From: Streptomyces aculeolatus
GTDB taxonomy: Bacteria > Actinomycetota > Actinomycetes > Streptomycetales > Streptomycetaceae
Length of the DNA: 64,000 nucleotides
Direction: 5' to 3'
Assembly (NCBI RefSeq): GCF_020400605.1
Contig: NZ_JAINRD010000001.1
Coordinates: forward strand, 868,001 to 932,000
Below, piece by piece: positions 1-64,000 of this stretch. Position numbers and translations under genes: made by a program. Within the stretch, counting starts at the first letter, position 1; each line of letters begins with the position of its first letter. A model generated the notes under the pieces. That model saw only the letters and a list, made by a program, of their open reading frames with translations, had not been told where the DNA came from and did not search any database.

Positions 1-154
1 AGCGGGGGGCGGACGGCCGGGGCGGGGGGCCGTCCCCGGGGTCCGTGCTGGCGGTCTTCGCTGTGGGGGGCATGCGTGACCTTCGCGCTGTACGGCGGCC
101 GGACTTCGGCGCCCACTCAGTATGCCGCCGGCCCCGGGCCCGTACCCTGATGAC

Positions 155-421
155 ATGGGCAAGAAGGCGTACAGGCATCCGGCGCCGGAGCCGTTCGAGG
201 GCGACATCATGGCGGTGACCGTCGGCGGCACCGTGCTGTGGTTCGTGCTCTTCCTCGTCCAGTTGCCGTTCGTCGGCTGGCTGGACGACCACGACCGCAT
301 GTGGTGGCTGTGGACCTGCCTCGCGGGCGCCGGCCTCGGGCTCCTCGGCATCTGGTACGTACGCCGCCGCGAGGCCGCCCTCGCCCGGGGCGGGCGCGCA
401 GGCGCAGAGTCGAACACGTAA
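155..421 (+). CDS. DUF2530 family small membrane protein
   Basis: Encodes 88 residues with two predicted membrane helices (about residues 20-42 and 52-72), a short acidic loop between them and an Arg-rich cytoplasmic tail. The pattern (PAPEPFEG near the start, then WWLWTCLAGAGLGLLG and WYVRRR) is that of the actinobacterial DUF2530 family, whose function is unknown. I chose the ATG at 155 because the protein then begins MGKKAYRHPAPEP, as family members do. An in-frame ATG at 122 would add a Pro-rich tract. The P-type ATPase gene starts 10 bases downstream, so the two may be co-transcribed. Confidence 0.75.
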   Translation: MGKKAYRHPAPEPFEGDIMAVTVGGTVLWFVLFLVQLPFVGWLDDHDRMWWLWTCLAGAGLGLLGIWYVRRREAALARGGRAGAESNT

Positions 422-431
422 CGTCGTACGC

Positions 432-2930
432 ATGACGCAGCGGGTCGAGACGGCCGCCGACGGCGGCGAGGGGCCGGAGCCCGGCGGCGGGCCGGGCGGG
501 GCGACGGGCGGTAACGGCGACGAGGGCGGCAAGGGCGGCAAGGCGGGCGGCGCGGGGGCAAACGGAGCGGGCGCGGCCGCCGTTGCGCTGCGGCACGACG
601 GGCTCACCACCGCCGAGGTCGCCGAGCGCGTCGCCCGCGGCGAGGTCAACGACGTTCCCGTACGCTCCTCCCGCTCCACCGCCGACATCGTCCGCGCCAA
701 CGTCTTCACCCGCTTCAACGCCATCATCGGCGTCCTGTGGGTCATCATGCTGGCCGTCGCGCCCATCCAGGACAGCCTCTTCGGCTTCGTGATCCTCGCG
801 AACACCGGCATCGGCATCATCCAGGAGCTGCGCGCCAAGAAGACCCTCGACAGCCTCGCCGTCATCGGCGAGGCCAAGCCGCAGGTGCGCCGCGACGGCC
901 GCACCCTGGAGATCCCCACGGCGGAGATCGTCCTCGGCGACCTCGTCGAGCTGGGCCCCGGCGACAAGGTCGTCGTCGACGGCGAGGTGCTGGAGTCCGA
1001 CAGCCTGGAGATCGACGAGTCCCTGCTCACCGGCGAGGCCGACCCGGTCGTCAAGCAGCCCGGCGACAAGGTGCTCTCGGGCAGCTTCGTCGTCGCCGGC
1101 GGCGGCGCGTTCACGGCGACGAAGGTGGGGCGCGAGGCGTACGCCGTGCAGCTCGCGGAGGAGGCGTCGCGCTTCACGCTCGTCCACTCCGAGCTGCGCA
1201 GCGGCATCAGCACGATCCTCAAGTACGTGACGTACATGATGATCCCGGCCGCCATCGGCCTGGTCATCAGCCAGCTCGTGGTCGAGAACGAGGGCCCGCG
1301 GGACGCCATCCGGCGCATGGTCGGCGGCATCGTGCCGATGGTGCCCGAGGGGCTGGTGCTGCTGACCTCGGTGGCGTTCGCGATAGGGGTCATCCGGCTC
1401 GGCCGCAAGCAGTGCCTCGTACAGGAGCTGCCCGCGATCGAAGGGCTCGCGCGGGTCGACGTCGTCTGCCTCGACAAGACCGGCACCCTCACCGAGGGCG
1501 GCATGGACGTCACCGAGCTGCGGCCGCTGGGCGGCGCGGCGGAGGCGGACGTCCGGCGGGTGCTGGGCGCGCTCGGCTCGTCCGATCCGCGGCCGAACGC
1601 CAGCCTCCAGGCCATCGTCGAGGCGTACCCGGACACCGAGGAGCTGCGCTGCACGGGGTCGCTGCCGTTCTCCTCGGCGCGCAAGTACAGCGGGGCGGCG
1701 TTCAGCGGGGACGGGGCCGGTGCGGGTACGTGGCTGCTGGGCGCCCCCGACGTGCTGCTGCCCGACGGCGACGCCTCCCTCGCCGAGATCGACGACCTGA
1801 ACGCGCAGGGCCTGCGCGTGCTGCTGCTCGCCCGCGCCGTACGGGAGCTGGACGACCCGGAGGTGGCGCGCGGCGTCGAGCCGGCCGCGCTGGTCGTCCT
1901 GGAGCAGCGGCTGCGCCCGGACGCCGCCGACACCCTCGGCTACTTCGCCGAGGAGCACGTCGAGACGAAGATCATCTCGGGTGACAACGCGGTCTCCGTC
2001 GGCGCGGTGGCCGCGAAGCTCGGCATGGCGGGCGCGGACCGCACGGTCGACGCGCGCACGCTGCCGGCGGACCGCGACGAGATGGCCGCCGTCCTCGACG
2101 ACAACGCGGTCTTCGGCCGCGTCAACCCGCAGCAGAAGCGGGACATGGTCGCCGCGCTGAAGTCCCGCGGCCACGACGTGGCGATGACGGGCGACGGCGT
2201 CAACGACGTGCTGGCGCTGAAGGACGCCGACATCGGCGTGTCCATGGGCTCCGGCTCCGAGGCGTCGAAGGCCGTCGCGCAGATCGTGCTGCTGAACAAC
2301 AGCTTCTCCACCCTCCCGTCGGTGGTCGCCGAGGGCCGCCGGGTCATCGGCAACATCGAGCGGGTCGCGAACCTGTTCCTGGTCAAGACGGTCTACTCGG
2401 TGCTGCTCGCGCTGCTGGTCGTCGCCACGCAGGTGCCGTACCCCTTCCTGCCGCGGCACCTGACGCTGCTGTCGACGCTGACGATCGGCGTGCCGGCGTT
2501 CTTCCTGGCGCTGGCGCCGAACAAGGAGCGGGCGCGGCCGCACTTCGTGCGCCGGGTGATGCGGTACGCGATCCCGGCGGGGCTGATCGCCGGGACGGCG
2601 ACGTTCGTGACGTACATGCTGGCGCGGACGCACTACTCCGGGCACGGGGCGCTGGACGCGGAGACGTCGGCGGCGACGCTGACGCTGTTCCTCATCGCGA
2701 TGTGGGTGCTGGTGATCATCGCGCGGCCGTACACGTGGTGGCGCGTGGGGCTGGTCGCGACGATGGCGCTGGGGTTCGTGATCGTGCTGGTCACGCCGTG
2801 GCTGCAGGACTTCTTCGCGCTGAAGCTGGTGGGCGCGGAGATGCCGTGGACGGCGGTGGGGATCGCGGTGGCGGCGGCGGTGCTGCTGGAGTTCGCGTGG
2901 CGGTGGGTGACGCGGCGGTTCCCGGACTAG
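432..2930 (+). CDS. CtpE-like cation-transporting P-type ATPase
   Basis: An 832-residue P-type (E1-E2) ATPase of the inner membrane. It carries the actuator motif LTGEADPV (about residue 199), the membrane motif VPEGL (about 305), the phosphorylation motif DKTGTLT (Asp about 348) and the hinge motif GDGVNDVLALKDADIGVSMG (about 586). About ten hydrophobic helices are visible. The layout, with a short N-terminus and no metal-binding domain, matches the CtpE group; mycobacterial CtpE has been linked to calcium uptake. The first roughly 50 residues are Gly-rich and low complexity, and no good ribosome site precedes the ATG, so the true start could be later. The TAG stop lies in the CTAG target of the adjacent MITE-like element. 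The transported ion cannot be read from the sequence. Confidence 0.88.
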   Translation: MTQRVETAADGGEGPEPGGGPGGATGGNGDEGGKGGKAGGAGANGAGAAAVALRHDGLTTAEVAERVARGEVNDVPVRSSRSTADIVRANVFTRFNAIIGVLWVIMLAVAPIQDSLFGFVILANTGIGIIQELRAKKTLDSLAVIGEAKPQVRRDGRTLEIPTAEIVLGDLVELGPGDKVVVDGEVLESDSLEIDESLLTGEADPVVKQPGDKVLSGSFVVAGGGAFTATKVGREAYAVQLAEEASRFTLVHSELRSGISTILKYVTYMMIPAAIGLVISQLVVENEGPRDAIRRMVGGIVPMVPEGLVLLTSVAFAIGVIRLGRKQCLVQELPAIEGLARVDVVCLDKTGTLTEGGMDVTELRPLGGAAEADVRRVLGALGSSDPRPNASLQAIVEAYPDTEELRCTGSLPFSSARKYSGAAFSGDGAGAGTWLLGAPDVLLPDGDASLAEIDDLNAQGLRVLLLARAVRELDDPEVARGVEPAALVVLEQRLRPDAADTLGYFAEEHVETKIISGDNAVSVGAVAAKLGMAGADRTVDARTLPADRDEMAAVLDDNAVFGRVNPQQKRDMVAALKSRGHDVAMTGDGVNDVLALKDADIGVSMGSGSEASKAVAQIVLLNNSFSTLPSVVAEGRRVIGNIERVANLFLVKTVYSVLLALLVVATQVPYPFLPRHLTLLSTLTIGVPAFFLALAPNKERARPHFVRRVMRYAIPAGLIAGTATFVTYMLARTHYSGHGALDAETSAATLTLFLIAMWVLVIIARPYTWWRVGLVATMALGFVIVLVTPWLQDFFALKLVGAEMPWTAVGIAVAAAVLLEFAWRWVTRRFPD

Positions 2931-3139
2931 GGTCTGTCTTCAATCTCGCGTCTGCGGCTGGGGGCACCGCCCACGTGCGCGCAGCGCGCTGTGGGGGAGC
3001 CTGGCACGCACGCTCGCTGCGTTGTCGGGATCGACCGAATAGGCCCACTATGCGGTCGACCCTCCGCCTTGCGATCGCACGCACCAGACGCCGCGCCGCC
3101 CGCCCTTCGGGCGAACGACGCGAGATCGAAGACAGACCC
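2930..3139. mobile_element. MITE-like element with terminal inverted repeats, no transposase
   Basis: A 210-bp non-coding element. Its ends form near-perfect inverted repeats: GGGTCTGTCTTCAATCTCGCG on the left and its complement on the right, with one mismatch in about 22 bases. It is flanked by TA on both sides inside CTAG (2927-2930 and 3139-3142), as expected for a TA duplication at a CTAG target. IS630 and some IS5-family groups use such targets. An internal palindrome, TCGACCGAATAGGCCCACTA followed by TGCGGTCGA, occupies about 3030-3060. No transposase is encoded, so it would need a transposase supplied from elsewhere in the genome. Confidence 0.75.
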
Positions 3140-3244
3140 TAGGGCGGTGGCCGGGTGCGGTCGGCGGTCGGGGTCGCGGATGGGGCTGTACGGGTGGGGC
3201 GTGCCGGTGAGGCGGCCCTGCCGAGGTGGTCTCGTCGAAGCGAT

Positions 3245-3300
3245 CCGGTGAGGTGGCCCCGGTGAGGTGGTCCCGGTGAGGTGGCTCCGTTGAGGTGGCT
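3245..3300 (+). repeat. four tandem 14-bp repeats before thpR
   Basis: Four consecutive copies of a unit close to CCGGTGAGGTGGCT, with single-base variations, lie directly against the thpR start. A fifth, degenerate copy provides the GTG start itself. Each unit contains both a GAGGTGG ribosome-site-like stretch and a GTG, so the repeat multiplies the translation start signal in shifting frames. Confidence 0.85.
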
Positions 3301-3303
3301 CCG

Positions 3304-3933
3304 GTGAAGCTGTTCGCCGCCGTGGTCCCGCCCCCGGAGGTGCTGGCGGTGCTGGCGGAGGCCGTGGGACGGCTGCGCGGGCTGCCGGACGCGGAGCGGC
3401 TGCGCTGGGTGCGGCCCGAGGGGTGGCACGTCACGGTGGCGTTCTACGGGGAGGTGCCGGCCGGCTCCGTCGCGGAACTGGGCGAGCGGCTGGCGCGGGC
3501 GGCGCGGCGCCGGGGTCCTGTGCGGTTGGGGCTGGCGGGGGGCGGACGGTTCTCCGACACGGCGCTGTGGACGGGGACGGCCGGGGACGTCGGGGAACTG
3601 GGCCGGCTCGGGGCGGGCGCGGCGGCGGCGGGCCGCCGTACGCGAGGGGTGCCCGGGGCGCCGGGGCGCGGCAGGGGCGCCGGGCGCGGCGGGCGCGCCG
3701 GGCGGGGCCCGGAGCGCCGCTACCGCCCGCACCTGACCCTGGCGCGCCAGCGCCACGGCGGCGGCACGGACCTGACCCCGTTCACGTACGCCCTGCGCGA
3801 CTTCGCCACCCCGCAGCGCGACATCACCACCCTCACCCTGCTCCGCAGCCACTCCCCGCCCCCGAACCACCCCGGCGCGCAACCCCACTACGAACCCGTA
3901 GCAGCCTGGCCCCTGGGCGCGGGCGGGGAGTAG
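3304..3933 (+). CDS. thpR: RNA 2',3'-cyclic phosphodiesterase (2H / LigT family)
   Basis: A 209-residue cytoplasmic protein of the 2H phosphoesterase superfamily. Both catalytic motifs are visible: HVTVAF near residue 40 and HLTLAR near residue 140. Family members hydrolyse 2',3'-cyclic phosphates on RNA ends and can join 2'-5' RNA ends in vitro. The GTG at 3304 was chosen because the protein then starts MKLFAAV and the last 14-bp repeat supplies GAGGTGG five bases upstream; a GTG at 3295 is also in frame. Odd feature: the segment just before the second motif is rich in Gly and Arg (GAPGRGRGAGRGG), where homologues usually have an ordinary helix. The stop is five bases from that of the convergent Uma2 gene. 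Confidence 0.8.
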   Translation: MKLFAAVVPPPEVLAVLAEAVGRLRGLPDAERLRWVRPEGWHVTVAFYGEVPAGSVAELGERLARAARRRGPVRLGLAGGGRFSDTALWTGTAGDVGELGRLGAGAAAAGRRTRGVPGAPGRGRGAGRGGRAGRGPERRYRPHLTLARQRHGGGTDLTPFTYALRDFATPQRDITTLTLLRSHSPPPNHPGAQPHYEPVAAWPLGAGGE

Positions 3934-3938
3934 TCGGC

Positions 3939-4490
3939 TCAGTCGCGCGGAAACTCGCCGGTCGCCAGCTTGAGCCCGGCGGGGGTGCCGGTGAGGTCGA
4001 CGTCCACACCGAAGTCGAGGGTCGTCTCGACGTGGTACGCGCCGTCCTTGGGCAGGGTGTGGACGTGGCACTTGGCGGTGTACGGGTCCACGATCAGGTA
4101 AACGGGCACTTCTGCCGCTGCGTACGCTGCCTTCTTCGGACCGTAGTCGTTGGCCGCGGTGCCGCGCGAGACCACCTCGGTCACGAACTCCACGTCCTGT
4201 GCGCGCGGGCGGCCTTCGCCCTCGTGCCCGGTGCCGTCGGCCAGCCCGGCGATATCGCAGGCGAAGCCGTTGAGCGGGCCGGGGAAGTCGATGCGGACAT
4301 CTGAGGTGAGGCGTTTCCGGGGGTAGCTCGCGCGGAGCTGCTCGATGAGGTCCATGGTGATGTCCCAGTGGGTGTCCCGCTGCGGGACCATGTAGATGGT
4401 CCCCTCGACGATCTCGACCTTGTATCCCTCGGGCGCCGGCAGCCGCTCCAGCCAGTCGAACATCGAGTCAAGGGTCAGTTCGTTGCTCAC
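3939..4490 (-). CDS. Uma2 family (DUF820) putative endonuclease
   Basis: A 183-residue protein of the Uma2/DUF820 family, which has a PD-(D/E)XK nuclease-like fold. These genes are expanded in actinomycetes and cyanobacteria and their role is unknown. Family features are VEIVEGTIYMVPQ near the N-terminus, DVRIDFP in the middle, and QDVEFVTEVVS followed by DYGPKKAAYAAAEVPVYLIVDP, where Asp, Glu and Lys would form the active site. The GTG at 4490 was preferred to a long upstream extension because it aligns with the second Uma2 gene at 15896-16486, to which this protein is clearly paralogous. The gene stands alone and converges on thpR. Confidence 0.8.
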   Translation of the reverse strand: MSNELTLDSMFDWLERLPAPEGYKVEIVEGTIYMVPQRDTHWDITMDLIEQLRASYPRKRLTSDVRIDFPGPLNGFACDIAGLADGTGHEGEGRPRAQDVEFVTEVVSRGTAANDYGPKKAAYAAAEVPVYLIVDPYTAKCHVHTLPKDGAYHVETTLDFGVDVDLTGTPAGLKLATGEFPRD

Positions 4491-4578
4491 GTCGACCAAT
4501 TCGATCCCTGTCGCTTGCTTGCAGTCGACAGTGCAACGATATGAATGATCATTCGACACGGCCCGAGCCGGGACCGTC

Positions 4579-4614
4579 ACGGGCCCGCCGCTCCCCCAGG
4601 GGCGGCGGGCCCGT
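4579..4614. terminator. strong GC hairpin between Uma2 gene and small ORF
   Basis: A perfect 13-bp stem (ACGGGCCCGCCGC at 4579-4591 pairing with 4602-4614) surrounds a 10-base loop. There is no T-tract, which is common for Streptomyces terminators. It lies upstream of the Uma2 start and just upstream of the small ORF at 4627, so it could end transcription arriving from outside or act in a 5' leader. Confidence 0.5.
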
Positions 4615-4626
4615 AAGCTCGTACGC

Positions 4627-4716
4627 GTGAACGCCAAGACCCGCATCCGCGTCGTGAGCGCCACGCTCGTGCTGATCTTCGCCGTCGTCGCCATCGCCGC
4701 CGCCTTCGGCGGCTGA
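4627..4716 (+). CDS. possible 29-residue single-pass membrane peptide
   Basis: A GTG-started frame encoding MNAKTRIRVVSATLVLIF and a further hydrophobic stretch ending in AAAFGG. The form is a short basic N-terminus followed by one membrane helix, typical of small bacterial membrane peptides. There is no convincing ribosome site. The strong hairpin at 4579-4614 lies directly upstream and the convergent aldo/keto reductase gene ends 20 bases downstream. I do not recognise it; the call rests on composition alone. Confidence 0.4.
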   Translation: MNAKTRIRVVSATLVLIFAVVAIAAAFGG

Positions 4717-4736
4717 GCCCCCGGCCTACCGGGCGC

Positions 4737-5720
4737 TCACCACGCGAACGCCTCCGGTGAAGGACCCGGGCCCGGGAAGATCTCGTCGAGCGACGCCAGC
4801 AGCTCGTCCGACAGCGTCAGGTCCAGCGCCGGCAGCGCCGACGTGAGCTGCTCCATCGTGCGCGGGCCCACGATCGGGCCCGTGACGCCCGGGCGCGTCA
4901 GCAGCCATGCGAGGGCCACCTCCGCCGGGTCCTGGCCGTGCTCGGCGACCAGGTCCTCGTACGCCTGCACCTGCTCGCGCACCCCACCGCGCGACAGCGC
5001 CCCCGCCGACCGCGCGCCGCCGCCCTCGCGCTCCTTGCGCAGCGCCCCGCCGAGCAGCCCGCCGCCCAGCGGGGACCACGGGATGACGCCGAGGCCGTAG
5101 CTCTCGGCGGCCGGGATGACCTCCATCTCGGCGCGCCGCTCGTGCAGGTTGTACAGGCACTGCTCGCTCACCAGGCCCAGTGAGTTGCGCCGCCGCGCCG
5201 CCTCGTTGGCCTGCGCGATGTGCCAGCCGGCGTGGTTGGAGGAGCCCGCGTAGAGGATCTTGCCCTGCTGGACGAGGACGTCGACCGCCTGCCAGATCTC
5301 CTCCCAGGGCGTGCGCCGGTCCACGTGGTGGAACTGGTAGAGGTCGATGTGGTCCGTCTGCAGCCGCTTGAGGCTGGCGTCGACCGCGCGGCGGATGTTG
5401 AGCGCCGAGAGCCGGTCGTGGTTGGGCCAGGTGGTGTCGGTGTCCGCCGCCATGGATCCGTAGACCTTGGTGGCGAGCACGACCTTGTCGCGCCGGCCGC
5501 CGCCCTGGGCGAGCCAGGAGCCGACGATCTTCTCGGTACGGCCCTTGTTCTCACCCCAGCCGTAGACGTTGGCGGTGTCGAAGAAGTTGATGCCGGCGTC
5601 GAGGGCCGCGTCCATCATGGCGTGGCTGTCGGCCTCGTCGGCGTGCGGCCCGAAGTTCATGGTGCCGAGCACGATCCGGCTGACCTTGAGTCCCGTACGT
5701 CCCAACTGCGTATACCTCAT
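4737..5720 (-). CDS. aldo/keto reductase
   Basis: A 327-residue NADPH-dependent oxidoreductase of the AKR superfamily with a TIM-barrel fold. The catalytic tetrad is visible: Asp48 (FFDTANVYG), Tyr53, Lys85 (LATKVYG) and His131 (QFHHVD). The cofactor loop VIPWSPLGGGLLGG and the late segment GPIVGPRTMEQL fit too. The start MRYTQLGRTGLKVS at 5720 is the classic beginning of this subgroup; earlier in-frame codons add no homology. The substrate is unknown. The gene is monocistronic, and a perfect 22-bp palindrome ends 16 bases upstream of the start, so it is probably under a dedicated regulator that is not encoded beside it. Confidence 0.88.
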   Translation of the reverse strand: MRYTQLGRTGLKVSRIVLGTMNFGPHADEADSHAMMDAALDAGINFFDTANVYGWGENKGRTEKIVGSWLAQGGGRRDKVVLATKVYGSMAADTDTTWPNHDRLSALNIRRAVDASLKRLQTDHIDLYQFHHVDRRTPWEEIWQAVDVLVQQGKILYAGSSNHAGWHIAQANEAARRRNSLGLVSEQCLYNLHERRAEMEVIPAAESYGLGVIPWSPLGGGLLGGALRKEREGGGARSAGALSRGGVREQVQAYEDLVAEHGQDPAEVALAWLLTRPGVTGPIVGPRTMEQLTSALPALDLTLSDELLASLDEIFPGPGPSPEAFAW

Positions 5721-5735
5721 GAGGATCAAGCCAAC

Positions 5736-5757
5736 TGCTTCGAGCGCGCTCGAAGCA
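5736..5757. promoter_or_regulatory. perfect 22-bp palindrome upstream of the aldo/keto reductase
   Basis: The core GCTTCGAGCGCGCTCGAAGC at 5737-5756 is an exact palindrome and extends one further base on each side. On the minus strand a TTGCTT overlaps its upstream edge, and a weak -10-like TGGCTT follows after 19 bases. Operators of MerR-family activators characteristically lie in a spacer of about 19 bp, so a MerR-type site is plausible. No merR gene is nearby. Confidence 0.6.
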
Positions 5758-5843
5758 AGTGCATCGTGCGCGCGTAATGCGGGGCGTGACCCCTGCCCGT
5801 ACCGGCCCCCGTGCCCGCGCGGGCGCATGGCAGGCTTGGCGCC

Positions 5844-6851
5844 ATGCGCGCCCACCGCCTGCCGACCGCCGCCGCCCTCCTCACCGCGGCGGCGCTGGTG
5901 ACCTCCGCCGCGTACGCCCCGCCCGCCGCGGCGCAGGACGACGTGATACTCACCGACCCCCGCATCACCGAGTCCAGCGGCCTGGCCGCCAGCCGGCAGC
6001 ACGACGGCGTGTACTGGACGCACAACGACTCCGAGGACGGCCCGTACGTCTACGCCGTCGACGGGGAGACGGGCGAGACGCTGGCCACGATCACGCTGCG
6101 CGGCATAGGAGAACCGCGCGACGTCGAGGCCATCTCCCTCGGGCCCGGCAACCAGCTCTACGTCGGCGACATCGGCGACAACATGGACGGCTCCTGGTCG
6201 TACGTGTGGATCTACCGCTTCCCCGAGCCGAAGCAGCTCAAGGACGCGACCGTGGACGCTGTGCAGTACGAGGCGCAGTACGACGACGGGCCGCGCGACG
6301 CGGAGGCGCTGATGGTCCACCCGAAGACGGGGCGGGTGTACGTCGTGAGCAAGAAGAAGGACGGCGGCGCGGCCCTGTACGCCGGGCCCAAGGAGCTGTC
6401 GACGGGGTCGATGAACATCTTCCGGCGGGTCGCGCCGGTCAACCTGTGGGTGACGGACGGGGCGTTCTCTCCGGACGGTACGCGGATGGCGCTGCGCAGC
6501 TACGTCGGCGGGCGGATGTACCGCTTCGAGGACGGCAAGCCGGCGGAGGACGGGCGGCTGGACGTACCGCTGCAGCGGCAGGGCGAGTCGATGACGTACA
6601 CGGCGGACGGGTCGGCGATCGTCTTCGGCAGCGAGGGGGAGCAGAGCGACCTGGTCCGGCGGGAGGTCGAGGGGGGCGGCGACTCGTCGTCGGACGGTGC
6701 GGAGGGGTCCGGTGAGTCGGGCGGCGGCTCGGGCGGGGCCGGGGAGGACGAGGGCCGCGACCCGGTGAAGACGGTGCTGCTGGTGGCCGGGGGCATCGGC
6801 GCGGTGGTGGGGCTGCGCAAGCTGCTGGCGCGGCGCCCGCGCCCGGACTGA
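5844..6851 (+). CDS. secreted, membrane-anchored beta-propeller-like protein
   Basis: A 335-residue exported protein. It begins with a Sec signal peptide (MRAHRLPTAAALLTAAALV, cleavage probably after PPAAA near residue 32). The central 220 residues contain repeating blade-like stretches such as DGVYWTHNDSEDGPYVYAVD, NQLYVGDIGDN and DAEALMVHPKTGRVYVVSKK, which resemble WD40/TolB-like or phytase-esterase-like propellers. A linker of Gly, Ser, Asp and Glu follows (about residues 275-310), then a C-terminal hydrophobic helix (KTVLLVAGGIGAVVGL) with an Arg-rich end, indicating surface anchoring. No catalytic residues can be assigned. The ATG at 5844 was chosen for the signal peptide. Confidence 0.75.
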   Translation: MRAHRLPTAAALLTAAALVTSAAYAPPAAAQDDVILTDPRITESSGLAASRQHDGVYWTHNDSEDGPYVYAVDGETGETLATITLRGIGEPRDVEAISLGPGNQLYVGDIGDNMDGSWSYVWIYRFPEPKQLKDATVDAVQYEAQYDDGPRDAEALMVHPKTGRVYVVSKKKDGGAALYAGPKELSTGSMNIFRRVAPVNLWVTDGAFSPDGTRMALRSYVGGRMYRFEDGKPAEDGRLDVPLQRQGESMTYTADGSAIVFGSEGEQSDLVRREVEGGGDSSSDGAEGSGESGGGSGGAGEDEGRDPVKTVLLVAGGIGAVVGLRKLLARRPRPD

Positions 6852-6881
6852 CCGGACCGGAGCCCCCTAAGCCCTTCCCCA

Positions 6882-6923
6882 AGGCGCTCTCCCTCAGGCG
6901 TCCTCCCTCAGGCGTCCTCCCTC
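6882..6923. repeat. three 14-bp direct repeats at the 3' end of the TetR gene
   Basis: Three adjacent copies of AGGCGTCCTCCCTC (the first with two changes) span the stop codon of the TetR gene, which is read on the minus strand. Gain or loss of a copy would change only the extreme C-terminus (EDA then stop) or the untranslated tail. Confidence 0.75.
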
Positions 6924-7738
6924 TGGCACTCCTCCGAGTGGAAGACCTTCGCCCCGGCCTGCGGCAGGGTCCATCCTGTCTCGCGGCGGTGTTCGAGCAG
7001 CGCCTCCAGGCCGTCGAGCATCCGCTCCGTGGCGAACTTGTACGTCTCCTCGTCCAGGGCCGAGAAGGAGTCCTCGGACAGCCCGGCGATCCTCGGGTAG
7101 CGCCCGGACTCCATCGCCGACTCCAGCGCCGGTGACTGCGCCTCCCAGAACTCCTGGTCGCTTATCCCGGTCCGCTCCTCCGCCTGCTTGGCGTTGACGT
7201 GCACCCGGGCCAGGCCGGCGGCGGTGGAGTCGAGCGAGGTGATGAAGCCGACCTTCTCCTGGTCGGTGAGCAGCAGCCCGTCGAAGCCGCTGAGGGCCAG
7301 CTCGAAGGAGTCCAGCCCGTTGGGGCCGAGCACGGGCCGGCCCTGGTCGACGTGGAGCAGCCACGGGTGTTCGAGGTAGTGCTCCCAGAACGAGTGGGCC
7401 AGCTCCCGCAGCCGCTCCCGCCAGCCCGGCCGGCTCTGGAAGCGCTCGACTTCCTCCGGCTCGATGGAGCCGACGCCGTCGAGCATCAGGTCGAGCAGCT
7501 CGGCCTTGCCGGGCACGTGCCGGTACAGCGACATGGTGCCGACGCCCAGACTCCCGGCGATCTTGCGCATCGAGACCGCCTCCAGCCCCTCGGCGTCGGC
7601 GATGCGGATCGCGGTGAAGACGATCCGGTCCACCGAGATGCCGGGTTTCGGGCCGCGCTTGCCGCGCTCGTCGATGCCCCAGAGCAGAGCCATGCTGCGG
7701 CTGAGGTCGCCGCTGCCACTGTGTTCCCTCGCCGCCAT
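6908..7738 (-). CDS. TetR/AcrR family repressor, likely regulator of the DrrAB-like exporter
   Basis: A 276-residue regulator. The N-terminal helix-turn-helix lies at about residues 32-78 (VFTAIRIADAEGLEAVSMRKIAG, then GVGTMSLYRHVPGKAELL). The C-terminal part is of the tetracycline-repressor-like TetR_C type, with WRERLRELAHSFWEHYLEHPWLLHV as a recognisable stretch. The start MAAREHSG at 7738 gives an 85-bp intergenic region shared with the divergent ABC transporter genes. This arrangement suggests repression of the exporter, relieved by a substrate drug; that role is inference. The C-terminal codons lie in a 14-bp direct repeat. Confidence 0.85.
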   Translation of the reverse strand: MAAREHSGSGDLSRSMALLWGIDERGKRGPKPGISVDRIVFTAIRIADAEGLEAVSMRKIAGSLGVGTMSLYRHVPGKAELLDLMLDGVGSIEPEEVERFQSRPGWRERLRELAHSFWEHYLEHPWLLHVDQGRPVLGPNGLDSFELALSGFDGLLLTDQEKVGFITSLDSTAAGLARVHVNAKQAEERTGISDQEFWEAQSPALESAMESGRYPRIAGLSEDSFSALDEETYKFATERMLDGLEALLEHRRETGWTLPQAGAKVFHSEECQREDA

Positions 7739-7760
7739 GGACCCGAGTCTAGCCACCGGC

Positions 7761-7789
7761 TTGCGATCTGCGTACACCGTATGCGTAAA
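7761..7789 (+). promoter_or_regulatory. candidate drrAB-like promoter with imperfect TetR operator
   Basis: A TTGCGA hexamer (7761-7766) is followed by an imperfect inverted repeat GCGTAC-ACC-GTATGC (7770-7784, 5 of 6 arm pairs) and an AT-richer CGTAAAT. The inverted repeat sits where a repressor would block the -10 region. It lies in the shared region between the TetR gene and the transporter genes. GGGGAGGAAG at 7811-7820 is the ribosome site for the GTG at 7824. Confidence 0.4.
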
Positions 7790-7823
7790 TGGGTACGGCG
7801 TACTCAGATAGGGGAGGAAGAGC

Positions 7824-8923
<1,100 letters not shown>

Positions 8924-8927
<4 letters not shown>

Positions 8928-9784
8928 GCACCACCGTCACCGAAACCGCGGCGGGGGAGAAGCGGCCCCGCCCCCCGGCCGGCGAGCAGGCCCCCGGCGG
9001 GGCGCTGAAGTGGGCGTTCGCCGACTGCTGGACGATCGTGCGGCGCGGCCTGCTGCACTACCGCAGGCAGCCGTCGAACATCGCCTGGCAGCTCGGCTTC
9101 CCCGTCGTCTCCGTGCTGCTTTTCGTGTACGTCTTCGGCAGCGCGATGGAAGGCGGCGCGGACGCCTACAAGTCGTACGCGATGCCCGGCATGTTCGCGA
9201 TGACCATGGCCTTCGGGTTCATGAACACCGCCATGCTGATCGCCATCGACAAGGAGCACGGCATCACCGACCGCTTCCGCTCCATGCCGATGTCCCCCTC
9301 GGCCGTGGTCAGCGGCCGGGGCGTGTCCGACCTCATCGGTGCCGCGCTGGACCTGGCGGTGATGGCGGCGATCGCGCTGATCATCGGCTGGCGCTCGGAC
9401 GGCTCGGTGCTGGAGACGGCGGCGGCGTTCGGGCTGCTGCTGTGGCTGCGCTTCGCGCTGATCTGGGTCGGGGTGGTGCTCGGCCTGCTGACGCCCAACC
9501 AGGAAGCGGCGGGGAACCTCTTCGCGGTCGCGTTCCCGTTCGGCATGGTCTCCAGCGTGTTCGCCTCACCCGCGGACATGCCGGGCTGGCTGGGCTCGAT
9601 AGCGATGTGGAACCCGGTGTCGTCCACGGCCAACGCGGTGCGTGAGCTGTTCGGCAACCCCGGGCGGCTGGGCGACTCGTGGATCGAGCAGCACGCGATG
9701 CTGATGGCGCTGGTGTGGCCGGTGGTGATCACGGCGGTGTTCCTGCCGCTGGCGGTCCGCAAGTACCAGCGGCTGTCGCTCTGA
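8924..9784 (+). CDS. ABC-2 type permease, DrrB-like
   Basis: A 286-residue membrane subunit pairing with the upstream ATPase. After a cytoplasmic N-terminus of about 45 residues (with [17 protein letters not shown], typical of DrrB) there are six hydrophobic helices, including [15 protein letters not shown] and [15 protein letters not shown]. The ABC-2 signature region ([18 protein letters not shown]) is near the C-terminus. It starts by the ATGA overlap with the ATPase gene. A perfect 16-bp stem-loop ends the unit. Confidence 0.9.
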
Positions 9785-9798
9785 GCGAGGCCCGTACG

Positions 9799-9834
9799 CC
9801 GGGGGCCCGGCGCGTTCCCGCGCCGGGCCCCCGG
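9799..9834. terminator. bidirectional terminator between drrB-like gene and serC
   Basis: A perfect 16-bp stem (CCGGGGGCCCGGCGCG at 9799-9814 pairing with 9819-9834) closes a TTCC loop. It lies in the 65-bp gap between convergent genes, so it can serve both. There is no T-tract. Confidence 0.8.
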
Positions 9835-9849
9835 TGAGACGGACAGGTG

Positions 9850-11287
<1,438 letters not shown>

Positions 11288-12730
11288 TCAGCCGAGGGTG
11301 AGGGTGGCCGGGGTCGGGTTGGTGCCCGTCCAGGTGCCGTTGAGGCCGAAGGTGACCGAGCCGCCGTCCGGGACGTTGCCGTTGTACGGGGCGTTGGTGC
11401 AGGTCACTCTCGTGCCGCTCTGCTGGCACGTCGCGTTCCAGGCGTTGGTGACGCGCTGGCCCGCCGCGTAGTCCCAGGAGACCGACCAGCCCGACAGCGA
11501 GTCGCCGTCGCAGCTCACCGTCACCGCCGCGGTGAAGCCTCCGTTCCACTCCTGCGGTACCGCGTAGCCCGCGCTGCAGCCGTCGCCCGGGCCCGGCCCC
11601 GGGCCGGGGTCGCCGCCCAGGGCTTCGGCCACCGCGCTGTACGCCTGCTTCGGCTGGTAGCTGTCGTTCCAGAGGGTCGCCGAGCCCTCGCCGTCGAAGA
11701 CGTCCGGCACCCATGAGTACTTGTCGGGGAAGCCCCAGACCGTTACTCCCGTGCAGCGGGTGACCGCCAGGCAGGCGTCGATGACGTTCGCGTAGTACTG
11801 CGACTGGGTGGCTTCCTTCTGCGAGCTGACCGGAAGCTGCATCCGTACGTCCAGCTCCGTGACCGCCACGTCGACCCCCAGGTCCGCGAACCGCTGCATG
11901 TTCTGCCGCAGGTCGTTCGGGAAGCCGTACTGGATCGCCAGGTGGCCCTGGATGCCGACGCAGTCGATCGGTACGCCCTGTGCCTTCAGGTCGCGTACGA
12001 GGTTGTACATCGCGGTGCTCTTCGCGTTGACGCCCTCGATGTTGTAGTCGTTGATGCACAGCTTCGCGTTCGGGTCCGCCGCCTTCGCGGCGCGCAGCGC
12101 GTGGGCGACGAAGTCGCGGCCCATGGCGTTGTAGAAGGGGCTGTTGCGGAACGTGCCGTCCTCGTTGAACGGCTCGTTGACGACGTCCCAGGCGGCGATG
12201 TCGCCCGCGTACCGGCCGGCGACCTGCGTGACATGGTTCTCCATCGCCGTACGCACCTCGCCGCTCGGCAGGCCGGAGACCCAGCCGGGGAGCTGGCTGT
12301 GCCAGACGAGGGTGTGGCCGCGGACGGACTGGCCGTTCTGCTGCGCGAAGTCGACGATCCGGTCGCCGGGGCCGTAGTTGAACTGGCCGCGGGACGGCTC
12401 GACGGTGTCCCACTTCATCTCGTTCTCCGCCGTCACCTGGCCGAACTCGCTGCCCAGGATCCCGGTGTACTGGGTGTCGGAGAAGTGCGATGTCGCGGCT
12501 GCGGAGCCGATGAACTTGCCGTGCGCCTGCGCGAGCTGGTTCAGCGAGGCGGCGGCGGGCGCGGGCTGGGCGGCGGCGGACTGGGTCGCGGCGGCCGTAG
12601 GCGGTGCGGCTTCCGCGGGGGCCGCCCCCTGCGCGGGTGCGGCGGCGCCGAGGCCGTACAGGCAGAGGGCGCCGGCGAGCGCGGCGAGCAGGGCCCGGGG
12701 GGTCCTCGGCCTGCTGCGGAGTCTTCGCAT
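11288..12730 (-). CDS. secreted endo-1,4-beta-xylanase, GH10 plus CBM2
   Basis: A 480-residue secreted xylan-degrading enzyme. It has a signal peptide (MRRLRSRPRTPRALLAALAG, cleavage near residues 31-36) and an Ala/Pro-rich spacer. The GH10 barrel spans about residues 63-370, with acid/base Glu186 in DVVNEPF and nucleophile Glu292 in VTELDVR; WGFPDKYSWVP is the usual substrate-binding segment. A PGPGPGPG linker follows, then a family 2 carbohydrate-binding module (385-480) with its bracketing cysteines and WNGGFTAAVTV, NAWNATC and NGNVPDGGSVTFG blocks. The ATG at 12730 follows GAAGGGGAAC. Palindromes of the CGAAA/TTTCG type lie about 100 bases upstream, which suggests substrate-responsive repression. 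Confidence 0.95.
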   Translation of the reverse strand: MRRLRSRPRTPRALLAALAGALCLYGLGAAAPAQGAAPAEAAPPTAAATQSAAAQPAPAAASLNQLAQAHGKFIGSAAATSHFSDTQYTGILGSEFGQVTAENEMKWDTVEPSRGQFNYGPGDRIVDFAQQNGQSVRGHTLVWHSQLPGWVSGLPSGEVRTAMENHVTQVAGRYAGDIAAWDVVNEPFNEDGTFRNSPFYNAMGRDFVAHALRAAKAADPNAKLCINDYNIEGVNAKSTAMYNLVRDLKAQGVPIDCVGIQGHLAIQYGFPNDLRQNMQRFADLGVDVAVTELDVRMQLPVSSQKEATQSQYYANVIDACLAVTRCTGVTVWGFPDKYSWVPDVFDGEGSATLWNDSYQPKQAYSAVAEALGGDPGPGPGPGDGCSAGYAVPQEWNGGFTAAVTVSCDGDSLSGWSVSWDYAAGQRVTNAWNATCQQSGTRVTCTNAPYNGNVPDGGSVTFGLNGTWTGTNPTPATLTLG

Positions 12731-12825
12731 GTTCCCCTTCTTCCCCCGCGGGCGAGGCGCGGGCGGTGGTGGAGTGATGGCGCCGGATCCGTGCGTGCGG
12801 GTGTGCCGGGTGGGGGATGGAGCTT

Positions 12826-12851
12826 CGAAATATTTCGGGACTGATTTCGAA
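12826..12851 (-). promoter_or_regulatory. candidate xylanase operator (CGAAAT-ATTTCG)
   Basis: A perfect 12-bp palindrome CGAAATATTTCG at 12826-12837 is followed by a second partial site around TTTCGAA (12845-12851). Similar CGAAA/TTTCG palindromes have been described upstream of streptomycete xylanase genes and as targets of xylose/xylooligosaccharide-type regulators. Located about 100 bases upstream of the xylanase start. Confidence 0.55.
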
Positions 12852-12934
12852 TCTTTCTGGGGTCGGACGTTAGAGGCGCGAGTGGGGCACGTCAATACGC
12901 GCGGAGGGGCGGGGGTGTCCGGCACGCTGGGGCC

Positions 12935-15895
12935 ATGGATACGCAGACGGGCGCGGACGCGGGTACGGACACCGGTGTGGATGTCGTGGCGCTGGAGCGG
13001 CGGCTGCGGGACGCCGTCAGGGGCGAGGTGGGGTTCCGCACCCGGGACCGGGCCCTGGTCACCATGGACGCCTCCAACTACCGCAGCGTCCCCCTCGGTG
13101 TCGTCGCGCCCCGCGACGCCGACGACGTCGCCGCCGCGCTGGCCGTGTGCCGCGAGTACGGCGCGCCCGTCGTGGCCCGCGGCGGCGGTACGTCCATCGC
13201 GGGCAACGCCGTGGGCGTGGGCGTCGTCCTCGACTTCACCCGGCACCTGAACCGGCTCGTCGACCTCGACCCCGGGACGCGTACCGCCGTCGTGCAGCCG
13301 GGGCTCGTGCTCGACCGGCTGCGGGACGCCGCGGCGGACCACGGGCTGACGTTCGGGCCTGACCCGTCGACGCACAGCCGGTGCACGATCGGCGGGATGG
13401 TCGGCAACAACTCATGCGGCTCGCACAGCGTCGCGTGGGGGACGACGGCCGACAACGTGCGGGACCTGGACGTGGTGACGTACCGGGGGCGGGCGGTGCG
13501 GCTGGAGCGGGACCTCGGGGTGCTGCCGGGGCTGGAGGAGTTCGTCGCGCGGCATCTGGCCGCGTTGCGGACGGGCGGACACGCGGGCCGGGTTCCGGCC
13601 GGGGGCGCGGACGCGGGTGTGCCAACGGGCGCGGCCGCGCCCGGCGTACGGGACGGCGGTGCCGCCCCCGGCTGGCCCGACCTCCCCCGCCGCATCTCCG
13701 GCTACGCCCTCGACGCCCTCCTCCCCGAGCGCGGCCCCGACCTCGCCCGCGCCTTCACCGGCAGCGAGGGCACCCTCGCCGTCCTCACCCGGGCCACCGT
13801 CCGCCTCGTCGAGGCACCCCCCGCCCGCGCCCTGGCCGTCCTCGGCTACGCCGACGAGTCCGCCGCCGCCGAGGCGGCCCCCGGGCTGCTGCCGCTGCGG
13901 CCCCTCACCGTCGAGGGCATGGCCGCCGACCTCGTACCCGACGCGCACGCGCTGCCCCGCGGCGGCGCCTGGCTGTTCGTCGAGACCGGCGGCGACACGC
14001 CCGCCGCCGCGCGGGCCGCGGCCGACGATGTGTGCCGCGCCGCCGACGCCGTCGACCACGCGGTGGTCGCGGACCCGGCCGCGCAGCGCACCCTGTGGCG
14101 TATCCGCGAGGACGCCTCCGGCACCGCCACCCGCATGCCCGACGGCAGCGAGGCGTGGCCCGGCTGGGAGGACTGCGCGGTGCCGCCCGCGCGGCTCGGC
14201 GCGTACCTGCGCGAGTTCCGCGCGCTGCTCGCCGCGCACGGGCTGCGCGGGCTGCCGTACGGGCACTTCGGCGACGGCTGCATCCACGTGCGGATCGACT
14301 TCGACCTGCTGACGGCCGGCGGCGTCGCCCGCTTCCGGGAGTTCTCGGGGGAGCTGGCGGACCTCGTCGTCGCCCACGGCGGTTCGCTGTCCGGCGAGCA
14401 CGGCGACGGGCGGGCGCGTTCGGAGCTGCTGCCCGCGATGTACGGGGACGAACTCGTCGGCCTCTTCCGCGGCTTCAAGGACCTCTGGGACCCCGACGAC
14501 GCCCTCAACCCCGGCGTGATCGCCCGCCCCGCGCCCCTCGACGCCGGCCTGCGCTTCGCGCCGCTGCCGCGCGGGCCGGTGCCGGTGGAGTTCGGGTATC
14601 CGCACGACGGCCCGGAGGGCGGCGACTTCGCGGCGGCGGTGCGGCGGTGCGTGGGGGTCGCCAAGTGCCGCAACCCGGCGGGGAGTCCGGGGGTGATGTG
14701 CCCGTCGTTCCGGGCCACGGGCGAGGAGCGGCACTCCACGCGCGGGCGCGCGCGCCTGCTGCACGAGATGCTGGCGGGGGAGGTCATCACGGACGGGTGG
14801 CGCTCGGAGGAGGTACGCGAGGCGCTCGACCTGTGCCTGTCGTGCAAGGGGTGCCGCAGCGACTGCCCGGTGGACGTCGACATGGCCACGTACAAGGCCG
14901 AGTTCCTGCACCACCACTACGCCGGGCGGCGGCGGCCGATGGCGCACTACGCGATGGGGCGGCTGCCGCAGTGGCTGCGGCTGACGGCGGCGCTGCGGGC
15001 GGCCGCGGCGGCGAACGCGCTGGCCGGGGTGGGGCCGCTGGCGGCCGTGGCGAAGCGGGTGGCGGGGCTGGCGGGGGAGCGGGCGATCCCGCCGATCGCG
15101 CGGGTGCCGCTGACGCGGTCGCTCGGGCGGGGCGTCGACGCGGATCCGGACGTGCTGCTGTGGCCGGACACCTTCACCAACTACCTGTCGCCGGAGGCGG
15201 GTACGGCGGCGGTCCGCGTGCTGCGGGCGGCGGGGCTGCGGGTGGGGCTGCCGCGGGGGGCCGGGAGGGTGTGCTGCGGGCTGACGTACGTCTCCACGGG
15301 GCAGCTGGACCAGGCCAAGAAGGTGATGCGCCGCACGCTGGACGCGCTGGAGCCGGCAGGCGGTGACGTGGCTGCCGGTACGGCCGCGGACGCCGCAGGC
15401 CCGCCGCTCGTCGTCCTCGAACCCCCCTGCGCCGCCGCGCTCAAGACCGACCTCGTGGAGCTGCTGCCCGACGACGAACGCGCCCCGCGCCTCGCCGCCC
15501 GTGTCCGCACCTTCGCCGAGGCCCTCGAAACCGCCGCCCCCGACTGGACCCCGCCGCGCCTCGACCGCCCGGTCACCGGCCAGACGCACTGCCACCAGCA
15601 CGCGATCCTCGGCGACGCGGCAGAGCGGCGCCTGATGGCGAAGGCCGGCCTGGAGGGGCGACTTGCCGCGGGCTGCTGCGGCCTGGCGGGCAACTTCGGC
15701 TTCGAACGCGGCCATTACGAGGTCTCCGCGGCCTGCGCCGAGGACCAACTGCTCCCGGCGGTACGCAGTGCCCCGCAGCACGCGGCGGTCGTGGCGGACG
15801 GCTACTCCTGCCGCACCCAACTCGACCAACTCGCCGGCATCCGCGCCCGCCACCTGGCGGAACTCCTGGCGGAGGGCCTGCCGGAGGAGGAGTGA
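12935..15895 (+). CDS. FAD-linked oxidoreductase fused to Fe-S / CCG domains (D-lactate/glycolate dehydrogenase-like)
   Basis: A 986-residue fused flavoprotein. Residues about 45-260 form a PCMH-type FAD domain (APVVARGGGTSIAGNAVG, GGMVGNNSCGSHS). Residues about 260-535 are FAD-oxidase C-terminal-like (YGHFGDGCIHVRID, LSGEHGDGRAR). Two 4Fe-4S binding clusters follow, from about 572 (CVGVAKC with MCPSF) and 632 (CLSCKGCRSDCPVD). Two cysteine-rich CCG motifs lie near 778 and 912 (RVCCGLTY, GCCGLAGNFG), as in GlpC, LldE and heterodisulfide reductase subunits. Single-chain proteins of this type oxidise D-2-hydroxy acids such as D-lactate and pass electrons to quinone. The exact substrate is not determined. 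The stop abuts that of the convergent Uma2 gene. Confidence 0.88.
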   Translation: MDTQTGADAGTDTGVDVVALERRLRDAVRGEVGFRTRDRALVTMDASNYRSVPLGVVAPRDADDVAAALAVCREYGAPVVARGGGTSIAGNAVGVGVVLDFTRHLNRLVDLDPGTRTAVVQPGLVLDRLRDAAADHGLTFGPDPSTHSRCTIGGMVGNNSCGSHSVAWGTTADNVRDLDVVTYRGRAVRLERDLGVLPGLEEFVARHLAALRTGGHAGRVPAGGADAGVPTGAAAPGVRDGGAAPGWPDLPRRISGYALDALLPERGPDLARAFTGSEGTLAVLTRATVRLVEAPPARALAVLGYADESAAAEAAPGLLPLRPLTVEGMAADLVPDAHALPRGGAWLFVETGGDTPAAARAAADDVCRAADAVDHAVVADPAAQRTLWRIREDASGTATRMPDGSEAWPGWEDCAVPPARLGAYLREFRALLAAHGLRGLPYGHFGDGCIHVRIDFDLLTAGGVARFREFSGELADLVVAHGGSLSGEHGDGRARSELLPAMYGDELVGLFRGFKDLWDPDDALNPGVIARPAPLDAGLRFAPLPRGPVPVEFGYPHDGPEGGDFAAAVRRCVGVAKCRNPAGSPGVMCPSFRATGEERHSTRGRARLLHEMLAGEVITDGWRSEEVREALDLCLSCKGCRSDCPVDVDMATYKAEFLHHHYAGRRRPMAHYAMGRLPQWLRLTAALRAAAAANALAGVGPLAAVAKRVAGLAGERAIPPIARVPLTRSLGRGVDADPDVLLWPDTFTNYLSPEAGTAAVRVLRAAGLRVGLPRGAGRVCCGLTYVSTGQLDQAKKVMRRTLDALEPAGGDVAAGTAADAAGPPLVVLEPPCAAALKTDLVELLPDDERAPRLAARVRTFAEALETAAPDWTPPRLDRPVTGQTHCHQHAILGDAAERRLMAKAGLEGRLAAGCCGLAGNFGFERGHYEVSAACAEDQLLPAVRSAPQHAAVVADGYSCRTQLDQLAGIRARHLAELLAEGLPEEE

Positions 15896-16486
15896 TCAGT
15901 CGGAGGGGAACCTGTCGGTGCGGAGGACGAAGCCGAGAGGAGTCACCTTGAGATCCAGGGCCGCACCGAAAGCGACGACGACTTCCTTGACGTAGTCGCC
16001 GTCCCCGGGCTCGGTGTAGACGTGGCACTTGCGCTGATACGGATCGGCAATCAAGTAGACGGGCACGCCCGCGAGGGCGTAGGCGGTCTTCTTGGGGCCG
16101 TAGTCGTTCTTCCCGGTGCCGCGGGACACCACCTCGGCGACGAACTCGACGTCTTGGTGGCGCCAGCGGCCCATGCCGTCCGGCTTGGCGTCGTCGCGGA
16201 GCTTCGCCACGTCCGGACAGAAGGCGTTCTCCTCGCCGGGGAAGTCGATCCGCACGTCTGAGAAAACCTTGATCTTGCCGTCGAACGTCCTGTCCAGCGC
16301 GCGGATGATCTCAAGAATGATCTCCCAGTGAACGCTGCGCTGCGGCACCATGTAGACGACCCCTTCGACGACCTCGACGCGATAGCCCTCGAAGGCGGGG
16401 GTCCGCTCGAACACCTCGAACAGCTCGTCCAGGTGTGTCTTGTCGTCGGTGTCGGCCATCTCGATCCTGTCGTCGACGAGGGTCAT
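15896..16486 (-). CDS. second Uma2 family (DUF820) putative endonuclease
   Basis: A 196-residue paralogue of the protein at 3939-4490, with the same landmarks: VEVVEGVVYMVPQ, VFSDVRIDFPGEEN, QDVEFVAEVVS and DYGPKKTAYALAGVPVYLIADPY. The ATG at 16486 was chosen because GGAGGAG lies nine bases upstream; a second in-frame ATG at 16459 would remove nine residues. The function of the family is unknown. It is a single gene convergent with the FAD/Fe-S gene, with no bases between the stops. Confidence 0.82.
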   Translation of the reverse strand: MTLVDDRIEMADTDDKTHLDELFEVFERTPAFEGYRVEVVEGVVYMVPQRSVHWEIILEIIRALDRTFDGKIKVFSDVRIDFPGEENAFCPDVAKLRDDAKPDGMGRWRHQDVEFVAEVVSRGTGKNDYGPKKTAYALAGVPVYLIADPYQRKCHVYTEPGDGDYVKEVVVAFGAALDLKVTPLGFVLRTDRFPSD

Positions 16487-16586
16487 TCCGGCTCTCCTCC
16501 CCGAAGCTCCGTGGGTGGCATGCTGCCGCTCCCCAAACGATACGTGCGGCCCCTCGGTCACGGGGAGTAGCCGATCAAATAATCGG

Positions 16587-16637
16587 GCAAGCGTGCTTGC
16601 TTGTTTTTGGGTCCCCTGCCACCCTACTGCGCAGTAG
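16587..16637 (+). promoter_or_regulatory. promoter and palindromic operator region of the catabolic operon
   Basis: Two inverted repeats stand in the gap before the operon: GCAAGC-GT-GCTTGC (16587-16600) and the perfect 14-bp palindrome CTACTGCGCAGTAG (16624-16637). A TTGTTT hexamer (16601-16606) and TACTGC (16625-16630) are 18 bases apart and could be -35 and -10, so the palindrome would overlap the -10. GAGGGGAG before 16656 is the ribosome site. The TetR protein at the operon's end is the obvious candidate to bind here. Confidence 0.5.
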
Positions 16638-16655
16638 TCACGAGGGGAGCGCGCC

Positions 16656-17510
16656 ATGGCGGGGCCGGAGATCATCTCGCTGCTCGACGACCTCCGCGAC
16701 GAAGGCGCCGCGCTGGACGCCCTCGTCGCCGGGCTGCCGCCCGGGCGGTGGGCGCTCGACACGCCCGCCGACGGGTGGACCGTCGCGCACCAGATCGCCC
16801 ACCTCGCGTGGACCGACCGCGCCGCGCTCGCCGCCGCCGTGGATCCCGACGAGTTCCAGCGGATGCTGGCGCACGCCCAGGAGGCGCCGTACGGCTTCGT
16901 GGACGACGGCGCCGCGAGCGGGGCCGCGCTGGCGCCCGAGGTGCTGCTCGGGCGGTGGCGGGAGGGGCGCGAGGAGTTGCGGCGGGTGCTGCTGGCGCAG
17001 CCGGCGGGGGTGCGGATGCCGTGGTTCGGGCCGGCGATGAGCGTCGGCGGCGTGGCCTCCGGGCGGCTGATGGAGACCTGGGCGCACGGGCAGGACGTCG
17101 CCGACGCGCTCGGCGTACGGCGGGAGCCCACCGCGCGGCTGCGGCACGTGGCCCGTATCGGCGTACGGACGCGGGACTTCGCGTACGCCGTCAACCGGCT
17201 CGCCCCGCCCGCCGCCGAGTTCCGCGTGGAGCTGACCGCGCCCGGCGGGGGCGGCGAGGTGTGGGCGTACGGGCCGACGGACGCCGCCGAGCGCGTCACC
17301 GGGCCCGCGCTCGACTTCTGCCTCCTGGCCACCCAGCGCGTGCACCGCGCCGACACCGCGCTCGTCGCCGAGGGCGCGGAGGCGGAGCGCTGGCTCGGCA
17401 TCGCCCAGGCGTTCGCCGGCCCGCCGGGCGGCGGACGGGACCGGGCGGGCGACGCCGCCGGCGGCCCGGCCCGTACCGGCGGAACCGCCGCTCCGGAGGC
17501 CCGCCCGTGA
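16656..17510 (+). CDS. TIGR03084-type metal-binding protein (DinB/maleylpyruvate isomerase fold)
   Basis: A 284-residue protein. The N-terminal part is a four-helix DinB/MDMPI-like metal-binding domain: WTVAHQIAHLAWTDRAAL supplies two histidines and METWAHGQDVADALGV a third. Proteins of this family (TIGR03084) occur in actinomycetes next to acyl-CoA catabolic genes and have no proven activity. Many relatives use mycothiol, so a mycothiol-dependent step is conceivable but unproven. The C-terminal 30 residues are low complexity. It is first in the operon, and its stop overlaps the next start as GTGA. Confidence 0.75.
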   Translation: MAGPEIISLLDDLRDEGAALDALVAGLPPGRWALDTPADGWTVAHQIAHLAWTDRAALAAAVDPDEFQRMLAHAQEAPYGFVDDGAASGAALAPEVLLGRWREGREELRRVLLAQPAGVRMPWFGPAMSVGGVASGRLMETWAHGQDVADALGVRREPTARLRHVARIGVRTRDFAYAVNRLAPPAAEFRVELTAPGGGGEVWAYGPTDAAERVTGPALDFCLLATQRVHRADTALVAEGAEAERWLGIAQAFAGPPGGGRDRAGDAAGGPARTGGTAAPEARP

Positions 17511-19213
17511 CCCTCCGCGTCGGCAACGCCTCCGGCTTCTACGGCGACCGCTTCGCCGCCGTCCGCGAGATGCTCACCGGCGGCGGACTCGACGTCCTCA
17601 CCGGCGACTACCTCGCCGAGCTGACCATGCTCATCCTCGCCCGCGACCGCCTCAAGGACCCCGCCGCCGGCTACGCCAAGACCTTCCTCCGCCAGTTGGA
17701 GGACGGCCTCGGCCTCGCCCGCGACCGCGGCGTCACCCTCGTCGTCAACGCCGGCGGCCTCAACCCCGCGGGCCTCGCCGCCGCCGTCCGCGAGCTGTCC
17801 GTACGCGTCGGCGTGCCCGCCCGCGTCGCGCACGTCGAGGGCGACGACCTCACCGCCCGCGGCACCTGGCCCGGCGCCCTCGCCGCGAACGCCTACCTCG
17901 GCGGCGGCGGCATCGCCGCCTGCCTGCGCGCAGGCGCCGACGTCGTCGTCACGGGCCGCGTCACCGACGCCGCCCTCGTCACCGGCGTCGCCCAGGCCCA
18001 CTACGGCTGGGGCGGCCCCGACGCCGGCGACCCCACCAAGCCCGACGACCCCGACCTCCACGCCCTCGCCGGCGCCGTCGTCGCCGGCCACGTGCTGGAG
18101 TGCGGCACCCAGGCCACCGGCGGCAACTACTCCTTCTTCACCGAGCACGACGTCCGCCACCCCGGCTTCCCCCTCGCCGAGATCGAGCCCGACGGCAGCT
18201 CCGTCATCACCAAGCACCCCGGCACCGGCGGCGCCGTCACCGTAGGGACCGTCACCGCCCAGCTCCTCTACGAGACCGCAGGACCCCGCTACGCGGGACC
18301 CGACGTCACCGCCCGCCTCGACTCCGTGCGCCTCGCCCCCGACGGCCCCGACCGCGTCCGCATCACGGGCGTACGGGGCGAGCCCCCGCCGCCCGACCTC
18401 AAGGTCGGCCTGTCCCGCCTCGGCGGCTACCGCAACGAGGTCGTCTTCGTCCTCACCGGCCTCGACATCGACGCCAAAGCCGCCCTCGTACGCGCCCAGA
18501 TGGCCCCCGCCCTCGCCGGCGTCGCCGACGTCCGCTGGACGCTCGCCCGCACCGACCGCCCCGACGCCGACGTGCAGGAGGAGGCGTCCGCCCTGCTCCG
18601 CCTCGCCGTCCGGGACCCCGACGAGGCCGCCGTCGGCCGCGCCGTCAGCGGCGCCGCCATCGAACTGGCCCTCGCCAGCATCCCCGGCTTCCACGTCACC
18701 GCCCCGCCCGGCAGGGCGCAGCCGTACGGCGTCTTCGAGGCCGCGTACGTCCCCGCCGACGACGTCCCCCACACCGCCGTGCTGCCCGACGGCACCCGCG
18801 TCCCCGTCGACCCGCCGCCGCGCACCCGGGCCCTCGCCCCCGTACCCGAACCGCCCCTGCCGCCGCCCCCGCCGCCGGGACCGACGCGCCGCGCCCCCCT
18901 CGGCACCGTGGCCGGCGCGCGCAGCGGCGACAAGGGCGGCAGCGCCAACGTCGGCGTGTGGGCCCGGAACGACGCCGCCTGGCCGTGGCTGGCCCACACC
19001 CTCACCGTCAAGCGGCTGCGCGAACTCCTCCCGGAGACCGCCCCCTTCCCCGTCGTACGCCACGTCCTGCCCCGCCTCCGCGCGCTCAACTTCACCGTCG
19101 AGGGCCTCCTCGGCGAAGGCGTCGCCGCGCAGGCCCGCTTCGACCCGCAGGCCAAGGCGCTCGGCGAGTGGCTGCGCGCCCGGCACGCCGACATACCCGA
19201 GGAGCTGCTGTGA
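17507..19213 (+). CDS. AtuA-like protein (DUF1446), acyclic terpene utilization family
   Basis: A 568-residue protein. It begins VTLRVGNASGFYGDRFAAVREML and continues with GGLDVLTGDYLAELTMLIL, GGCLNPAGLA-like and GRVTDAALV blocks typical of the large DUF1446/AtuA domain (about residues 1-440). A Pro-rich hinge (PPLPPPPPPGP) leads to a second, roughly 100-residue domain starting GTVAGARSGDKGGSANVGVWAR, the AtuA-like C-terminal domain. In Pseudomonas, atuA belongs to the citronellol/geraniol operon, but its biochemical role is not settled. The GTG at 17507 overlaps the previous stop (GTGA). The next gene overlaps its stop the same way. Confidence 0.82.
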   Translation: MTLRVGNASGFYGDRFAAVREMLTGGGLDVLTGDYLAELTMLILARDRLKDPAAGYAKTFLRQLEDGLGLARDRGVTLVVNAGGLNPAGLAAAVRELSVRVGVPARVAHVEGDDLTARGTWPGALAANAYLGGGGIAACLRAGADVVVTGRVTDAALVTGVAQAHYGWGGPDAGDPTKPDDPDLHALAGAVVAGHVLECGTQATGGNYSFFTEHDVRHPGFPLAEIEPDGSSVITKHPGTGGAVTVGTVTAQLLYETAGPRYAGPDVTARLDSVRLAPDGPDRVRITGVRGEPPPPDLKVGLSRLGGYRNEVVFVLTGLDIDAKAALVRAQMAPALAGVADVRWTLARTDRPDADVQEEASALLRLAVRDPDEAAVGRAVSGAAIELALASIPGFHVTAPPGRAQPYGVFEAAYVPADDVPHTAVLPDGTRVPVDPPPRTRALAPVPEPPLPPPPPPGPTRRAPLGTVAGARSGDKGGSANVGVWARNDAAWPWLAHTLTVKRLRELLPETAPFPVVRHVLPRLRALNFTVEGLLGEGVAAQARFDPQAKALGEWLRARHADIPEELL

Positions 19214-20808
19214 CCGTCCTCGCCTCGTCGCTGGACACCGCGGGCCCGGACTACGCGGAGCACCGCGCCGCGATGCTCGACAAGCTCGCCGACCTCGACG
19301 CCGAGCACGCCAAGGCCGTGGCGGGCGGCGGCGAGAAGTACACCGCCCGGCACCGCGCCCGCGGCAAGCTGCTCGTACGCGAGCGCATCGAGCTGCTCCT
19401 CGACCCCGACACCCCGTTCCTGGAGCTGAGCCCGCTGGCCGGCTGGGGCTCGGACTATGCGGTGGGCGCCTCGCTCGTCACCGGCATCGGCGTCGTCTCC
19501 GGTGTGGAGTGCCTCATCACCGCCAACGACCCGACCGTGCGCGGCGGCGCGTCCAACCCCTGGACGCTGAAGAAGGCGTTCCGCGCCCACGAGATCAGCC
19601 TCGCCAACAGGCTGCCGTCGATCCACCTCGTGGAGTCCGGTGGCGCCGACCTGCCGTCGCAGAAGGAGATCTTCATTCCGGGCGGCGCGCTCTTCAAGCA
19701 CCTCACGCGCTCGTCCGCCGCCGGCATCCCCACGGTCGCCGTCGTCTTCGGCAACTCCACGGCGGGCGGGGCGTACGTGCCGGGCATGAGCGACCACGTG
19801 ATCATGGTCAAGGAGCGCGCGAAGGTGTTCCTCGGCGGCCCGCCGCTGGTGAAGATGGCCACCGGCGAGGAGAGCGACGACGAGTCGCTGGGCGGCGCCG
19901 ACATGCACGCCCGTACCTCCGGCCTCGCCGACTACTTCGCCGTCGACGAACCCGACGCCCTGCACACCGCCCGCCGCGTCGTCGCCCGCCTCGACTGGCG
20001 CAAGGCGCACCCCGACCCGCCGCCGGCCCCCCCGCCCGCGTACCCCGAGGACGAGCTGCTGGGGATCGTGCCGGGCGACCTGAAGGTGCCGTTCGATCCG
20101 CGCGAGGTGATCGCGCGGATCGTGGACGGCTCGGACTTCGACGAGTTCAAGCCGCTGTACGGGACGAGCCTGGCCACCGGCTGGGCGCGGCTGCACGGCT
20201 ACCCCGTCGGGATCCTCGCCAACGCGCGCGGTGTGCTCTTCAGCGAGGAGTCGCAGAAGGCCGCGCAGTTCATCCAGCTCGCCAACCAGCGCGACATCCC
20301 GCTGGTCTTCCTCCACAACACCACGGGCTACATGGTCGGCAAGGACTACGAGCAGGGCGGCATCATCAAGCACGGCGCCCAGATGATCAACGCCGTCTCC
20401 AACTCCCGCGTCCCGCACCTGTCGGTGCTCATGGGCGCCAGCTACGGCGCCGGCCACTACGGCATGTGCGGCCGCGCGTACGACCCGCGGTTCCTCTTCG
20501 CCTGGCCCAGCGCCAAGTCGGCGGTCATGGGCCCGCAGCAGCTCGCGGGCGTGCTGTCGATCGTCGCGCGGGCGTCGGCGGAGGCGAAGGGCATGCCGTA
20601 CGACGAGGAGGGCGACGCGGCGCTGCGGGCGATGGTGGAGCAGCAGATCGAGGCGGAGTCGCTGCCGGTGTTCCTGTCGGGGCGGCTGTACGACGACGGG
20701 GTCATCGACCCGCGCGACACCCGCACGGTGCTGGGGATCTGCCTGTCGGCGATCCACACGGCGCCGTACGCGGGCGTGCACGACGGCTACGGGGTGTTCC
20801 GACTGTGA
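19210..20808 (+). CDS. acyl-CoA carboxylase beta (carboxyltransferase) subunit
   Basis: A 532-residue carboxyltransferase of the methylcrotonyl/geranyl/propionyl-CoA carboxylase type. The N-terminal half (RHRARGKLLVRERIELLLDP, NDPTVRGGASNPWTLKKA) and C-terminal half (FKPLYGTSLATGWARLHGYPVG, NTTGYMVGKDYEQGGIIKHGAQM) form the paired crotonase-like domains. Glycine-rich oxyanion stretches (GNSTAGGAYVPGMSD, MGASYGAGHYGMCGRAY) are intact. It transfers the carboxyl group from biotin to an acyl-CoA. The NTTGYMVG block is most like 3-methylcrotonyl- and geranyl-CoA carboxylases (LiuB, AtuC). The specific substrate cannot be fixed from sequence alone. Confidence 0.88.
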   Translation: MTVLASSLDTAGPDYAEHRAAMLDKLADLDAEHAKAVAGGGEKYTARHRARGKLLVRERIELLLDPDTPFLELSPLAGWGSDYAVGASLVTGIGVVSGVECLITANDPTVRGGASNPWTLKKAFRAHEISLANRLPSIHLVESGGADLPSQKEIFIPGGALFKHLTRSSAAGIPTVAVVFGNSTAGGAYVPGMSDHVIMVKERAKVFLGGPPLVKMATGEESDDESLGGADMHARTSGLADYFAVDEPDALHTARRVVARLDWRKAHPDPPPAPPPAYPEDELLGIVPGDLKVPFDPREVIARIVDGSDFDEFKPLYGTSLATGWARLHGYPVGILANARGVLFSEESQKAAQFIQLANQRDIPLVFLHNTTGYMVGKDYEQGGIIKHGAQMINAVSNSRVPHLSVLMGASYGAGHYGMCGRAYDPRFLFAWPSAKSAVMGPQQLAGVLSIVARASAEAKGMPYDEEGDAALRAMVEQQIEAESLPVFLSGRLYDDGVIDPRDTRTVLGICLSAIHTAPYAGVHDGYGVFRL

Positions 20809-20839
20809 CCGCGCGACCGGCATCCACGTGGGAGGACCG

Positions 20840-22879
20840 ATGATCCGCACCCTTCTTGTCGCCAACCGCGGCGAGATCGCCTGCCGCGTCTTCCGCACCT
20901 GCCGCGACCTGGGCATCACGCCCGTCGCCGTGCACTCGGACGCCGACGCGGGCGCGCTGCACGTACGCACCGCGCTGGACGCCGGCGGTGCGGCGGTCCG
21001 GCTGCCGGGGCAGACGGCGGCGGAGACGTACCTGCGGGCCGATCTGCTGGTCGCGGCGGCCGTCTCGGCGGGCGCGGACGCGGTGCACCCGGGCTACGGG
21101 TTCCTCTCCGAGAGCGCGGACTTCGCGCGCGCGGTGACGGCGGCGGGGCTGACGTGGGTCGGGCCGCCGCCGGAGGCCGTGGAGGCGATGGCGTCCAAGA
21201 CGCGGGCGAAGGAGCTGATGGGCCTCGCGCCGTTCGACCCGTCGAAGGCGGTCGAGTCCGACCTGCCGCTGCTGGTCAAGGCGGCGGCGGGCGGCGGCGG
21301 CCGCGGCATGCGGGTCGTACGCGAACTGGCGCTGCTCGACGCCGAGCTGGCGTCGGCGTCGGCGGAGGCCGCGGCGGCGTTCGGGGACGGCGAGGTGTTC
21401 GTCGAGCCGTACGTCGAGGGCGGGCGGCACGTGGAGGTGCAGGTGCTCGCGGACGCGCACGGGGGCGTGCGGGCGCTGGGCACGCGCGACTGCTCGCTGC
21501 AGCGGCGGCACCAGAAGGTGGTGGAGGAGGCGCCGGCGCCGGGCCTGCCGGCGGGCGTGGCCGCCGAGTTGGAGGAGACGGCGGTACGGGCCGCACGGTC
21601 GATCGGGTACGTGGGCGCGGGGACGGTGGAGTTCCTGCTCGCGCCGGACGGGCGGGCGCAGTTCCTGGAGATGAACACGCGGCTGCAGGTGGAGCACCCC
21701 GTCACGGAGGCGGTGTACGGGGTGGACCTGGTGGCCCAGCAGTTGAGGATCGCGGAGGGCGAACCGCTGCCGCCGTCGGCACCGCGGCCGAGCGGCCACG
21801 CGGTGGAGGCCCGCCTCTACGCGGAGGACCCGGCCTCGTCCTTCACCCCCCAGACGGGCCGGTTCCACCGCCTGGAGCTCCCGGGCGCCGGGGCCGGAGC
21901 GCCCCATGTCCTCCGCCTCGACACGGGGTACGAGTCGGGTGACACCGTCACCCCGTACTACGACGCCCTGCTGGCCAAGGTGATCGTCCACGCCCCGACC
22001 CGCGCGGAGGCGATCCGGCGGCTGACGGCGGCGCTGCGCGGGGCGCGGATCCACGGCCCGGTGACGAACAGGGACCTCCTCGTGCGGTCGCTGGAGCACG
22101 AGGAGTTCACCGGCGCGCGGATGACGACGTCGTTCTACGACGACCACCTGGCGACGCTGACACACCCTCCGGCGGACGACGCCGGGCCCGCCCCCCTCCG
22201 ACTCGCCGCCCTGGCCGCCGCGCTCGCCGATGCCGCCGCACGGCAGCAGGCCGGCGGAGCCGTGCTGCCCGCCCGCTTCGGGGGGTGGCGCAACGTGCCG
22301 TCGCAGCCGCAGGCGAAGGCGTACCGGGCCGAACCCGGCGGTGCCGAGGCCGAGGTGCGCTACCGGCTCACCCGCGACGGGATACGCGCCGACGACCTGC
22401 CCGGCGTGCGCGTGCTCTCCGCCGCCCCCGGGCGCGTGGTGCTCGAGGTCGCCGGCGTCGCCCGTGCCTTCGACGTCGCCGCGTACGACACCGCGTACGG
22501 TGCCGCCCCCGCGGCCCCGGACCCCACCGCCCCCGCCGCGTACGTCGACACCCCCCACGGTTCGTACGCCCTCCGCCCCCTCTCCCGCTTTCCCGACCCC
22601 CGCGCCGACACCCCGCCCGGCTCCCTCCTCGCCCCCATGCCCGGCACCGTCGTCCGGCTGGCCGACGGGATCGCCCCCGGACAGGCCGTCCGGCAGGGCC
22701 AGCCCCTCCTCTGGCTGGAGGCGATGAAGATGGAGCACAAGGTCACCGCCCCCGCCTCCGGCGTGCTCACCGCCCTGCACGCCGCCCCCGGCGGCCAGGT
22801 CGAGGTGGGCGCCCTCCTCGCCGTAGTCGAAGCAGAAGCCGAACCCGGACCCGGACCCGAACCCGCAGCGAACCCGTAG
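20840..22879 (+). CDS. acyl-CoA carboxylase alpha subunit (biotin carboxylase plus biotin carrier)
   Basis: A 679-residue biotin enzyme. The biotin carboxylase part has MIRTLLVANRGEIACRVFRT at the start, ATP-grasp VKAAAGGGGRGMRVV (about residue 152) and EMNTRLQVEHPVTEAVYGVDLV. It is followed by a beta-barrel linker and a C-terminal biotin carrier domain, with the modified lysine in WLEAMKMEHKV (about residue 629). It carboxylates biotin with bicarbonate and ATP for the partner beta subunit encoded just upstream. The ATG at 20840 follows GGAGGACCG; an earlier GTG at 20828 has no such support. The ATP-grasp entry segment is a little shorter than usual. Confidence 0.9.
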   Translation: MIRTLLVANRGEIACRVFRTCRDLGITPVAVHSDADAGALHVRTALDAGGAAVRLPGQTAAETYLRADLLVAAAVSAGADAVHPGYGFLSESADFARAVTAAGLTWVGPPPEAVEAMASKTRAKELMGLAPFDPSKAVESDLPLLVKAAAGGGGRGMRVVRELALLDAELASASAEAAAAFGDGEVFVEPYVEGGRHVEVQVLADAHGGVRALGTRDCSLQRRHQKVVEEAPAPGLPAGVAAELEETAVRAARSIGYVGAGTVEFLLAPDGRAQFLEMNTRLQVEHPVTEAVYGVDLVAQQLRIAEGEPLPPSAPRPSGHAVEARLYAEDPASSFTPQTGRFHRLELPGAGAGAPHVLRLDTGYESGDTVTPYYDALLAKVIVHAPTRAEAIRRLTAALRGARIHGPVTNRDLLVRSLEHEEFTGARMTTSFYDDHLATLTHPPADDAGPAPLRLAALAAALADAAARQQAGGAVLPARFGGWRNVPSQPQAKAYRAEPGGAEAEVRYRLTRDGIRADDLPGVRVLSAAPGRVVLEVAGVARAFDVAAYDTAYGAAPAAPDPTAPAAYVDTPHGSYALRPLSRFPDPRADTPPGSLLAPMPGTVVRLADGIAPGQAVRQGQPLLWLEAMKMEHKVTAPASGVLTALHAAPGGQVEVGALLAVVEAEAEPGPGPEPAANP

Positions 22880-22925
22880 CCGCAGTCGAAGACGCCCCGT
22901 CCCGCGACCAGGAAGGCCGACAGCC

Positions 22926-24092
22926 ATGACCAGTGCCATCCTCGAATCCCAGGAGCACCGCGACCTCCGCGCCGCCGTCGCCGCGCTCGGCGCGAGCTAC
23001 GGCCGCGAGTACTTCACCTCCGCCGTACGCGACGGACGGCACACCGACGAGCTGTGGGCCGACGCCGCCAAGGCCGGGTACCTCGGCGTCAACCTCCCCG
23101 AGGCGTACGGCGGCGGAGGCGGCGGCATCGCGGAGCTGGCGATCGTGCTGGAGGAACTCGGCGCCGCCGGCTGCCCGCTGCTCATGCTCGTCGTCTCGCC
23201 CGCCATCTGCGGCACCGTCATCGCCCGCTTCGGCACCGAGGAACAGAAGCGGAGCTGGCTCCCGGGACTCGCCGACGGCACCCGCAAGATGGCCTTCGGC
23301 ATCACCGAGCCCGACGCCGGGTCCAACTCCCACCGCATCACCACCACCGCCCGCCGCGACGGCGACGACTGGGTGCTGTCCGGCCGCAAGGTGTTCATCT
23401 CGGGTGTCGACATCGCCGACGCCACGCTCGTCGTCGGCCGCACCGAGGACGCCCGCACCGGCAAGCTCAAGCCCTGCCTGTTCATCGTCCCGCGGGACGC
23501 CGAGGGCTTCCAGCGCACGCGGATACCGATGGAGCTGCACGCTCCGGAGAAGCAGTTCGAGCTGGTCCTCGACGACGTGCGGCTGCCCGCCGACGCCCTC
23601 GTCGGCGACGAGGACGCCGGGCTCCTCCAGCTCTTCGCCGGCCTCAACCCGGAGCGCATCATGACCGCCGCGTTCGCGCTCGGCCTCGGCCGGCAGGCGG
23701 TGGCGCGGGCCGTCGACTACGCCCGTACGCGCCAGGTGTGGAAGGGCGGCGCCATCGGTGTGCACCAGGCCATCGCGCATCCGCTCGCGCAGGCGCACAT
23801 CGAGTTGGAGCTGGCCCGGCTGATGACGCAGAAGGCCGCCGCGCTGTACGACGCGGGAGACGACGCCGGCGCGGGCGAGGCGGCGAACATGGCGAAGTAC
23901 GCGGCGGCCGAGGCGGCGGCGAAGGCCGTCGACCAGGCCGTGCACACCCTCGGCGGCAACGGGCTCAGCACCGAGTACGGTCTTGCGCAGATGCTCACCG
24001 CGTCCCGCGTGGCCAGGATCGCCCCGGTCAGCCGGGAGATGATCCTCAACTACGTGTCGCACCAGACGCTGGGCCTGCCCAAGTCGTACTGA
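22926..24092 (+). CDS. acyl-CoA dehydrogenase
   Basis: A 388-residue FAD enzyme of beta-oxidation type. The order of landmarks is that of the family: an N-terminal helical domain (EYFTSAVRDGRHTDELWADAAKAG, GYLGVNLPEAYGGGGGG), the FAD-contacting FGITEPDAGSNSHRI, a beta domain with VFISGVDIADATLVVGR, and a C-terminal helical domain with HTLGGNGLSTEYGLAQM. The arrangement with acyl-CoA carboxylase genes parallels isovaleryl-CoA (LiuA) or citronellyl-CoA (AtuD) dehydrogenases. The enzyme would introduce the alpha-beta double bond that precedes carboxylation. Confidence 0.87.
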   Translation: MTSAILESQEHRDLRAAVAALGASYGREYFTSAVRDGRHTDELWADAAKAGYLGVNLPEAYGGGGGGIAELAIVLEELGAAGCPLLMLVVSPAICGTVIARFGTEEQKRSWLPGLADGTRKMAFGITEPDAGSNSHRITTTARRDGDDWVLSGRKVFISGVDIADATLVVGRTEDARTGKLKPCLFIVPRDAEGFQRTRIPMELHAPEKQFELVLDDVRLPADALVGDEDAGLLQLFAGLNPERIMTAAFALGLGRQAVARAVDYARTRQVWKGGAIGVHQAIAHPLAQAHIELELARLMTQKAAALYDAGDDAGAGEAANMAKYAAAEAAAKAVDQAVHTLGGNGLSTEYGLAQMLTASRVARIAPVSREMILNYVSHQTLGLPKSY

Positions 24093-24122
24093 CGCCGACG
24101 TACCGAAGGAGCACCCCACGCC

Positions 24123-24929
24123 ATGACCGACGCACCCGCAGGGCCGGCCGCCGGCGCCGACGCGCCCGCGCCCCTCGTCCGGATCGCGCGCGACGACCGC
24201 GGCGTCATCACCACCCTCACCCTCGACTCGCCCCACAACCGCAACGCGCTCTCCACCCGCCTCATGACCGAACTGCACGAGGGCCTCGCCGCCGCCGCGG
24301 CGGACGACGACGTGCGGGCCGTCCTGCTCACCCACACCGGCAACACCTTCTGCGCCGGCGCCGACCTCGGCGAGGCCACGGCGGCCGCGGCCCCCACGGA
24401 CGGGCCGCTGGCGCTGGCGCGGCTGCTGCGCGCGGTCGTGGAGTGCCCGAAGCCCGTCGTCGCGCGGGTCACCGGGCACGTACGGGCCGGGGGCCTGGGG
24501 CTGCTCGGCGCCTGCGACGTGGCGGCGGCGGGCACGGGCGCGACGTTCGCGTTCACCGAGGCGCGGCTGGGGCTCGCGCCCGCGGTCATCTCGATGCCGC
24601 TGCTGCCGCGCCTCGACGCCCGCGCGGCGGCCCGCTACTACCTCACCGGCGAGCGCTTCGGCCCGGAGGAGGCGGCCCGCATCGGGCTGGTGACGCTGGC
24701 GGGCGACGACGTGGACGCGCTGCTGGCACCGGTCCTCGACGGGCTGCGCGCGGCGTCGCCGCAGGGGCTGGCGGCGTCGAAGCGGCTGGTCACGGGCGAG
24801 GTGCTGCGCACGTTCGACCGCGACACGGAGCCGTTCGCGGAGCTGTCGGCGTCGCTGTTCGCGTCCCCGGAGGCCCGCGAGGGGATGACGGCGTTCCTGG
24901 AGCGCCGGGAGCCGAAGTGGTCCCGCTGA
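24123..24929 (+). CDS. enoyl-CoA hydratase/isomerase family protein
   Basis: A 268-residue crotonase-fold enzyme. It shows NRNALSTRLMTELH, the oxyanion-hole segment GNTFCAGADLGEA, the second segment VRAGGLGLLGACDVAAAG and AFTEARLGLAPAVISMPLL, in which Glu is the usual general acid/base. In this operon it would hydrate the carboxylated enoyl-CoA, equivalent to LiuC (3-methylglutaconyl-CoA hydratase) or AtuE. The gene overlaps the start of the TetR gene by 13 bases, which indicates coupling. Confidence 0.85.
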   Translation: MTDAPAGPAAGADAPAPLVRIARDDRGVITTLTLDSPHNRNALSTRLMTELHEGLAAAAADDDVRAVLLTHTGNTFCAGADLGEATAAAAPTDGPLALARLLRAVVECPKPVVARVTGHVRAGGLGLLGACDVAAAGTGATFAFTEARLGLAPAVISMPLLPRLDARAAARYYLTGERFGPEEAARIGLVTLAGDDVDALLAPVLDGLRAASPQGLAASKRLVTGEVLRTFDRDTEPFAELSASLFASPEAREGMTAFLERREPKWSR

Positions 24930-25717
24930 CGGACGCCCCCCGCCAGCCGCGGGGCCGGGACCCGCGGCAGGACCGCAGCCGGGCGACGCGGCAGCGGCTG
25001 CTGGAGGCGGCGGTCGCGTGCCTGGCGGAACTGGGCTGGGGCGGGAGCACGGTCAGCGTGGTCGCGGAGCGCGCGGGCGTCTCGCGGGGCGCGGCGCAGC
25101 ACCACTTCCCGACCCGGGAGGACCTGTTCACGGCGGCGGTGGAGCACGTGGCGGCGGAACGCTCGGCGGCACTGAGCGCACTCCCGCCGCGCGGCGGGGT
25201 GAGGACGGCGGCGCAGGGCGCTGACCGGGCGGGCGCGGCCGGGCCGGATCCCGTACGGGCGGACGGGCCGGATGCGATACGGGCGGACGGGGAGGATCCC
25301 GTACGGGCCGACGACGCCACCGCCGCCGTCGTGCGCGGCGTCGTCGACCTCTACACCGGGCCCCTCTTCCGCGCCGCGCTCCAGCTCTGGGTGGCCGCCG
25401 CGAACGAGGACCAGCTACGCCCCCGAGTCGCCGCGCTCGAGGCCCGCGTCGGGCGCGAGGCGCACCGCATGACGGTGGCGCTGCTCGGCGCCGACGAGTC
25501 GGTGCCGGGCGTACGGGAGACGGTGCAGGGCTTCCTCGACATGGCCCGGGGCCTGGGCCTGGCGACCCTGCTCACGGACGACAGCGCCCGCCGCGACCGC
25601 GTCGTGGCGCGGTGGTCGCACCTGCTGACGACGGCCCTGTCGGGCGCCCCGGCCCCCGCCTCCCCGCGGAGGCCCGGGCGCCCTGCTGCTCAGGCCGCGC
25701 CGCCCGACTCCGCGTAG
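24917..25717 (+). CDS. TetR family regulator of the catabolic operon
   Basis: A 266-residue regulator with an N-terminal helix-turn-helix (TRQRLLEAAVACLAELGWGG, VVAERAGVSRGAAQHHFPTREDLF; about residues 20-66) and a TetR C-terminal domain from about residue 135 (TAAVVRGVVDLYTGPLFRAALQLWVAA). Between them is a hydrophilic insert with three copies of an eight-residue unit, PDPVRADG. The GTG at 24917 lies inside the preceding hydratase gene. Its place at the end of the operon suggests autoregulation through the palindromes near 16.6 kb. The 3' end overlaps that of the convergent citrate synthase gene by 28 bases. Confidence 0.85.
   Translation: MVPLTDAPRQPRGRDPRQDRSRATRQRLLEAAVACLAELGWGGSTVSVVAERAGVSRGAAQHHFPTREDLFTAAVEHVAAERSAALSALPPRGGVRTAAQGADRAGAAGPDPVRADGPDAIRADGEDPVRADDATAAVVRGVVDLYTGPLFRAALQLWVAAANEDQLRPRVAALEARVGREAHRMTVALLGADESVPGVRETVQGFLDMARGLGLATLLTDDSARRDRVVARWSHLLTTALSGAPAPASPRRPGRPAAQAAPPDSA
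25244..25315 (+). repeat. three in-frame 24-bp tandem repeats inside the TetR gene
   Basis: Three consecutive 24-bp units (starting CCGGATCCCGTACGGGCGGA) encode PDPVRADG, PDAIRADG and EDPVRADD. The unit length is a multiple of three, so changes in copy number would lengthen or shorten the linker between the DNA-binding and ligand-binding domains without a frameshift. Confidence 0.85.
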
Positions 25718-26796
25718 CCCTCGATCTCCTGCGGCGACCGCGACCCCGGCCCCACGTACCGCGCCGACGGCCGTACCAGCCGCCCCGTGCGCTTCTGTTC
25801 CAGGATGTGCGCCGACCACCCCGCGGTCCGCGCGCACGTGAACATCGACGTGAACATGTGCGCCGGCACCTCCGCGAAGTCCAGCACGATCGCCGCCCAG
25901 AACTCGACGTTCGTCTCCAGCACCCGGTCGGGCCGCCGCGCCCGCAGCTCCGCCAGCGCCGCCTTCTCCAGCGCCTCCGCGACCTCGTAGCGCGGCGCGC
26001 CGAGCTGCTTCGCCGTCCGCCGCAGCACGCGGGCCCGCGGGTCCTCGGCGCGGTAGACGCGGTGGCCGAAGCCCATCAGCCGCTCGCCGCCGTCCAGCGC
26101 CCGGCGCACGTAGCCCTCGGCGTCGCCGGTGCGCTCGATCTCCTCGATCATCCCGAGCACCCGCGACGGCGCGCCCCCGTGCAGCGGCCCGGACATCGCG
26201 CCGACCGCGCCGGACAGCGCCGCGGCCACGTCGGCGCCGGTGGAGGCGATGACGCGGGCGGTGAAGGTGGAGGCGTTCATGCCGTGTTCCGCGGCGGAGG
26301 TCCAGTAGGCGTCGACGGCGGCGACGTGCTTGGGGTCGGGCTCGCCGCGCCAGCGGATCATGAACCGCTCGACGACCGTACGGGCCTTGTCGATCTCCCG
26401 CTGCGGCACCATCGGCCGGCCCTGCCCGCGGGCGGACTGCGCGACGTACGACAGCGCCATGACGGCGGCCCGCGCCAGGTCCTCGCGGGCACGCGACTCG
26501 TCGATGTCGAGCAGCGGGCGCAGGCCCCAGACGGGCGCGAGCATCGCCAGCGCGGACTGGACGTCGACGCGGATGTCGCCGGAGTGCACGGGGATGGGGA
26601 ACGGCTCCGCGGGCGGCAGACCGGGTTTGAACGCGCCGTCGACCAGAAGACCCCAGACGTTTCCGAACGAGACGTGACCCACCAGGTCCTCGATGTCCAC
26701 ACCCCGATAGCGGAGGGCGCCGCCCTCCTTGTCGGGTTCGGCGATCTCCGTCTCGAAGGCGACGACTCCCTCGAGCCCGGGTACGAAGTCGGACAT
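25690..26796 (-). CDS. citrate synthase, actinobacterial type 2
   Basis: A 368-residue citrate synthase-fold enzyme that would condense acetyl-CoA with oxaloacetate. The family histidines are in [14 protein letters not shown] and [11 protein letters not shown], with [14 protein letters not shown] and [33 protein letters not shown] (given here in two linked blocks) near the C-terminus. The position of the catalytic Asp (NVDFYS in the E. coli enzyme) reads NVEFWA, a conservative Asp-to-Glu change. A TAGGGAG ribosome site precedes the ATG at 26796. It is probably the secondary citrate synthase; a 2-methylcitrate synthase role is possible. The gene converges on and overlaps the TetR gene. Confidence 0.87.
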
Positions 26797-27125
26797 CAGG
26801 CGGCTCCCTACTGTGTTGCGTGCGCTGCGGTGGGGTGTGCAGCGGCGGTTGGGTCGGCCCCAGGGCGTGGTGTGGTGCGGGGGGTGTACCTGCTGGCCAG
26901 GCTCCGCGGCGCCATCGCTCGCGGTCCGGGGCGTGCATTCCGGGCCACCATAGCCGGGGGTGTGGGCTTTCTACAGTGGTCGGGCGGCTGTTCTGTCGGG
27001 TCGCGCACATGCGGGCGGGCGTGAGATCGGGCACACTCCACGGATCCCGGCCCGGAGGGTTACGGGAGGCGTCGAGCGGGCAAACTCCCGCGCCGCGACG
27101 GCCGCTCATACTGCAAGATGTGTGG
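26797..27125. other. intergenic region between citrate synthase gene and pdxH
   Basis: A divergent 329-bp control region. On the minus strand a TATGGT hexamer (26947-26952) may serve as the citrate synthase -10, without a clear -35. Towards pdxH I see no good promoter and no ribosome site directly upstream of the likely GTG starts at 27120 and 27126. No gene is apparent. Confidence 0.35.
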
Positions 27126-27806
27126 GTGCGACATGTTGACGTTGACACCGAACGCTCCCTCGATCCGGCTGCCATGCGTGCGCGCTACCGCGCCGCTGGA
27201 CTGTCGGAGGACTCCCTCGCCGCCGATCCCTTCGAGCAGTTCGGCCGCTGGTTCACGCAGGCCGCCGAGAGCGGGCTGCACGAGCCCAACGCGATGGTCG
27301 TCTCCACCGCCGACGCCGAGGGCCGGCCCAGCTCCCGGACCGTGCTGCTGAAGCACGTGGACGAGCGGGGGTTCGTCTTCTACACCAACTACGGTTCGCG
27401 CAAGGGCCGCGAGCTGGCCGCCAACCCCCATGTGTCGCTGCTCTTCCCCTGGCACCCCGTCGCCCGCCAGGTGATCGTCGCGGGGGCGGCGGAGCGTACG
27501 GGCCGGGACGAGACGGTGGCGTACTTCCGCACCCGGCCGCACGGCTCGCAGTTGGGCGCGTGGGCGAGCGAGCAGTCGTCGGCGGTGGCGTCGCGGGCGG
27601 AGCTGGACCGGATGTACGCGGAGCTGGCGGACCGCTATCCGGAGGGCGAGCAGGTGCCGGCGCCGCCGGAGTGGGGCGGCTTCCGGGTCAGGCCGCGGAC
27701 GGTGGAGTTCTGGCAGGGCCGCGAGAACCGGCTCCACGACCGCCTCCGGTACGTACGCACCGAGGGCGCGGCCGGCGGCTGGACGGTGGAGCGCCTCTGC
27801 CCGTAG
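27126..27806 (+). CDS. pdxH: pyridoxamine/pyridoxine 5'-phosphate oxidase
   Basis: A 226-residue FMN enzyme that makes pyridoxal 5'-phosphate in vitamin B6 synthesis and salvage. The family landmarks are [23 protein letters not shown], the FMN-binding [29 protein letters not shown] (read in two blocks), [15 protein letters not shown] and the C-terminal signature [15 protein letters not shown]. The start is uncertain: GTG at 27120 or 27126 keeps the conserved DPAAMR segment, while ATG 27174 would cut into it. The gene stands alone, divergent from the citrate synthase gene. Confidence 0.92.
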
Positions 27807-27860
27807 CGGTGCGGGCGGCGTCCGGGGCGGCGGTGCACCCGCGCACCCGTACCCGCCGGG

Positions 27861-27929
27861 AAAAAGGGCGACCCGCGGCCCATTCCCCTTCAGGGGAGCC
27901 GGTCGGACGTACCGGCGGACCGCGGGTCG
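27861..27929 (-). terminator. intrinsic terminator with U-tract for the small transcript
   Basis: Read on the minus strand, CGACCCGCGG (from 27929) pairs with CCGCGGGTCG (ending 27870). The enclosed region folds into two further hairpins: CCGGT...ACCGG and TCCCC-TTCA-GGGGA in plus-strand reading. The stem is followed by GCCCTTTTTC. A T-tract is unusual in this genome and strongly indicates factor-independent termination on the minus strand. Confidence 0.7.
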
Positions 27930-28012
27930 GGTGAACTGCTTGGGATAAGGGCCGGCTGGGCGCGTCCTAGGCGCCCCGGTCCGGCATTGCGCTCAAGCGC
28001 GACGGCGGACCA

Positions 28013-28051
28013 CTAGCCCGCAGTCACCTCACGCGTCCGGTACTTCATCAT
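28013..28051 (-). CDS. 12-residue peptide MMKYRTREVTAG
   Basis: ATG at 28051, stop TAG at 28013-28015. An unusually good ribosome site (GGGAGGTGG) lies 8 bases before the start, and a consensus-like promoter and terminator bracket the gene, which makes chance unlikely. The peptide is basic and hydrophilic, with no membrane segment and no obvious attenuator-type run of one amino acid. I do not recognise a named family. Confidence 0.55.
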   Translation of the reverse strand: MMKYRTREVTAG

Positions 28052-28084
28052 CTGCCGAACCACCTCCCTTCTCGTGTGCCTCAC

Positions 28085-28113
28085 ACACTAGGCACGCCTC
28101 TGCGGCCACTCAA
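28085..28113 (-). promoter_or_regulatory. sigma-70-type promoter of the small transcript
   Basis: Minus strand: TTGAGT (28113-28108), a 17-base spacer, then TAGTGT (28090-28085). Spacing and hexamers fit HrdB-type promoters. The predicted start point is near 28078, about 10 bases before the ribosome site region. Confidence 0.6.
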
Positions 28114-28232
28114 CTGATTTCTGCTGCGCAACGATTTCGGCGGAATGGGGTGTGTGCTGCGTCACGTTCGAGTTGAATGATCCGGGTGCACCACACCACG
28201 CACACGACGCCGCGGCGAGCAGGGGGTGCCTG

Positions 28233-29777
28233 ATGAGCGCGACCCGGCGTACCAACCGGGACCGCAGGAACGCCTCCGGCGAACAGGCCGCGGACGCTCC
28301 GGAAGCGGGAGACGACGCCGCCGGGTCCCCGCCTGCGGCGGCGGACGCGGCGGCAGCGGACGCGCCGGCGCAGGACCGCCGCGCCGCGGCCCCCGACCTG
28401 CTGGTGGCGCTGCTCGACGGCATGGACGCCGCCCTGTGCGCCTTCGACGCCGACGGCGTCGTCACCCACTGGAACCGCGAGGCCGAGCGGCTGCTCGGCT
28501 GGACCGCCGCCGAGGCCGTCGGCCGCCGCGGGCTGGCCGGCTGGGCGGCCCGCGCGGAGGACGCCGCCGAGATGGAGGCGCGCCTGATGGGCGCGATGGA
28601 CGCGCCGGGGCGGCAGGTGCAGGAGTTCGCCCTGGTGCGCAAGGACGGCGGCCGCGTGCTCGTACGCACCCAGACGTCCGCCGTCCGCCCGGGCAGAGGC
28701 GGGGCCGGCGGCGAGGCGGGCGGTGTCGCGGTCGGGGTCTACTGCGCGTTCAGCGAGGTCCACGCGCAGATGGACCTGGAGCGGTCGATCGCCTTCAGCG
28801 AGGCGCTGTGCGAGGACGCCGCCTGGGGCGTGCTCCTCGTGGACGCGGACCTGCGGCCTGCGCTGGCCAACGGCCAGGCGGCGCGCGTGCTGCGCGCCCG
28901 GCGCTCGGGGCTGCTCGGGCGCCCCTTCGGCGAGCTGCTGGAGCAGGGCGCGGAGGAGGTCGAGAGCGCGCTGCAGCACGTCCTGGCGCAGGGCAGCGCC
29001 GCGGTCCCCGCCGACGTGTGGGTGACGGTGCGCGGCGAGGCCGGCGGCGATCCGGCGGCACGGCGGCGCTGCCTGCGCGGTGCGTTCGTACGCCTCGCCT
29101 CGCCGCTGGCCGAGCACCCGGTGCCGCTCGGCGTCGGCTGGCTCTTCCAGGACGTCACCGAGGCGAAGCTCGCCGAGGACGCGGCCTCCGTGCTGCGCTT
29201 CCGCGACCACCAGCTGCACCGCGCCTCGCGCGCGGCGGCCGAGTGCGAGGACCCGATGGAGGCGGCGACGGTCTACCTGGACTTCGCGCTCGCCGGCTTC
29301 GCCGACCACGCGCTGGTCGACCTGGCCGCCGCCCCCGCGGAGCCCGGCTCACCGCCCGGCCCCGGCGCCCCGCACGACGCGGGTGCGCCGCCCGGCCCGG
29401 TGCAGCTCACCCGGGCCGCGGCCACCCCCGCCGAGGGCCCGGGACCGTGCCTGCCCGCCGGGCCGCACGGCTTCCCCGTGCGCTATCCGGCCGGGCACCC
29501 GGCGCTGCAGGCCGTGGAGCGCGGCGGCACGGTGCGCGCGGGCTGCGGCGGCGTGGACCCGGAGGTCGCGGAGGGCTGGTCGGTGGCGCGGAAGTGGCCG
29601 CCGGGCACGATGCACGCGCTCTGCACGGTGCTGCGCAGCCGCGGCCGGACGCTGGGGGTCGTGACGTTCCTGCGCGGCGGCGGCCGGCGCGGCTTCACGC
29701 GGCAGGACGCGGCGTACGCGGAGGACGTGGCCGTACGGGTCGCGGCCTCGCTGGACCTGGCGGAGCTGCTGGGTTAG
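28233..29777 (+). CDS. PAS-domain sensor protein without a recognised output domain
   Basis: A 514-residue cytoplasmic protein. After a disordered N-terminus of about 55 residues come two PAS domains: residues about 60-160 (LDGMDAALCAFDADGVVTHWNREAERLLGW) and 190-290 (EDAAWGVLLVDADLRPALANGQAARVL). A GAF-like region follows to the C-terminus (HALVDLAAAPAEP, LGVVTFLRGGGRRGFTRQDAAYAEDVAVRVAASLDLAELLG). The last stretch is what normally links GAF domains to a SpoIIE-type PP2C phosphatase, but the phosphatase is absent. It may act as a sensor that works through a partner. The ATG at 28233 was chosen over 28152 because coding-like composition begins there. Confidence 0.75.
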   Translation: MSATRRTNRDRRNASGEQAADAPEAGDDAAGSPPAAADAAAADAPAQDRRAAAPDLLVALLDGMDAALCAFDADGVVTHWNREAERLLGWTAAEAVGRRGLAGWAARAEDAAEMEARLMGAMDAPGRQVQEFALVRKDGGRVLVRTQTSAVRPGRGGAGGEAGGVAVGVYCAFSEVHAQMDLERSIAFSEALCEDAAWGVLLVDADLRPALANGQAARVLRARRSGLLGRPFGELLEQGAEEVESALQHVLAQGSAAVPADVWVTVRGEAGGDPAARRRCLRGAFVRLASPLAEHPVPLGVGWLFQDVTEAKLAEDAASVLRFRDHQLHRASRAAAECEDPMEAATVYLDFALAGFADHALVDLAAAPAEPGSPPGPGAPHDAGAPPGPVQLTRAAATPAEGPGPCLPAGPHGFPVRYPAGHPALQAVERGGTVRAGCGGVDPEVAEGWSVARKWPPGTMHALCTVLRSRGRTLGVVTFLRGGGRRGFTRQDAAYAEDVAVRVAASLDLAELLG

Positions 29778-29947
29778 GGAACCGCCCGGGCGGGGCCTGG
29801 CGACCGTGCTCAGGGGCCGGGCGCAGATCGTCTTTTTCCCGCAGATCGGCGGCGATAGTCAGGCGAAGAGAACGCGGCAGGTCCACTTGTCACTGGGATG
29901 AGTCAGAATTGGTGCAGGGCCACCGCACGAGAAATCTAGGGGCACGC

Positions 29948-30634
29948 ATGTCCGGACTGATCGACACAACGGAGATGTATCTCCGCACCATCCTCGAACT
30001 CGAAGAGGAGGGCGTCGTCCCCATGCGCGCGAGAATCGCGGAGCGGCTCGACCAGAGCGGCCCCACGGTGAGCCAGACCGTCGCCCGCATGGAGCGGGAC
30101 GGCCTGGTGCGCGTGGCCGGGGACAGGCATCTGGAGCTGACGGGAGAAGGGCGCATGCTCGCGACCCGGGTGATGCGCAAGCACCGCCTGGCGGAGTGTC
30201 TGCTGGTCGACGTGATCGGCCTGGAGTGGGAGCACGTGCACGCGGAGGCGTGCCGCTGGGAGCACGTGATGAGCGAGGCGGTGGAGCGCCGCGTGCTGAC
30301 GCTGCTGAAGCACCCGACCGAGTCGCCGTACGGGAACCCGATCCCGGGCCTGGAGGAGCTGGGCGAGGAGGCCGAGGCGGACCCGTTCCTGGACGAGGGC
30401 ATGGTGAGCCTGGGCGCGCTGGGCCCGGACGCCGGGACGGTGATCATCCGCCGGATCGGGGAGCCGATCCAGAAGGACTCCGCGCTCATGTACACGCTGC
30501 GGCGGGCGGGTGTGCAGCCGGGCGCCGTGGTGAGCGTGACGGACTCGGCGGGCGGCGTGCTCGTCGGCAGCGGCGGCGAGGCCGCCGAGCTGGACGCCGA
30601 GGTCGCTTCGCACGTCTTCGTGGCCAAGCGCTAG
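29948..30634 (+). CDS. dmdR1: DtxR/IdeR family iron-dependent repressor (DmdR1-like)
   Basis: A 228-residue metalloregulator. The N-terminal winged helix (MSGLIDTTEMYLRTILELEE, RIAERLDQSGPTVSQTVARMERDGL) is followed by a dimerisation/metal domain and a C-terminal SH3-like domain (about residues 150-228). The metal ligands fall at DtxR numbering: Met10, Cys102, Glu105 and His106 at the primary site, and His79, Glu83 and His98 at the ancillary site. With Fe2+ bound, such proteins repress siderophore and iron uptake genes. The start is fixed by the conserved MSGLIDTTEMYLRTI. I see no obvious iron box in the 170-bp upstream region. Confidence 0.93.
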   Translation: MSGLIDTTEMYLRTILELEEEGVVPMRARIAERLDQSGPTVSQTVARMERDGLVRVAGDRHLELTGEGRMLATRVMRKHRLAECLLVDVIGLEWEHVHAEACRWEHVMSEAVERRVLTLLKHPTESPYGNPIPGLEELGEEAEADPFLDEGMVSLGALGPDAGTVIIRRIGEPIQKDSALMYTLRRAGVQPGAVVSVTDSAGGVLVGSGGEAAELDAEVASHVFVAKR

Positions 30635-31020
30635 ATCCGTTCGGGCCAGACCTGTGGCGGGTTTGCGCCGTACCCGCGGTTGGCGTTAAGCGGACCGCGG
30701 GATTCCTGTCCGAACGGCAGCGCACCGGGGCCGGGCGTGCCACGCTGTCGCTGACGTCACCAGGGAGGGGTGGGTCATGCCGCTGACATATCCGGACGCC
30801 CGTGCGGCTTCCGGAGGTGTGCCGAGGGCCCCGGCGCCTGGCTCGCCGGGGCCCCGCCTCCCCGTACCGACCCGGAGCCCCGAGCTCCCAGGGTCGTCTC
30901 CCCACGGACCCGATGTCCCCGATGCGGGTCCGCCTCCCGGTCTCTGTCTCCCCGCGACGATCGCGGCCAATCCCCGGCCGTGGTCACTCGAACGAGGGGT
31001 GTTGGGGCCCGTACCGCGGT
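30635..31020. other. leader-like intergenic region with hairpin and possible short ORF
   Basis: No established gene is seen. A possible ORF starts at ATG 30778 directly after GGGAGGGGTGGGTC and runs to 31046, but its Pro-rich translation looks non-coding after the first dozen residues. A perfect 11-bp stem, GGGCCCCGGCG (30826-30836) with 30844-30854, lies 50 bases beyond that ATG and could terminate dmdR1 transcription or act as an attenuator. Confidence 0.35.
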
Positions 31021-31022
31021 GT

Positions 31023-31038
31023 TCGAATAGATATTCGA
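31023..31038. promoter_or_regulatory. inverted repeat TCGAATA-GA-TATTCGA upstream of the hydrolase
   Basis: Perfect 7-base arms with a 2-base spacer, 39 bases before the ATG at 31078. It is AT-rich in a very GC-rich setting and overlaps the only likely -10 sequences (TAGATA, GATAGC), so it is a good candidate operator or promoter element. Confidence 0.5.
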
Positions 31039-31077
31039 TAGCCTGAGCTTCGCCGAACGGATTGGGGGTGTCGGCAC

Positions 31078-32001
31078 ATGGTTCGTCGTATCAACGTGAC
31101 GGGGGCGGGTGGGCTGCGTCTCGCCGCCTGGGAGTACGGAGACCCGCCGAAGCGCGGTGCCGACCGCATCGTGGCGCGTGCGCGGTCCGCCGCAGCCCCG
31201 GCCGGGGGCCCGCCGGGCACGGCCCCGCAGGACCGCCCCGGCGTGCTGTTATTGCACGGCCTGATGGGCCGCGCTTCCCACTGGGCGACCACCGCCCGCT
31301 GGCTCTCCGGCCGCTCCCGCGCCATCGCGCTCGACCAGCGCGGGCACGGACGCAGCGACAAACCGGGGGACGGCCCGTTCGACCGCGAGGCGTACATCGC
31401 GGACGCCGAGGCCGTCATCGAACAGCTCGACCTCGCGCCCGTGGTCCTCATAGGCCACTCGATGGGCGCGCTGACCGCCTGGCAGCTCGCCGCCCGCCGC
31501 CCCGACCTGGTACGCGGGCTGGTGATCTGCGACATGCGGGCCTCCGCGCTGGGCGCGGCCTCGCAGCGCGAGTGGGAGGAGTGGTTCCGCTCCTGGCCGA
31601 CCCCCTTCGCCACGCTCGCCGACGTCCGCAGGTGGTTCGGCGAGGACGACCCCGTCCTGGAGCGTCCGCGCCCCGCGCGCGGCGAGTTCTACGCCGAGGT
31701 GATGGCCGAGCGCGCGGACGGCTGGCGCCCCGTCTTCTCCCGCCGGCAGATGCTGCGGGCCCGTGAGACCTGGGTGCACGACGCGCACTGGGAGGAGCTG
31801 GCCCTCGTGCAGTGCCCCGCCCTGGTGATCCGCGGCATCGACGGCGAGCTGGGGCGGGCGGAGGCGCAGGAGATGGTGCGCGTCCTGCCCCGCGGGGCGT
31901 ACGCCGAGCTGGAGGCCGGCCACCTGCTGCACCTGGAGGACCCCGAGGCGTTCCACCGCGCGGTGGAGCCGTTCCTGAAGGACGTGCTCACGCCGAAGTG
32001 A
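31078..32001 (+). CDS. alpha/beta hydrolase with a TTA codon
   Basis: A 307-residue hydrolase-fold protein. The HG oxyanion segment LLLHGLMGRASHW is near residue 57, the nucleophile elbow is GHSMGAL (Ser128), the acid is likely in RGIDGELGRAEA and the base His in EAGHLLHLEDPE near the C-terminus. An insert of about 25 Ala/Pro-rich residues (31-55) interrupts the N-terminal strand region. Codon 58 (31249-31251) is TTA, rare in Streptomyces and read by the developmentally controlled bldA tRNA, so production may be delayed until differentiation. The substrate is unknown. A palindrome lies at 31023-31038. Confidence 0.85.
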   Translation: MVRRINVTGAGGLRLAAWEYGDPPKRGADRIVARARSAAAPAGGPPGTAPQDRPGVLLLHGLMGRASHWATTARWLSGRSRAIALDQRGHGRSDKPGDGPFDREAYIADAEAVIEQLDLAPVVLIGHSMGALTAWQLAARRPDLVRGLVICDMRASALGAASQREWEEWFRSWPTPFATLADVRRWFGEDDPVLERPRPARGEFYAEVMAERADGWRPVFSRRQMLRARETWVHDAHWEELALVQCPALVIRGIDGELGRAEAQEMVRVLPRGAYAELEAGHLLHLEDPEAFHRAVEPFLKDVLTPK

Positions 32002-32029
32002 CGGGGGAGCGGGGCGCGTTGCCCGCCCG

Positions 32030-32674
32030 CTACTCGCCGACGAACCGGAAGGTCGACGTGATCGCGTCGAACACGTCGAAGAACGAGTCCGCCAGGTCCA
32101 GCACCTGGCTGCTGCCCGCGACCAGCGCCACCTTGCCCTCCTGGCCGGGAACCGGGATGAAGGTCTGCATCAGCACGGCGCGGATCGTGCGGTCGTCGCC
32201 GGGGATCTTGACGTCCTCGACGCCCTGCGTGCGGGCCGCGGTGCCGATGCCCTCGATCTCGACCGTCGAGACCTTCCGCCAGGCGTCGCCCTCCTTCTTC
32301 GGCCGGATCTGCTTGATCTGGCCCACGATCAGCGCCGGGTCGGTCGGCAGCAGCTCGCCGCTCTCGGTGCGGGCGCCGATGAGGGAGACGGTGATCGAGC
32401 CGGTCACCGGCACCTCGCCGCCGAAGGTCTCCGCCATGCAGCCGCAGTACAGGGCGCCGGAGGCCCAGGCGTCCTTGGCGGCCTTGCGCAGGAACGCCTC
32501 CAGCACGCCGCGCTGCTCGGCCAGTTCGGGGTTGCGGCGGACCCGGTCGTTGACCATCTGCCGGATGCCGTCGTCCCGGGACTCGGGCCGTACGTCGAAC
32601 TCCCACCACGACTCCGGCACCCGGATCCGGAAGCCTCCGCGCTCGATCGTGAGCGCTTCCATCCAGCGGCTCAT
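32030..32674 (-). CDS. conserved protein of unknown function linked to the type VII locus
   Basis: A 214-residue protein without membrane helices or a signal peptide. It opens MSRWMEALTIERGGFRIRVPESWWEFDV, then a helical stretch (PELAEQRGVLEAFLRKAAKDAWASGALYCGCM, in two blocks) and beta-rich segments (GSITVSLIGA, VSTVEIEGIG, AVLMQTFIPVP) ending near SSQVLDLADSFFDVFDAITSTFRFVGE. The order of elements matches the protein at 38730-39443 on the other side of eccC: an RVPxxW/F opening, a helix, then A-x-CxGCM/AMCAG and strands. Divergent from eccC with a 211-bp gap, it may be a cytoplasmic accessory or chaperone of the secretion system; this is inference. Confidence 0.75.
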   Translation of the reverse strand: MSRWMEALTIERGGFRIRVPESWWEFDVRPESRDDGIRQMVNDRVRRNPELAEQRGVLEAFLRKAAKDAWASGALYCGCMAETFGGEVPVTGSITVSLIGARTESGELLPTDPALIVGQIKQIRPKKEGDAWRKVSTVEIEGIGTAARTQGVEDVKIPGDDRTIRAVLMQTFIPVPGQEGKVALVAGSSQVLDLADSFFDVFDAITSTFRFVGE

Positions 32675-32747
32675 GCTGCCCCCTCTGTCGCACGTGTCGC
32701 ACGCCCCGTCGCGCGCCGTGCCCCGCGGCCGGGCCGCGGCGGCGTAG

Positions 32748-32756
32748 TTATCCACA
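32748..32756 (+). promoter_or_regulatory. single DnaA-box-like sequence TTATCCACA
   Basis: An exact match to the E. coli DnaA box consensus in the region divergent between the 32030-32674 gene and eccC. It is solitary and no replication gene is near. Streptomyces boxes usually read TTGTCCACA. Confidence 0.3.
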
Positions 32757-32885
32757 ATCCCGGATACGCGCTGTTCCCGCGAAGCCCGGGGCGGATATCG
32801 TTTCGTAGACCCTAGTGTCCGAGCTGAACGCATTTCCGCGGGGGGAAAGCCGGGGAACAGCCGGGGACGTTCGAGGAGGATCAGC

Positions 32886-35800
32886 GTGCGCCTCACCCTG
32901 ACCGTCGTCGATCCGCTCGGGGGCGACCGTGCCGACGTCGTCCTCGACGCCGAGGCGGAGTCGTCCGTCGGCGACGTCGCCCGCGTCCTGGCCGGGCAGC
33001 TCGACTCGCCGCCACCGCCGGCCGCTCCGGCGGCGTACGGCGCGCCGCAGGCCGTCCAGGTCCCGGCCCAGCATGCGCAACAGGCCCAGCACGCGCACGT
33101 CCAGGCAGCTCCGGCGCAGGCGCCCGGCGGCTGGGCCGCGGCCGGCCCGCCGCCGGCGGCCGCGCCCTTCGGCGCGCCCGGCGCCCCGCCGCAGCAGGCA
33201 GGACCGGTGGCGCCCGCGCCCCCGCCCGTCTTCGTCGACGGCTTCGCCGTCGACCCCGGCCTGCCCGTCGCCCAGTCGCCCCTGCGCGAGGGCACGGTCG
33301 TCAGCCTCTACGACCCGGTGGGCTGCCCGCCCCGCGAGGTCACCGGCCTGGTCGAGCTGCGCGTCGTCGGTGGCCCCATGGCCGGCGCGGTGCACCGCCT
33401 GGGCCTCGGCCGCGTCGACGTCGGCAGCGGCAACGCGACGCACATCCGCGTCGGCGACCCGGAGTTGCCCGAGCGCGCCTTCAGCCTCACCGTCTCCGCC
33501 GACGGCACGTGCAAGGTCCACGTCCACGGCGACCAGGAGAAGGCCACCCTCGACGGCACCACGTTCGCGGAGCTGGCCAAGCCCAGGGAGAAGTCGGACG
33601 ACGACGACACCCGCAGGGCCCGCAGGCGCCGCCGCCGCGAGGCCCGCCGGGAGGCGCGCCGCAGCCGGCGCTCGGGTGCCCCCGCGGCCCCGCCGCTGCC
33701 GCAGGAGCCGCCGCAGAGCAAGGACGCCTGGCCGTACGGGTCCCAGGTCGCCGTGGGCAACTCGCTGTTCGAGCTGGTGCGTTACGCCCCGCCGGACGCC
33801 GCCGTCGCCGTCTCCGACGACGGCGCCGGGCTCGACTACAACCGCCCGCCGCGCCTGCTGCCGCCCGACCGCGAGACCCGCTTCAAGCTGCCCGCGCCGC
33901 CCAAGGAGGGCCAGGCCCGGCCGCTGCCCTGGCTGATGGCGCTGATGCCGGCCGTCATGGGCGTGACGATGTGCCTCGTCATGGGCCGCTGGTACTACCT
34001 GCTGATGGCGTTCATGAGCCCGATCATCATGATCGGCAACTACTTCATGGACAAGAAGCACGGCCGCAAGTCCCACGTGAAGGCCGTCGCCGAGTACAAG
34101 GAACACAAGGCCCGGATCGAGAAGGACGCCCGCGACGCCCTCGTCGCCGAGCGCAACGAGCGGCGGCTGGGCGGCCCCGACCCCGCGCTGCTGCTCTCCA
34201 CCGCCACCGGTCCGCGCACCCGGCTGTGGGAGCGGCGCCGTACCGACGCCGACCACCTGCTGATCCGCTTCGGCACCGCGGAGCTGGACTCCGAAGTCCT
34301 GCTGGAGGACCCCGAGCAGGACGAGCACCGCCGCCAGGTGCTGTGGAAGATCCAGGACGCGCCGGTCACCGTGCCGCTGCGGCAGGCCGGCGTCCTGGGC
34401 ATCGCCGGCGCCGGCGACACCCCGCGCTCCCTCGGCCGCTGGGCCGTCGCGCAGGCCGCGGTCCTGCACAGCCCGCTGGACGTCCAGTTCTACGTGCTGA
34501 CCGAGCCCGGCGGGCAGTCCGGCTGGGACTGGATGCGCTGGCTGCCGCACGCCCGCCCGCCCGGGGAGTACGACACCAACGCGCTGGTCGGCACCGACAC
34601 CGAGACCGTCGCCGCGCGCATCGCCGAGCTGACCCAGCTGCTCGACGCCCGGCAGAAGGCCGCCAAGGACCAGCGGGCCAGCGGGCCGACGTCGTTCAAG
34701 GACCCCGACATCGTCATCGTCTTCGACGGCTCGCGCCGGCTGCGTTCGCTGCCCGGCGTGGTGCGGCTGCTGCGCGAGGGCCCCGCGGTGTCGATGTTCG
34801 CCATCTGCCTCGACTCCGAGGACCGCTTCCTGCCGGGCGAGTGCCAGGCGATCGTCGTCGCCGAGCCCAAGCCGGAGGAGCACGGCCCGCGGGCAGTCGC
34901 CGCGCAGGGCATCCCCATGCAGCAGGTGGCCGGGGCCGGCGGGCCCGGCGGCGCCGGGGGCTTCCCCCCGTTCCAGGTCGGCGCCTGGGGCACCGGCCAC
35001 TCGCAGGACGCCGCGCAGCGCGCCGCCGCCGCCGACGGCACGGGGCCGATCCGGCTCCGCGTCGAACAGGCCGGCGCGGAGCGGCGCCGCGGGGTGCGCC
35101 CGGACTTCGTCTCGCCCGCGTGGTGCGCGCTGGTGGCGCGCGGCCTGTCGCCGGTGCGCGACATCAGCGGCGAGGCCGAGGACGCGGCCATCCCGTCGTC
35201 CAGCAGGCTGCTCGACGTGGTGGAGCTGGAGCCGCCGACCGGGGACGCCATCGCCGCCCGCTGGCAGATCGGCGGCCAGTCGACGACCGCGGTCATCGGC
35301 GAGTCGTACGACGGCCCGTTCGCCATCGACATCCGCAAGGACGGCCCGCACGGCCTCATCGCCGGCACCACCGGCTCCGGCAAGTCCGAGCTGCTGCAGA
35401 CGATCGTCGCGGCGCTCGCGGTGACCAACACCCCCGAGAACATGACCTTCGTCCTCATCGACTACAAGGGCGGGTCCGCGTTCAAGGACTGCGTCAAGCT
35501 GCCGCACACGGTCGGCATGGTCACCGACCTCGACAACCACCTCGTCACCCGCGCCCTGGAGTCGCTGCGCGCCGAGCTGCACCGCCGCGAGCACATCCTC
35601 GCCGACGCCGAGGCCAAGGACATCGAGGACTTCCAGGACCTGCTGCGCCGCGAGCCCGGGAGGTACGCGCCGCTGCCCCGGCTGCTGCTCGTCATCGACG
35701 AGTTCGCCGCCATGGTCCGCGAGCTGCCCGACTTCGTCACCGGCCTGGTCGACATCGCCGCCCGTGGCCGTTCCCTCGGCATCCACCTGATGCTCGCCAC

Positions 35801-37799
35801 CCAGCGCCCCAGCGGCGTGGTCTCCCCGGAGATCCGCGCGAACACCAACCTGCGCATCGCGCTGCGCGTCACCGACGGCGGCGAGTCCGCGGACGTCATC
35901 GACGCCCCGGACGCCGGCTTCATCGCCAAGTCCATGCCCGGCCGCGCCTATGTGCGCCTGGGCCACGCCTCCCTCGTCCCCTTCCAGTCCGGCCGCGTCG
36001 GCGGCCGCCGCCCCGGTGCCGCCGACCCGGCGACGGCCCGGCCCTGGGCCGGCCGTCTCGGCTGGGCCGAGCTGGGGCGCGGCGCGCTGAAGCGGCCCGC
36101 GGGCGCGCAGCAGGAGGAGGACGAGATCACCGACCTGAAGGTGCTCGTCGACGCGGTCAACGAGGCGAACGAGCGCCTGGGCATCCCCGAGCAGCACAGC
36201 CCGTGGCTGCCCGCGCTGCCCGACAGCGTCGAGCTGGACGCGCTGCCCGCGCCGCAGGGCGCAGGACCGCTGCCCCCGGCGCCGTACGGCATCGAGGACC
36301 TGCCGGCGCAGCAGGCCCGGCGCACCGTCGCCATCGACTTCGCCGACTTCGGGCACCTCATCGTCGGCGGCGCCCCGCGCAGCGGGCGTTCGCAGATGCT
36401 CCGTACGATCGCGGCCTCCCTGGCCCGTACGCACTCGATCGCCGACCTGCACCTGTTCGGCATCGACTGCGGCAACGGCGCGCTCAACGCGCTGACCCGG
36501 CTGCCGCACTGCGGCGCCGTCGTCAGCCGCAACCAGACGGAGCGCGCGGTGCGCCTCATCGGCCGGCTCAAGCAGGAGCTGGGCCGCCGCCAGGAACTGC
36601 TGGCCGCCGACGGCTTCGCCGACATCGCCGAGCAGCGGGCCGCGGCGTCGGACCCGGAGCAGAAGCTGCCCTACACGGTGGTGCTCCTCGACCGCTGGGA
36701 GGGCTGGCTGCCGACCCTCGGCGAGATCAACCACGGCGATCTGACCGACGAGATCTACGGGTTGCTGCGCGAGGGCGCGAGCGTCGGCATCCACATGATC
36801 ATCACCGGTGACCGCAGCGTGCTCACCGGCCGGATCAGCACGCTCACGGAGGACAAGTTCGCCTTCCGGCTGCCCGACCGCTCCGACTTCTCCATGATCA
36901 GCCTCAACGCCCGCAACATCCCGGAGGACATCGAGCCCGGCCGGATGTTCCGCGCGGAGAGCGGTCTGGAGACGCAGATCGCGGTCCTCTCCGACGACCT
37001 GTCCGGTGCCGCCCAGGCCGCCGCCGTCGCCGCCATCGGCGAGGCGGCGACGGAGCGGGACGCGGCGGTGCCGCGCTCGCTGCGCCCGTTCCGCGTCGAC
37101 GTGCTGCCCAGCCGCCTCGGCTTCGAGGAGGCGTGGGAGATGCGCGACGTGCAGGCCCAGGAGGGATCGAAGCTGTGGGCGCTGGTCGGCGTCGGCGGCG
37201 ACGAGCTGATGGGCTTCGGGCCGAACCTGGCCGACGGCATCCCGGCGTTCATCATCGGCGGCCCGGCCAAGTCCGGCCGCAGCACGGTGCTGAAGTCGAT
37301 GGCGCTGACCCTGCTCCAGCAGGGCGTGCGCCTGGTCATCGCCGCGCCGCGCCCGTCGCCGATGCGCGATCTGGCGGACCGCGAGGGCGTGTTGCAGGTC
37401 TTCACCGAGGACGACATCGACGAGGACGAGATGCACGACCTGCTCAAGCAGGCGTCCCCGGACGAGCCGATCGCGGTGCTGGTGGACGACGCGGAGATGC
37501 TGACCAACTGCGACGCGGGCGACGAGTTCAAGGCCATCTCGCGCCGCGGCGCGGAGCGCGGCTGGGCGCTGGTGCTCGCGGGCGACGAGGAGGAGGTCGC
37601 CTCGGGCTTCTCCGGCTGGCAGGTGGAGGCCAAGAAGGCCCGCCGCGGTGTCGCCCTGTCCCCGCAGGACCCGTCGGCGGGCGACCTCATCGGCATCCGG
37701 CTCAACCGCGGTTCGGTCGGCGACCAGGTGCAGCCCGGCAAGGGCCTGCTGCACCTGGGCGACGGCGAGCCGTTCGCGGTGACGACGCCGCTGGCGTGA
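32886..37799 (+). CDS. eccC: EccC/EssC-type type VII secretion FtsK/SpoIIIE ATPase
   Basis: A 1637-residue motor ATPase. The N-terminus has a short beta-rich part, a Pro/Ala/Gln-rich linker (about 40-115) and an FHA-like domain (about 156-225), an EssC-like layout. After a basic stretch, two membrane helices lie at about 346-387. Three FtsK/SpoIIIE domains follow. The first is complete: GTTGSGKSELL (827), LLLVIDEFAAM (932) and ATQRPSGVVSPEIRANTNLR. The second (GGAPRSGRSQML, 1160) and third (GGPAKSGRSTVL, 1457) have Arg in place of the Walker A Lys and are probably regulatory, binding ATP or substrate signals. It drives export of WXG100 proteins. The GTG at 32886 follows GAGGAGG. Confidence 0.93.
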   Translation: MRLTLTVVDPLGGDRADVVLDAEAESSVGDVARVLAGQLDSPPPPAAPAAYGAPQAVQVPAQHAQQAQHAHVQAAPAQAPGGWAAAGPPPAAAPFGAPGAPPQQAGPVAPAPPPVFVDGFAVDPGLPVAQSPLREGTVVSLYDPVGCPPREVTGLVELRVVGGPMAGAVHRLGLGRVDVGSGNATHIRVGDPELPERAFSLTVSADGTCKVHVHGDQEKATLDGTTFAELAKPREKSDDDDTRRARRRRRREARREARRSRRSGAPAAPPLPQEPPQSKDAWPYGSQVAVGNSLFELVRYAPPDAAVAVSDDGAGLDYNRPPRLLPPDRETRFKLPAPPKEGQARPLPWLMALMPAVMGVTMCLVMGRWYYLLMAFMSPIIMIGNYFMDKKHGRKSHVKAVAEYKEHKARIEKDARDALVAERNERRLGGPDPALLLSTATGPRTRLWERRRTDADHLLIRFGTAELDSEVLLEDPEQDEHRRQVLWKIQDAPVTVPLRQAGVLGIAGAGDTPRSLGRWAVAQAAVLHSPLDVQFYVLTEPGGQSGWDWMRWLPHARPPGEYDTNALVGTDTETVAARIAELTQLLDARQKAAKDQRASGPTSFKDPDIVIVFDGSRRLRSLPGVVRLLREGPAVSMFAICLDSEDRFLPGECQAIVVAEPKPEEHGPRAVAAQGIPMQQVAGAGGPGGAGGFPPFQVGAWGTGHSQDAAQRAAAADGTGPIRLRVEQAGAERRRGVRPDFVSPAWCALVARGLSPVRDISGEAEDAAIPSSSRLLDVVELEPPTGDAIAARWQIGGQSTTAVIGESYDGPFAIDIRKDGPHGLIAGTTGSGKSELLQTIVAALAVTNTPENMTFVLIDYKGGSAFKDCVKLPHTVGMVTDLDNHLVTRALESLRAELHRREHILADAEAKDIEDFQDLLRREPGRYAPLPRLLLVIDEFAAMVRELPDFVTGLVDIAARGRSLGIHLMLATQRPSGVVSPEIRANTNLRIALRVTDGGESADVIDAPDAGFIAKSMPGRAYVRLGHASLVPFQSGRVGGRRPGAADPATARPWAGRLGWAELGRGALKRPAGAQQEEDEITDLKVLVDAVNEANERLGIPEQHSPWLPALPDSVELDALPAPQGAGPLPPAPYGIEDLPAQQARRTVAIDFADFGHLIVGGAPRSGRSQMLRTIAASLARTHSIADLHLFGIDCGNGALNALTRLPHCGAVVSRNQTERAVRLIGRLKQELGRRQELLAADGFADIAEQRAAASDPEQKLPYTVVLLDRWEGWLPTLGEINHGDLTDEIYGLLREGASVGIHMIITGDRSVLTGRISTLTEDKFAFRLPDRSDFSMISLNARNIPEDIEPGRMFRAESGLETQIAVLSDDLSGAAQAAAVAAIGEAATERDAAVPRSLRPFRVDVLPSRLGFEEAWEMRDVQAQEGSKLWALVGVGGDELMGFGPNLADGIPAFIIGGPAKSGRSTVLKSMALTLLQQGVRLVIAAPRPSPMRDLADREGVLQVFTEDDIDEDEMHDLLKQASPDEPIAVLVDDAEMLTNCDAGDEFKAISRRGAERGWALVLAGDEEEVASGFSGWQVEAKKARRGVALSPQDPSAGDLIGIRLNRGSVGDQVQPGKGLLHLGDGEPFAVTTPLA

Positions 37800-37939
37800 C
37801 TGCCGCCGCCGCGGCCGGATATGACCCTGCAACCGCGGGGGCGGCGGATTGCGTCTACGGTTGCGAGATACGAACGATGCATGACTGACGTCTCGGGGAG
37901 GGCCCTCGCGACGACGAGAAAAACGGGAGGGTAGCTGCC

Positions 37940-38242
37940 ATGGGCAAGGCCGATGTCGATGTTACATATCAGGACATGCGGGATGCCGCCAAGCGACTCA
38001 AGGACGAGCGGCAGGACATCGACCGCAAGCTGGATGACCTGCGCAAGTACATCCAGAGCCTGGTGAGCGACGGCTACGTGACCGGTCGGTCCTCGAAGCA
38101 GTTCGACCAGTCCTTCGACGAGTTCACCACCGGTGCGAAGAAGACCATCGAGGGCCTTGAGGGAATGGGCGACTTCCTGAAGTCCGCCGCCGAGGCCTTC
38201 GAGAACCTGGACTCCGAGCTGGAGAAGGGCCTCAAGGGCTGA
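37940..38242 (+). CDS. WXG100-type small secreted protein (EsxA/B-like)
   Basis: A 100-residue, all-helical protein of exactly WXG100 size, encoded 140 bases after eccC. Helix 1 (TYQDMRDAAKRLKDERQDI) and helix 2 (FDQSFDEFTTGAKKTIEGL) flank the turn SDGYVTGRSS. The canonical W-x-G is not present; Tyr occupies the Trp position, a variation I associate with streptomycete members. The C-terminus ends ENLDSELEKGLKG with no clear YxxxD/E export signal. It probably forms a heterodimer with the protein encoded at 38345-38680 and is a substrate of EccC. GGGAGGG precedes the ATG. Confidence 0.82.
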   Translation: MGKADVDVTYQDMRDAAKRLKDERQDIDRKLDDLRKYIQSLVSDGYVTGRSSKQFDQSFDEFTTGAKKTIEGLEGMGDFLKSAAEAFENLDSELEKGLKG

Positions 38243-38344
38243 CCTTCGCGATTCGGTTCGGTTCGTTTCGCTTGGCCGGGGCGCCGTGGCATCGTTGGTT
38301 CGGTGCGGCGGCGCCCCGCTTCGTAGGGACTGGGGGAGAGGCTC

Positions 38345-38680
38345 ATGGGCAACGACGGCGACAGGCTGGCGATTCCGCTCAGCGAACTCGACGGTTTCGG
38401 CGGGCGGCTGCGCAGCATCAAGAACCGGATGAACCGCACCAAGGCCACCTTCGAGTCGTACCGCGACGACATCGGTGACGGCGGCGTGGTCGACAAGCTG
38501 GAGGACTTCGAATCCGGCTGGAAGGACGGCCGCGGCGACATCGACGACCAGTTGACGAGCCTGGCGGAGATGTCCGACACCGTGGTGCGCGAGGCCCACA
38601 AGGTGGACGTGGACCTGGAGAAGGAACTGCAGAAAGGCACGAAGAAGGAGGAGAGCCAGGTCGGCGGCGGCAAGCAGTGA
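38345..38680 (+). CDS. WXG100-like partner protein
   Basis: A 111-residue helical protein with a strong ribosome site (GGGGGAGAGG). Helix 1 is ELDGFGGRLRSIKNRMNRTK and helix 2 begins FESGWKDGRGDIDDQLTSLAEM. Its single Trp is followed by Gly two residues later but lies at the start of helix 2, not in the central turn. It ends in a charged, disordered tail. The same FxxxW-x-x-G helix occurs in the 98-residue protein at 40795-41091. Likely the second subunit of a secreted pair. The 3' end faces the convergent gene at 38730. Confidence 0.7.
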   Translation: MGNDGDRLAIPLSELDGFGGRLRSIKNRMNRTKATFESYRDDIGDGGVVDKLEDFESGWKDGRGDIDDQLTSLAEMSDTVVREAHKVDVDLEKELQKGTKKEESQVGGGKQ

Positions 38681-38729
38681 CCGCCGGAGCCGGGCCCTTC
38701 CTCCCGTTCCTCCCGCTCCTTGCTTCCCG

Positions 38730-39443
38730 TTACTCCCCGCTCTCCGCCGAGCCGCCGCCCGTGGGCACGTCGAAGCCGAAGGTGCGGCCGACGTGCGCGA
38801 GCCGCATGCAGTAGGAGTCCAGCAGGAAGACGGACGGCGTGGCGATCGTGACGTACGCGCAATAGCCGTACGGCGCCGGCACGACGAGCTGGAGCGACGC
38901 GAACGGGATCACCGGCCCCGCGGCCCCTGACTCGCCGGCCGGCAGGGTGAGCGAGCGCAGCGACGCCGACATCACTCCGGGCCCGCCGGGGAGCTTCACC
39001 GCCAGCAGCATGTCCTGCTCGCCCTGGAGCCCCTTGCCCAACTCGTAGTCCAGCTCCGCCGGTTCCTTCTGCCCGGCGAAGAACTTCTGCTCCTTGGCGC
39101 GGTAGATCCCCTCGGCCGCCATGAGCTGGTCGTCGTGGTCGCTGGGCCGGGCGGACACGGCGAGCAGCCCCATGGACAGCCGCTCCTCGCCCCCCACGTC
39201 CTCGGTGCCGGCGCACATGGCGGTCAGGACGGTCGTCTCGCCGCCCTCCTCCAGCATGGGCAGGAACCTGCGCATCTGCAGCCCGGCGGCCGCCAGTTCC
39301 TCCTCGTTCGCCTCCGGCATCAGCCGGCCCAGCGCCTCGTCCCAGCCCGCCAGGGTGTCCGCCTCGGGGAGGCGGACGAACTCGTCCGGCACCCGGTAGC
39401 TGAACGCGTACGGGACCTTGCGCGTACCCTCCCGTGTCGTCAT
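38730..39443 (-). CDS. conserved protein of unknown function, paralogue of 32030-32674
   Basis: A 237-residue soluble protein. It begins MTTREGTRKVPYAFSYRVPDEFVRL, continues with helices (ALGRLMPEANEEELAAAGLQMRRFLPML, in two blocks) and strands (TVLTAMCAGTED, RLSMGLLAVSARPSD, VIPFASLQLVVPAPYGYCAYVTIAT). A short acidic tail ends the protein. It is the last gene of a three-gene minus-strand operon; its ATG overlaps the stop of the WXG-domain membrane protein (ATGA). Its likeness to the 32030-32674 product suggests a family dedicated to this secretion system, perhaps binding WXG substrates as EspG does in ESX systems. That analogy is by context only. Confidence 0.72.
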   Translation of the reverse strand: MTTREGTRKVPYAFSYRVPDEFVRLPEADTLAGWDEALGRLMPEANEEELAAAGLQMRRFLPMLEEGGETTVLTAMCAGTEDVGGEERLSMGLLAVSARPSDHDDQLMAAEGIYRAKEQKFFAGQKEPAELDYELGKGLQGEQDMLLAVKLPGGPGVMSASLRSLTLPAGESGAAGPVIPFASLQLVVPAPYGYCAYVTIATPSVFLLDSYCMRLAHVGRTFGFDVPTGGGSAESGE

Positions 39444-40798
39444 GCCGCCGTCCCCATCTGCGAGGGGTTGAGCCCGCGGGTGAAGCTGTCGCCCGCCGAC
39501 GCCAGCATCGCCGGCGGGTCGACCTGCGGCCCCAGCGGACCGGGCGCGACCACGTCGGGCTCCGGCGGCCGGTAGGCGGCCAGCGCGGAGATCGGCCCGA
39601 CGACGGGGATGTCGGCGATGTTCCAGTTGCCGTCGGTCCACCGGCCGGGGTTGATGTTGGAGCCGATGGCGAAGCCCGCGCCGGCGATGGTGGCGGACCA
39701 GTCGACGAGGTTGCCCGCGGCCACGTGCGCCCAGCCCTGGCCCGACATGGCGAAGCCGCGCAGGGAGTTGGCCATGCCGCTGGGCAGCCTGGCCAGGTTG
39801 CCCCAGTTGCCGGGGCCGATCCGGCCGAGGGTGGCGGCGAGCCCTTCGGTGGCGCGCAGGTTCCGCCCGGCCTGTACCAGCGCCCGGCCGCCCTGCGCGA
39901 GCCGCGCCCCGGCGACGCTGAGGCCGCCGGCGAACACGCCGGCCGCGTCCCAGGCCAGGGTCTGCCACGTCATGCCCTCCGCGCCGCCGGCCAGCGCGAT
40001 GGCGTGCGCCGCGAACGCCCCGATGCCGACGTACAGGCCGATCAGCGCCAGGCCCGCGATGCCGCCGAACGGGATGGCGAAGAGGCAGATGATGCCGATG
40101 ACCATGGCGACGTCGGCCAGGATGTCGCCGATCAGCTTCCAGAAGTTCGGGTCGGTGATCGTGTCCCACGCGGCTTCGAGGAGGTTCCCGAGGTCGTCGA
40201 GGCGGCGCTCGAACCAGTTGGGCTCCGGCGGGGCGTCGTCCGCCGCGTTCTTGATCTGCCGCGCGGCCGTCTCGGCGTCGCCGTTGAACTCCGCGTTCAG
40301 TGTCCGCGCCCGGCCCCGGATCGCTTCCAGCTCGGCGTTCGCGGTGTCGAGCGAATCGCTCTTGCCCTTCTTGTCCTTCTTGTGTTCTTCCTTTTCCTTG
40401 TCCGTCATCCCCTCGGTGTCGCCCGACAGCCCGTCCAGCGCCCGCTGCGCCGTGCCGACGCGGGCGGCGGCGTCCTCGGCCTCCCGTTCCAGCTTGCGGG
40501 CGCGGCTCTGGTAGCCGGTCAGGCTGGTCTCCCACGAGGACAGCGCCCGGTGGGCGGCGTTGAGGGAGGTGAGGGCCTTCTCCAGATACGGGGGGATCTC
40601 GGACACGGAGTCGCTGAAGGCGTCGGCCGCCTTGCCGACCCAGATGCCGTCCGTCTCCCCGATCCGCTTGAGCTGGGACTGCGCGGTCCCGCTCTGGCCG
40701 GTGACCGCGCCTATCGCGGTGACGAGGCGGCTTACCGTGTCGAGGTCGCCGGGCGCCGGGTCGAAGCCCAGGTTCGTGAAGTCCTCCGGGCGCGTCAC
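39440..40798 (-). CDS. WXG-domain membrane protein, putative type VII substrate or anchor
   Basis: A 452-residue protein. Residues about 15-110 form a WXG100-like helical hairpin with Trp53-Val-Gly55 in GIWVGKAADAF. A charged coiled coil (100-185, with the Lys-rich DKEKEEHKKDKKGK) follows, then a strongly hydrophobic segment (224-272) likely crossing the membrane twice, and a Gly/Ala-rich C-terminal region ending GDSFTRGLNPSQMGTAA. This resembles polymorphic-toxin carriers of type VII systems, but I find no toxin domain and no immunity gene. The GTG start overlaps the upstream stop (GTGA) and its stop overlaps the downstream start (ATGA), so all three genes are coupled. Confidence 0.72.
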   Translation of the reverse strand: MTRPEDFTNLGFDPAPGDLDTVSRLVTAIGAVTGQSGTAQSQLKRIGETDGIWVGKAADAFSDSVSEIPPYLEKALTSLNAAHRALSSWETSLTGYQSRARKLEREAEDAAARVGTAQRALDGLSGDTEGMTDKEKEEHKKDKKGKSDSLDTANAELEAIRGRARTLNAEFNGDAETAARQIKNAADDAPPEPNWFERRLDDLGNLLEAAWDTITDPNFWKLIGDILADVAMVIGIICLFAIPFGGIAGLALIGLYVGIGAFAAHAIALAGGAEGMTWQTLAWDAAGVFAGGLSVAGARLAQGGRALVQAGRNLRATEGLAATLGRIGPGNWGNLARLPSGMANSLRGFAMSGQGWAHVAAGNLVDWSATIAGAGFAIGSNINPGRWTDGNWNIADIPVVGPISALAAYRPPEPDVVAPGPLGPQVDPPAMLASAGDSFTRGLNPSQMGTAA

Positions 40799-41091
40799 TT
40801 CTTGCCCGCCTTCTGCAACTCGTCGTGGAGCTTCTTGTCCAGCTTCTCCAACTCGTCGGCGGCCGTGACGACGAACTTCGAGACACCCTTCGTGAGCTTG
40901 GAGAGCTGGCCGAAGCCGTAGTCCCACGAATCCGCGAAGTCGTCGCACGCCGAGCGCAGCTCGTCGTGGCCGACGAGGCTCGCGTCGGTGTTCGCGATCT
41001 TCTTCGAGGACTCCTTCATGCGGTCCCCGCTGGACTCCAGGGTCCTGGCCATCGCCATGACGTCGTCATGGAAGAACCTCAGAAATGACAC
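40795..41091 (-). CDS. small helical WXG100-like protein, first gene of the cassette
   Basis: A 98-residue protein with two long helices (VMAMARTLESSGDRMKESSK; ADELEKLDKKLHDELQKAGKK in two blocks) and the central FADSWDYGFGQLSKL, similar in position to FESGWKDGRGDI of the protein at 38345-38680. It starts at GTG 41091 after a run of six G. It probably pairs with the WXG domain of the next gene product, with which it is translationally coupled (GTGA). The lack of a canonical WXG turn makes the assignment moderate. Confidence 0.65.
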   Translation of the reverse strand: MSFLRFFHDDVMAMARTLESSGDRMKESSKKIANTDASLVGHDELRSACDDFADSWDYGFGQLSKLTKGVSKFVVTAADELEKLDKKLHDELQKAGKK

Positions 41092-41192
41092 AAATCCCCC
41101 CGGAGGTCGGAACTGTTACCCAACCTAAGATGCCTGTCGCCGCATGATAGGAAGCGGAATAGGGCACGTACGGTTCCACACGAAGGACGGCG

Positions 41193-41813
41193 ATGTCACT
41201 ACGGCCGCAACTCCGGACCCAGCTCGGGGCGCTGCTGAAGGCGGGAGAGCAGGGCGCCGAGACGTATACGACGATCAACCCCTGGAACTCCCGGCAGACG
41301 TTCGCGGCCTTCGCCTACCTCGCCGAGCAGTACGGATACCGCTACGCGGGCCTCTCCGCGAAGCACGGCACGAGCCGCAGCCACCCCGTCTTCGCCTTCC
41401 GCCGCCTCCCGGACGCGGTGGAACGGGCGACCCGCACCCGCGCCCGGTACCCGGACGCCCCCCTGGGCGGCCCCCTCCCGGGTCTGGCGCCGGGCCGCGG
41501 GGCCGAGCCGCTGCCGGAGGCGCGGCAGGAGGTGGAGCTGCTGCACGCCCGGATCAAGGTGGACCTCTACGGCACGTCGCGCCGCGGCCGCCTGAGGATG
41601 CTCGCGGTGGCGGTCCCGCTCGGCGTCCTGCTCGCCCTGGCGGTCAACGGCGCCCTGGACCCGGTGCCGCTGGCGGTGGCGGGCGGGATCTCGGTGGCGT
41701 GGTGGCTGTACCTGTGGCTGGCGTCGGCCCTCATGCAGCGGGGGCAGCGCAGGTACAGCACGATGCTGGAGCAGGCGGGCATCGAGTGGCCGCCGGGGAA
41801 CGCCCCCGGCTGA
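41193..41813 (+). CDS. membrane protein of unknown function
   Basis: A 206-residue protein divergent from the WXG cassette, with a 101-bp gap. The N-terminal 125 residues are cytoplasmic and contain TYTTINPWNSRQTFAAFAYL and AKHGTSRSHPVFAFRRL. Two adjacent membrane helices follow (MLAVAVPLGVLLALAVNG and LAVAGGISVAWWLYLWLA), then a short tail. I do not recognise a family. The position next to the type VII genes suggests, but does not show, a link. GAAGGACGG serves as ribosome site for the ATG at 41193. Confidence 0.65.
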   Translation: MSLRPQLRTQLGALLKAGEQGAETYTTINPWNSRQTFAAFAYLAEQYGYRYAGLSAKHGTSRSHPVFAFRRLPDAVERATRTRARYPDAPLGGPLPGLAPGRGAEPLPEARQEVELLHARIKVDLYGTSRRGRLRMLAVAVPLGVLLALAVNGALDPVPLAVAGGISVAWWLYLWLASALMQRGQRRYSTMLEQAGIEWPPGNAPG

Positions 41814-41834
41814 CACCGCGTGCCGTACGGGCCG

Positions 41835-43169
41835 TCAGTCCCGGCTGCGGGTGAAGTCGCCCCTCGCTATGCGGGGGGCCAGGGGGTCGCGGGTCAGGGA
41901 GCCGTAGCCCGTGGCCGCCCAGACGCTGGACTCCGCGGGCACCTCGAAGTACGGGACCTCCCGGCCGGCCGCCGTGTCCGTCAGGACCTCCGGGGCGCGG
42001 CGTTCGCGGATCGCCTTGGCGCAGGTGCCGCAGGCGGCGACGTGGAGTTGGCGGCGGCTGCCCATCGGGCGCCAGCGGGTGCGGTGGGCGGCGCGGCCGT
42101 GGAGGGGGCTGAAGAAGCACAGCGGGAGCGGGGCGCTGCGCCGGGGGCGCGTGGTGCGGGCGGCTTCCAGGGCGTCGCGGCCCTCCGCGACCAGGGCCAG
42201 CACGCCGGCCAGGTCGGCGCGGCCGCGGGCGCCGTCGAGGACGGTACCCGCGGCGGCGTATGCGTCAAGCGCGGCGTGGAGGTGGGCGGCCCGGTCGGGG
42301 GCGCCGGCCTCCACTTCCCGTACCGCCTCGCCCAGGGCCACGACCTCCTCCTCCGCGCGGCGCCTCAGCTCCGCCTCGTCCGCGGCGCGGGCCGCCGCGA
42401 ACACCGCCTGCGGCGTCGCGAACGGCGCCGCGGCGGTGCGGGAGCCGCGGCGGCGGAGGAGCACCCCGGCGGCGACGACGAGCGCGACCGCCACCGCGCC
42501 GAGGATCAGCAGCAGGGCTGAACCGCCGCCGTCCTCGTCCCCCTCCTGCTCCGGTTCTTCCGTCTTCTCCGCGGGGCCGGTGCCCGCGCCGAGGTCGGCC
42601 ACCGCCTCGTCGTAGACCTCGGTGCCGTTGCCCGCGGCGATCAGGTCGACGGCCTTCTCCACGCGCGCGGCGAGCCCGGCGTCCCTCATCTCGTCCAGGT
42701 GCCCCACGGCGCCGACCGCGTCACGCGCCTGGTGCGCGTCGCCGGGCCACTCGAAGCCCGCCAGCCAGTCGGCCTGTTCGCTCGTCGTGACGAGGATCAG
42801 GTCCCCGCCGCCGAGCCGCCCCCGCACCACCTCCGCGAGCGTCCCGGGGTCCCCGGCGAAGTCGTCGCCCTTGGCGAGCGGCACGAGCACCACCTTGACG
42901 GGCAGCCCGGTCTCCTCGATCCGCGCGGCGAGGGCGCGCTGCCGCGCCTTGTCCACGGCCCCGGTGTAGGCGTCGTGCACGTAGACGGGGGAGTCGCGGA
43001 GCCGGTCGGCGATCCGCTCCCCGGGGCTGGGCGCCGCCTGGGCGGCGGCGGTGGGCAGGAGGACGAGCAGCAGCGCGGCCAGCGCGGCCAGCGTCGTCAG
43101 TGCGGCAACAGCCGCGCCGCGCCCCGGCGTCCCGCCGGCGCGCCCGGGTCCGTACTCAGTCGGGGACAC
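41835..43169 (-). CDS. exported membrane protein with one D-x-PVYV domain and cysteine-rich tail
   Basis: A 444-residue protein. A signal-anchor (residues 20-45) precedes an extracytoplasmic domain of about 140 residues (ADRLRDSPVYVHDAYTG, LPVKVVLVPLAKGDD, GGDLILVTTSEQADW), which looks like a TPM-type fold. An acidic linker and a membrane helix (about 219-238) lead to a cytoplasmic helical region and a tail with LCFFSPLHGRAAHRTRW and CGTCAK, a possible metal site. It is a shorter paralogue of the upstream gene product; its GTG start lies inside that gene (14-base overlap), so both are made together. The function is unknown. Confidence 0.7.
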   Translation of the reverse strand: MSPTEYGPGRAGGTPGRGAAVAALTTLAALAALLLVLLPTAAAQAAPSPGERIADRLRDSPVYVHDAYTGAVDKARQRALAARIEETGLPVKVVLVPLAKGDDFAGDPGTLAEVVRGRLGGGDLILVTTSEQADWLAGFEWPGDAHQARDAVGAVGHLDEMRDAGLAARVEKAVDLIAAGNGTEVYDEAVADLGAGTGPAEKTEEPEQEGDEDGGGSALLLILGAVAVALVVAAGVLLRRRGSRTAAAPFATPQAVFAAARAADEAELRRRAEEEVVALGEAVREVEAGAPDRAAHLHAALDAYAAAGTVLDGARGRADLAGVLALVAEGRDALEAARTTRPRRSAPLPLCFFSPLHGRAAHRTRWRPMGSRRQLHVAACGTCAKAIRERRAPEVLTDTAAGREVPYFEVPAESSVWAATGYGSLTRDPLAPRIARGDFTRSRD

Positions 43170-45300
43170 CTGCGGCCTCCTGTACCTCGCGGATCAGTCG
43201 GGGGACTCCCTCGCCCGCCGCGCGCAGCGGGCCGGGGACCGTCTCGTACGGGACACGCGCCTGCCCTCGCGGCGCCGGGAGCGTGAGGCGCAGCGCGTGC
43301 GCCTCACGCGGGTCCGCCGCAGCCGCCGCGCGGCAGCCCGGGCAGAGCGGCACGGCGCGGGCGGGGGCTCCCGGTGCCAGGCGGGTGCGCTGCCTGGCGC
43401 GGGCGGGGCCGTGCATCGGGTTCAGCGTGCACAGGTGGACCGGGGTGCCGGGGCCGGCGAGCGTCGCGCGGCCCGCGCGGGCCAGGGCGATGGCCGCGGC
43501 CAGCGCCTCCGGGGGTGCGGCCGCGTCGATACGGCCGTCCTCCTCCGCGTCGACCAGCAACTGCGCCGCGTCCAGGCAGTCCCACACCCTGACCCGCACC
43601 GCCCCGCGCGGGTCGGCCGCCTCGAACTCCGCCGCCAGCGCCTCCAGTTCCGCGTGCGCCGTCCGCCTCAGGTACGCCTCCGAGGGGGCGGCCGGCGCCT
43701 CGTACAGCGGCCCCGGGCCGCCGGTGGCGCCGGCAGGCCCGCGCCGCCCGCCGCCGACGAGCCGCACCGCGCCCGCGACCAGGCCGAACGCCAGCCCCGC
43801 GGCCAGCGCCCCCACGACCAGCCCCGGTACGAAGTCCGCCGCGAACACCGACGGCAGCGCGTCCTCCGCCACCGGGTCCGGCGGGTCCATCGGCGATGGC
43901 GCCGCCCCCGGGTCGCCGCCCGGCCGCGCGCCGGTCAGCTCCTCGATGAGCAACTCCACCCGCTCGCCCAGCCGCAGGTCGTCGTCGTCCGCGTCCCGCG
44001 GCGGGTACCCGATCTCCCGCGGCAGCAGATAGAGGTCGACGTCCAGCCCGATCCCGTGGTCCACGGCCTGCACCTGGCCGCTGCGCGGATCGGCCAGCAC
44101 GTAGACGCCGTCCTCGCCGACCGCCCGCCCGAGCGACTTCAGGAACGTGTCCCCCTGCCCGCCGGACTCGTCCTCCGGCGCGATCGGTACGGAGGCCACG
44201 TACACCGGGACTTCGAGGCTGCCGATCTTCCTGCGCAGCCCCGTCCGCTCCTCCTCGTCGATCTGCGCGGGCGACTCGGGGTCCACGTACACCGGGTCCT
44301 CGGCCAGCCCCGCCGACACGCGGTCCAGCCGGGCCGCCATGTCCGCACGCGTCGGCGGCGGGCCCGGGTCCGTCGTCTCGTCGTCGAACACCGCCGCCGC
44401 GCCCAGCGCGATGGCCCCGGCCAGCACCACCGCCGTCGCGACCGCAGCGCCCGCCCCGCCTCCGAGGGCACCCGCGACGCCGCCGCGGGCCCGGGACTCG
44501 GCGTCCGGGAGAGCCGCCCGCCGCGCCCGCCGGCGCAGCACGTACAGCACGAGCAGCAGCGCCAGCAGCGGCACCCCGGCGAGCAGGATGCCCGTCAGGA
44601 ACGACTGGTTCTCCCGGTCGGTACGCGTGATGTGCAGCCGGTCCGGCTCCTCGTCCGGCGCGCTGCCAGCGTCGCTGCCGTACTTCTCCCGCGCCTCCTC
44701 CGCGCGCCCCGCCGGGTCGTCGTCGGTCAGCGCCTCCACGAAGCGCTGGAACGTCAGCAGCGGCCCGGCGTCGTACGGCAGTTCATACTGCGCGACGGTC
44801 GTCGCCGACTCCGCCGGCACGTCGACGCCGAAGGGCACCGCGGTGACGCCGATGCCGCTGCTGTCCAGCAGGACGTACAGCCCGTCCCGGCGCAGCCTGT
44901 CGTGCACCGCGCCGAGCAGCCGCTCGTCGAACGGGCCGCGCTCGGGCAGCAGTACGACGTACGTCGGCACACCCGCCTTCTCCGCGGTCTTCGCGAACTC
45001 CGGTGCGGAGGACCGCGCGATCTCGCGGGGGGCCTGGTCCGTCACGTACACCGGGTCCTCGCGCAACCGCTCCGCCAGATACGCCGCCTGCCCGGCGCCG
45101 TCCCCCTCCGCCCGGCCCGCGGCGACCGCGCCGCCCGCCGCCGTCCCGGGCAGGAGCGCCAGGAGCAGCAGCAGTCCGACGGCCACGGACCGGCGGGCGC
45201 CCCCGGCGCACGCCGACGCGGCCGCGGCCCTCACGGCCTTCACCATCCCCCCGGACCTCCCGAGCCCGCCGCGCACCCGCTGCCGCACCGGCCGTCGCAT
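43156..45300 (-). CDS. exported membrane protein with two D-PVYV domains and cysteine-rich tail
   Basis: A 714-residue protein. A signal peptide (about 36-60) precedes a first extracytoplasmic domain (LREDPVYVTDQAPREI, 80-95; VPTYVVLLPERG; LYVLLDSSGIGV), two membrane helices (about 225-245 and 270-292), a second copy of the domain (LAEDPVYVDPESPAQI near 320; VPVYVASVPIAPEDE), another helix near 480 and a cytoplasmic tail with HLCTLNPMHGPARARQRTR and LCPGCRAA. The repeated domain and the C-x(n)-CxxC tail are shared with the downstream gene product. No catalytic residues can be assigned. A TTACGG/TACGAT pair with a 17-base spacer upstream on the minus strand is a possible promoter. Confidence 0.7.
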   Translation of the reverse strand: MRRPVRQRVRGGLGRSGGMVKAVRAAAASACAGGARRSVAVGLLLLLALLPGTAAGGAVAAGRAEGDGAGQAAYLAERLREDPVYVTDQAPREIARSSAPEFAKTAEKAGVPTYVVLLPERGPFDERLLGAVHDRLRRDGLYVLLDSSGIGVTAVPFGVDVPAESATTVAQYELPYDAGPLLTFQRFVEALTDDDPAGRAEEAREKYGSDAGSAPDEEPDRLHITRTDRENQSFLTGILLAGVPLLALLLVLYVLRRRARRAALPDAESRARGGVAGALGGGAGAAVATAVVLAGAIALGAAAVFDDETTDPGPPPTRADMAARLDRVSAGLAEDPVYVDPESPAQIDEEERTGLRRKIGSLEVPVYVASVPIAPEDESGGQGDTFLKSLGRAVGEDGVYVLADPRSGQVQAVDHGIGLDVDLYLLPREIGYPPRDADDDDLRLGERVELLIEELTGARPGGDPGAAPSPMDPPDPVAEDALPSVFAADFVPGLVVGALAAGLAFGLVAGAVRLVGGGRRGPAGATGGPGPLYEAPAAPSEAYLRRTAHAELEALAAEFEAADPRGAVRVRVWDCLDAAQLLVDAEEDGRIDAAAPPEALAAAIALARAGRATLAGPGTPVHLCTLNPMHGPARARQRTRLAPGAPARAVPLCPGCRAAAAADPREAHALRLTLPAPRGQARVPYETVPGPLRAAGEGVPRLIREVQEAAGVPD

Positions 45301-45738
45301 GTGTATCCCCCTTTCCCACCGGATCGTAGCGACGACCACCGACATCCGTAATCGCGCCCCGACGCCCGCGGAATTCCATCCATTTGACGAGTTGGCGAGT
45401 GCACATATCCGGATTCGCCAATACCCGGTCCGCTCGTCTGTCACAGAGGAGCCCGCCAACGGGCCCGCCGGCCCCCGCACCCGGCGCGCGCGTGGGCCCG
45501 TACGCCCGTCGGTGCGTGCCCCCCGCGCCCCTGCAAGCTGGTGATTTGCGGTCCCGGCACGGTTGTCGTCTCAGCTATCGGAACTGTCGATGGGCTGTGA
45601 CGCTCTCGTTGCCTGACGCGGGTTGAGGGGGGTTTAGGCTACTGCTACGGTTCGATGGCTTGACAACCTGTTGCGGCGTTCTCGGCCGATCAGGTAGGGG
45701 AATTTCGGCCAGGAAACGGCGAGTTACGGGGTGATTCC
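45301..45738. other. divergent control region between the DPVYV genes and the Tad operon
   Basis: This 438-bp region contains an inverted repeat with 7-base arms (TTGGCGA at 45392-45398, TCGCCAA at 45415-45421). Towards the Tad operon it contains TTGAGG and, 17 bases later, TACGGT (about 45622-45650), which may be the operon promoter. No ORF with coding-like composition is seen. Confidence 0.4.
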
Positions 45739-46464
45739 GTGAAGACCAGGGAACGCACGGCAGCCGCGGGCGGCAGGTCGGCCGCCCCTGTTCCGCAGTC
45801 CGGCGACAGACTGCCGTTTGCTCCTCGCGAACGCAAACCGGCGCTGGCGGCACTGGCCGTGCTCCTGATCCTCGCCGGCGCGCTGGGCACCGCCGTGCTC
45901 GTGCTGCGCGCGGGCAACCAGGTCGCCGCCGTGCAGATCTCCGACCGCGTCCCCGCGGGCGAGGGCATCTCCGACTCGGACGTCGAGCAGGTGATGATGC
46001 CGAAGGACAGCGACGTCCCGTACATCCGCTGGGACCAGCGCAGCCAGCTCGGCGACTTCTACGCCACCACCGACCTCGTCCCCGGCAGCGTCCTGGTCCC
46101 CGAGATGATCCAGGAAGGCAAGGGCCTCAAGGAGGGCCAGACCGTGGTCGGCGTGACCATGGAGGCCGCGCAGATGCCCGGCGGCCTGGTCGACGGCGCC
46201 CGCGTCGACGCCTACTACGTCGGCGACAGCCCGACCACCGGCGACAGCGGCGACAGCGGCACCGGCTCCTCCGGCAGCGTCGCGGCCGGCGAGGTGCTCG
46301 CCGAGGGCGTCAAGGTGCAGAGCATCAGCCGCGGCGACGAGGGCACGGTCACCAGTGGAACCGTCACCGTCAATCTCCTCGTCGACAAGGCACAGGCGGG
46401 TCCTCTCGTGGCGGCGGCGTCCGAGAAGGAGATCGGCCTGACTCTCGTATCCAGCGGTAGCTGA
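45739..46464 (+). CDS. SAF-domain pilus assembly protein, CpaB/RcpC-like
   Basis: A 241-residue protein with an N-terminal membrane helix (ALAALAVLLILAGALGTAVLVL, about 35-56 of the protein) and an extracytoplasmic SAF domain (QISDRVPAGEGISDSDVEQVMMPKDS, in two blocks). A Ser/Gly/Thr-rich loop (about 165-185) is followed by a beta-rich C-terminal part (TVTVNLLVDKAQAGPLVAAA, EIGLTLVSSGS). In Tad systems CpaB/RcpC lies at the head of the operon and acts outside the membrane in pilus assembly. The GTG at 45739 is preceded by GGGGTGATT. First gene of the Tad operon. Confidence 0.78.
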   Translation: MKTRERTAAAGGRSAAPVPQSGDRLPFAPRERKPALAALAVLLILAGALGTAVLVLRAGNQVAAVQISDRVPAGEGISDSDVEQVMMPKDSDVPYIRWDQRSQLGDFYATTDLVPGSVLVPEMIQEGKGLKEGQTVVGVTMEAAQMPGGLVDGARVDAYYVGDSPTTGDSGDSGTGSSGSVAAGEVLAEGVKVQSISRGDEGTVTSGTVTVNLLVDKAQAGPLVAAASEKEIGLTLVSSGS

Positions 46465-46502
46465 CGTCGTAACGGGTCTTCACGGGAGCGAGGGAACTCA
46501 CC

Positions 46503-47615
46503 ATGGCGCTGATCGCAGTCGCGGCCGACAAGGGCGCGCCCGGCGTGACGACGACCGCCGTCGCGCTGGCCGCCGTCTGGCCCCGGCGTGCGCTGCTCGC
46601 CGAGGCGGACCCGGCGGGCGGCGACCTCGTCTACCGCTCGGTCGGGCAGAACGGCAGCTCACTCGACCCGAACACCGGCATGCTGTCGCTGGCCGCCACC
46701 GCCCGCCGCGGCATCGCCGCGGAGCAGCTGTGGGACCACGCGCAGCCGATGTCCGGCGGGCTCGACGTCATCGTCGGCCTCGGCAACTCCGACCAGTCCG
46801 CCGGCCTCACCCGCCTCTGGCCCACGCTGGGCCGGGCGTTCGCCGCCCTCGCCGAGTCGCCGCACGGCGGCGCGGACGTGATCGCCGACTGCGGGCGCGT
46901 CGGCGTGGACTCGGGGACCGTCGAGCTGTTCTCGCACGCCGCGCTGGTGCTGCTGGTGGCCCGCGCGCTGCCCGAGCAGATCGCGCGGGTACGGGACCGG
47001 GCGTCGTCCCTGTCCGCGCGGCTGCACGGCACGCAGCGCGGCGCGGCGGCGCTGGGCACGCCGCTGATCGGCGTGCTGCTGGTCACCGAGCCGTCCGGCG
47101 CCGCGAAGGTCGCCGCGCAGGTCAACGACATGCTCACGGCGTCGCAGTCCGGCGCCCGGGTGCTCGGGGTGGTCGCGGACGACCTCGCGGGCGCCGAGCA
47201 GTTGGCGGGGCGGCGGCGCGGGCGCGCGGAGAAGTCGATGCTCGTACGCTCCATCCGCAAGGTCGCCAGCGACCTGCACCAGAACTTCGGCACCTCGCTG
47301 CTGGCCGAGCCGGCGGCCGCGGGCGCACCGCAGGCGCCGTACGGCGGCGGGGCGCCGCAGGCACCGTACGGCGGCGGCACCCCGGCCCAGGGGACGGGCG
47401 CCGTACCGCAGCAGGGCCACCCCGCCCAGCCGGGCCGGCCCGGACACCCGGCGCAGCAGCCCCACGGCCAGCAGCCCCCGGCGCCGGGCCAGCCCGGCCA
47501 GCCCGCCGCCCCCGGTCAGCACCCCGCCTACGGCGCCCCCGGCACCAACCCCGGCGCCAACCCCGGCCCGGGCACCGCGCAGGGCCCCGGCCCCCGCCAT
47601 GGAGCCGCCCGATGA
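46503..47615 (+). CDS. CpaE/TadZ-like ParA-superfamily protein
   Basis: A 370-residue cytoplasmic protein. The N-terminal 260 residues have the ParA/MinD fold: MALIAVAADKGAPGVTTTAVAL, EADPAGGDLVYR, GADVIADCGRVG. The deviant Walker A (KGAPGVTTT) lacks the Lys that normally contacts the phosphates, so ATP hydrolysis is doubtful. The last 100 residues are low complexity, with two APQAPYGGG repeats and Gly/Pro/Gln-rich sequence. TadZ/CpaE proteins position the pilus machinery at a cell site. Its stop overlaps the tadA start (ATGA). Confidence 0.8.
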   Translation: MALIAVAADKGAPGVTTTAVALAAVWPRRALLAEADPAGGDLVYRSVGQNGSSLDPNTGMLSLAATARRGIAAEQLWDHAQPMSGGLDVIVGLGNSDQSAGLTRLWPTLGRAFAALAESPHGGADVIADCGRVGVDSGTVELFSHAALVLLVARALPEQIARVRDRASSLSARLHGTQRGAAALGTPLIGVLLVTEPSGAAKVAAQVNDMLTASQSGARVLGVVADDLAGAEQLAGRRRGRAEKSMLVRSIRKVASDLHQNFGTSLLAEPAAAGAPQAPYGGGAPQAPYGGGTPAQGTGAVPQQGHPAQPGRPGHPAQQPHGQQPPAPGQPGQPAAPGQHPAYGAPGTNPGANPGPGTAQGPGPRHGAAR

Positions 47616-48928
47616 CCAGCGGACCCGCAGTGGACCACGGCCTCGTCAAGCGCTTCCGCCAGGAAGCCGGCGACCGGATAGCCCGCCAGCGCCACGAGGA
47701 CCAACTCGCCGGCGTCACCCCCATGTCCGCCGAGGACGAGCGGCACTTCGCCCGCGCCGTCATCGCGCAGATCCTGGAGGACTACGCCCGCGCCGAGATC
47801 AACTACGGCCGCACGCCGCTGGACGCCGAGACCGAGGAGGCGTACGCGGCGGCCGTGCACGCGGCCCTCTTCGGCGTCGGCCGGCTGCAGCCGCTGCTGG
47901 ACGACCCCGAGGTCGAGAACATCGACATCAACGGCTTCGACCACGTCTTCGTCGGCTACGCCGACGGCCGCGAGGCCAAGGTCGATCCGGTGGCCGAGAG
48001 CGACGAGGAACTCGTCGAGCTCATCCAGATACTGGGCGCCTACTCCGGCCTGTCCTCCCGGCCGTTCGACTCCGCCAACCCGCAGCTCGACCTGCGCCTG
48101 CCCGACGGCTCCCGGCTCTCTGCGGTCATGGACGTCACCCGCCGCCCGGCGCTGTCCATCCGCCGTGCCCGCCTCGGCAAGGTGTTCCTCCCGGACCTCG
48201 TCGGCAACGCGACGATCTCCGCGGAGCTGGGCTCGTTCCTCACCTGCGCGGTGCGGGCCCGCAAGAACATCATGATCGCCGGCGCCACCAACGCCGGGAA
48301 GACGACGCTGCTGCGTGCGCTGGCCAACGAGATCCCCGCCCCCGAGCGGCTGATCACGGTGGAGCGCGCGCTGGAGCTGGGCCTGGACCAGTTCCCCGAG
48401 CTGCACCCCAACGTGGTCGCGTTCGAGGAGCGGCTGCCCAACTCCGAGGGCCACGGCGCCATCACGATGGCCGAGCTGGTGCGCAGGTCGCTGCGTATGA
48501 ACCCGTCCCGCGTCATCGTCGGCGAGGTGCTCGGCGACGAGATCGTCACCATGCTGAACGCGATGTCGCAGGGCAACGACGGCTCGCTGTCCACGATCCA
48601 CGCCAACAGCTCCTCCGAGGTGTTCAACCGCATCTCGACGTACGCACTCCAGGCCAGCGAGCGGCTGCCGGTCGAGGCGAGCCAGATGCTGGTCGCCGGC
48701 GCCATCGACTTCGTCGTCTTCATCGAGCGCCGCAACCTCTACCACCAGGGCGGCGGCCTCCAGCGCTCGGTCACCTCGGTGCGCGAGGTCAACGGCGTGG
48801 ACGGCCGCGTGATGTCGTCCGAGGTCTTCAAGGAGGGCCCGGACGGACTGCTGCACCCGCACGCGCCGATCCACTGCATCGACGAGCTCATTCCGTTCGG
48901 ATACCAGCCCAGCGGGGATTGGAGGTAG
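47612..48928 (+). CDS. tadA: Tad pilus assembly ATPase TadA/CpaF
   Basis: A 438-residue member of the secretion ATPase (VirB11/GspE) family that powers Flp pilus assembly. N-terminal helical region; IDINGFDHVFVGY and RLPDGSRLSAVMDV are typical of CpaF. Walker A is AGATNAGKTTLLRAL (about 223), the Asp/Glu box is ITVERALELGL, Walker B is PSRVIVGEVLGDEI and the His box is GSLSTIHANSSSEV. All catalytic elements are intact. It starts by ATGA overlap with the cpaE-like gene. Confidence 0.93.
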   Translation: MTSGPAVDHGLVKRFRQEAGDRIARQRHEDQLAGVTPMSAEDERHFARAVIAQILEDYARAEINYGRTPLDAETEEAYAAAVHAALFGVGRLQPLLDDPEVENIDINGFDHVFVGYADGREAKVDPVAESDEELVELIQILGAYSGLSSRPFDSANPQLDLRLPDGSRLSAVMDVTRRPALSIRRARLGKVFLPDLVGNATISAELGSFLTCAVRARKNIMIAGATNAGKTTLLRALANEIPAPERLITVERALELGLDQFPELHPNVVAFEERLPNSEGHGAITMAELVRRSLRMNPSRVIVGEVLGDEIVTMLNAMSQGNDGSLSTIHANSSSEVFNRISTYALQASERLPVEASQMLVAGAIDFVVFIERRNLYHQGGGLQRSVTSVREVNGVDGRVMSSEVFKEGPDGLLHPHAPIHCIDELIPFGYQPSGDWR

Positions 48929-48934
48929 CGGCTC

Positions 48935-49855
48935 ATGAACGGCTCGGTCTTCTCCGTCACGATGGGCTACGGGCTGCTCGCCGGCGCGGTGATCGGCGGC
49001 GGTGTCGCGCTGCTCATCGTGGCGATCCGCGGCCTGCCGGCGAAGCCGGAGCACGAGAAGCAGCAGGAGGGCGAACGGGCCGCGGAGCTGGTGCGGTTCG
49101 CCAGCCAGCGGGCGACGCTCGCCGCGGTCGCCGGGCTGCTGGTGCTGCTGCTGACCCGCTGGCCGGTCGCCGGCCTGGCCACCGGCGTGCTGGTGGCGTT
49201 CTGGGACAAGCTCTTCGGCGGCGCCGCCGCCGAGCGGCTGGCGATGAAGCGGGTCGAGGCGCTGGCCCAGTGGACGGAGTCGCTGCGCGACACGATCGCC
49301 GGCGCGGTCGGCCTGGAGCAGGCCATTCCGGCCTCCGCCCGGGCCTCGGCGCCCGCGCTGCGGCCGCATCTGGACGCGATGGTCGACCGGTTGCGCTCCC
49401 GTACGCCCCTGCCGGACGCCCTGCAGCACCTCGCCGACGACCTCGACGACGCCTCGGCCGACCTGATCATCGCGGCCCTGATCCTCAACGCCCGGCTGCG
49501 CGGCCCCGGTCTGCGCGAGGTGCTGGGCGCGCTGGCGAAGTCGGCGCGCGAGGAGGTCGACATGCGCCAGCGCGTGATGGCGCAGCGCGCCTCCACGCGG
49601 CGCAGCGTGCAGATCGTCGTCAGCGTCTCGGTGGCGTTCGTGCTCGGCCTGTCGGTCTTCAACCGCGGCTTCGTCGAGCCGTACGGCTCGCCGGTCGGCC
49701 AGGCGGTTCTGGCCTGCGTCTGCGGGCTGTTCGCGGCCGGCTTCTGGTGGCTGCGCAAGCTGTCGACGATCGAGACGCCCGAGCGCTTCCTGGCCGGCGC
49801 GAAGCAGCAGCCGCAGCAGGTCGCCTTCGTCCGGCCGCGTGAGGAGGTCTCCTGA
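48935..49855 (+). CDS. tadB: type II secretion F-domain protein TadB
   Basis: A 306-residue inner-membrane platform protein. It has an N-terminal helix (MGYGLLAGAVIGGGVALLIV), a second helix near residue 65 (LAAVAGLLVLLLTRWPVAGLATGVLVAF, in two blocks), a GspF-like cytoplasmic domain (VEALAQWTESLRDTIAGAVGLEQAI, DALQHLADDLDDASADLII) and two C-terminal helices. The stop and the tadC start overlap by one base (TGATG). It works with TadC as the platform for pilus assembly. Confidence 0.88.
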   Translation: MNGSVFSVTMGYGLLAGAVIGGGVALLIVAIRGLPAKPEHEKQQEGERAAELVRFASQRATLAAVAGLLVLLLTRWPVAGLATGVLVAFWDKLFGGAAAERLAMKRVEALAQWTESLRDTIAGAVGLEQAIPASARASAPALRPHLDAMVDRLRSRTPLPDALQHLADDLDDASADLIIAALILNARLRGPGLREVLGALAKSAREEVDMRQRVMAQRASTRRSVQIVVSVSVAFVLGLSVFNRGFVEPYGSPVGQAVLACVCGLFAAGFWWLRKLSTIETPERFLAGAKQQPQQVAFVRPREEVS

Positions 49856-50799
49856 TGGAGTTCCAGGGTGCGGACACACTGACGTACTCCGTCGTCATCG
49901 GCGCGGTGATGGGCCTGGGCATCTACCTGCTCGTACGGGCCATCGCCCCCGGCCGCCGCGGCGCCGTCGCGACGGTCGCGCGGGTCGACGCGATGCGCGC
50001 CCGCGGCTCCGGCCGGACGACGACGTCCTCGCCGCACCAGAAGGAGGAAGGGCGCTTCGGGGGGCTGCGCGCGCAGGTGGGGGAGCGGGCCGCGGAGTTC
50101 TACCTGCGGCAGGGCTGGGAGCAGCGCTCGCTCCGCTCCGACCTGGCGGTGCTGGACCGGTCCTGGGAGAGCTTCCTGGCGACGAAGGTGCTGCTGTCCG
50201 CGGTGGGGCTGGTCTTCGGCCCCGGCGTGTACGCGCTGATCTCGGTGGCCGGCTTCGGCCTGAACCCGGTCATCCCGGTCTGGCTCGCGCTGGTCGCCGC
50301 CCTGCTCTTCTTCCTCCTGCCCGACCTGGAGGTACGCAGGGACGCCGCCGACAAGCGCAAGGACCTGCGCCGCGTGGTGGGCGCGTACCTGGACCTGGTG
50401 GCGATGAACCTGGCGGGCGGGCGCGGCCTGCCCGAGGCCCTGATGGCCGCGGCCGACATCAGCGACGGCTGGGCCCTGCGCAGGGTGCGCAACGCACTTG
50501 CCGACGCCCGGATCACCGGCACCAGCCAGTGGCAGGCGCTCGGCAATCTCGGCGACGAGCTGGGGATCGAAGAGCTGAAGGACCTGTCGGCGTCGCTGGC
50601 ACTGGTCTCCGACGACGGCGCGAAGGTGCGCGAGTCGCTGGCGTCCAGGGCGGAGACCATGAGACATCGCGAGCTTGCCGAAATCGAGGGGGCGGCAGGC
50701 GAGAAGTCGCAGTCCATGCTCGTCGCACAACTACTGCTGTGCGCCGGGTTCCTGGTCTTCCTGGTCTATCCCGCGGCCATCCGCGTGCTGCAGGTCTGA
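49855..50799 (+). CDS. tadC: type II secretion F-domain protein TadC
   Basis: A 314-residue partner of TadB. It has an N-terminal membrane helix (TYSVVIGAVMGLGIYLLVRAI, read from residue 10), paired helices near 125-165 and the GspF-like domain (RRVVGAYLDLVAMNLAGGRGLPEAL, LGDELGIEELKDLSASLALV). The C-terminal helix is LLLCAGFLVFLVYPAAIRVLQV. It starts directly at the tadB stop. The paired order tadB-tadC is diagnostic of Tad loci. Confidence 0.88.
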   Translation: MEFQGADTLTYSVVIGAVMGLGIYLLVRAIAPGRRGAVATVARVDAMRARGSGRTTTSSPHQKEEGRFGGLRAQVGERAAEFYLRQGWEQRSLRSDLAVLDRSWESFLATKVLLSAVGLVFGPGVYALISVAGFGLNPVIPVWLALVAALLFFLLPDLEVRRDAADKRKDLRRVVGAYLDLVAMNLAGGRGLPEALMAAADISDGWALRRVRNALADARITGTSQWQALGNLGDELGIEELKDLSASLALVSDDGAKVRESLASRAETMRHRELAEIEGAAGEKSQSMLVAQLLLCAGFLVFLVYPAAIRVLQV

Positions 50800-50837
50800 G
50801 TCATCCCCCCGCTACGCAGAGAGGACGTAACGACGTC

Positions 50838-51086
50838 ATGAAGAACCGCTTCACCAGCACCGGACACCCGACGATCGACTTCCTGGTCACCTTCCTGCGC
50901 GGCCGCGTGGAGCGGGCCCGCTCGGGCGAACTGGACCGCGGCGCCTCCGCCGTGGAGTGGGTGATCATCTCCGCCATCGTGGTGGCGATCGTCAGCGCGG
51001 TCGCCGTCATCATCAACCGCGCGCTGAGCGACGGTGCGTCGGATGTGGAGGACTGCATCCAGAACGCCGGCGCCGACGGCTGCTGA
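50838..51086 (+). CDS. flp: Flp-type prepilin
   Basis: An 82-residue class IVb-like prepilin. A leader of about 34 residues ends in the processing motif RG-ASAVEW, with Glu at +5 as in type IV-like pilins; Trp replaces the Tyr usually found at +6 in Flp pilins. The hydrophobic assembly helix (VIISAIVVAIVSAVAVIIN) follows, then a short polar tail with two Cys (DCIQNAGADGC) that may form a disulfide. A GAGAGGAC site precedes the ATG at 50838. This is the likely major pilus subunit. Confidence 0.85.
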   Translation: MKNRFTSTGHPTIDFLVTFLRGRVERARSGELDRGASAVEWVIISAIVVAIVSAVAVIINRALSDGASDVEDCIQNAGADGC

Positions 51087-51128
51087 GCCGGCGGCTGACG
51101 GGGCGGGCTCACGGGTGGGTTGACGATC

Positions 51129-51638
51129 ATGACGACGACGACACGGCGGCAGGCGCCGGCGTGGCTGCGGCGCAGGCTCGACGCCTGCCGCGGCGACGGC
51201 GGCGGCGGTGACACGGGGCCGGGCAGCGGCCGGCACGGCGTGGGCGGAGGCGACCGCGGCATGTCCGCGATCGAGTTCGTGCTGCTCACCCCCGTGCTGT
51301 ACTTCATGATCTTCGCCACCGTGCAGTTCGGGCTGTACTTCTTCGCCGACCACGTCGCGCAGGCGACGGCGCAGCACGGGGCGCGCGAGGCGCGCAGGAC
51401 CGCCGAGTCGAACCCGGGCGGCTGGCAGGGCCTGGCCCGGCAGGCGGCGCATGATCGGCTGAACACGGTCGGCCCGAAGCTGCTCACCAGCCCGGACATC
51501 CGGGTGTACGAGGGCGCGGACGACCGGGTCGGGGTGGAGGTGGAGGGCGATGTGGTCAACGTCTTCCCGTTCATCGACCTCAAGGCGCGGGCGGAGTCGG
51601 AGGGGCCGATCGAGCGGTTCGTACCGGACTTGGGATGA
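51129..51638 (+). CDS. tadE: TadE-like pseudopilin
   Basis: A 169-residue protein. A polar N-terminus of about 43 residues ends in the prepilin-like site RG-MSAIEF (Glu at +5), followed by a membrane helix (VLLTPVLYFMIFATVQFGLYFFA) and an extracytoplasmic domain (HVAQATAQHGAREARRTAES, which is the typical TadE post-helix motif). The ATG at 51129 is preferred over TTG 51120 because GGTGGG then lies nine bases upstream. Minor pseudopilins of this type are processed by the same peptidase as Flp. Confidence 0.85.
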   Translation: MTTTTRRQAPAWLRRRLDACRGDGGGGDTGPGSGRHGVGGGDRGMSAIEFVLLTPVLYFMIFATVQFGLYFFADHVAQATAQHGAREARRTAESNPGGWQGLARQAAHDRLNTVGPKLLTSPDIRVYEGADDRVGVEVEGDVVNVFPFIDLKARAESEGPIERFVPDLG

Positions 51639-51654
51639 CGGGGGACGGGGACGC

Positions 51655-52173
51655 ATGGCTGTGAACGGGGCGCGCGGCGACCTGGGTGAGCACGGGGCCC
51701 GGGCGCCGGAGGGACCGGGAGAGCCGGGGGAGCAGGGGGAGCCGGGCGGGCGCCGTGACCTCCGGTCCGACCGGGGGGTGACGACCATCGAGGTGGTGAT
51801 CCTTGCCCCGGTGATGTTCCTCTTTATCCTCGTCCTCGTCGCGTTCGGCCAGTTGGTCGACGGCCGCGGCGGGGTCGACGGCGCGGCGCGCGACGCCGTA
51901 CGGGCCGCGTCCTTGCAGCGCACCGTCGGCGAGGCGCAGCGCGCCGCGCAGCGGGCGGCGGAGTCGCAGCTGGAGGGCGATGTGTGCACGGGCCCGGTGG
52001 ACGTGGACCTGTCGGGGGACTTCGCGCCGCCGGAGCCGGGCGAGGCGAGCAGCATCATCACGGTCGAGGTGACCTGCGAGGTGAAGGGCCTGGGGATGCT
52101 GGGCCTGGACATCGACCCGCGGATGACGGGCTCGTCGTCCGCGCCGCTCGACCCGTACAGGAGGGCGGCATGA
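51655..52173 (+). CDS. second TadE/TadF-like pseudopilin
   Basis: A 172-residue protein with a Gly/Pro/Glu-rich N-terminal leader (about 40 residues), the processing-site motif RG-VTTIEV (Glu at +5), one membrane helix (VILAPVMFLFILVLVAFGQL) and the post-helix motif GAARDAVRAASLQRT. The outer part has Cys residues (VCTGP, VTCEV) that may form a disulfide. Its stop overlaps the next start (ATGA). Confidence 0.83.
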   Translation: MAVNGARGDLGEHGARAPEGPGEPGEQGEPGGRRDLRSDRGVTTIEVVILAPVMFLFILVLVAFGQLVDGRGGVDGAARDAVRAASLQRTVGEAQRAAQRAAESQLEGDVCTGPVDVDLSGDFAPPEPGEASSIITVEVTCEVKGLGMLGLDIDPRMTGSSSAPLDPYRRAA

Positions 52174-52664
52174 GGCGCGTACGGACCCTGGCCGCGCGGC
52201 TGCGCGACGGCCTTGCGCGGCGGTCGGACCGGCTGGACGAGCGGGGCTCGGGCGCGGGCGCGGTCATCATCTTCGCGTTCCTGTTCATGGCGCTGGCGGC
52301 GTTCGTCGTCGACGGCGGCCTGGCGATCTCGCAGCGCGAGCGGGCCGCGGACATCGCCGAGCAGGCGGCCAGGTACGCGGCGCAGGACACGGACAAGGAG
52401 GCGCTGTACGAGGGCCAGACCGAGTTCGAGGCTCCGATCCGGCACGAGAACTGCAACCGCCGGGTGCAGGAGTTCATGGCCCACGTGACGGTCCAGAACG
52501 GCGACGTCGAGTCCGCGACGTGCAAGGCAAAGGGCGAGACCTTCGTCGAGGTCGAGGTCGTCCTCAGCTACCGCCCGCTGCTGACGGGCCTGGCCCTCAG
52601 CGGGCCCCTGGAAGCCACCGGCAAGGCCCGCGCCGAACCCCGCACGGAGGTCGGCGAGCCGTAG
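52170..52664 (+). CDS. TadG-like pilus assembly protein
   Basis: A 164-residue protein with a basic N-terminus, one membrane helix (AVIIFAFLFMALAAFVVDGG) after GSGAGA, and the helix ISQRERAADIAEQAARYAAQD that characterises the Rv3660c-neighbour/TadG-type group. Unlike the two preceding proteins it lacks Glu at +5 after the Gly, so it is probably not cleaved as a prepilin. Two Cys are in the outer domain (ENCNRR, ATCKAK). Last of the contiguous Tad genes. Confidence 0.75.
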   Translation: MRRVRTLAARLRDGLARRSDRLDERGSGAGAVIIFAFLFMALAAFVVDGGLAISQRERAADIAEQAARYAAQDTDKEALYEGQTEFEAPIRHENCNRRVQEFMAHVTVQNGDVESATCKAKGETFVEVEVVLSYRPLLTGLALSGPLEATGKARAEPRTEVGEP

Positions 52665-52707
52665 GCCGCGCACGTCCGGCGGATCCGAGACCCGAGAGGC
52701 AGAGCCT

Positions 52708-53049
52708 GTGAATGAGCCCGAGCACGTCTTCGACCAGGTGCAGATCGGCAAGGGCCTGCGCCCCCTGGCGCAGCACGGCACGATCACCGTGGACAACGGC
52801 ACGCTGAACCTCTTCGACTCGAACGGGCAGATCATCGACAGCGGTCCGGTGGCGGTGGCGGGCGCCGCCATGGTGCGCTTCACGCGCGGCAAGACCGTGG
52901 CACTGACGCTGAACGGCACCAAGTACAACGTCTCGCCCGGCTGGGGCAACCATGTCGGCACGATGGTGCTCCCGGGCACGACCGGCGACGTCAAGGACGC
53001 GGCCGCGCTGCTGGTGCACCTCGTGGAGACCGCCGGCGGCCCCGCGTAG
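52708..53049 (+). CDS. small soluble protein of unknown function
   Basis: A 113-residue beta-rich protein starting at GTG 52708 after GAGAGGCAGAG. Segments such as HGTITVDNGTLNLFDSNGQI, GPVAVAGAAMVRFTRGKTVALTLNG (in two blocks) and TKYNVSPGWGNHVGTMVLPG suggest a PH-like or beta-barrel fold with a C-terminal helix (AAALLVHLVETAGG). No signal peptide or membrane helix. It follows the Tad operon in the same direction after 43 bases and may be co-transcribed. I do not recognise it. Confidence 0.6.
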   Translation: MNEPEHVFDQVQIGKGLRPLAQHGTITVDNGTLNLFDSNGQIIDSGPVAVAGAAMVRFTRGKTVALTLNGTKYNVSPGWGNHVGTMVLPGTTGDVKDAAALLVHLVETAGGPA

Positions 53050-53199
53050 CGGGGGCTGTGGGCCGTACGCGGGAGGCCGTCCTGCCAATCGGGGGAAATA
53101 GCCCCTCCTCGGCGAGCTACGCCCCAGACATCGGTCAGATAGTCATACAAACCGGACCGAGGCGACCGCCTCACTCCGATCGACTGTCAAGGGGCATCT

Positions 53200-53562
53200 G
53201 TGCTGAAGAGAACGAAGACCGCCGTCGCGCTCACCGCGGGAGCCATGGCGCTGGGGCTGCTGGGCGCGGCCCCCGTCGCCGCCACCACGGCGGGCCACAC
53301 GCCCGCGATGAAGACCTGGGACGACTGGAGCCACTCGCAGCGCGGCGTGGTGATCGCCAAGCCCGGCATCCTGATCCGCTCGCAGCCCACCACGGCCTCG
53401 CACGAGAAGGGCTTCATCCCGCGCGGCGAGATCGTCTGGATCGACTGCAAGGTCGACGGCCAGGACGTGTGGGGCAACGCCATCTGGTACAAGATCAGCT
53501 CCCACAACGGCTTCATCGCCGCGCGCTACGTCAAGAACGTGGACCACATCCCGTACTGCTGA
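53200..53562 (+). CDS. secreted SH3-like domain protein
   Basis: A 120-residue exported protein. The signal peptide is MLKRTKTAVALTAGAMALGL with cleavage probably after VAATTA (about residue 31). The mature part is an SH3-like beta barrel (KPGILIRSQPTTASHEKGFI, GEIVWIDCKVDGQDVWGN, WYKISSHNGFIAARYV), with two Cys (DCK and terminal YC) likely joined. Bacterial SH3 domains of this kind bind cell-wall peptides. GTG start at 53200 after AAGGGG. An inverted repeat GAGGCG-AC-CGCCTC (53159-53172) lies upstream. Confidence 0.8.
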   Translation: MLKRTKTAVALTAGAMALGLLGAAPVAATTAGHTPAMKTWDDWSHSQRGVVIAKPGILIRSQPTTASHEKGFIPRGEIVWIDCKVDGQDVWGNAIWYKISSHNGFIAARYVKNVDHIPYC

Positions 53563-53874
53563 CCGCGCGCGGGCACTGCCCGTACGCCCGGGCCGCCGGG
53601 GCCGCACCGCAGAACGCGGGGCGGCGCCGGCGGCCTTGCCGTGCGCGCGGGCCCGCCGCCGCCCCCCTCATGCTGCTCTGCCACCGTGCGCTGCACGGCC
53701 GCGGTGACGAGGTCGTGACGATGCAGTCACCTGCCTGGGCTCGACCCCCAAAACGGCCTTCGGTAACGTCAGGTGGGCAAGTACGGGGACGCCGCCCAGC
53801 GGCCTGCGCGCGAAACGCGCGCATCAGGGGGTCGCGGTCCGCGCCGCGCCGACCGGGAGGGCTCAGGACCAGCG
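53563..53874. other. intergenic region before the LysM/BTAD gene
   Basis: A 312-bp region. An in-frame GTG at 53773 would extend the next gene by 34 polar residues but lacks a ribosome site. GGTAACGTC at about 53762 is the only AT-richer, promoter-like spot. I see no separate gene. Confidence 0.35.
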
Positions 53875-56800
53875 ATGGCACGCAGCAGTGCGAACAGGAC
53901 TCCGGTACCGGTACGCATCCAGCGCCGTACCTTCGGCGACGTCATCAAGGCGTTCTTCGCCTTCCTCGCGCTCGTGGTCCTCGTCGTCGGCGTACCGGGC
54001 GCGCTCGCCTACTTCATCGGCTGGCCGCTGCCCGACTCCGCGCCCTCCGTCAGCATGCTCAACGAGGACGTGACCGCCGACGTCTTCGTCAAGGTCTTCG
54101 CGGTCGTCGTCTGGCTGGCCTGGGCGCAGTTCGCCGCCTGCGTGCTCGTCGAGGCCAGGGCCGCCGTCTCCGGGATGGGCATGCCGGGCCGGGTGCCGGG
54201 CTCCGGCGCCAGCCAGGCGCTCGCCCGCCAGCTCGTCGCCGCCGTGCTGCTGCTCACGGCCAGCGCCGCCAGCTTCGCGCCCGGCCTCTCCGACCTCGGC
54301 CAGCAGCTCGACCAGCACAAGCAGCCGCCGGTCGCCGCCGCCCAGCAGACCCCGGGCCAGCAGGTCGACACCGCCAGGCCCGCCGTGGACGTGGAGACGC
54401 CCCGGGGCCAGGGCGCCGGCGGCGAGGTGCAGAAGGACACCCGCGAACAGGCCGAGCGGGACACGAAGTTCTACCGCATCCAGCCGCCCGAGGGCCGCCA
54501 CCACGACTCGCTGTGGGAGATCGCGGAACGCCACCTGGGCGACGGCCGCCGCTACGGCGAGATCTACCAGCTCAACAAGGACCGCATCCAGCCCGACGGC
54601 TCCAAGCTCAGCCAGGCCAGCCTCATCCGCCCCGGCTGGATCATGGAGATGCCCGCGGACGCGCAGGGCGGCGACCTGGTCGAGATGCCCGACGAGCGCA
54701 ACGAGGTGTCCAAGTCCGAGGCCGAGCAGATCAACGAGTACGACAGGTCCAGCCCCACGCTCGACGAGCGCGACAAGGGCGGTGACGACCGGCAGGCCAC
54801 CTCCGGCCGCGGCGAGCGCCTCGTGCCCGACACCCCGGCCGTCGACCGCGACGGCGGCGACCGCGGCGGCGAGCAGTCGGTCCAGCAGGTCCCCACCCGC
54901 GAGAGCGACGGCGGCGGCACCGGCACGGACTCCGGCGACCGCGGCGACCGCGGCGACCAGGCGGTCCCCGAGGTGCACAGCGACGGCGGCGGCATCGGCC
55001 TGCCGGAGGTGCTCATCGCCGCGCCGCTGCTCGCCGCCGGCGTGCTCGGCGCGCTGAGCCGGCGGCGCCGGCAGGCGCTGTGGCAGGCGGCGTTCCAGAG
55101 CGGCGGCGCCGGCCGTACGGGCGCGGAGCCCACCGGGCGCGCCGCGCTGGCCCGCGACGCGCTGCTCGTCGGTGCCGACCCCGGCGGCGTGCGGTTCCTC
55201 GACCGCGCCCTGCGCGGCCTGTCCGCGTCGCTGACCGAGGCCGCCCGCCCGCTGCCCACCATCTACGCCGCCTGGCTGACCGAGGCCGACCTGTACCTGC
55301 AGCTCGCCGGTGTGGCCGGCGAGCCGCCCGCCCCGTGGCGCACCGGGCAGGACCAGACGTTCTGGCGCATCGACCGCGCCGACATCGAGGGCTACCCGCA
55401 GCCCGAGGAGGGCGGCGACGCCGCCGCCCCGTACCCCGGCCTCGCCAGCCTCGGCACCCGCGAGGAGGCCCGGCTGCTGCTCAACCTGGAGGCCGTCCCC
55501 GGCATTGCCGCGGTCAAGGGCGCCCCCGCGGACCGGCTCGCCGTGCTGTCGTCGATCGCCGCGGAGCTGGCCACCAACGGCTGGTCGGACCGGATGTCGG
55601 TGACCGTCGTCGGCTTCGGCGAGCGGCTGACGGAGCTGGCGCCGACGCGCGTGCGCTACCTGGAGGACGTGCCGGCGCTCATCGAGGTCATGGAGGCCGA
55701 GTCCGCGCAGCGCGCCAACGCGCTGGGCAACGCGGGCCACGACAGCGTGCTCACCGGCCGCGCCGGGCAGACGGGGCGTACGCAGTGGGCGCCGCACCTC
55801 GTCCTCGTCGCCACCGAGCCCACCGCCGCCGAGGCCGACCAGCTCGCGCACCTCGCGGGCGGCTCCTCGCGCCTGGGCATCGGCTACCTCGTCGGTACCG
55901 GCCAGGAGGAACTGAGCGGCGCCTCCTGGGAGTTCGAGATCACCCGCGACGGGCGGCTGCGCGCCCCGCTGCTGGGCCTGGAGCTGGCCGCGCAGCGGCT
56001 GCCGCAGGAGCAGCACGAGGCGCTCGTGGAGCTCTTCTCGCAGGTGGAGGTCGAAGGCGCGGCGACCAGCGGCACGGACGGACGCGGGATCTCCGTCACG
56101 CGCGCGGCGGGCGAGGTCGGCTTCACCGTGGACCTGTCGGAGCAGGGGCGGCCCGCGGTGTACGCGCGGCTGCTCGGCTCGTACGAGATCGCCGGCCTGA
56201 CCGAGCCGGACGGCGAGCGCAGCCCGCTGCTGCGCGAGGCGCTGGCGCTGCTGCTGTTCCACCGCGAGGGCGTGCACCCGCAGGTGCTCGCCGCCGCGCT
56301 GTGGCCGCGCGGCGTGACAGACGACGTGCGCGACGCCTTCGTCGAGCGGCTGGTCAACTGGCTGGGCCGGGACCCCTCGGGCGCGGCGCGGCTCGCGCCG
56401 GACGCGGACGGGCGCCTCGCGCTGTCCACGTCGGTCGTCTCCGACTGGGACGTGCTGCGCACCCTGCACCTCGAAGCGACCGACCCCACCAGGCAGTCGA
56501 GCCCGCAGACGCGCGAGCGGCTGCTGAACGACGCGCTGGCGCTGGCCGCGGGCCCGCTGCTCGCGGACCGGCCGCAGGGGCGGTACGGGTGGCTGTCCAA
56601 CGAGATCGTGGAGGCCCAGCTGCCGCTGCTCGTCGCCGACGCGGGCCTGGCGCTCTCCGCGCTGCGCCGCGAGTCGGGGCAGGCGGACGGCGCGGTCGCG
56701 GCGGTGCAGGCGGCGCTGGTCGTCGCGCCGGCGGACGAGCGGCTGTGGAACGAACTGCTGCGCGCCGTCCACGCCACCGGCGACACCGCCCGGCTGGAGG

Positions 56801-56937
56801 CCACCGCCGCCGACCTGCTCGGCCGCGCGGGCGCCCTGCACGGCGCCCGCGGCCTGCCGCCGCGCACCGAAGCGCTGCTGGACGAACTCCTCCCGGCCTG
56901 GCGCGCCCAGGCCGGCTCCGCCGGGGCGGCGAGCTAG
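53875..56937 (+). CDS. membrane-anchored LysM / winged-helix / BTAD protein
   Basis: A 1020-residue protein. Membrane helices lie at about 25-49, 70-92 and 118-136. A LysM-like domain lies at 198-261 (DSLWEIAERHLGDGRRYGEIYQLNKD). A disordered stretch rich in Asp, Gly and Arg (265-370) precedes a fourth helix (about 378-394, LIAAPLLAAGVLGAL), followed by about 600 cytoplasmic residues. The C-terminal third has an OmpR-like winged-helix region (ALALLLFHREGVHPQVLAAALWP, about 785) and a bacterial transcriptional activator (BTAD) domain with TPR-like helices. It may couple wall or peptidoglycan sensing to a cytoplasmic response. The role is inference. The ATG at 53875 was chosen over GTG 53773. 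Confidence 0.82.
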   Translation: MARSSANRTPVPVRIQRRTFGDVIKAFFAFLALVVLVVGVPGALAYFIGWPLPDSAPSVSMLNEDVTADVFVKVFAVVVWLAWAQFAACVLVEARAAVSGMGMPGRVPGSGASQALARQLVAAVLLLTASAASFAPGLSDLGQQLDQHKQPPVAAAQQTPGQQVDTARPAVDVETPRGQGAGGEVQKDTREQAERDTKFYRIQPPEGRHHDSLWEIAERHLGDGRRYGEIYQLNKDRIQPDGSKLSQASLIRPGWIMEMPADAQGGDLVEMPDERNEVSKSEAEQINEYDRSSPTLDERDKGGDDRQATSGRGERLVPDTPAVDRDGGDRGGEQSVQQVPTRESDGGGTGTDSGDRGDRGDQAVPEVHSDGGGIGLPEVLIAAPLLAAGVLGALSRRRRQALWQAAFQSGGAGRTGAEPTGRAALARDALLVGADPGGVRFLDRALRGLSASLTEAARPLPTIYAAWLTEADLYLQLAGVAGEPPAPWRTGQDQTFWRIDRADIEGYPQPEEGGDAAAPYPGLASLGTREEARLLLNLEAVPGIAAVKGAPADRLAVLSSIAAELATNGWSDRMSVTVVGFGERLTELAPTRVRYLEDVPALIEVMEAESAQRANALGNAGHDSVLTGRAGQTGRTQWAPHLVLVATEPTAAEADQLAHLAGGSSRLGIGYLVGTGQEELSGASWEFEITRDGRLRAPLLGLELAAQRLPQEQHEALVELFSQVEVEGAATSGTDGRGISVTRAAGEVGFTVDLSEQGRPAVYARLLGSYEIAGLTEPDGERSPLLREALALLLFHREGVHPQVLAAALWPRGVTDDVRDAFVERLVNWLGRDPSGAARLAPDADGRLALSTSVVSDWDVLRTLHLEATDPTRQSSPQTRERLLNDALALAAGPLLADRPQGRYGWLSNEIVEAQLPLLVADAGLALSALRRESGQADGAVAAVQAALVVAPADERLWNELLRAVHATGDTARLEATAADLLGRAGALHGARGLPPRTEALLDELLPAWRAQAGSAGAAS

Positions 56938-57222
56938 CCCCCTGCGGCGGGCCCGGCGGGACGCGGACGGCACCGGCCCGGACGCGGTACGGAGGCCGCA
57001 TCGCCGGCGTCTGCGTGCGGTGGGGAAGACGCGGGGCAGGGACGGGCCCGGCATGTACGGGCGGCGGGCCGCCGCGTACGCGGCCATCGGCCGCCCGGCG
57101 CCTGCGACGCCGGGGGTCGGGCCGCCTTCGTCGGCCGTGCCCCCCGCGGGGAGCGCCTGACGCCCCCATGAACCGCGCCCCCCGCCCGGTGCTCCGGCGG
57201 CCCTCCGCCCCGCCCCCGTGCG

Positions 57223-57918
57223 CTACGCGCTGCGCCGCGGCCCCAGACGGTCCCGGCCGCACGCGTACGCCAGTGTGCTGATCAGGTCGGTCACGTCCGG
57301 CAGCCACGGGTCCGACACCGTCGGCCGGCGCAGCCACTGCACCGAGCCGCTCGTCCCGAACCGCGTCGGGGGCGCCGCCGCCCAGTCGCCCTCGCCCCGT
57401 ACCGCCAGGTCCAGGGCGGCCGACGAGGCGTAGCCCAGCGCGTGCAGTCCGTCGATCACCTTCGCCGTGGCGCCCGGGAGCACGAAGAAGTACATCCGCC
57501 GGTCCGGCGCCGCCGCCACCGGCCCCAGTTCCCTGCGCTCCCGTTCCAGCCGCGCCAGCGCCAGGCACCCGGCGCCCTCCGCGATGTCCACGACGTCGAA
57601 CGCCCGCCCGGTGGGCAGCAGTACCGCCGCCCCTGGGTGCTTCGACCACATGCGGCGCAGGGTGGTGGCGCTGGCCGTAGCGGCTGCCTTCCAGTCGCGC
57701 CGCGCGGGGTGCGCGCCCGGCGCGTGGCACGCCGCGTCGCCGCAGGAGCACCGCTGTGCGCCGGTCCCGTCGTCGGTCTCCATCCATGTGCCCGGCACGA
57801 CGTCCCAGTGCCGGCCCTCCGCGTACCGCAGGGCTGCGGACAGCAGTTCTTCGCTCTGCCCGCGCGGATTCTCTTGTCGGGGTACGTGCGTCGCCTCTGC
57901 TCCCAGGGTCTCCTTCAC
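57223..57918 (-). CDS. short bifunctional primase/polymerase-like protein
   Basis: A 231-residue protein of the prim-pol-like group common in actinomycete chromosomes. It shows RYAEGRHWDVVPGTWM, a cysteine cluster (CSCGDAACHAPGAHPAR) and the strand-turn GRAFDVVDIAEGAG, where prim-pol enzymes have acidic metal ligands. Here the motif reads DVVD, so at least one Asp is present, but the rest of the active site is not clear. Many such proteins are thought to be relics of plasmid or phage primases; some have regulatory roles. The GTG at 57918 was chosen. It is divergent from the NsdA-like gene. Confidence 0.7.
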   Translation of the reverse strand: MKETLGAEATHVPRQENPRGQSEELLSAALRYAEGRHWDVVPGTWMETDDGTGAQRCSCGDAACHAPGAHPARRDWKAAATASATTLRRMWSKHPGAAVLLPTGRAFDVVDIAEGAGCLALARLERERRELGPVAAAPDRRMYFFVLPGATAKVIDGLHALGYASSAALDLAVRGEGDWAAAPPTRFGTSGSVQWLRRPTVSDPWLPDVTDLISTLAYACGRDRLGPRRSA

Positions 57919-58111
57919 GGACGGCTCAACTCCAGCCGTGAGCAGGGGTTACGGGCCTTCCGGGGGTTCGCCCGCAGCAACGTTGCGGCAGCGGGGCGCA
58001 CGGATGCGCGGGTGGGGAGCATGGCGTTTTCCGCTTATTTCGCGGGAAATGATCGTCCTGGCGGTTCCGGCAGGAACCGGCCGAGCACGGCCCCCTGAGG
58101 GAGGACTACCC

Positions 58112-59647
58112 ATGGCCGCCAGGCCAATCGAGGCACGCACGCCGAACGTACGACTTCAGGTGGTGATCGAAGAGGCCGGCTGCTCCAACGCGGGGCTGGC
58201 CCGCCGCGTCAACATGTGCGGCCGCGAACACGGCCTCGACCTGCGCTACGACAAGACCTCCGTGGCCCGCTGGCTGCGCGGTCAGCGCCCCCGCGGCCAG
58301 GCGCCCGCGATGATCGCCGAGGCGCTGGGCCGCAAGCTCGGCCGCGCGGTCACCCTGGACGAGGTCGGCATGGCCGACTCCCGGCACTCCGGCACCGCCC
58401 TGGGGCTCATCTACGCCCCGACCGTCACCGCCGCCGTCGAGCAGGTCTGCGAGCTGTGGCGCGCCGACGTGGGCCGGCGCGAGGTGCTGACCCGCGCCAC
58501 CCCGGTGGCCTCCGCGCTCGTCGAGCCCAGCCGCGACTGGCTGATCAGCGCGCCGGGGCCGCCGCTCGCCCGCACCTCGGGGCGGTCCGTCACCCGTACC
58601 GACGTCACGGCCGTACGGGAGACCACAGCGACCCTCGCCGCCCTCGACCGCCGGCACGGCAGCGGCCACTACCGGCCGGTGACCGTGCACTACCTCAACT
58701 CCGTCGTCTCCGGCCTGCTCGCCGGCCGCTACGACGACGGCGTCGGGCGCGAACTCCTCGCCGCCGCCGCCCGGATGACCGAGCTTGCCGGCGGCATGGC
58801 CGCCGACACGGGCCTCCCGGGCGTCGCCCAGCGCTACTACGTCCAGGCCCTGCGCCTCGCCGACGCCGCCGGCGACCGCGCCTTCGGCGGCTACGTCCTG
58901 GCCGCCGGCATGAGCAGGCTGGCCGCCACGCTGGGCAACCACCGCGAGGTCGTCCAACTGGCCCGTACCGCCCGGGAGGGCACCCGCGACCGCGTGCCGC
59001 CGCGCGCCGAGGCGCTGTTCAGCGCCGCCGAGGCGCGCGGGGCGGCGGGGCTCGGGGACGAGGCGGCGTTCCGGGAGGCGGCGGCGCGGGCGCGGACGGC
59101 GCTGGAGCAGGCGGAGTCGAGCGGAACGCGCGGCGGTACGGCGACGGGCGCTGCGGGCCCGACGGCGCCTGCGGGCCCGGCGGGCCCCGCGGGAGCTGCG
59201 GGAGTGCCGGGCGTGCCGGGCGGCGCACGGGAGCCCGCGCGCGACCCGGCGCGCGGGCGCGAGCCCGCGTGGCTGGCCCGCTTCGGCCGTCCCGCGCTCG
59301 CCTACGAACTGGCCTGTGCCCTGCTCGAACTCGGCCGCTACGAAGCCGCGCAGCGGCGCGCGGAGGAGGCGCTCGCCGGGCTGCCGGAGTCGTCGGCGCG
59401 GCTGCGCTGCCTGGCGCTCGCGGCGCTGGGACGGGCGCAGAGCGGGCGGCGCGAGCCGGTGCAGGCGTGCCGGACGGGAACGCGGGCGCTGCGGCTGCTC
59501 GACGGGCTCGCCTCGGGCCGCGCGGCGGCCGAACTCGCGCGGCTGGCGCGGAGCCTGGAGCCGTACGAGGCGGAGCCGGCGGTCCGGGAGTTCGCCGCCC
59601 GGTGCCATGGGCTGGGCTCTTGGCTCACCGCGGCACCGAGCAGGTAG
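58112..59647 (+). CDS. NsdA-like helix-turn-helix / TPR regulator
   Basis: A 511-residue regulator. Residues 10-90 form a helix-turn-helix-type domain (NVRLQVVIEEAGCSNAGLARRV, TSVARWLRGQRPRGQAPAMI). The remainder is made of TPR-like helices (YYVQALRLADAAGDRAFGGYV, RYEAAQRRAEEALAGLPES). This architecture is that of streptomycete regulators such as NsdA, which represses development and antibiotic production. An insert of collagen-like Gly-x-x triplets with Pro and Ala (about 348-380) breaks the TPR array. GGGAGGAC is the ribosome site for the ATG at 58112. The gene is probably co-directional with the next but 39 bases apart. Confidence 0.8.
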   Translation: MAARPIEARTPNVRLQVVIEEAGCSNAGLARRVNMCGREHGLDLRYDKTSVARWLRGQRPRGQAPAMIAEALGRKLGRAVTLDEVGMADSRHSGTALGLIYAPTVTAAVEQVCELWRADVGRREVLTRATPVASALVEPSRDWLISAPGPPLARTSGRSVTRTDVTAVRETTATLAALDRRHGSGHYRPVTVHYLNSVVSGLLAGRYDDGVGRELLAAAARMTELAGGMAADTGLPGVAQRYYVQALRLADAAGDRAFGGYVLAAGMSRLAATLGNHREVVQLARTAREGTRDRVPPRAEALFSAAEARGAAGLGDEAAFREAAARARTALEQAESSGTRGGTATGAAGPTAPAGPAGPAGAAGVPGVPGGAREPARDPARGREPAWLARFGRPALAYELACALLELGRYEAAQRRAEEALAGLPESSARLRCLALAALGRAQSGRREPVQACRTGTRALRLLDGLASGRAAAELARLARSLEPYEAEPAVREFAARCHGLGSWLTAAPSR

Positions 59648-59686
59648 TGTCCGGACGGTCAGAGTCCGTACCCCTGAGGAGTCCCG

Positions 59687-61285
59687 TTGACCCACGACGG
59701 ACACGGCAGCGAGCCCCGGCGCGAGGAGCGCGCGGGAGCGGTGCCCCCCGCGTCGGACGGCGCCGGGCCGCCCCCGGGCGGCGAGCCGTGGTGGGCGCAG
59801 GACCCGTCCCCGGCCGCGGCAGCCGCGGAGACCGAGGACGAGTCGACCCAGCAGATACGTCACCTCGGCAACCGTCCGGAGCGCCCGCAGCCCGCGGGCG
59901 CCCCCCCGGCCGACCCGCAGCCCTGGCCGCTCCCGGCCACTCCCGGGTCGGCGGGCGCGCCGGGCGGCCCCGGCGCGCTCGGCGGCCCGGAGGCCGCCGC
60001 CGCCACGGGCCACCCCACCGCCCCCCGGCCGCCGTACGGCGGCCCTCCGCACCAGCCGCCCGCGGGGCCGCCGCCGGGCGCGGCGGACGACGGGGCCGCG
60101 ACCCAGCTCATACCCCCGGTCGCCGCCGCACCGCAGCAGAGACCCGGGGACGACGCCGACGCGACGCAGCTCATCCCCCCGCTCCCCGGTCCGTACGAGG
60201 GCCCCCTGCCCGGCGCCTACGACCCGCAGGCCGCCGGCGAGCAGCCGCCCCCGCACCCCGGCGCCCCGCCCGTGCAGCCCCCGGCGCAGCCCGCCGGCCA
60301 GCCGCCGTTCGCCCCGCCGGCCTTCGACGACGACTCCCCGCGCTCGCGCCGCCACGCGGCGCCGGTGCACACGCAGTTCGAGGGCCTGTTCCGCGACACC
60401 CCCGGCGGCCCCGGCGCCCCCGCCGGCGACCCCGGCGCCACGCAGCGGCTCCCCCCGGTCCGCCCCGGCGGACCCGCCGGCCCCGGGCCGGGCGGCCCCG
60501 GGGGCAACCCCCCGTACGGCGCCCCGCCCCACGCGCGCAGCCAGCACGCCGCCGGCCCGCCCCCGGGCCCGTACGGCAACGGCCCCGAGGGCCCCGGCGG
60601 CCGCTACTACGACGATGACGACGACCGCCGCGGCGGCATCCCCCGCTGGGCCGCCATCGCCATCGGCACCGCCGCATGCGCCGCCGTCGGCATCACCGCC
60701 GGCTGGCTCCTCAGCAGCGGCGACGGCGGCGGCGACACCGCCAGCGGCGCCACTCCGAGCGCCAGCGCCGACCAGGACCCGGGCGGCAAGGACGACGGCG
60801 GCGGCAAGGACGACGGCGGCGAGAAGCCGGTCAAGGACGACCCCGCCGAGGCGCAGGCCGAGGAGCTGGACGCGCTGCTGGCGGAGAGCAACGACAGCCG
60901 CGACGCGGTGATCAGTTCGGTCGCGAACATCCGCGAGTGCAAGGCGCTCGGCAAGGCCGCCAAGGACCTGCGCGACGCGGCCGGCCAGCGCCGCGACCTC
61001 GTCTCCCGGCTCTCCGACCTGAGCGTCGACAAGCTCCCGTCCAACGCCGACCTGACGCGCTCCCTGACCGACGCCTGGAACGCCAGCGCCTCCGCCGACG
61101 ACCACTACGCCGCCTGGGCCGACGCCGCCAAGCGCGGCAAGGGCTGCGGCGGCGGCGGGAACCACCTGTCGGCGGGGAACGCCGCCAGCGGCGACGCCAC
61201 CACCGCCAAGGAGGAGGCCGCCGGGCTCTGGAACCCGATCGCGGAGAAGTACGGCCTCACGCAGCGCCAGGCGACGCAGCTGTGA
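59687..61285 (+). CDS. membrane protein with long disordered cytoplasmic region and TQ motifs
   Basis: A 532-residue protein started by TTG after GAGGAG. The first 315 residues are disordered, rich in Pro, Gly and Ala, and contain four short motifs centred on Thr-Gln: STQQI (about 54), AATQLIPPV (about 137), DATQLIPPL (about 159) and GATQRLPPV (about 252). A single membrane helix (about 320-342, AAIAIGTAACAAVGITAGWLL) precedes a Ser/Gly/Asp spacer and an extracytoplasmic helical domain (430-532) with EAQAEELDALLAESNDSRDA and two Cys. The motifs look like Ser/Thr-kinase target sites that FHA domains could read. The function is unknown. Confidence 0.72.
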   Translation: MTHDGHGSEPRREERAGAVPPASDGAGPPPGGEPWWAQDPSPAAAAAETEDESTQQIRHLGNRPERPQPAGAPPADPQPWPLPATPGSAGAPGGPGALGGPEAAAATGHPTAPRPPYGGPPHQPPAGPPPGAADDGAATQLIPPVAAAPQQRPGDDADATQLIPPLPGPYEGPLPGAYDPQAAGEQPPPHPGAPPVQPPAQPAGQPPFAPPAFDDDSPRSRRHAAPVHTQFEGLFRDTPGGPGAPAGDPGATQRLPPVRPGGPAGPGPGGPGGNPPYGAPPHARSQHAAGPPPGPYGNGPEGPGGRYYDDDDDRRGGIPRWAAIAIGTAACAAVGITAGWLLSSGDGGGDTASGATPSASADQDPGGKDDGGGKDDGGEKPVKDDPAEAQAEELDALLAESNDSRDAVISSVANIRECKALGKAAKDLRDAAGQRRDLVSRLSDLSVDKLPSNADLTRSLTDAWNASASADDHYAAWADAAKRGKGCGGGGNHLSAGNAASGDATTAKEEAAGLWNPIAEKYGLTQRQATQL

Positions 61286-61365
61286 GCCCCGCGAACGGCA
61301 CCGGGAGGGACGCCGGAGGTCCCGTCGGTGAAAGGGCTTCCCGCCGCGACCGCCGTTACTCCACC

Positions 61366-61812
61366 ATGGTGCCCATGCCCATCAACGACATGCCGTGGTG
61401 GCGCTGGCGCGCCAATGTGCGCTCCGCGCTGCACATGCTCTCCGACCAGGATTTCCAGCGGGAGTACTGGGCGGCGGGGACGGCGGGGTACGGGGACGTC
61501 ACCGACGCCGTCTACCGCCTCGTCGAGGACACCTGGCTGGACAACTGGTCGGCGGAGAAGTACGTCGGGACGATCTTCCGCGACTCCCGCGAGGCCGCGC
61601 TCGTCGACGTCGCCGTGCTGCGCGTGCTGCGCATCATGCACCAGGTCGGCGCGGATTCGCCGGTCACCGCGTACATGGAGAACCACGCCTGGCCCGAGGC
61701 CGTGCGCGCGGCGCGGGAGGCGCACGTACGGCTCGCGGAGAACGACGGCGACGATCCCGACGCCCCGCCGCGCTCCCTGGAGGTGCTGGCGATCATGACG
61801 GGCGCCGCCTGA
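61366..61812 (+). CDS. SCO4402 family protein
   Basis: A 148-residue soluble helical protein beginning MVPMPINDMPWWRWRANVRS. Family-like segments are ALHMLSDQDFQREYWAAG, YRLVEDTWLDNWSAEKYVG and FRDSREAALVDVAVLRVLRI. It lies 21 bases upstream of purU, as the SCO4402/SCO4403 pair does in S. coelicolor as I recall it. The name is by family resemblance; the function is unknown. A second ATG nine bases downstream (61375) is equally possible. Confidence 0.75.
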   Translation: MVPMPINDMPWWRWRANVRSALHMLSDQDFQREYWAAGTAGYGDVTDAVYRLVEDTWLDNWSAEKYVGTIFRDSREAALVDVAVLRVLRIMHQVGADSPVTAYMENHAWPEAVRAAREAHVRLAENDGDDPDAPPRSLEVLAIMTGAA

Positions 61813-61833
61813 CGGGTGTGGGATCGTAGGCCC

Positions 61834-62682
61834 ATGAGCGAGTACGTACTGACGCTGTCCTGCCCGGACAAAAAGGGCATCGTGCATGCAGTCTCCAGTT
61901 ATCTCTTCATGACGGACTGCAACATCGAGGACAGCCAGCAGTACGGCGACCCCACCACCGGCCTGTTCTTCATGCGGGTGCACTTCTCCGCCGAGTCGCA
62001 GGCGAACGTCGAGAAGCTGCGGGCCAGCTTCGCGGCGGTGGCGGAGTCGTGGGCCATGGACTGGCAGATCCACGAGCGGGGCACCAAGATGCGGGTGCTC
62101 CTCATGGTCAGCAAGTTCGGGCACTGCCTCAACGACCTGCTGTTCCGCGCCCGCATCGGCGCGCTGCCGGTGGAGATCGCCGCCGTGGTCTCCAACCACA
62201 CCGACTTCGAGGAGCTGGCCGGCTCCTACGGCGTGCCGTTCCATCACCTGCCGGTCACCAAGGACACCAAGGCGGAGGCGGAGCAGCGGCTGCTGCAGCT
62301 GGTCCGGGCCGAGGACGTCGAGCTGGTGGTGCTCGCGCGCTACATGCAGGTGATCTCCGACGACCTGTGCAAGCAGATGGAGGGGCGGATCATCAACATC
62401 CACCACTCCTTCCTGCCGAGCTTCAAGGGCGCGAAGCCGTACCACCAGGCGCACGCCCGCGGGGTCAAGCTGATCGGCGCCACCGCGCACTACGTGACCG
62501 CGGATCTCGACGAGGGCCCGATCATCGAGCAGGAGGTCGAGCGCGTCGGGCACGAGGTGACGCCGGAGCAGCTGGTGGCGGTCGGCCGGGACGTGGAGTG
62601 CCAGGCGCTGGCGCGGGCGGTGAAGTGGCACAGCGAGCACAGGGTGCTGCTGAACGGCACGCGCACGGTGGTCTTCGCGTAG
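61834..62682 (+). CDS. purU: formyltetrahydrofolate deformylase
   Basis: A 282-residue enzyme that hydrolyses 10-formyltetrahydrofolate to tetrahydrofolate and formate, balancing one-carbon units and feeding formate to PurT-type purine synthesis. An N-terminal ACT domain (residues 5-80, YVLTLSCPDKKGIVHAVSSY) is followed by a formyltransferase-like catalytic domain. The catalytic residues are in place: Asn189 and His191 (INIHHSFLPSFKGAKPYHQA) and Asp226 (TADLDEGPIIEQ). The length matches the family. Start MSEYVL at 61834. Confidence 0.95.
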   Translation: MSEYVLTLSCPDKKGIVHAVSSYLFMTDCNIEDSQQYGDPTTGLFFMRVHFSAESQANVEKLRASFAAVAESWAMDWQIHERGTKMRVLLMVSKFGHCLNDLLFRARIGALPVEIAAVVSNHTDFEELAGSYGVPFHHLPVTKDTKAEAEQRLLQLVRAEDVELVVLARYMQVISDDLCKQMEGRIINIHHSFLPSFKGAKPYHQAHARGVKLIGATAHYVTADLDEGPIIEQEVERVGHEVTPEQLVAVGRDVECQALARAVKWHSEHRVLLNGTRTVVFA

Positions 62683-62716
62683 CCGCCGGCACGCCTCCGC
62701 CCCGCCGCCGCGGCTC

Positions 62717-63862
62717 CTACAGCCGCGACAGCGACGCCGTCGCGTACAGGAAGTCGTCCACCGCCTCGCGCTCCCCGTCGCGTCCCACCGCGGCCTCCTC
62801 CGGTGACACGTGCCCCGCCGCCAGCCGGCAGAACTCCAGGCCCTCCAGCGCCGCCGGCGAGTCCAGTGGCAGGTACCAGTTCCCGCCGCCCTTGCCCTCC
62901 ACCTCCAGGTGCAGCGTCCGGCCGGGCGCACCCGCCGCCACCAGCGTGCGCGGCGGTGCCGCGCGCCCCGAGCGGCGCCGGGCGGCCAGCGTCTGCGGCA
63001 GCAGCCGCGCCGCCAGGTCGATCATGAGGTGCATGTGCTCGGGAGTCGGCGGCACGTACGGGTAGTCCACGGCCTCCGCGATGTCCCAGGCGTGCATCCA
63101 GCACTCGAAGGCCCGGTCCAGGAAGGCGTCCCGCAGCGGCAGCGTGGCCCCGCCGCCGTACGGCACGAGCAGGTCGGCGACGCCGCCGCCGGCGAACCCC
63201 GCGGTCCTTATCAGCGCGTACGTCTGGGTCCGCCACTCGTCGCGCATCTTGCTCGCGTGCCTGCGCCGGAACTCCCGTGCGAGCGACTGCTGTTCGGCGT
63301 ACGACGACCCGGCCTCCCGCCACAGCGCCTCGGTGCGCCCGGCGGGGGAGGCGACGGTGCGCGGGTGGGTCTCGTCGGCGGGCGTGTCGGCGGCGAGCGG
63401 GTCGGGGAGGCCGAGCGCGAGGGCCAGCAGCCCGTCGACGGCCAGGAGGTGGCCGATGACCCCCGCCACCGACGTCTCGCGCACCGACGGCCGGTCGTCG
63501 TCGTACCACGCGAGCTGGACCGGAGCGCCCCAGTCCGCCTCGCCCATGTCGTCCAGCAGCGCGTCGAGCCGGGCGGCCTCCGCGTCGTACGGCACGGACC
63601 AGCGCGGCATCGGGATCCCCGGCATCCGCCGCGTGAGGCACAGCTCCAGGACCCCGCTGCGCAGGGCCGGGTCCATGTCGAGGTTGTCGTGCGGGTGCAG
63701 GAGGCGTACGGCATCGCGCAGCCGTAGTGCTTCGTCCGCGCAGGGCGCGCAGTCGGTCAAGTGCGCCTCCACGGCCGCGGTCTCCTCGGGGGCGCAGGCC
63801 GCCAGCGCCCACGCGCCGAGCAGGGACTTCAGCCGGCGGTGGTCGTAGGGCCCCATGATCAT
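62717..63862 (-). CDS. zf-HC2 anti-sigma-like / maleylpyruvate isomerase-fold protein
   Basis: A 381-residue two-domain protein. Residues about 10-50 form a zinc-binding anti-sigma domain (His34, Cys38 and Cys41 in AHLTDCAPCADE). Residues about 85-250 form an MDMPI/DinB-like domain (ETSVAGVIGHLLAVDGLLALALG; the histidine in CWMHAWDIAEAV). The C-terminal part is beta-rich (TLHLEVEGKGGGNWYLPLD). The ATG at 63862 overlaps the stop of the sigma factor gene (ATGA), so the protein is very probably the cognate anti-sigma factor. MDMPI domains are found in mycothiol-dependent enzymes, which hints at thiol or redox sensing; that is inference. Confidence 0.8.
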   Translation of the reverse strand: MIMGPYDHRRLKSLLGAWALAACAPEETAAVEAHLTDCAPCADEALRLRDAVRLLHPHDNLDMDPALRSGVLELCLTRRMPGIPMPRWSVPYDAEAARLDALLDDMGEADWGAPVQLAWYDDDRPSVRETSVAGVIGHLLAVDGLLALALGLPDPLAADTPADETHPRTVASPAGRTEALWREAGSSYAEQQSLAREFRRRHASKMRDEWRTQTYALIRTAGFAGGGVADLLVPYGGGATLPLRDAFLDRAFECWMHAWDIAEAVDYPYVPPTPEHMHLMIDLAARLLPQTLAARRRSGRAAPPRTLVAAGAPGRTLHLEVEGKGGGNWYLPLDSPAALEGLEFCRLAAGHVSPEEAAVGRDGEREAVDDFLYATASLSRL

Positions 63863-64000
63863 GAGGGCCGCCCGGCCTCGGTGTACGCGGTGGCCAGCAT
63901 CTGCAGCCCGAGGCGCAGCCGGCGGCGCGCCTCGTCGGCGGAGACGCCGAGTTCCGCGGCGGTCTGGCGGTAGTCGCGGCGTTTGAAGTACGCCAGCTCC
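63859..64000 (-). CDS. RNA polymerase sigma factor, C-terminal end (cut by the window)
   Basis: Only the last 46 residues are inside the window. They read ELAYFKRRDYRQTAAELGVS, then ADEARRRLRLGLQMLATAYT and a short end. This is the region 4.2 helix-turn-helix of a sigma factor, with the expected recognition helix around SADEARRRLRLGL. The stop TGA overlaps the start of the anti-sigma-like gene. The rest of the gene extends to the right of the window. Confidence 0.75.
   Translation of the reverse strand, partial: ELAYFKRRDYRQTAAELGVSADEARRRLRLGLQMLATAYTEAGRPS

Follow-up and report, generated by a model that had tools for sequence, protein, structure and literature searches.

A stand-alone Streptomyces gene for a conserved small RNA with a 16S rRNA tail complement and a mini-ORF embedded in its fold

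Dual-function sRNAs, such as SgrS/SgrT, RNAIII/hld and SR1, are among the closest known counterparts of the RNA described here, and resemble it in that one small transcript holds both a short ORF and regulatory RNA parts. They differ from it in that here the ORF lies inside the fold, the peptide is not conserved and the Shine-Dalgarno (SD) sequence is complementary to the 16S rRNA tail over its full length. A second point of comparison is with the translation-controlled leader RNAs (attenuators and uORF switches): as in these, translation of the mini-ORF would rearrange downstream helices, but unlike them the RNA has no cis-regulated gene, carries its own terminator and is flanked by neighbors that vary by lineage.

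The window (the whole 64,000-nucleotide stretch of Streptomyces aculeolatus DNA that was analyzed) features a match to the Rfam family RF02471 (80.5 bits against a cut-off of 45, E = 2.1e-17), named Ms_IGR-5 or 'Actinobacteria sRNA' and typed by Rfam as an sRNA gene, to which both this element and the loci recovered with the covariance model belong. We know of no target of this RNA. In the available portions of the published reports, Ms_IGR-5 is marked as RNA-seq-validated in S. lividans (PMC8079986), accounts for one of the two Rfam hits in a set of 139 S. avermitilis sRNA transcription units delimited by TSSs and TEPs (PMC8780764), and overlaps ncMSMEG15794c of M. smegmatis (PMC10454040). 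The homologs from M. abscessus and M. smegmatis display significant ribosome-protected reads, for which the authors, in the part of their account available, found coding hard to assess (PMC4974804) and which could instead reflect docked 30S subunits or protected structure. Within those same portions, the S. lividans, S. avermitilis and mycobacterial reports give no function, and the openly licensed PMC literature as far as accessible, supplements aside, yielded no description of the mini-ORF, the complement of the 16S tail or a spread beyond Actinobacteria. Hence, the family and its transcripts were known already, and what is added here is that the mini-ORF is conserved, that the SD complements the 16S tail, that the fold takes in the ORF and that other phyla have the RNA too. 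An identity with scr4389 of S. coelicolor was discarded, having been suggested by gene numbering alone.

The element forms a complete small unit between pdxH and a PAS-domain gene, all parts of which can be read in the sequence (Table 1); promoter, ORF and terminator lie on the minus strand where the preliminary description had placed them, and its observation holds. As an autonomous gene, the unit would yield a structured RNA of about 215 nt, with a 5' end that, judged by position, is likely near 28077.

Table 1. Features of the small RNA gene and their positions in the window
Feature	Positions	Strand	Basis
Promoter: -35 TTGAGT (28113-28108), 17-nt spacer, -10 TAGTGT (28090-28085)	28085..28113	-	Sequence
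P1, 5' strand (CACGAG)	28071..28076	-	Five of six pairs with 28035-28030 here; covariation
Super-Shine-Dalgarno, 16-nt continuous complement (G-U included) of the 16S rRNA 3' end	28057..28072	-	
Mini-ORF, ATG to TAG (MMKYRTREVTAG), 12 codons plus stop	28013..28051	-	Conservation of frame, start and stop
GGAC within the mini-ORF, likely partner of the terminator loop (pseudoknot PK)	28035..28038	-	Comparative
P1, 3' strand (CGCGTG) within the mini-ORF	28030..28035	-	Base 28035 common to the PK tetramer
P3, 5' strand (GGTGACTGC) within the mini-ORF	28020..28028	-	Covariation
Conserved 3' box (CTTATCCCAAGCAGTTCACC), with GCAG-T-TCACC as 3' strand of P3 (a single T bulged in this copy)	27930..27949	-	
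GTCC, apical loop of the terminator hairpin, likely partner of GGAC (PK)	27905..27908	-	
Intrinsic-type terminator, branched GC-rich hairpin plus T5	27861..27929	-	Sequence, folding
Whole RNA, match to RF02471 (Ms_IGR-5)	27863..28077	-	Covariance model

Folding of the terminator stretch, 27950-27861, gives -46.7 kcal/mol (z = -4.4), a value reached in none of 200 shuffles, and that of the longer 28085-27850 gives z = -2.4 (reached in 3 of 200). Simple consensus scanners for promoters and terminators detected neither at the unit, probably because of hexamers with only 7 of the 12 sigma-70 consensus letters, a branched stem and a T run that begins 3 bases beyond it; support for the unit is therefore mainly comparative, through the RF02471 match. 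Promoters of the same form (TTGnnn-16..19-TAnnnT) stand upstream of the element in 117 of 170 Actinomycetota (0.6 expected from shuffles), 23 of 33 Acidobacteriota (0.1 expected), 12 of 30 Zixibacteria and 2 of 2 'Deltaproteobacteria' sequences. This form is found in 0 of 14 Sumerlaeota sequences (loci L314-L329), though the RNA is conserved there, and these copies possibly use another promoter type. Identity with tmRNA was rejected: ARAGORN predicted no tRNA or tmRNA gene in 27700-28300, hence no tRNA-like domain, and there was no Rfam tmRNA match. Elsewhere in the window, a match to Rfam MIMT1_1 at 30317-30407 (E = 0.5, under its cut-off) is ascribed to chance.

The conservation that the preliminary description had singled out as a check is found in the relatives: RF02471 scores above its cut-off in 54 of 61 of them, with one such copy each (36 of 37 within the genus), and the docking site, a frame of about 10-20 codons and the fixed stop are kept within the fold. 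Across the phylum, RF02471 matches 70 of 396 drawn genomes, 35 of them above cut-off, and 155 of the same 396 are found by R1, a 5'-half model trained on 55 sequences, the genomes of which are among those searched. RF02471 had no match in 14 control genomes, and a distant blastn search found none in phages and plasmids. As a rule there is one copy per genome. Second matches were seen in G281 (two strong R1 matches on C163 and C207, 57.4 and 53.8 bits, in a genome with 7% contamination), in G047 (contig C377, RF02471, sub-threshold at 27.6 bits) and, with R1, in G546, G565, G799, G411 and G422. Neither model matches seven 100% complete genomes of the same class (G053 (f5), G271 (f16), G282, G314, G325, G373, G400 (f17)), in which the RNA may be lost or too divergent.

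The confinement to Actinobacteria suggested by the Rfam description does not hold. Outside the phylum, the matches listed by a pattern scan include Acidobacteriota, Zixibacteria, Sumerlaeota and two 'Deltaproteobacteria' MAGs. Searches with R1, which covered the phyla that had supplied a seed genome, recovered (seeds included) 32 of 149 genomes from the phylum to which a Bryobacterales MAG belongs, 43 of 118 from that of a Zixibacteria MAG and 17 of 40 from that of a Sumerlaeota MAG. The expected architecture could be anchored in 27 of 30 Acidobacteriota-search, 30 of 30 Zixibacteria and 14 of 17 Sumerlaeota loci, counts that are non-independent since the anchoring rewarded the expected stop; L253 and L255 have a later stop, and a few weak R1 hits (e.g., L281) do not display this architecture. 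The RF02471 cut-off itself is passed by four Zixibacteria loci (L151, L289, L299 and L312) and by 2 of the 12 Acidobacteriota loci scanned (L135 and L160), of which L160 looks actinobacterial and may be mis-binned. In the phylum of the two 'Deltaproteobacteria' MAGs, each R1 search returned its seed alone (0 of 147 others, the same genomes in both), which serves as a negative control, and these two copies possibly stem from transfer or mis-binning. The spread over Acidobacteriota, Zixibacteria and Sumerlaeota implies either a great age of this RNA or its movement from one phylum to another.

Counting G-U pairs, the SD sequence AGAAGGGAGGTGGTTC can form an uninterrupted duplex with the terminal 16 bases of 16S rRNA, GGATCACCTCCTTTCT as read in the genome, the 3' end of the rRNA being presumed. 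The predicted duplex of -26.3 kcal/mol compares with a median of -8.8 and a best value of -20.1 among 260 heuristically called genes from 464 kb of the same genome, each of which was given its best start; none is as strong. This is the 'very strong ribosome site' of the preliminary description, which missed both its complementarity to the whole 16S tail and the membership of the family in Rfam. The 15-base form GAARGGAGGTGRTYC has two occurrences in the 9-Mb assembly, one at this locus and one opposite the 16S 3' end on the other strand, and near-identical sites, with variants such as GGAGGATGATCC, are displayed in the other phyla, including at loci found by a model without any SD pattern. Across the compared sequences, the RNA bears a 14-16 nt complement of the 16S tail just past the presumed transcription start, inside the predicted loop closed by the helix P1. 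A duplex of such length may slow initiation rather than promote it.

Downstream of this site, 107 of 109 loci found with RF02471 fit a regular expression for two GAGG motifs, and 106 of these 107 stop exactly at the fifth codon after GAG; this first expression required GGAGGTGNT and GAGGTG[AG], and all 109 were rechecked with a looser one; a separate check placed the match at the element. For further analysis we assembled 250 distinct sequences (170 Actinomycetota, 33 Acidobacteriota, 30 Zixibacteria, 14 Sumerlaeota, 2 'Deltaproteobacteria' and 1 doubtful), leaving out duplicates, L103 and L105 (for which the expression was too strict, the motif being present in both), L106 (stop in another frame), L051 (3' end unanchored), L253 and L255 (stop further downstream, module repeated internally in frame), L281, L326, L328 and L330. 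From seven codons before GAG onward, the mini-ORF frame is free of stops throughout this set, and the other two frames are interrupted in 224 and 165 sequences. An in-frame ATG, GTG or TTG stands at SD distance in 219 of 250 (other frames, 11 and 47), with the start codon 7-14 nt past GGAGG and an ORF of 10-22 codons, 12 in 136 of the 250. The remaining 31 start, likewise in frame, with CTG (17), ATT (8), ATC (4) or ACG (2), each of which singly is weak evidence for a start. AUU at the start position recurs in two phyla, in L293, L298, L301, L302 and L305 from the Zixibacteria search and in the actinomycetotal L092, L093 and L096; this codon is otherwise known as the start of infC, where it is under IF3 control. 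Long SD pairing along with unusual starts (CTG, ATT, ATC and ACG in 31 of 250 here) recalls the extended-SD sites with non-canonical start codons of Staphylococcus aureus, which, as presented in the available part of that report, are mRNA starts (PMC13009471), whereas here they belong to a separate structured RNA gene. In L253 and L255, both from the Acidobacteriota search, the GAGGTG module is repeated internally and in frame (..EVSYRTREVAAT and ..EVNYRTREVVAT, respectively), and the stop lies past the second copy.

Comparative analysis points to three pairings that involve the mini-ORF. In the first, P1, the bases immediately upstream of the SD (CACGAG) pair with the codons directly ahead of GAG (CGCGTG), with variants such as CACG:CGTG, CCAG:CTGG, CTTC:GAAG, CGTA:TACG and CGGT:ACCG. 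It has at least 4 contiguous pairs in 185 of the 250 sequences, with a mean helix of 4.03 against 2.85 (sd 0.09) when partners are swapped set-wide; with the partner slid by -1 it is still found in 68 of 250, part of which is absorbed by the allowed offsets, and with other slides in 0 to 11. Swaps within groups gave real versus swapped means of 4.13/2.99 for Actinomycetota, 3.42/2.63 for Acidobacteriota, 4.10/3.46 for Zixibacteria and 4.50/3.83 for Sumerlaeota, with 0 of 100 swaps reaching the real value in each. Part of the pairing survives the swaps (helices of 4 or more pairs occur in 127 of 170 Actinomycetota, where swapping leaves a mean of 62.9, and in 24 of 30 Zixibacteria, where it leaves 16.1) because the groups share letters. 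In a fixed register over 103 actinobacterial sequences, P1 covariation is 0.334 against 0.122 (sd 0.013), a level reached in 0 of 200 shuffles, with slid registers at 0.031-0.117. By eye, P1 is weak or absent in several Bryobacterales.

The second helix, P3, pairs GGTGACTGC of the ORF with GCAGTCACC of the 3' box. With the 3' strand placed by a score that itself rewarded pairing, the covariation was 0.446 against 0.237; hence, it was retested with the 3' strand placed by motif only, which is workable in 79 of 103 sequences and gave 0.427 against 0.229 (sd 0.017) for the inner five pairs, with 0 of 100 shuffles as high. Slid registers range from 0.005 to 0.135, and those at -1 and +3 are also above their own shuffles, at the far lower values of 0.048 and 0.135. 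The outer GGTG:CACC pairs are near-invariant and thus uninformative. The 3' box itself (AAUCC..CAG..CACC) is recovered by regular expression in 173 of 250 sequences versus 76 of 1250 shuffles. By eye, Zixibacteria loci (L284-L313) seem to conserve a further helix, GTTGGG..CCCAAC, just before CAG..TACC, and in the same loci ACTTAG around the stop could pair with CTAAGT.

The third pairing, a likely pseudoknot in the Actinomycetota, the only sequences in which it was sought, sets GGAC of the ORF against GTCC of the terminator loop. GTCC falls within the script-chosen loop window (by a finder that demanded [GA]TC[CG]) in 85 of the 95 sequences with GGAC, and the other 10 show it in the stretch by eye; among the 8 with another tetramer, 6 show exact complements (GGAT/ATCC and CGAC/GTCG, three each) and 2 are G-U versions. 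The sequences being related, this amounts to perhaps two or three independent changes. A competing helix, P2, between GGUCC of the SD and GGAC of the ORF was rejected, as its SD side does not track the changes in the ORF tetramer, and for this reason the pseudoknot with the terminator loop is preferred. The Rfam consensus structure differs from ours: it pairs model positions 14-19 (the SD) with 55-60 (codons past GAGGTG) in place of P1 and the pseudoknot. In these comparisons, the 3' half of the mini-ORF (its last approximately eight codons) constitutes one strand of P1, of P3 and, in Actinomycetota, of the likely pseudoknot.

As the strand shared by these three pairings is the strand that a ribosome reads, we tentatively posit a structured RNA that is captured by ribosomes and switched by translation between a compact and an open state, with the 3' box as its output. 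The display of the site, the frame and the helices are its sequence-supported elements. On this proposal, a 30S subunit would dock at the displayed 16S-complementary site, and the ribosome, to translate the mini-ORF, would have to part P1, the pseudoknot and P3, all three of which would be opened in a run of 12 codons. The RNA would thus be compact without a ribosome and open with one, and the open form would free the 3' box (AAUCC...CAG..CACC) and the GUCC loop. The signal would be the act of translating rather than the peptide, such that the RNA would report or buffer translation-initiation capacity; in the simplest case, the freed 3' box would pair with other RNAs, or the lifetime of the RNA itself would change. 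The unusual start codons would fit an initiation that depends on 30S supply or on the stringency of initiation factors. A broader, and still doubtful, generalization is that these RNAs constitute a class of free-standing translation-initiation sensors, spread over at least four phyla with the actinobacterial sRNA as one branch, that offer the 30S subunit a near-perfect anti-SD complement, often followed by a weak or non-canonical start (UUG, CUG or AUU), and in which each initiation would unfold the RNA and free its 3' box. We know of no RNA regulator that senses free 30S subunits or initiation stringency, and this would, if true, be a new kind. In any event, a conserved Rfam sRNA gains a concrete design, namely a docking site near the limit of 16S-tail pairing, a selected frame and helices that translation could break, which makes its function testable by point mutations.

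Two other readings, both of which we consider unlikely, start from the same elements. The RNA could act on the ribosome itself, as a decoy or brake sitting on the anti-SD tail of 30S subunits, with the mini-ORF only letting the bound ribosome leave in an orderly manner. The 16-nt complementarity beyond that of all 260 compared genes, its retention across phyla, the very short ORF and the placement of the site in the P1-closed loop all agree with such a role; however, it leaves the conservation of P3, the 3' box and the pseudoknot as well as the strict frame unexplained, and would need an abundance near that of free 30S subunits. Alternatively, it could be a conventional trans-acting sRNA with the 3' box as its seed, in which the ORF and SD serve only as protection against RNases or as a link to translation. 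In favor of this are its own promoter and terminator, the conserved AAUCC..CAG..CACC box and the Rfam typing as sRNA, but across the 250 sequences the box is less strictly conserved than the SD and the frame, the box pairs internally with the ORF, and the published accounts of Ms_IGR-5 name no target in the portions available.

The frame itself bears on whether the product is a peptide of 10-22 residues, be it a regulatory or a membrane-active mini-protein, as the strongly conserved translation signals might suggest. This we hold to be very unlikely: 15-19 kinds of amino acids occur at each of codons -6 to -3 before the core, and the core residues correspond to base-paired or invariant nucleotides, GAGGTG (core Glu-Val) being invariant as nucleotides in 109 of 109 loci found by RF02471 and its neighboring codons changing jointly with their base-pairing partners. 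Moreover, in L106 (G363:C107), where the box and a terminator-like hairpin are present, GAGGTG and the usual TAG lie in different frames, and a frame of 11-12 codons starting with ATT at the start position is open to the same TAG, so that a different peptide would be encoded from another frame of the core. As the peptide varies while the frame is kept, selection seems, from these comparisons, to act on translation itself and to let the peptide drift. Of the preliminary description's 'peptide gene, regulatory RNA or both', the stand-alone unit with both an RNA and an ORF is hence well supported, but a gene for a 12-residue peptide is not, given its varying residues. The opposite reading, that the ORF is incidental to a purely structural RNA that maintains GAGGTG...TAG at the RNA level, can draw on the paired codons around GAGGTG and their fixed spacing, yet is most improbable. 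Three stop codons are used (TAG 78, TGA 17 and TAA 9 in 104 distinct actinobacterial sequences), and the stop stands at the fifth codon after GAG in 120 of 120 among the matches listed for a pattern that named neither start nor stop; this pattern imposed AAAGGAGGTGGTCC and GAGGTGRCYG, matched at least 120 stretches, of which the 120 listed were all tested, and shares 80 of these with the 250-sequence set. Modulo 3, each possible value of the SD-to-GAGGTG offset occurs (in 97, 99 and 54 of 250) with the start codon still in the right frame, and the frame is therefore no by-product of fixed spacing. Further, L106 has its open frame, and the mycobacterial ribosome-protected reads, as far as the available part of that report goes, also stand against an incidental ORF (PMC4974804).

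The translation-switched RNA that we favor is also a stand-alone one as judged by its neighbors. The gene that the preliminary description named pdxH, which is similar to a PNPOx gene, ends at 27806 and is convergent with the unit, the PAS-domain gene (also named there) is divergent with its ATG at 28233, and the nearest likely downstream gene on the same strand, a citrate synthase, starts at 26796, about 1.1 kb past the terminator, in agreement with the earlier statement that the unit drives no adjacent gene. By tblastn of the window proteins, a convergent pdxH is found in 26 of 107 loci, mostly in the window's genus, with citrate synthase or unrelated genes at others, and many loci outside the genus have no query gene in their 1.5-kb flanks. 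Pfam searches on 30 neighboring genes revealed no downstream family common across organism families, and the ten co-directional downstream genes (from ten loci) have different best Pfam families, save one pair whose hits share alpha/beta-hydrolase or metal-hydrolase names in distinct families. That the RNA is a leader peptide or attenuator of a downstream gene, as its short ORF, hairpins and terminator could suggest, is hardly credible, since the downstream neighbors differ between lineages, pdxH is convergent at this locus as at others (26 of 107 in total), and the ORF has no amino-acid run. THAP4-like convergent genes recur in four loci, all of family f6. Citrate synthase, rather than pdxH, is the nearest detected convergent neighbor in L008, L019, L035, L038, L039, L041, L048, L060, L062, L064, L068, L073, L077, L079 and L081, as if the pdxH-citrate synthase block had been inverted beside the RNA.
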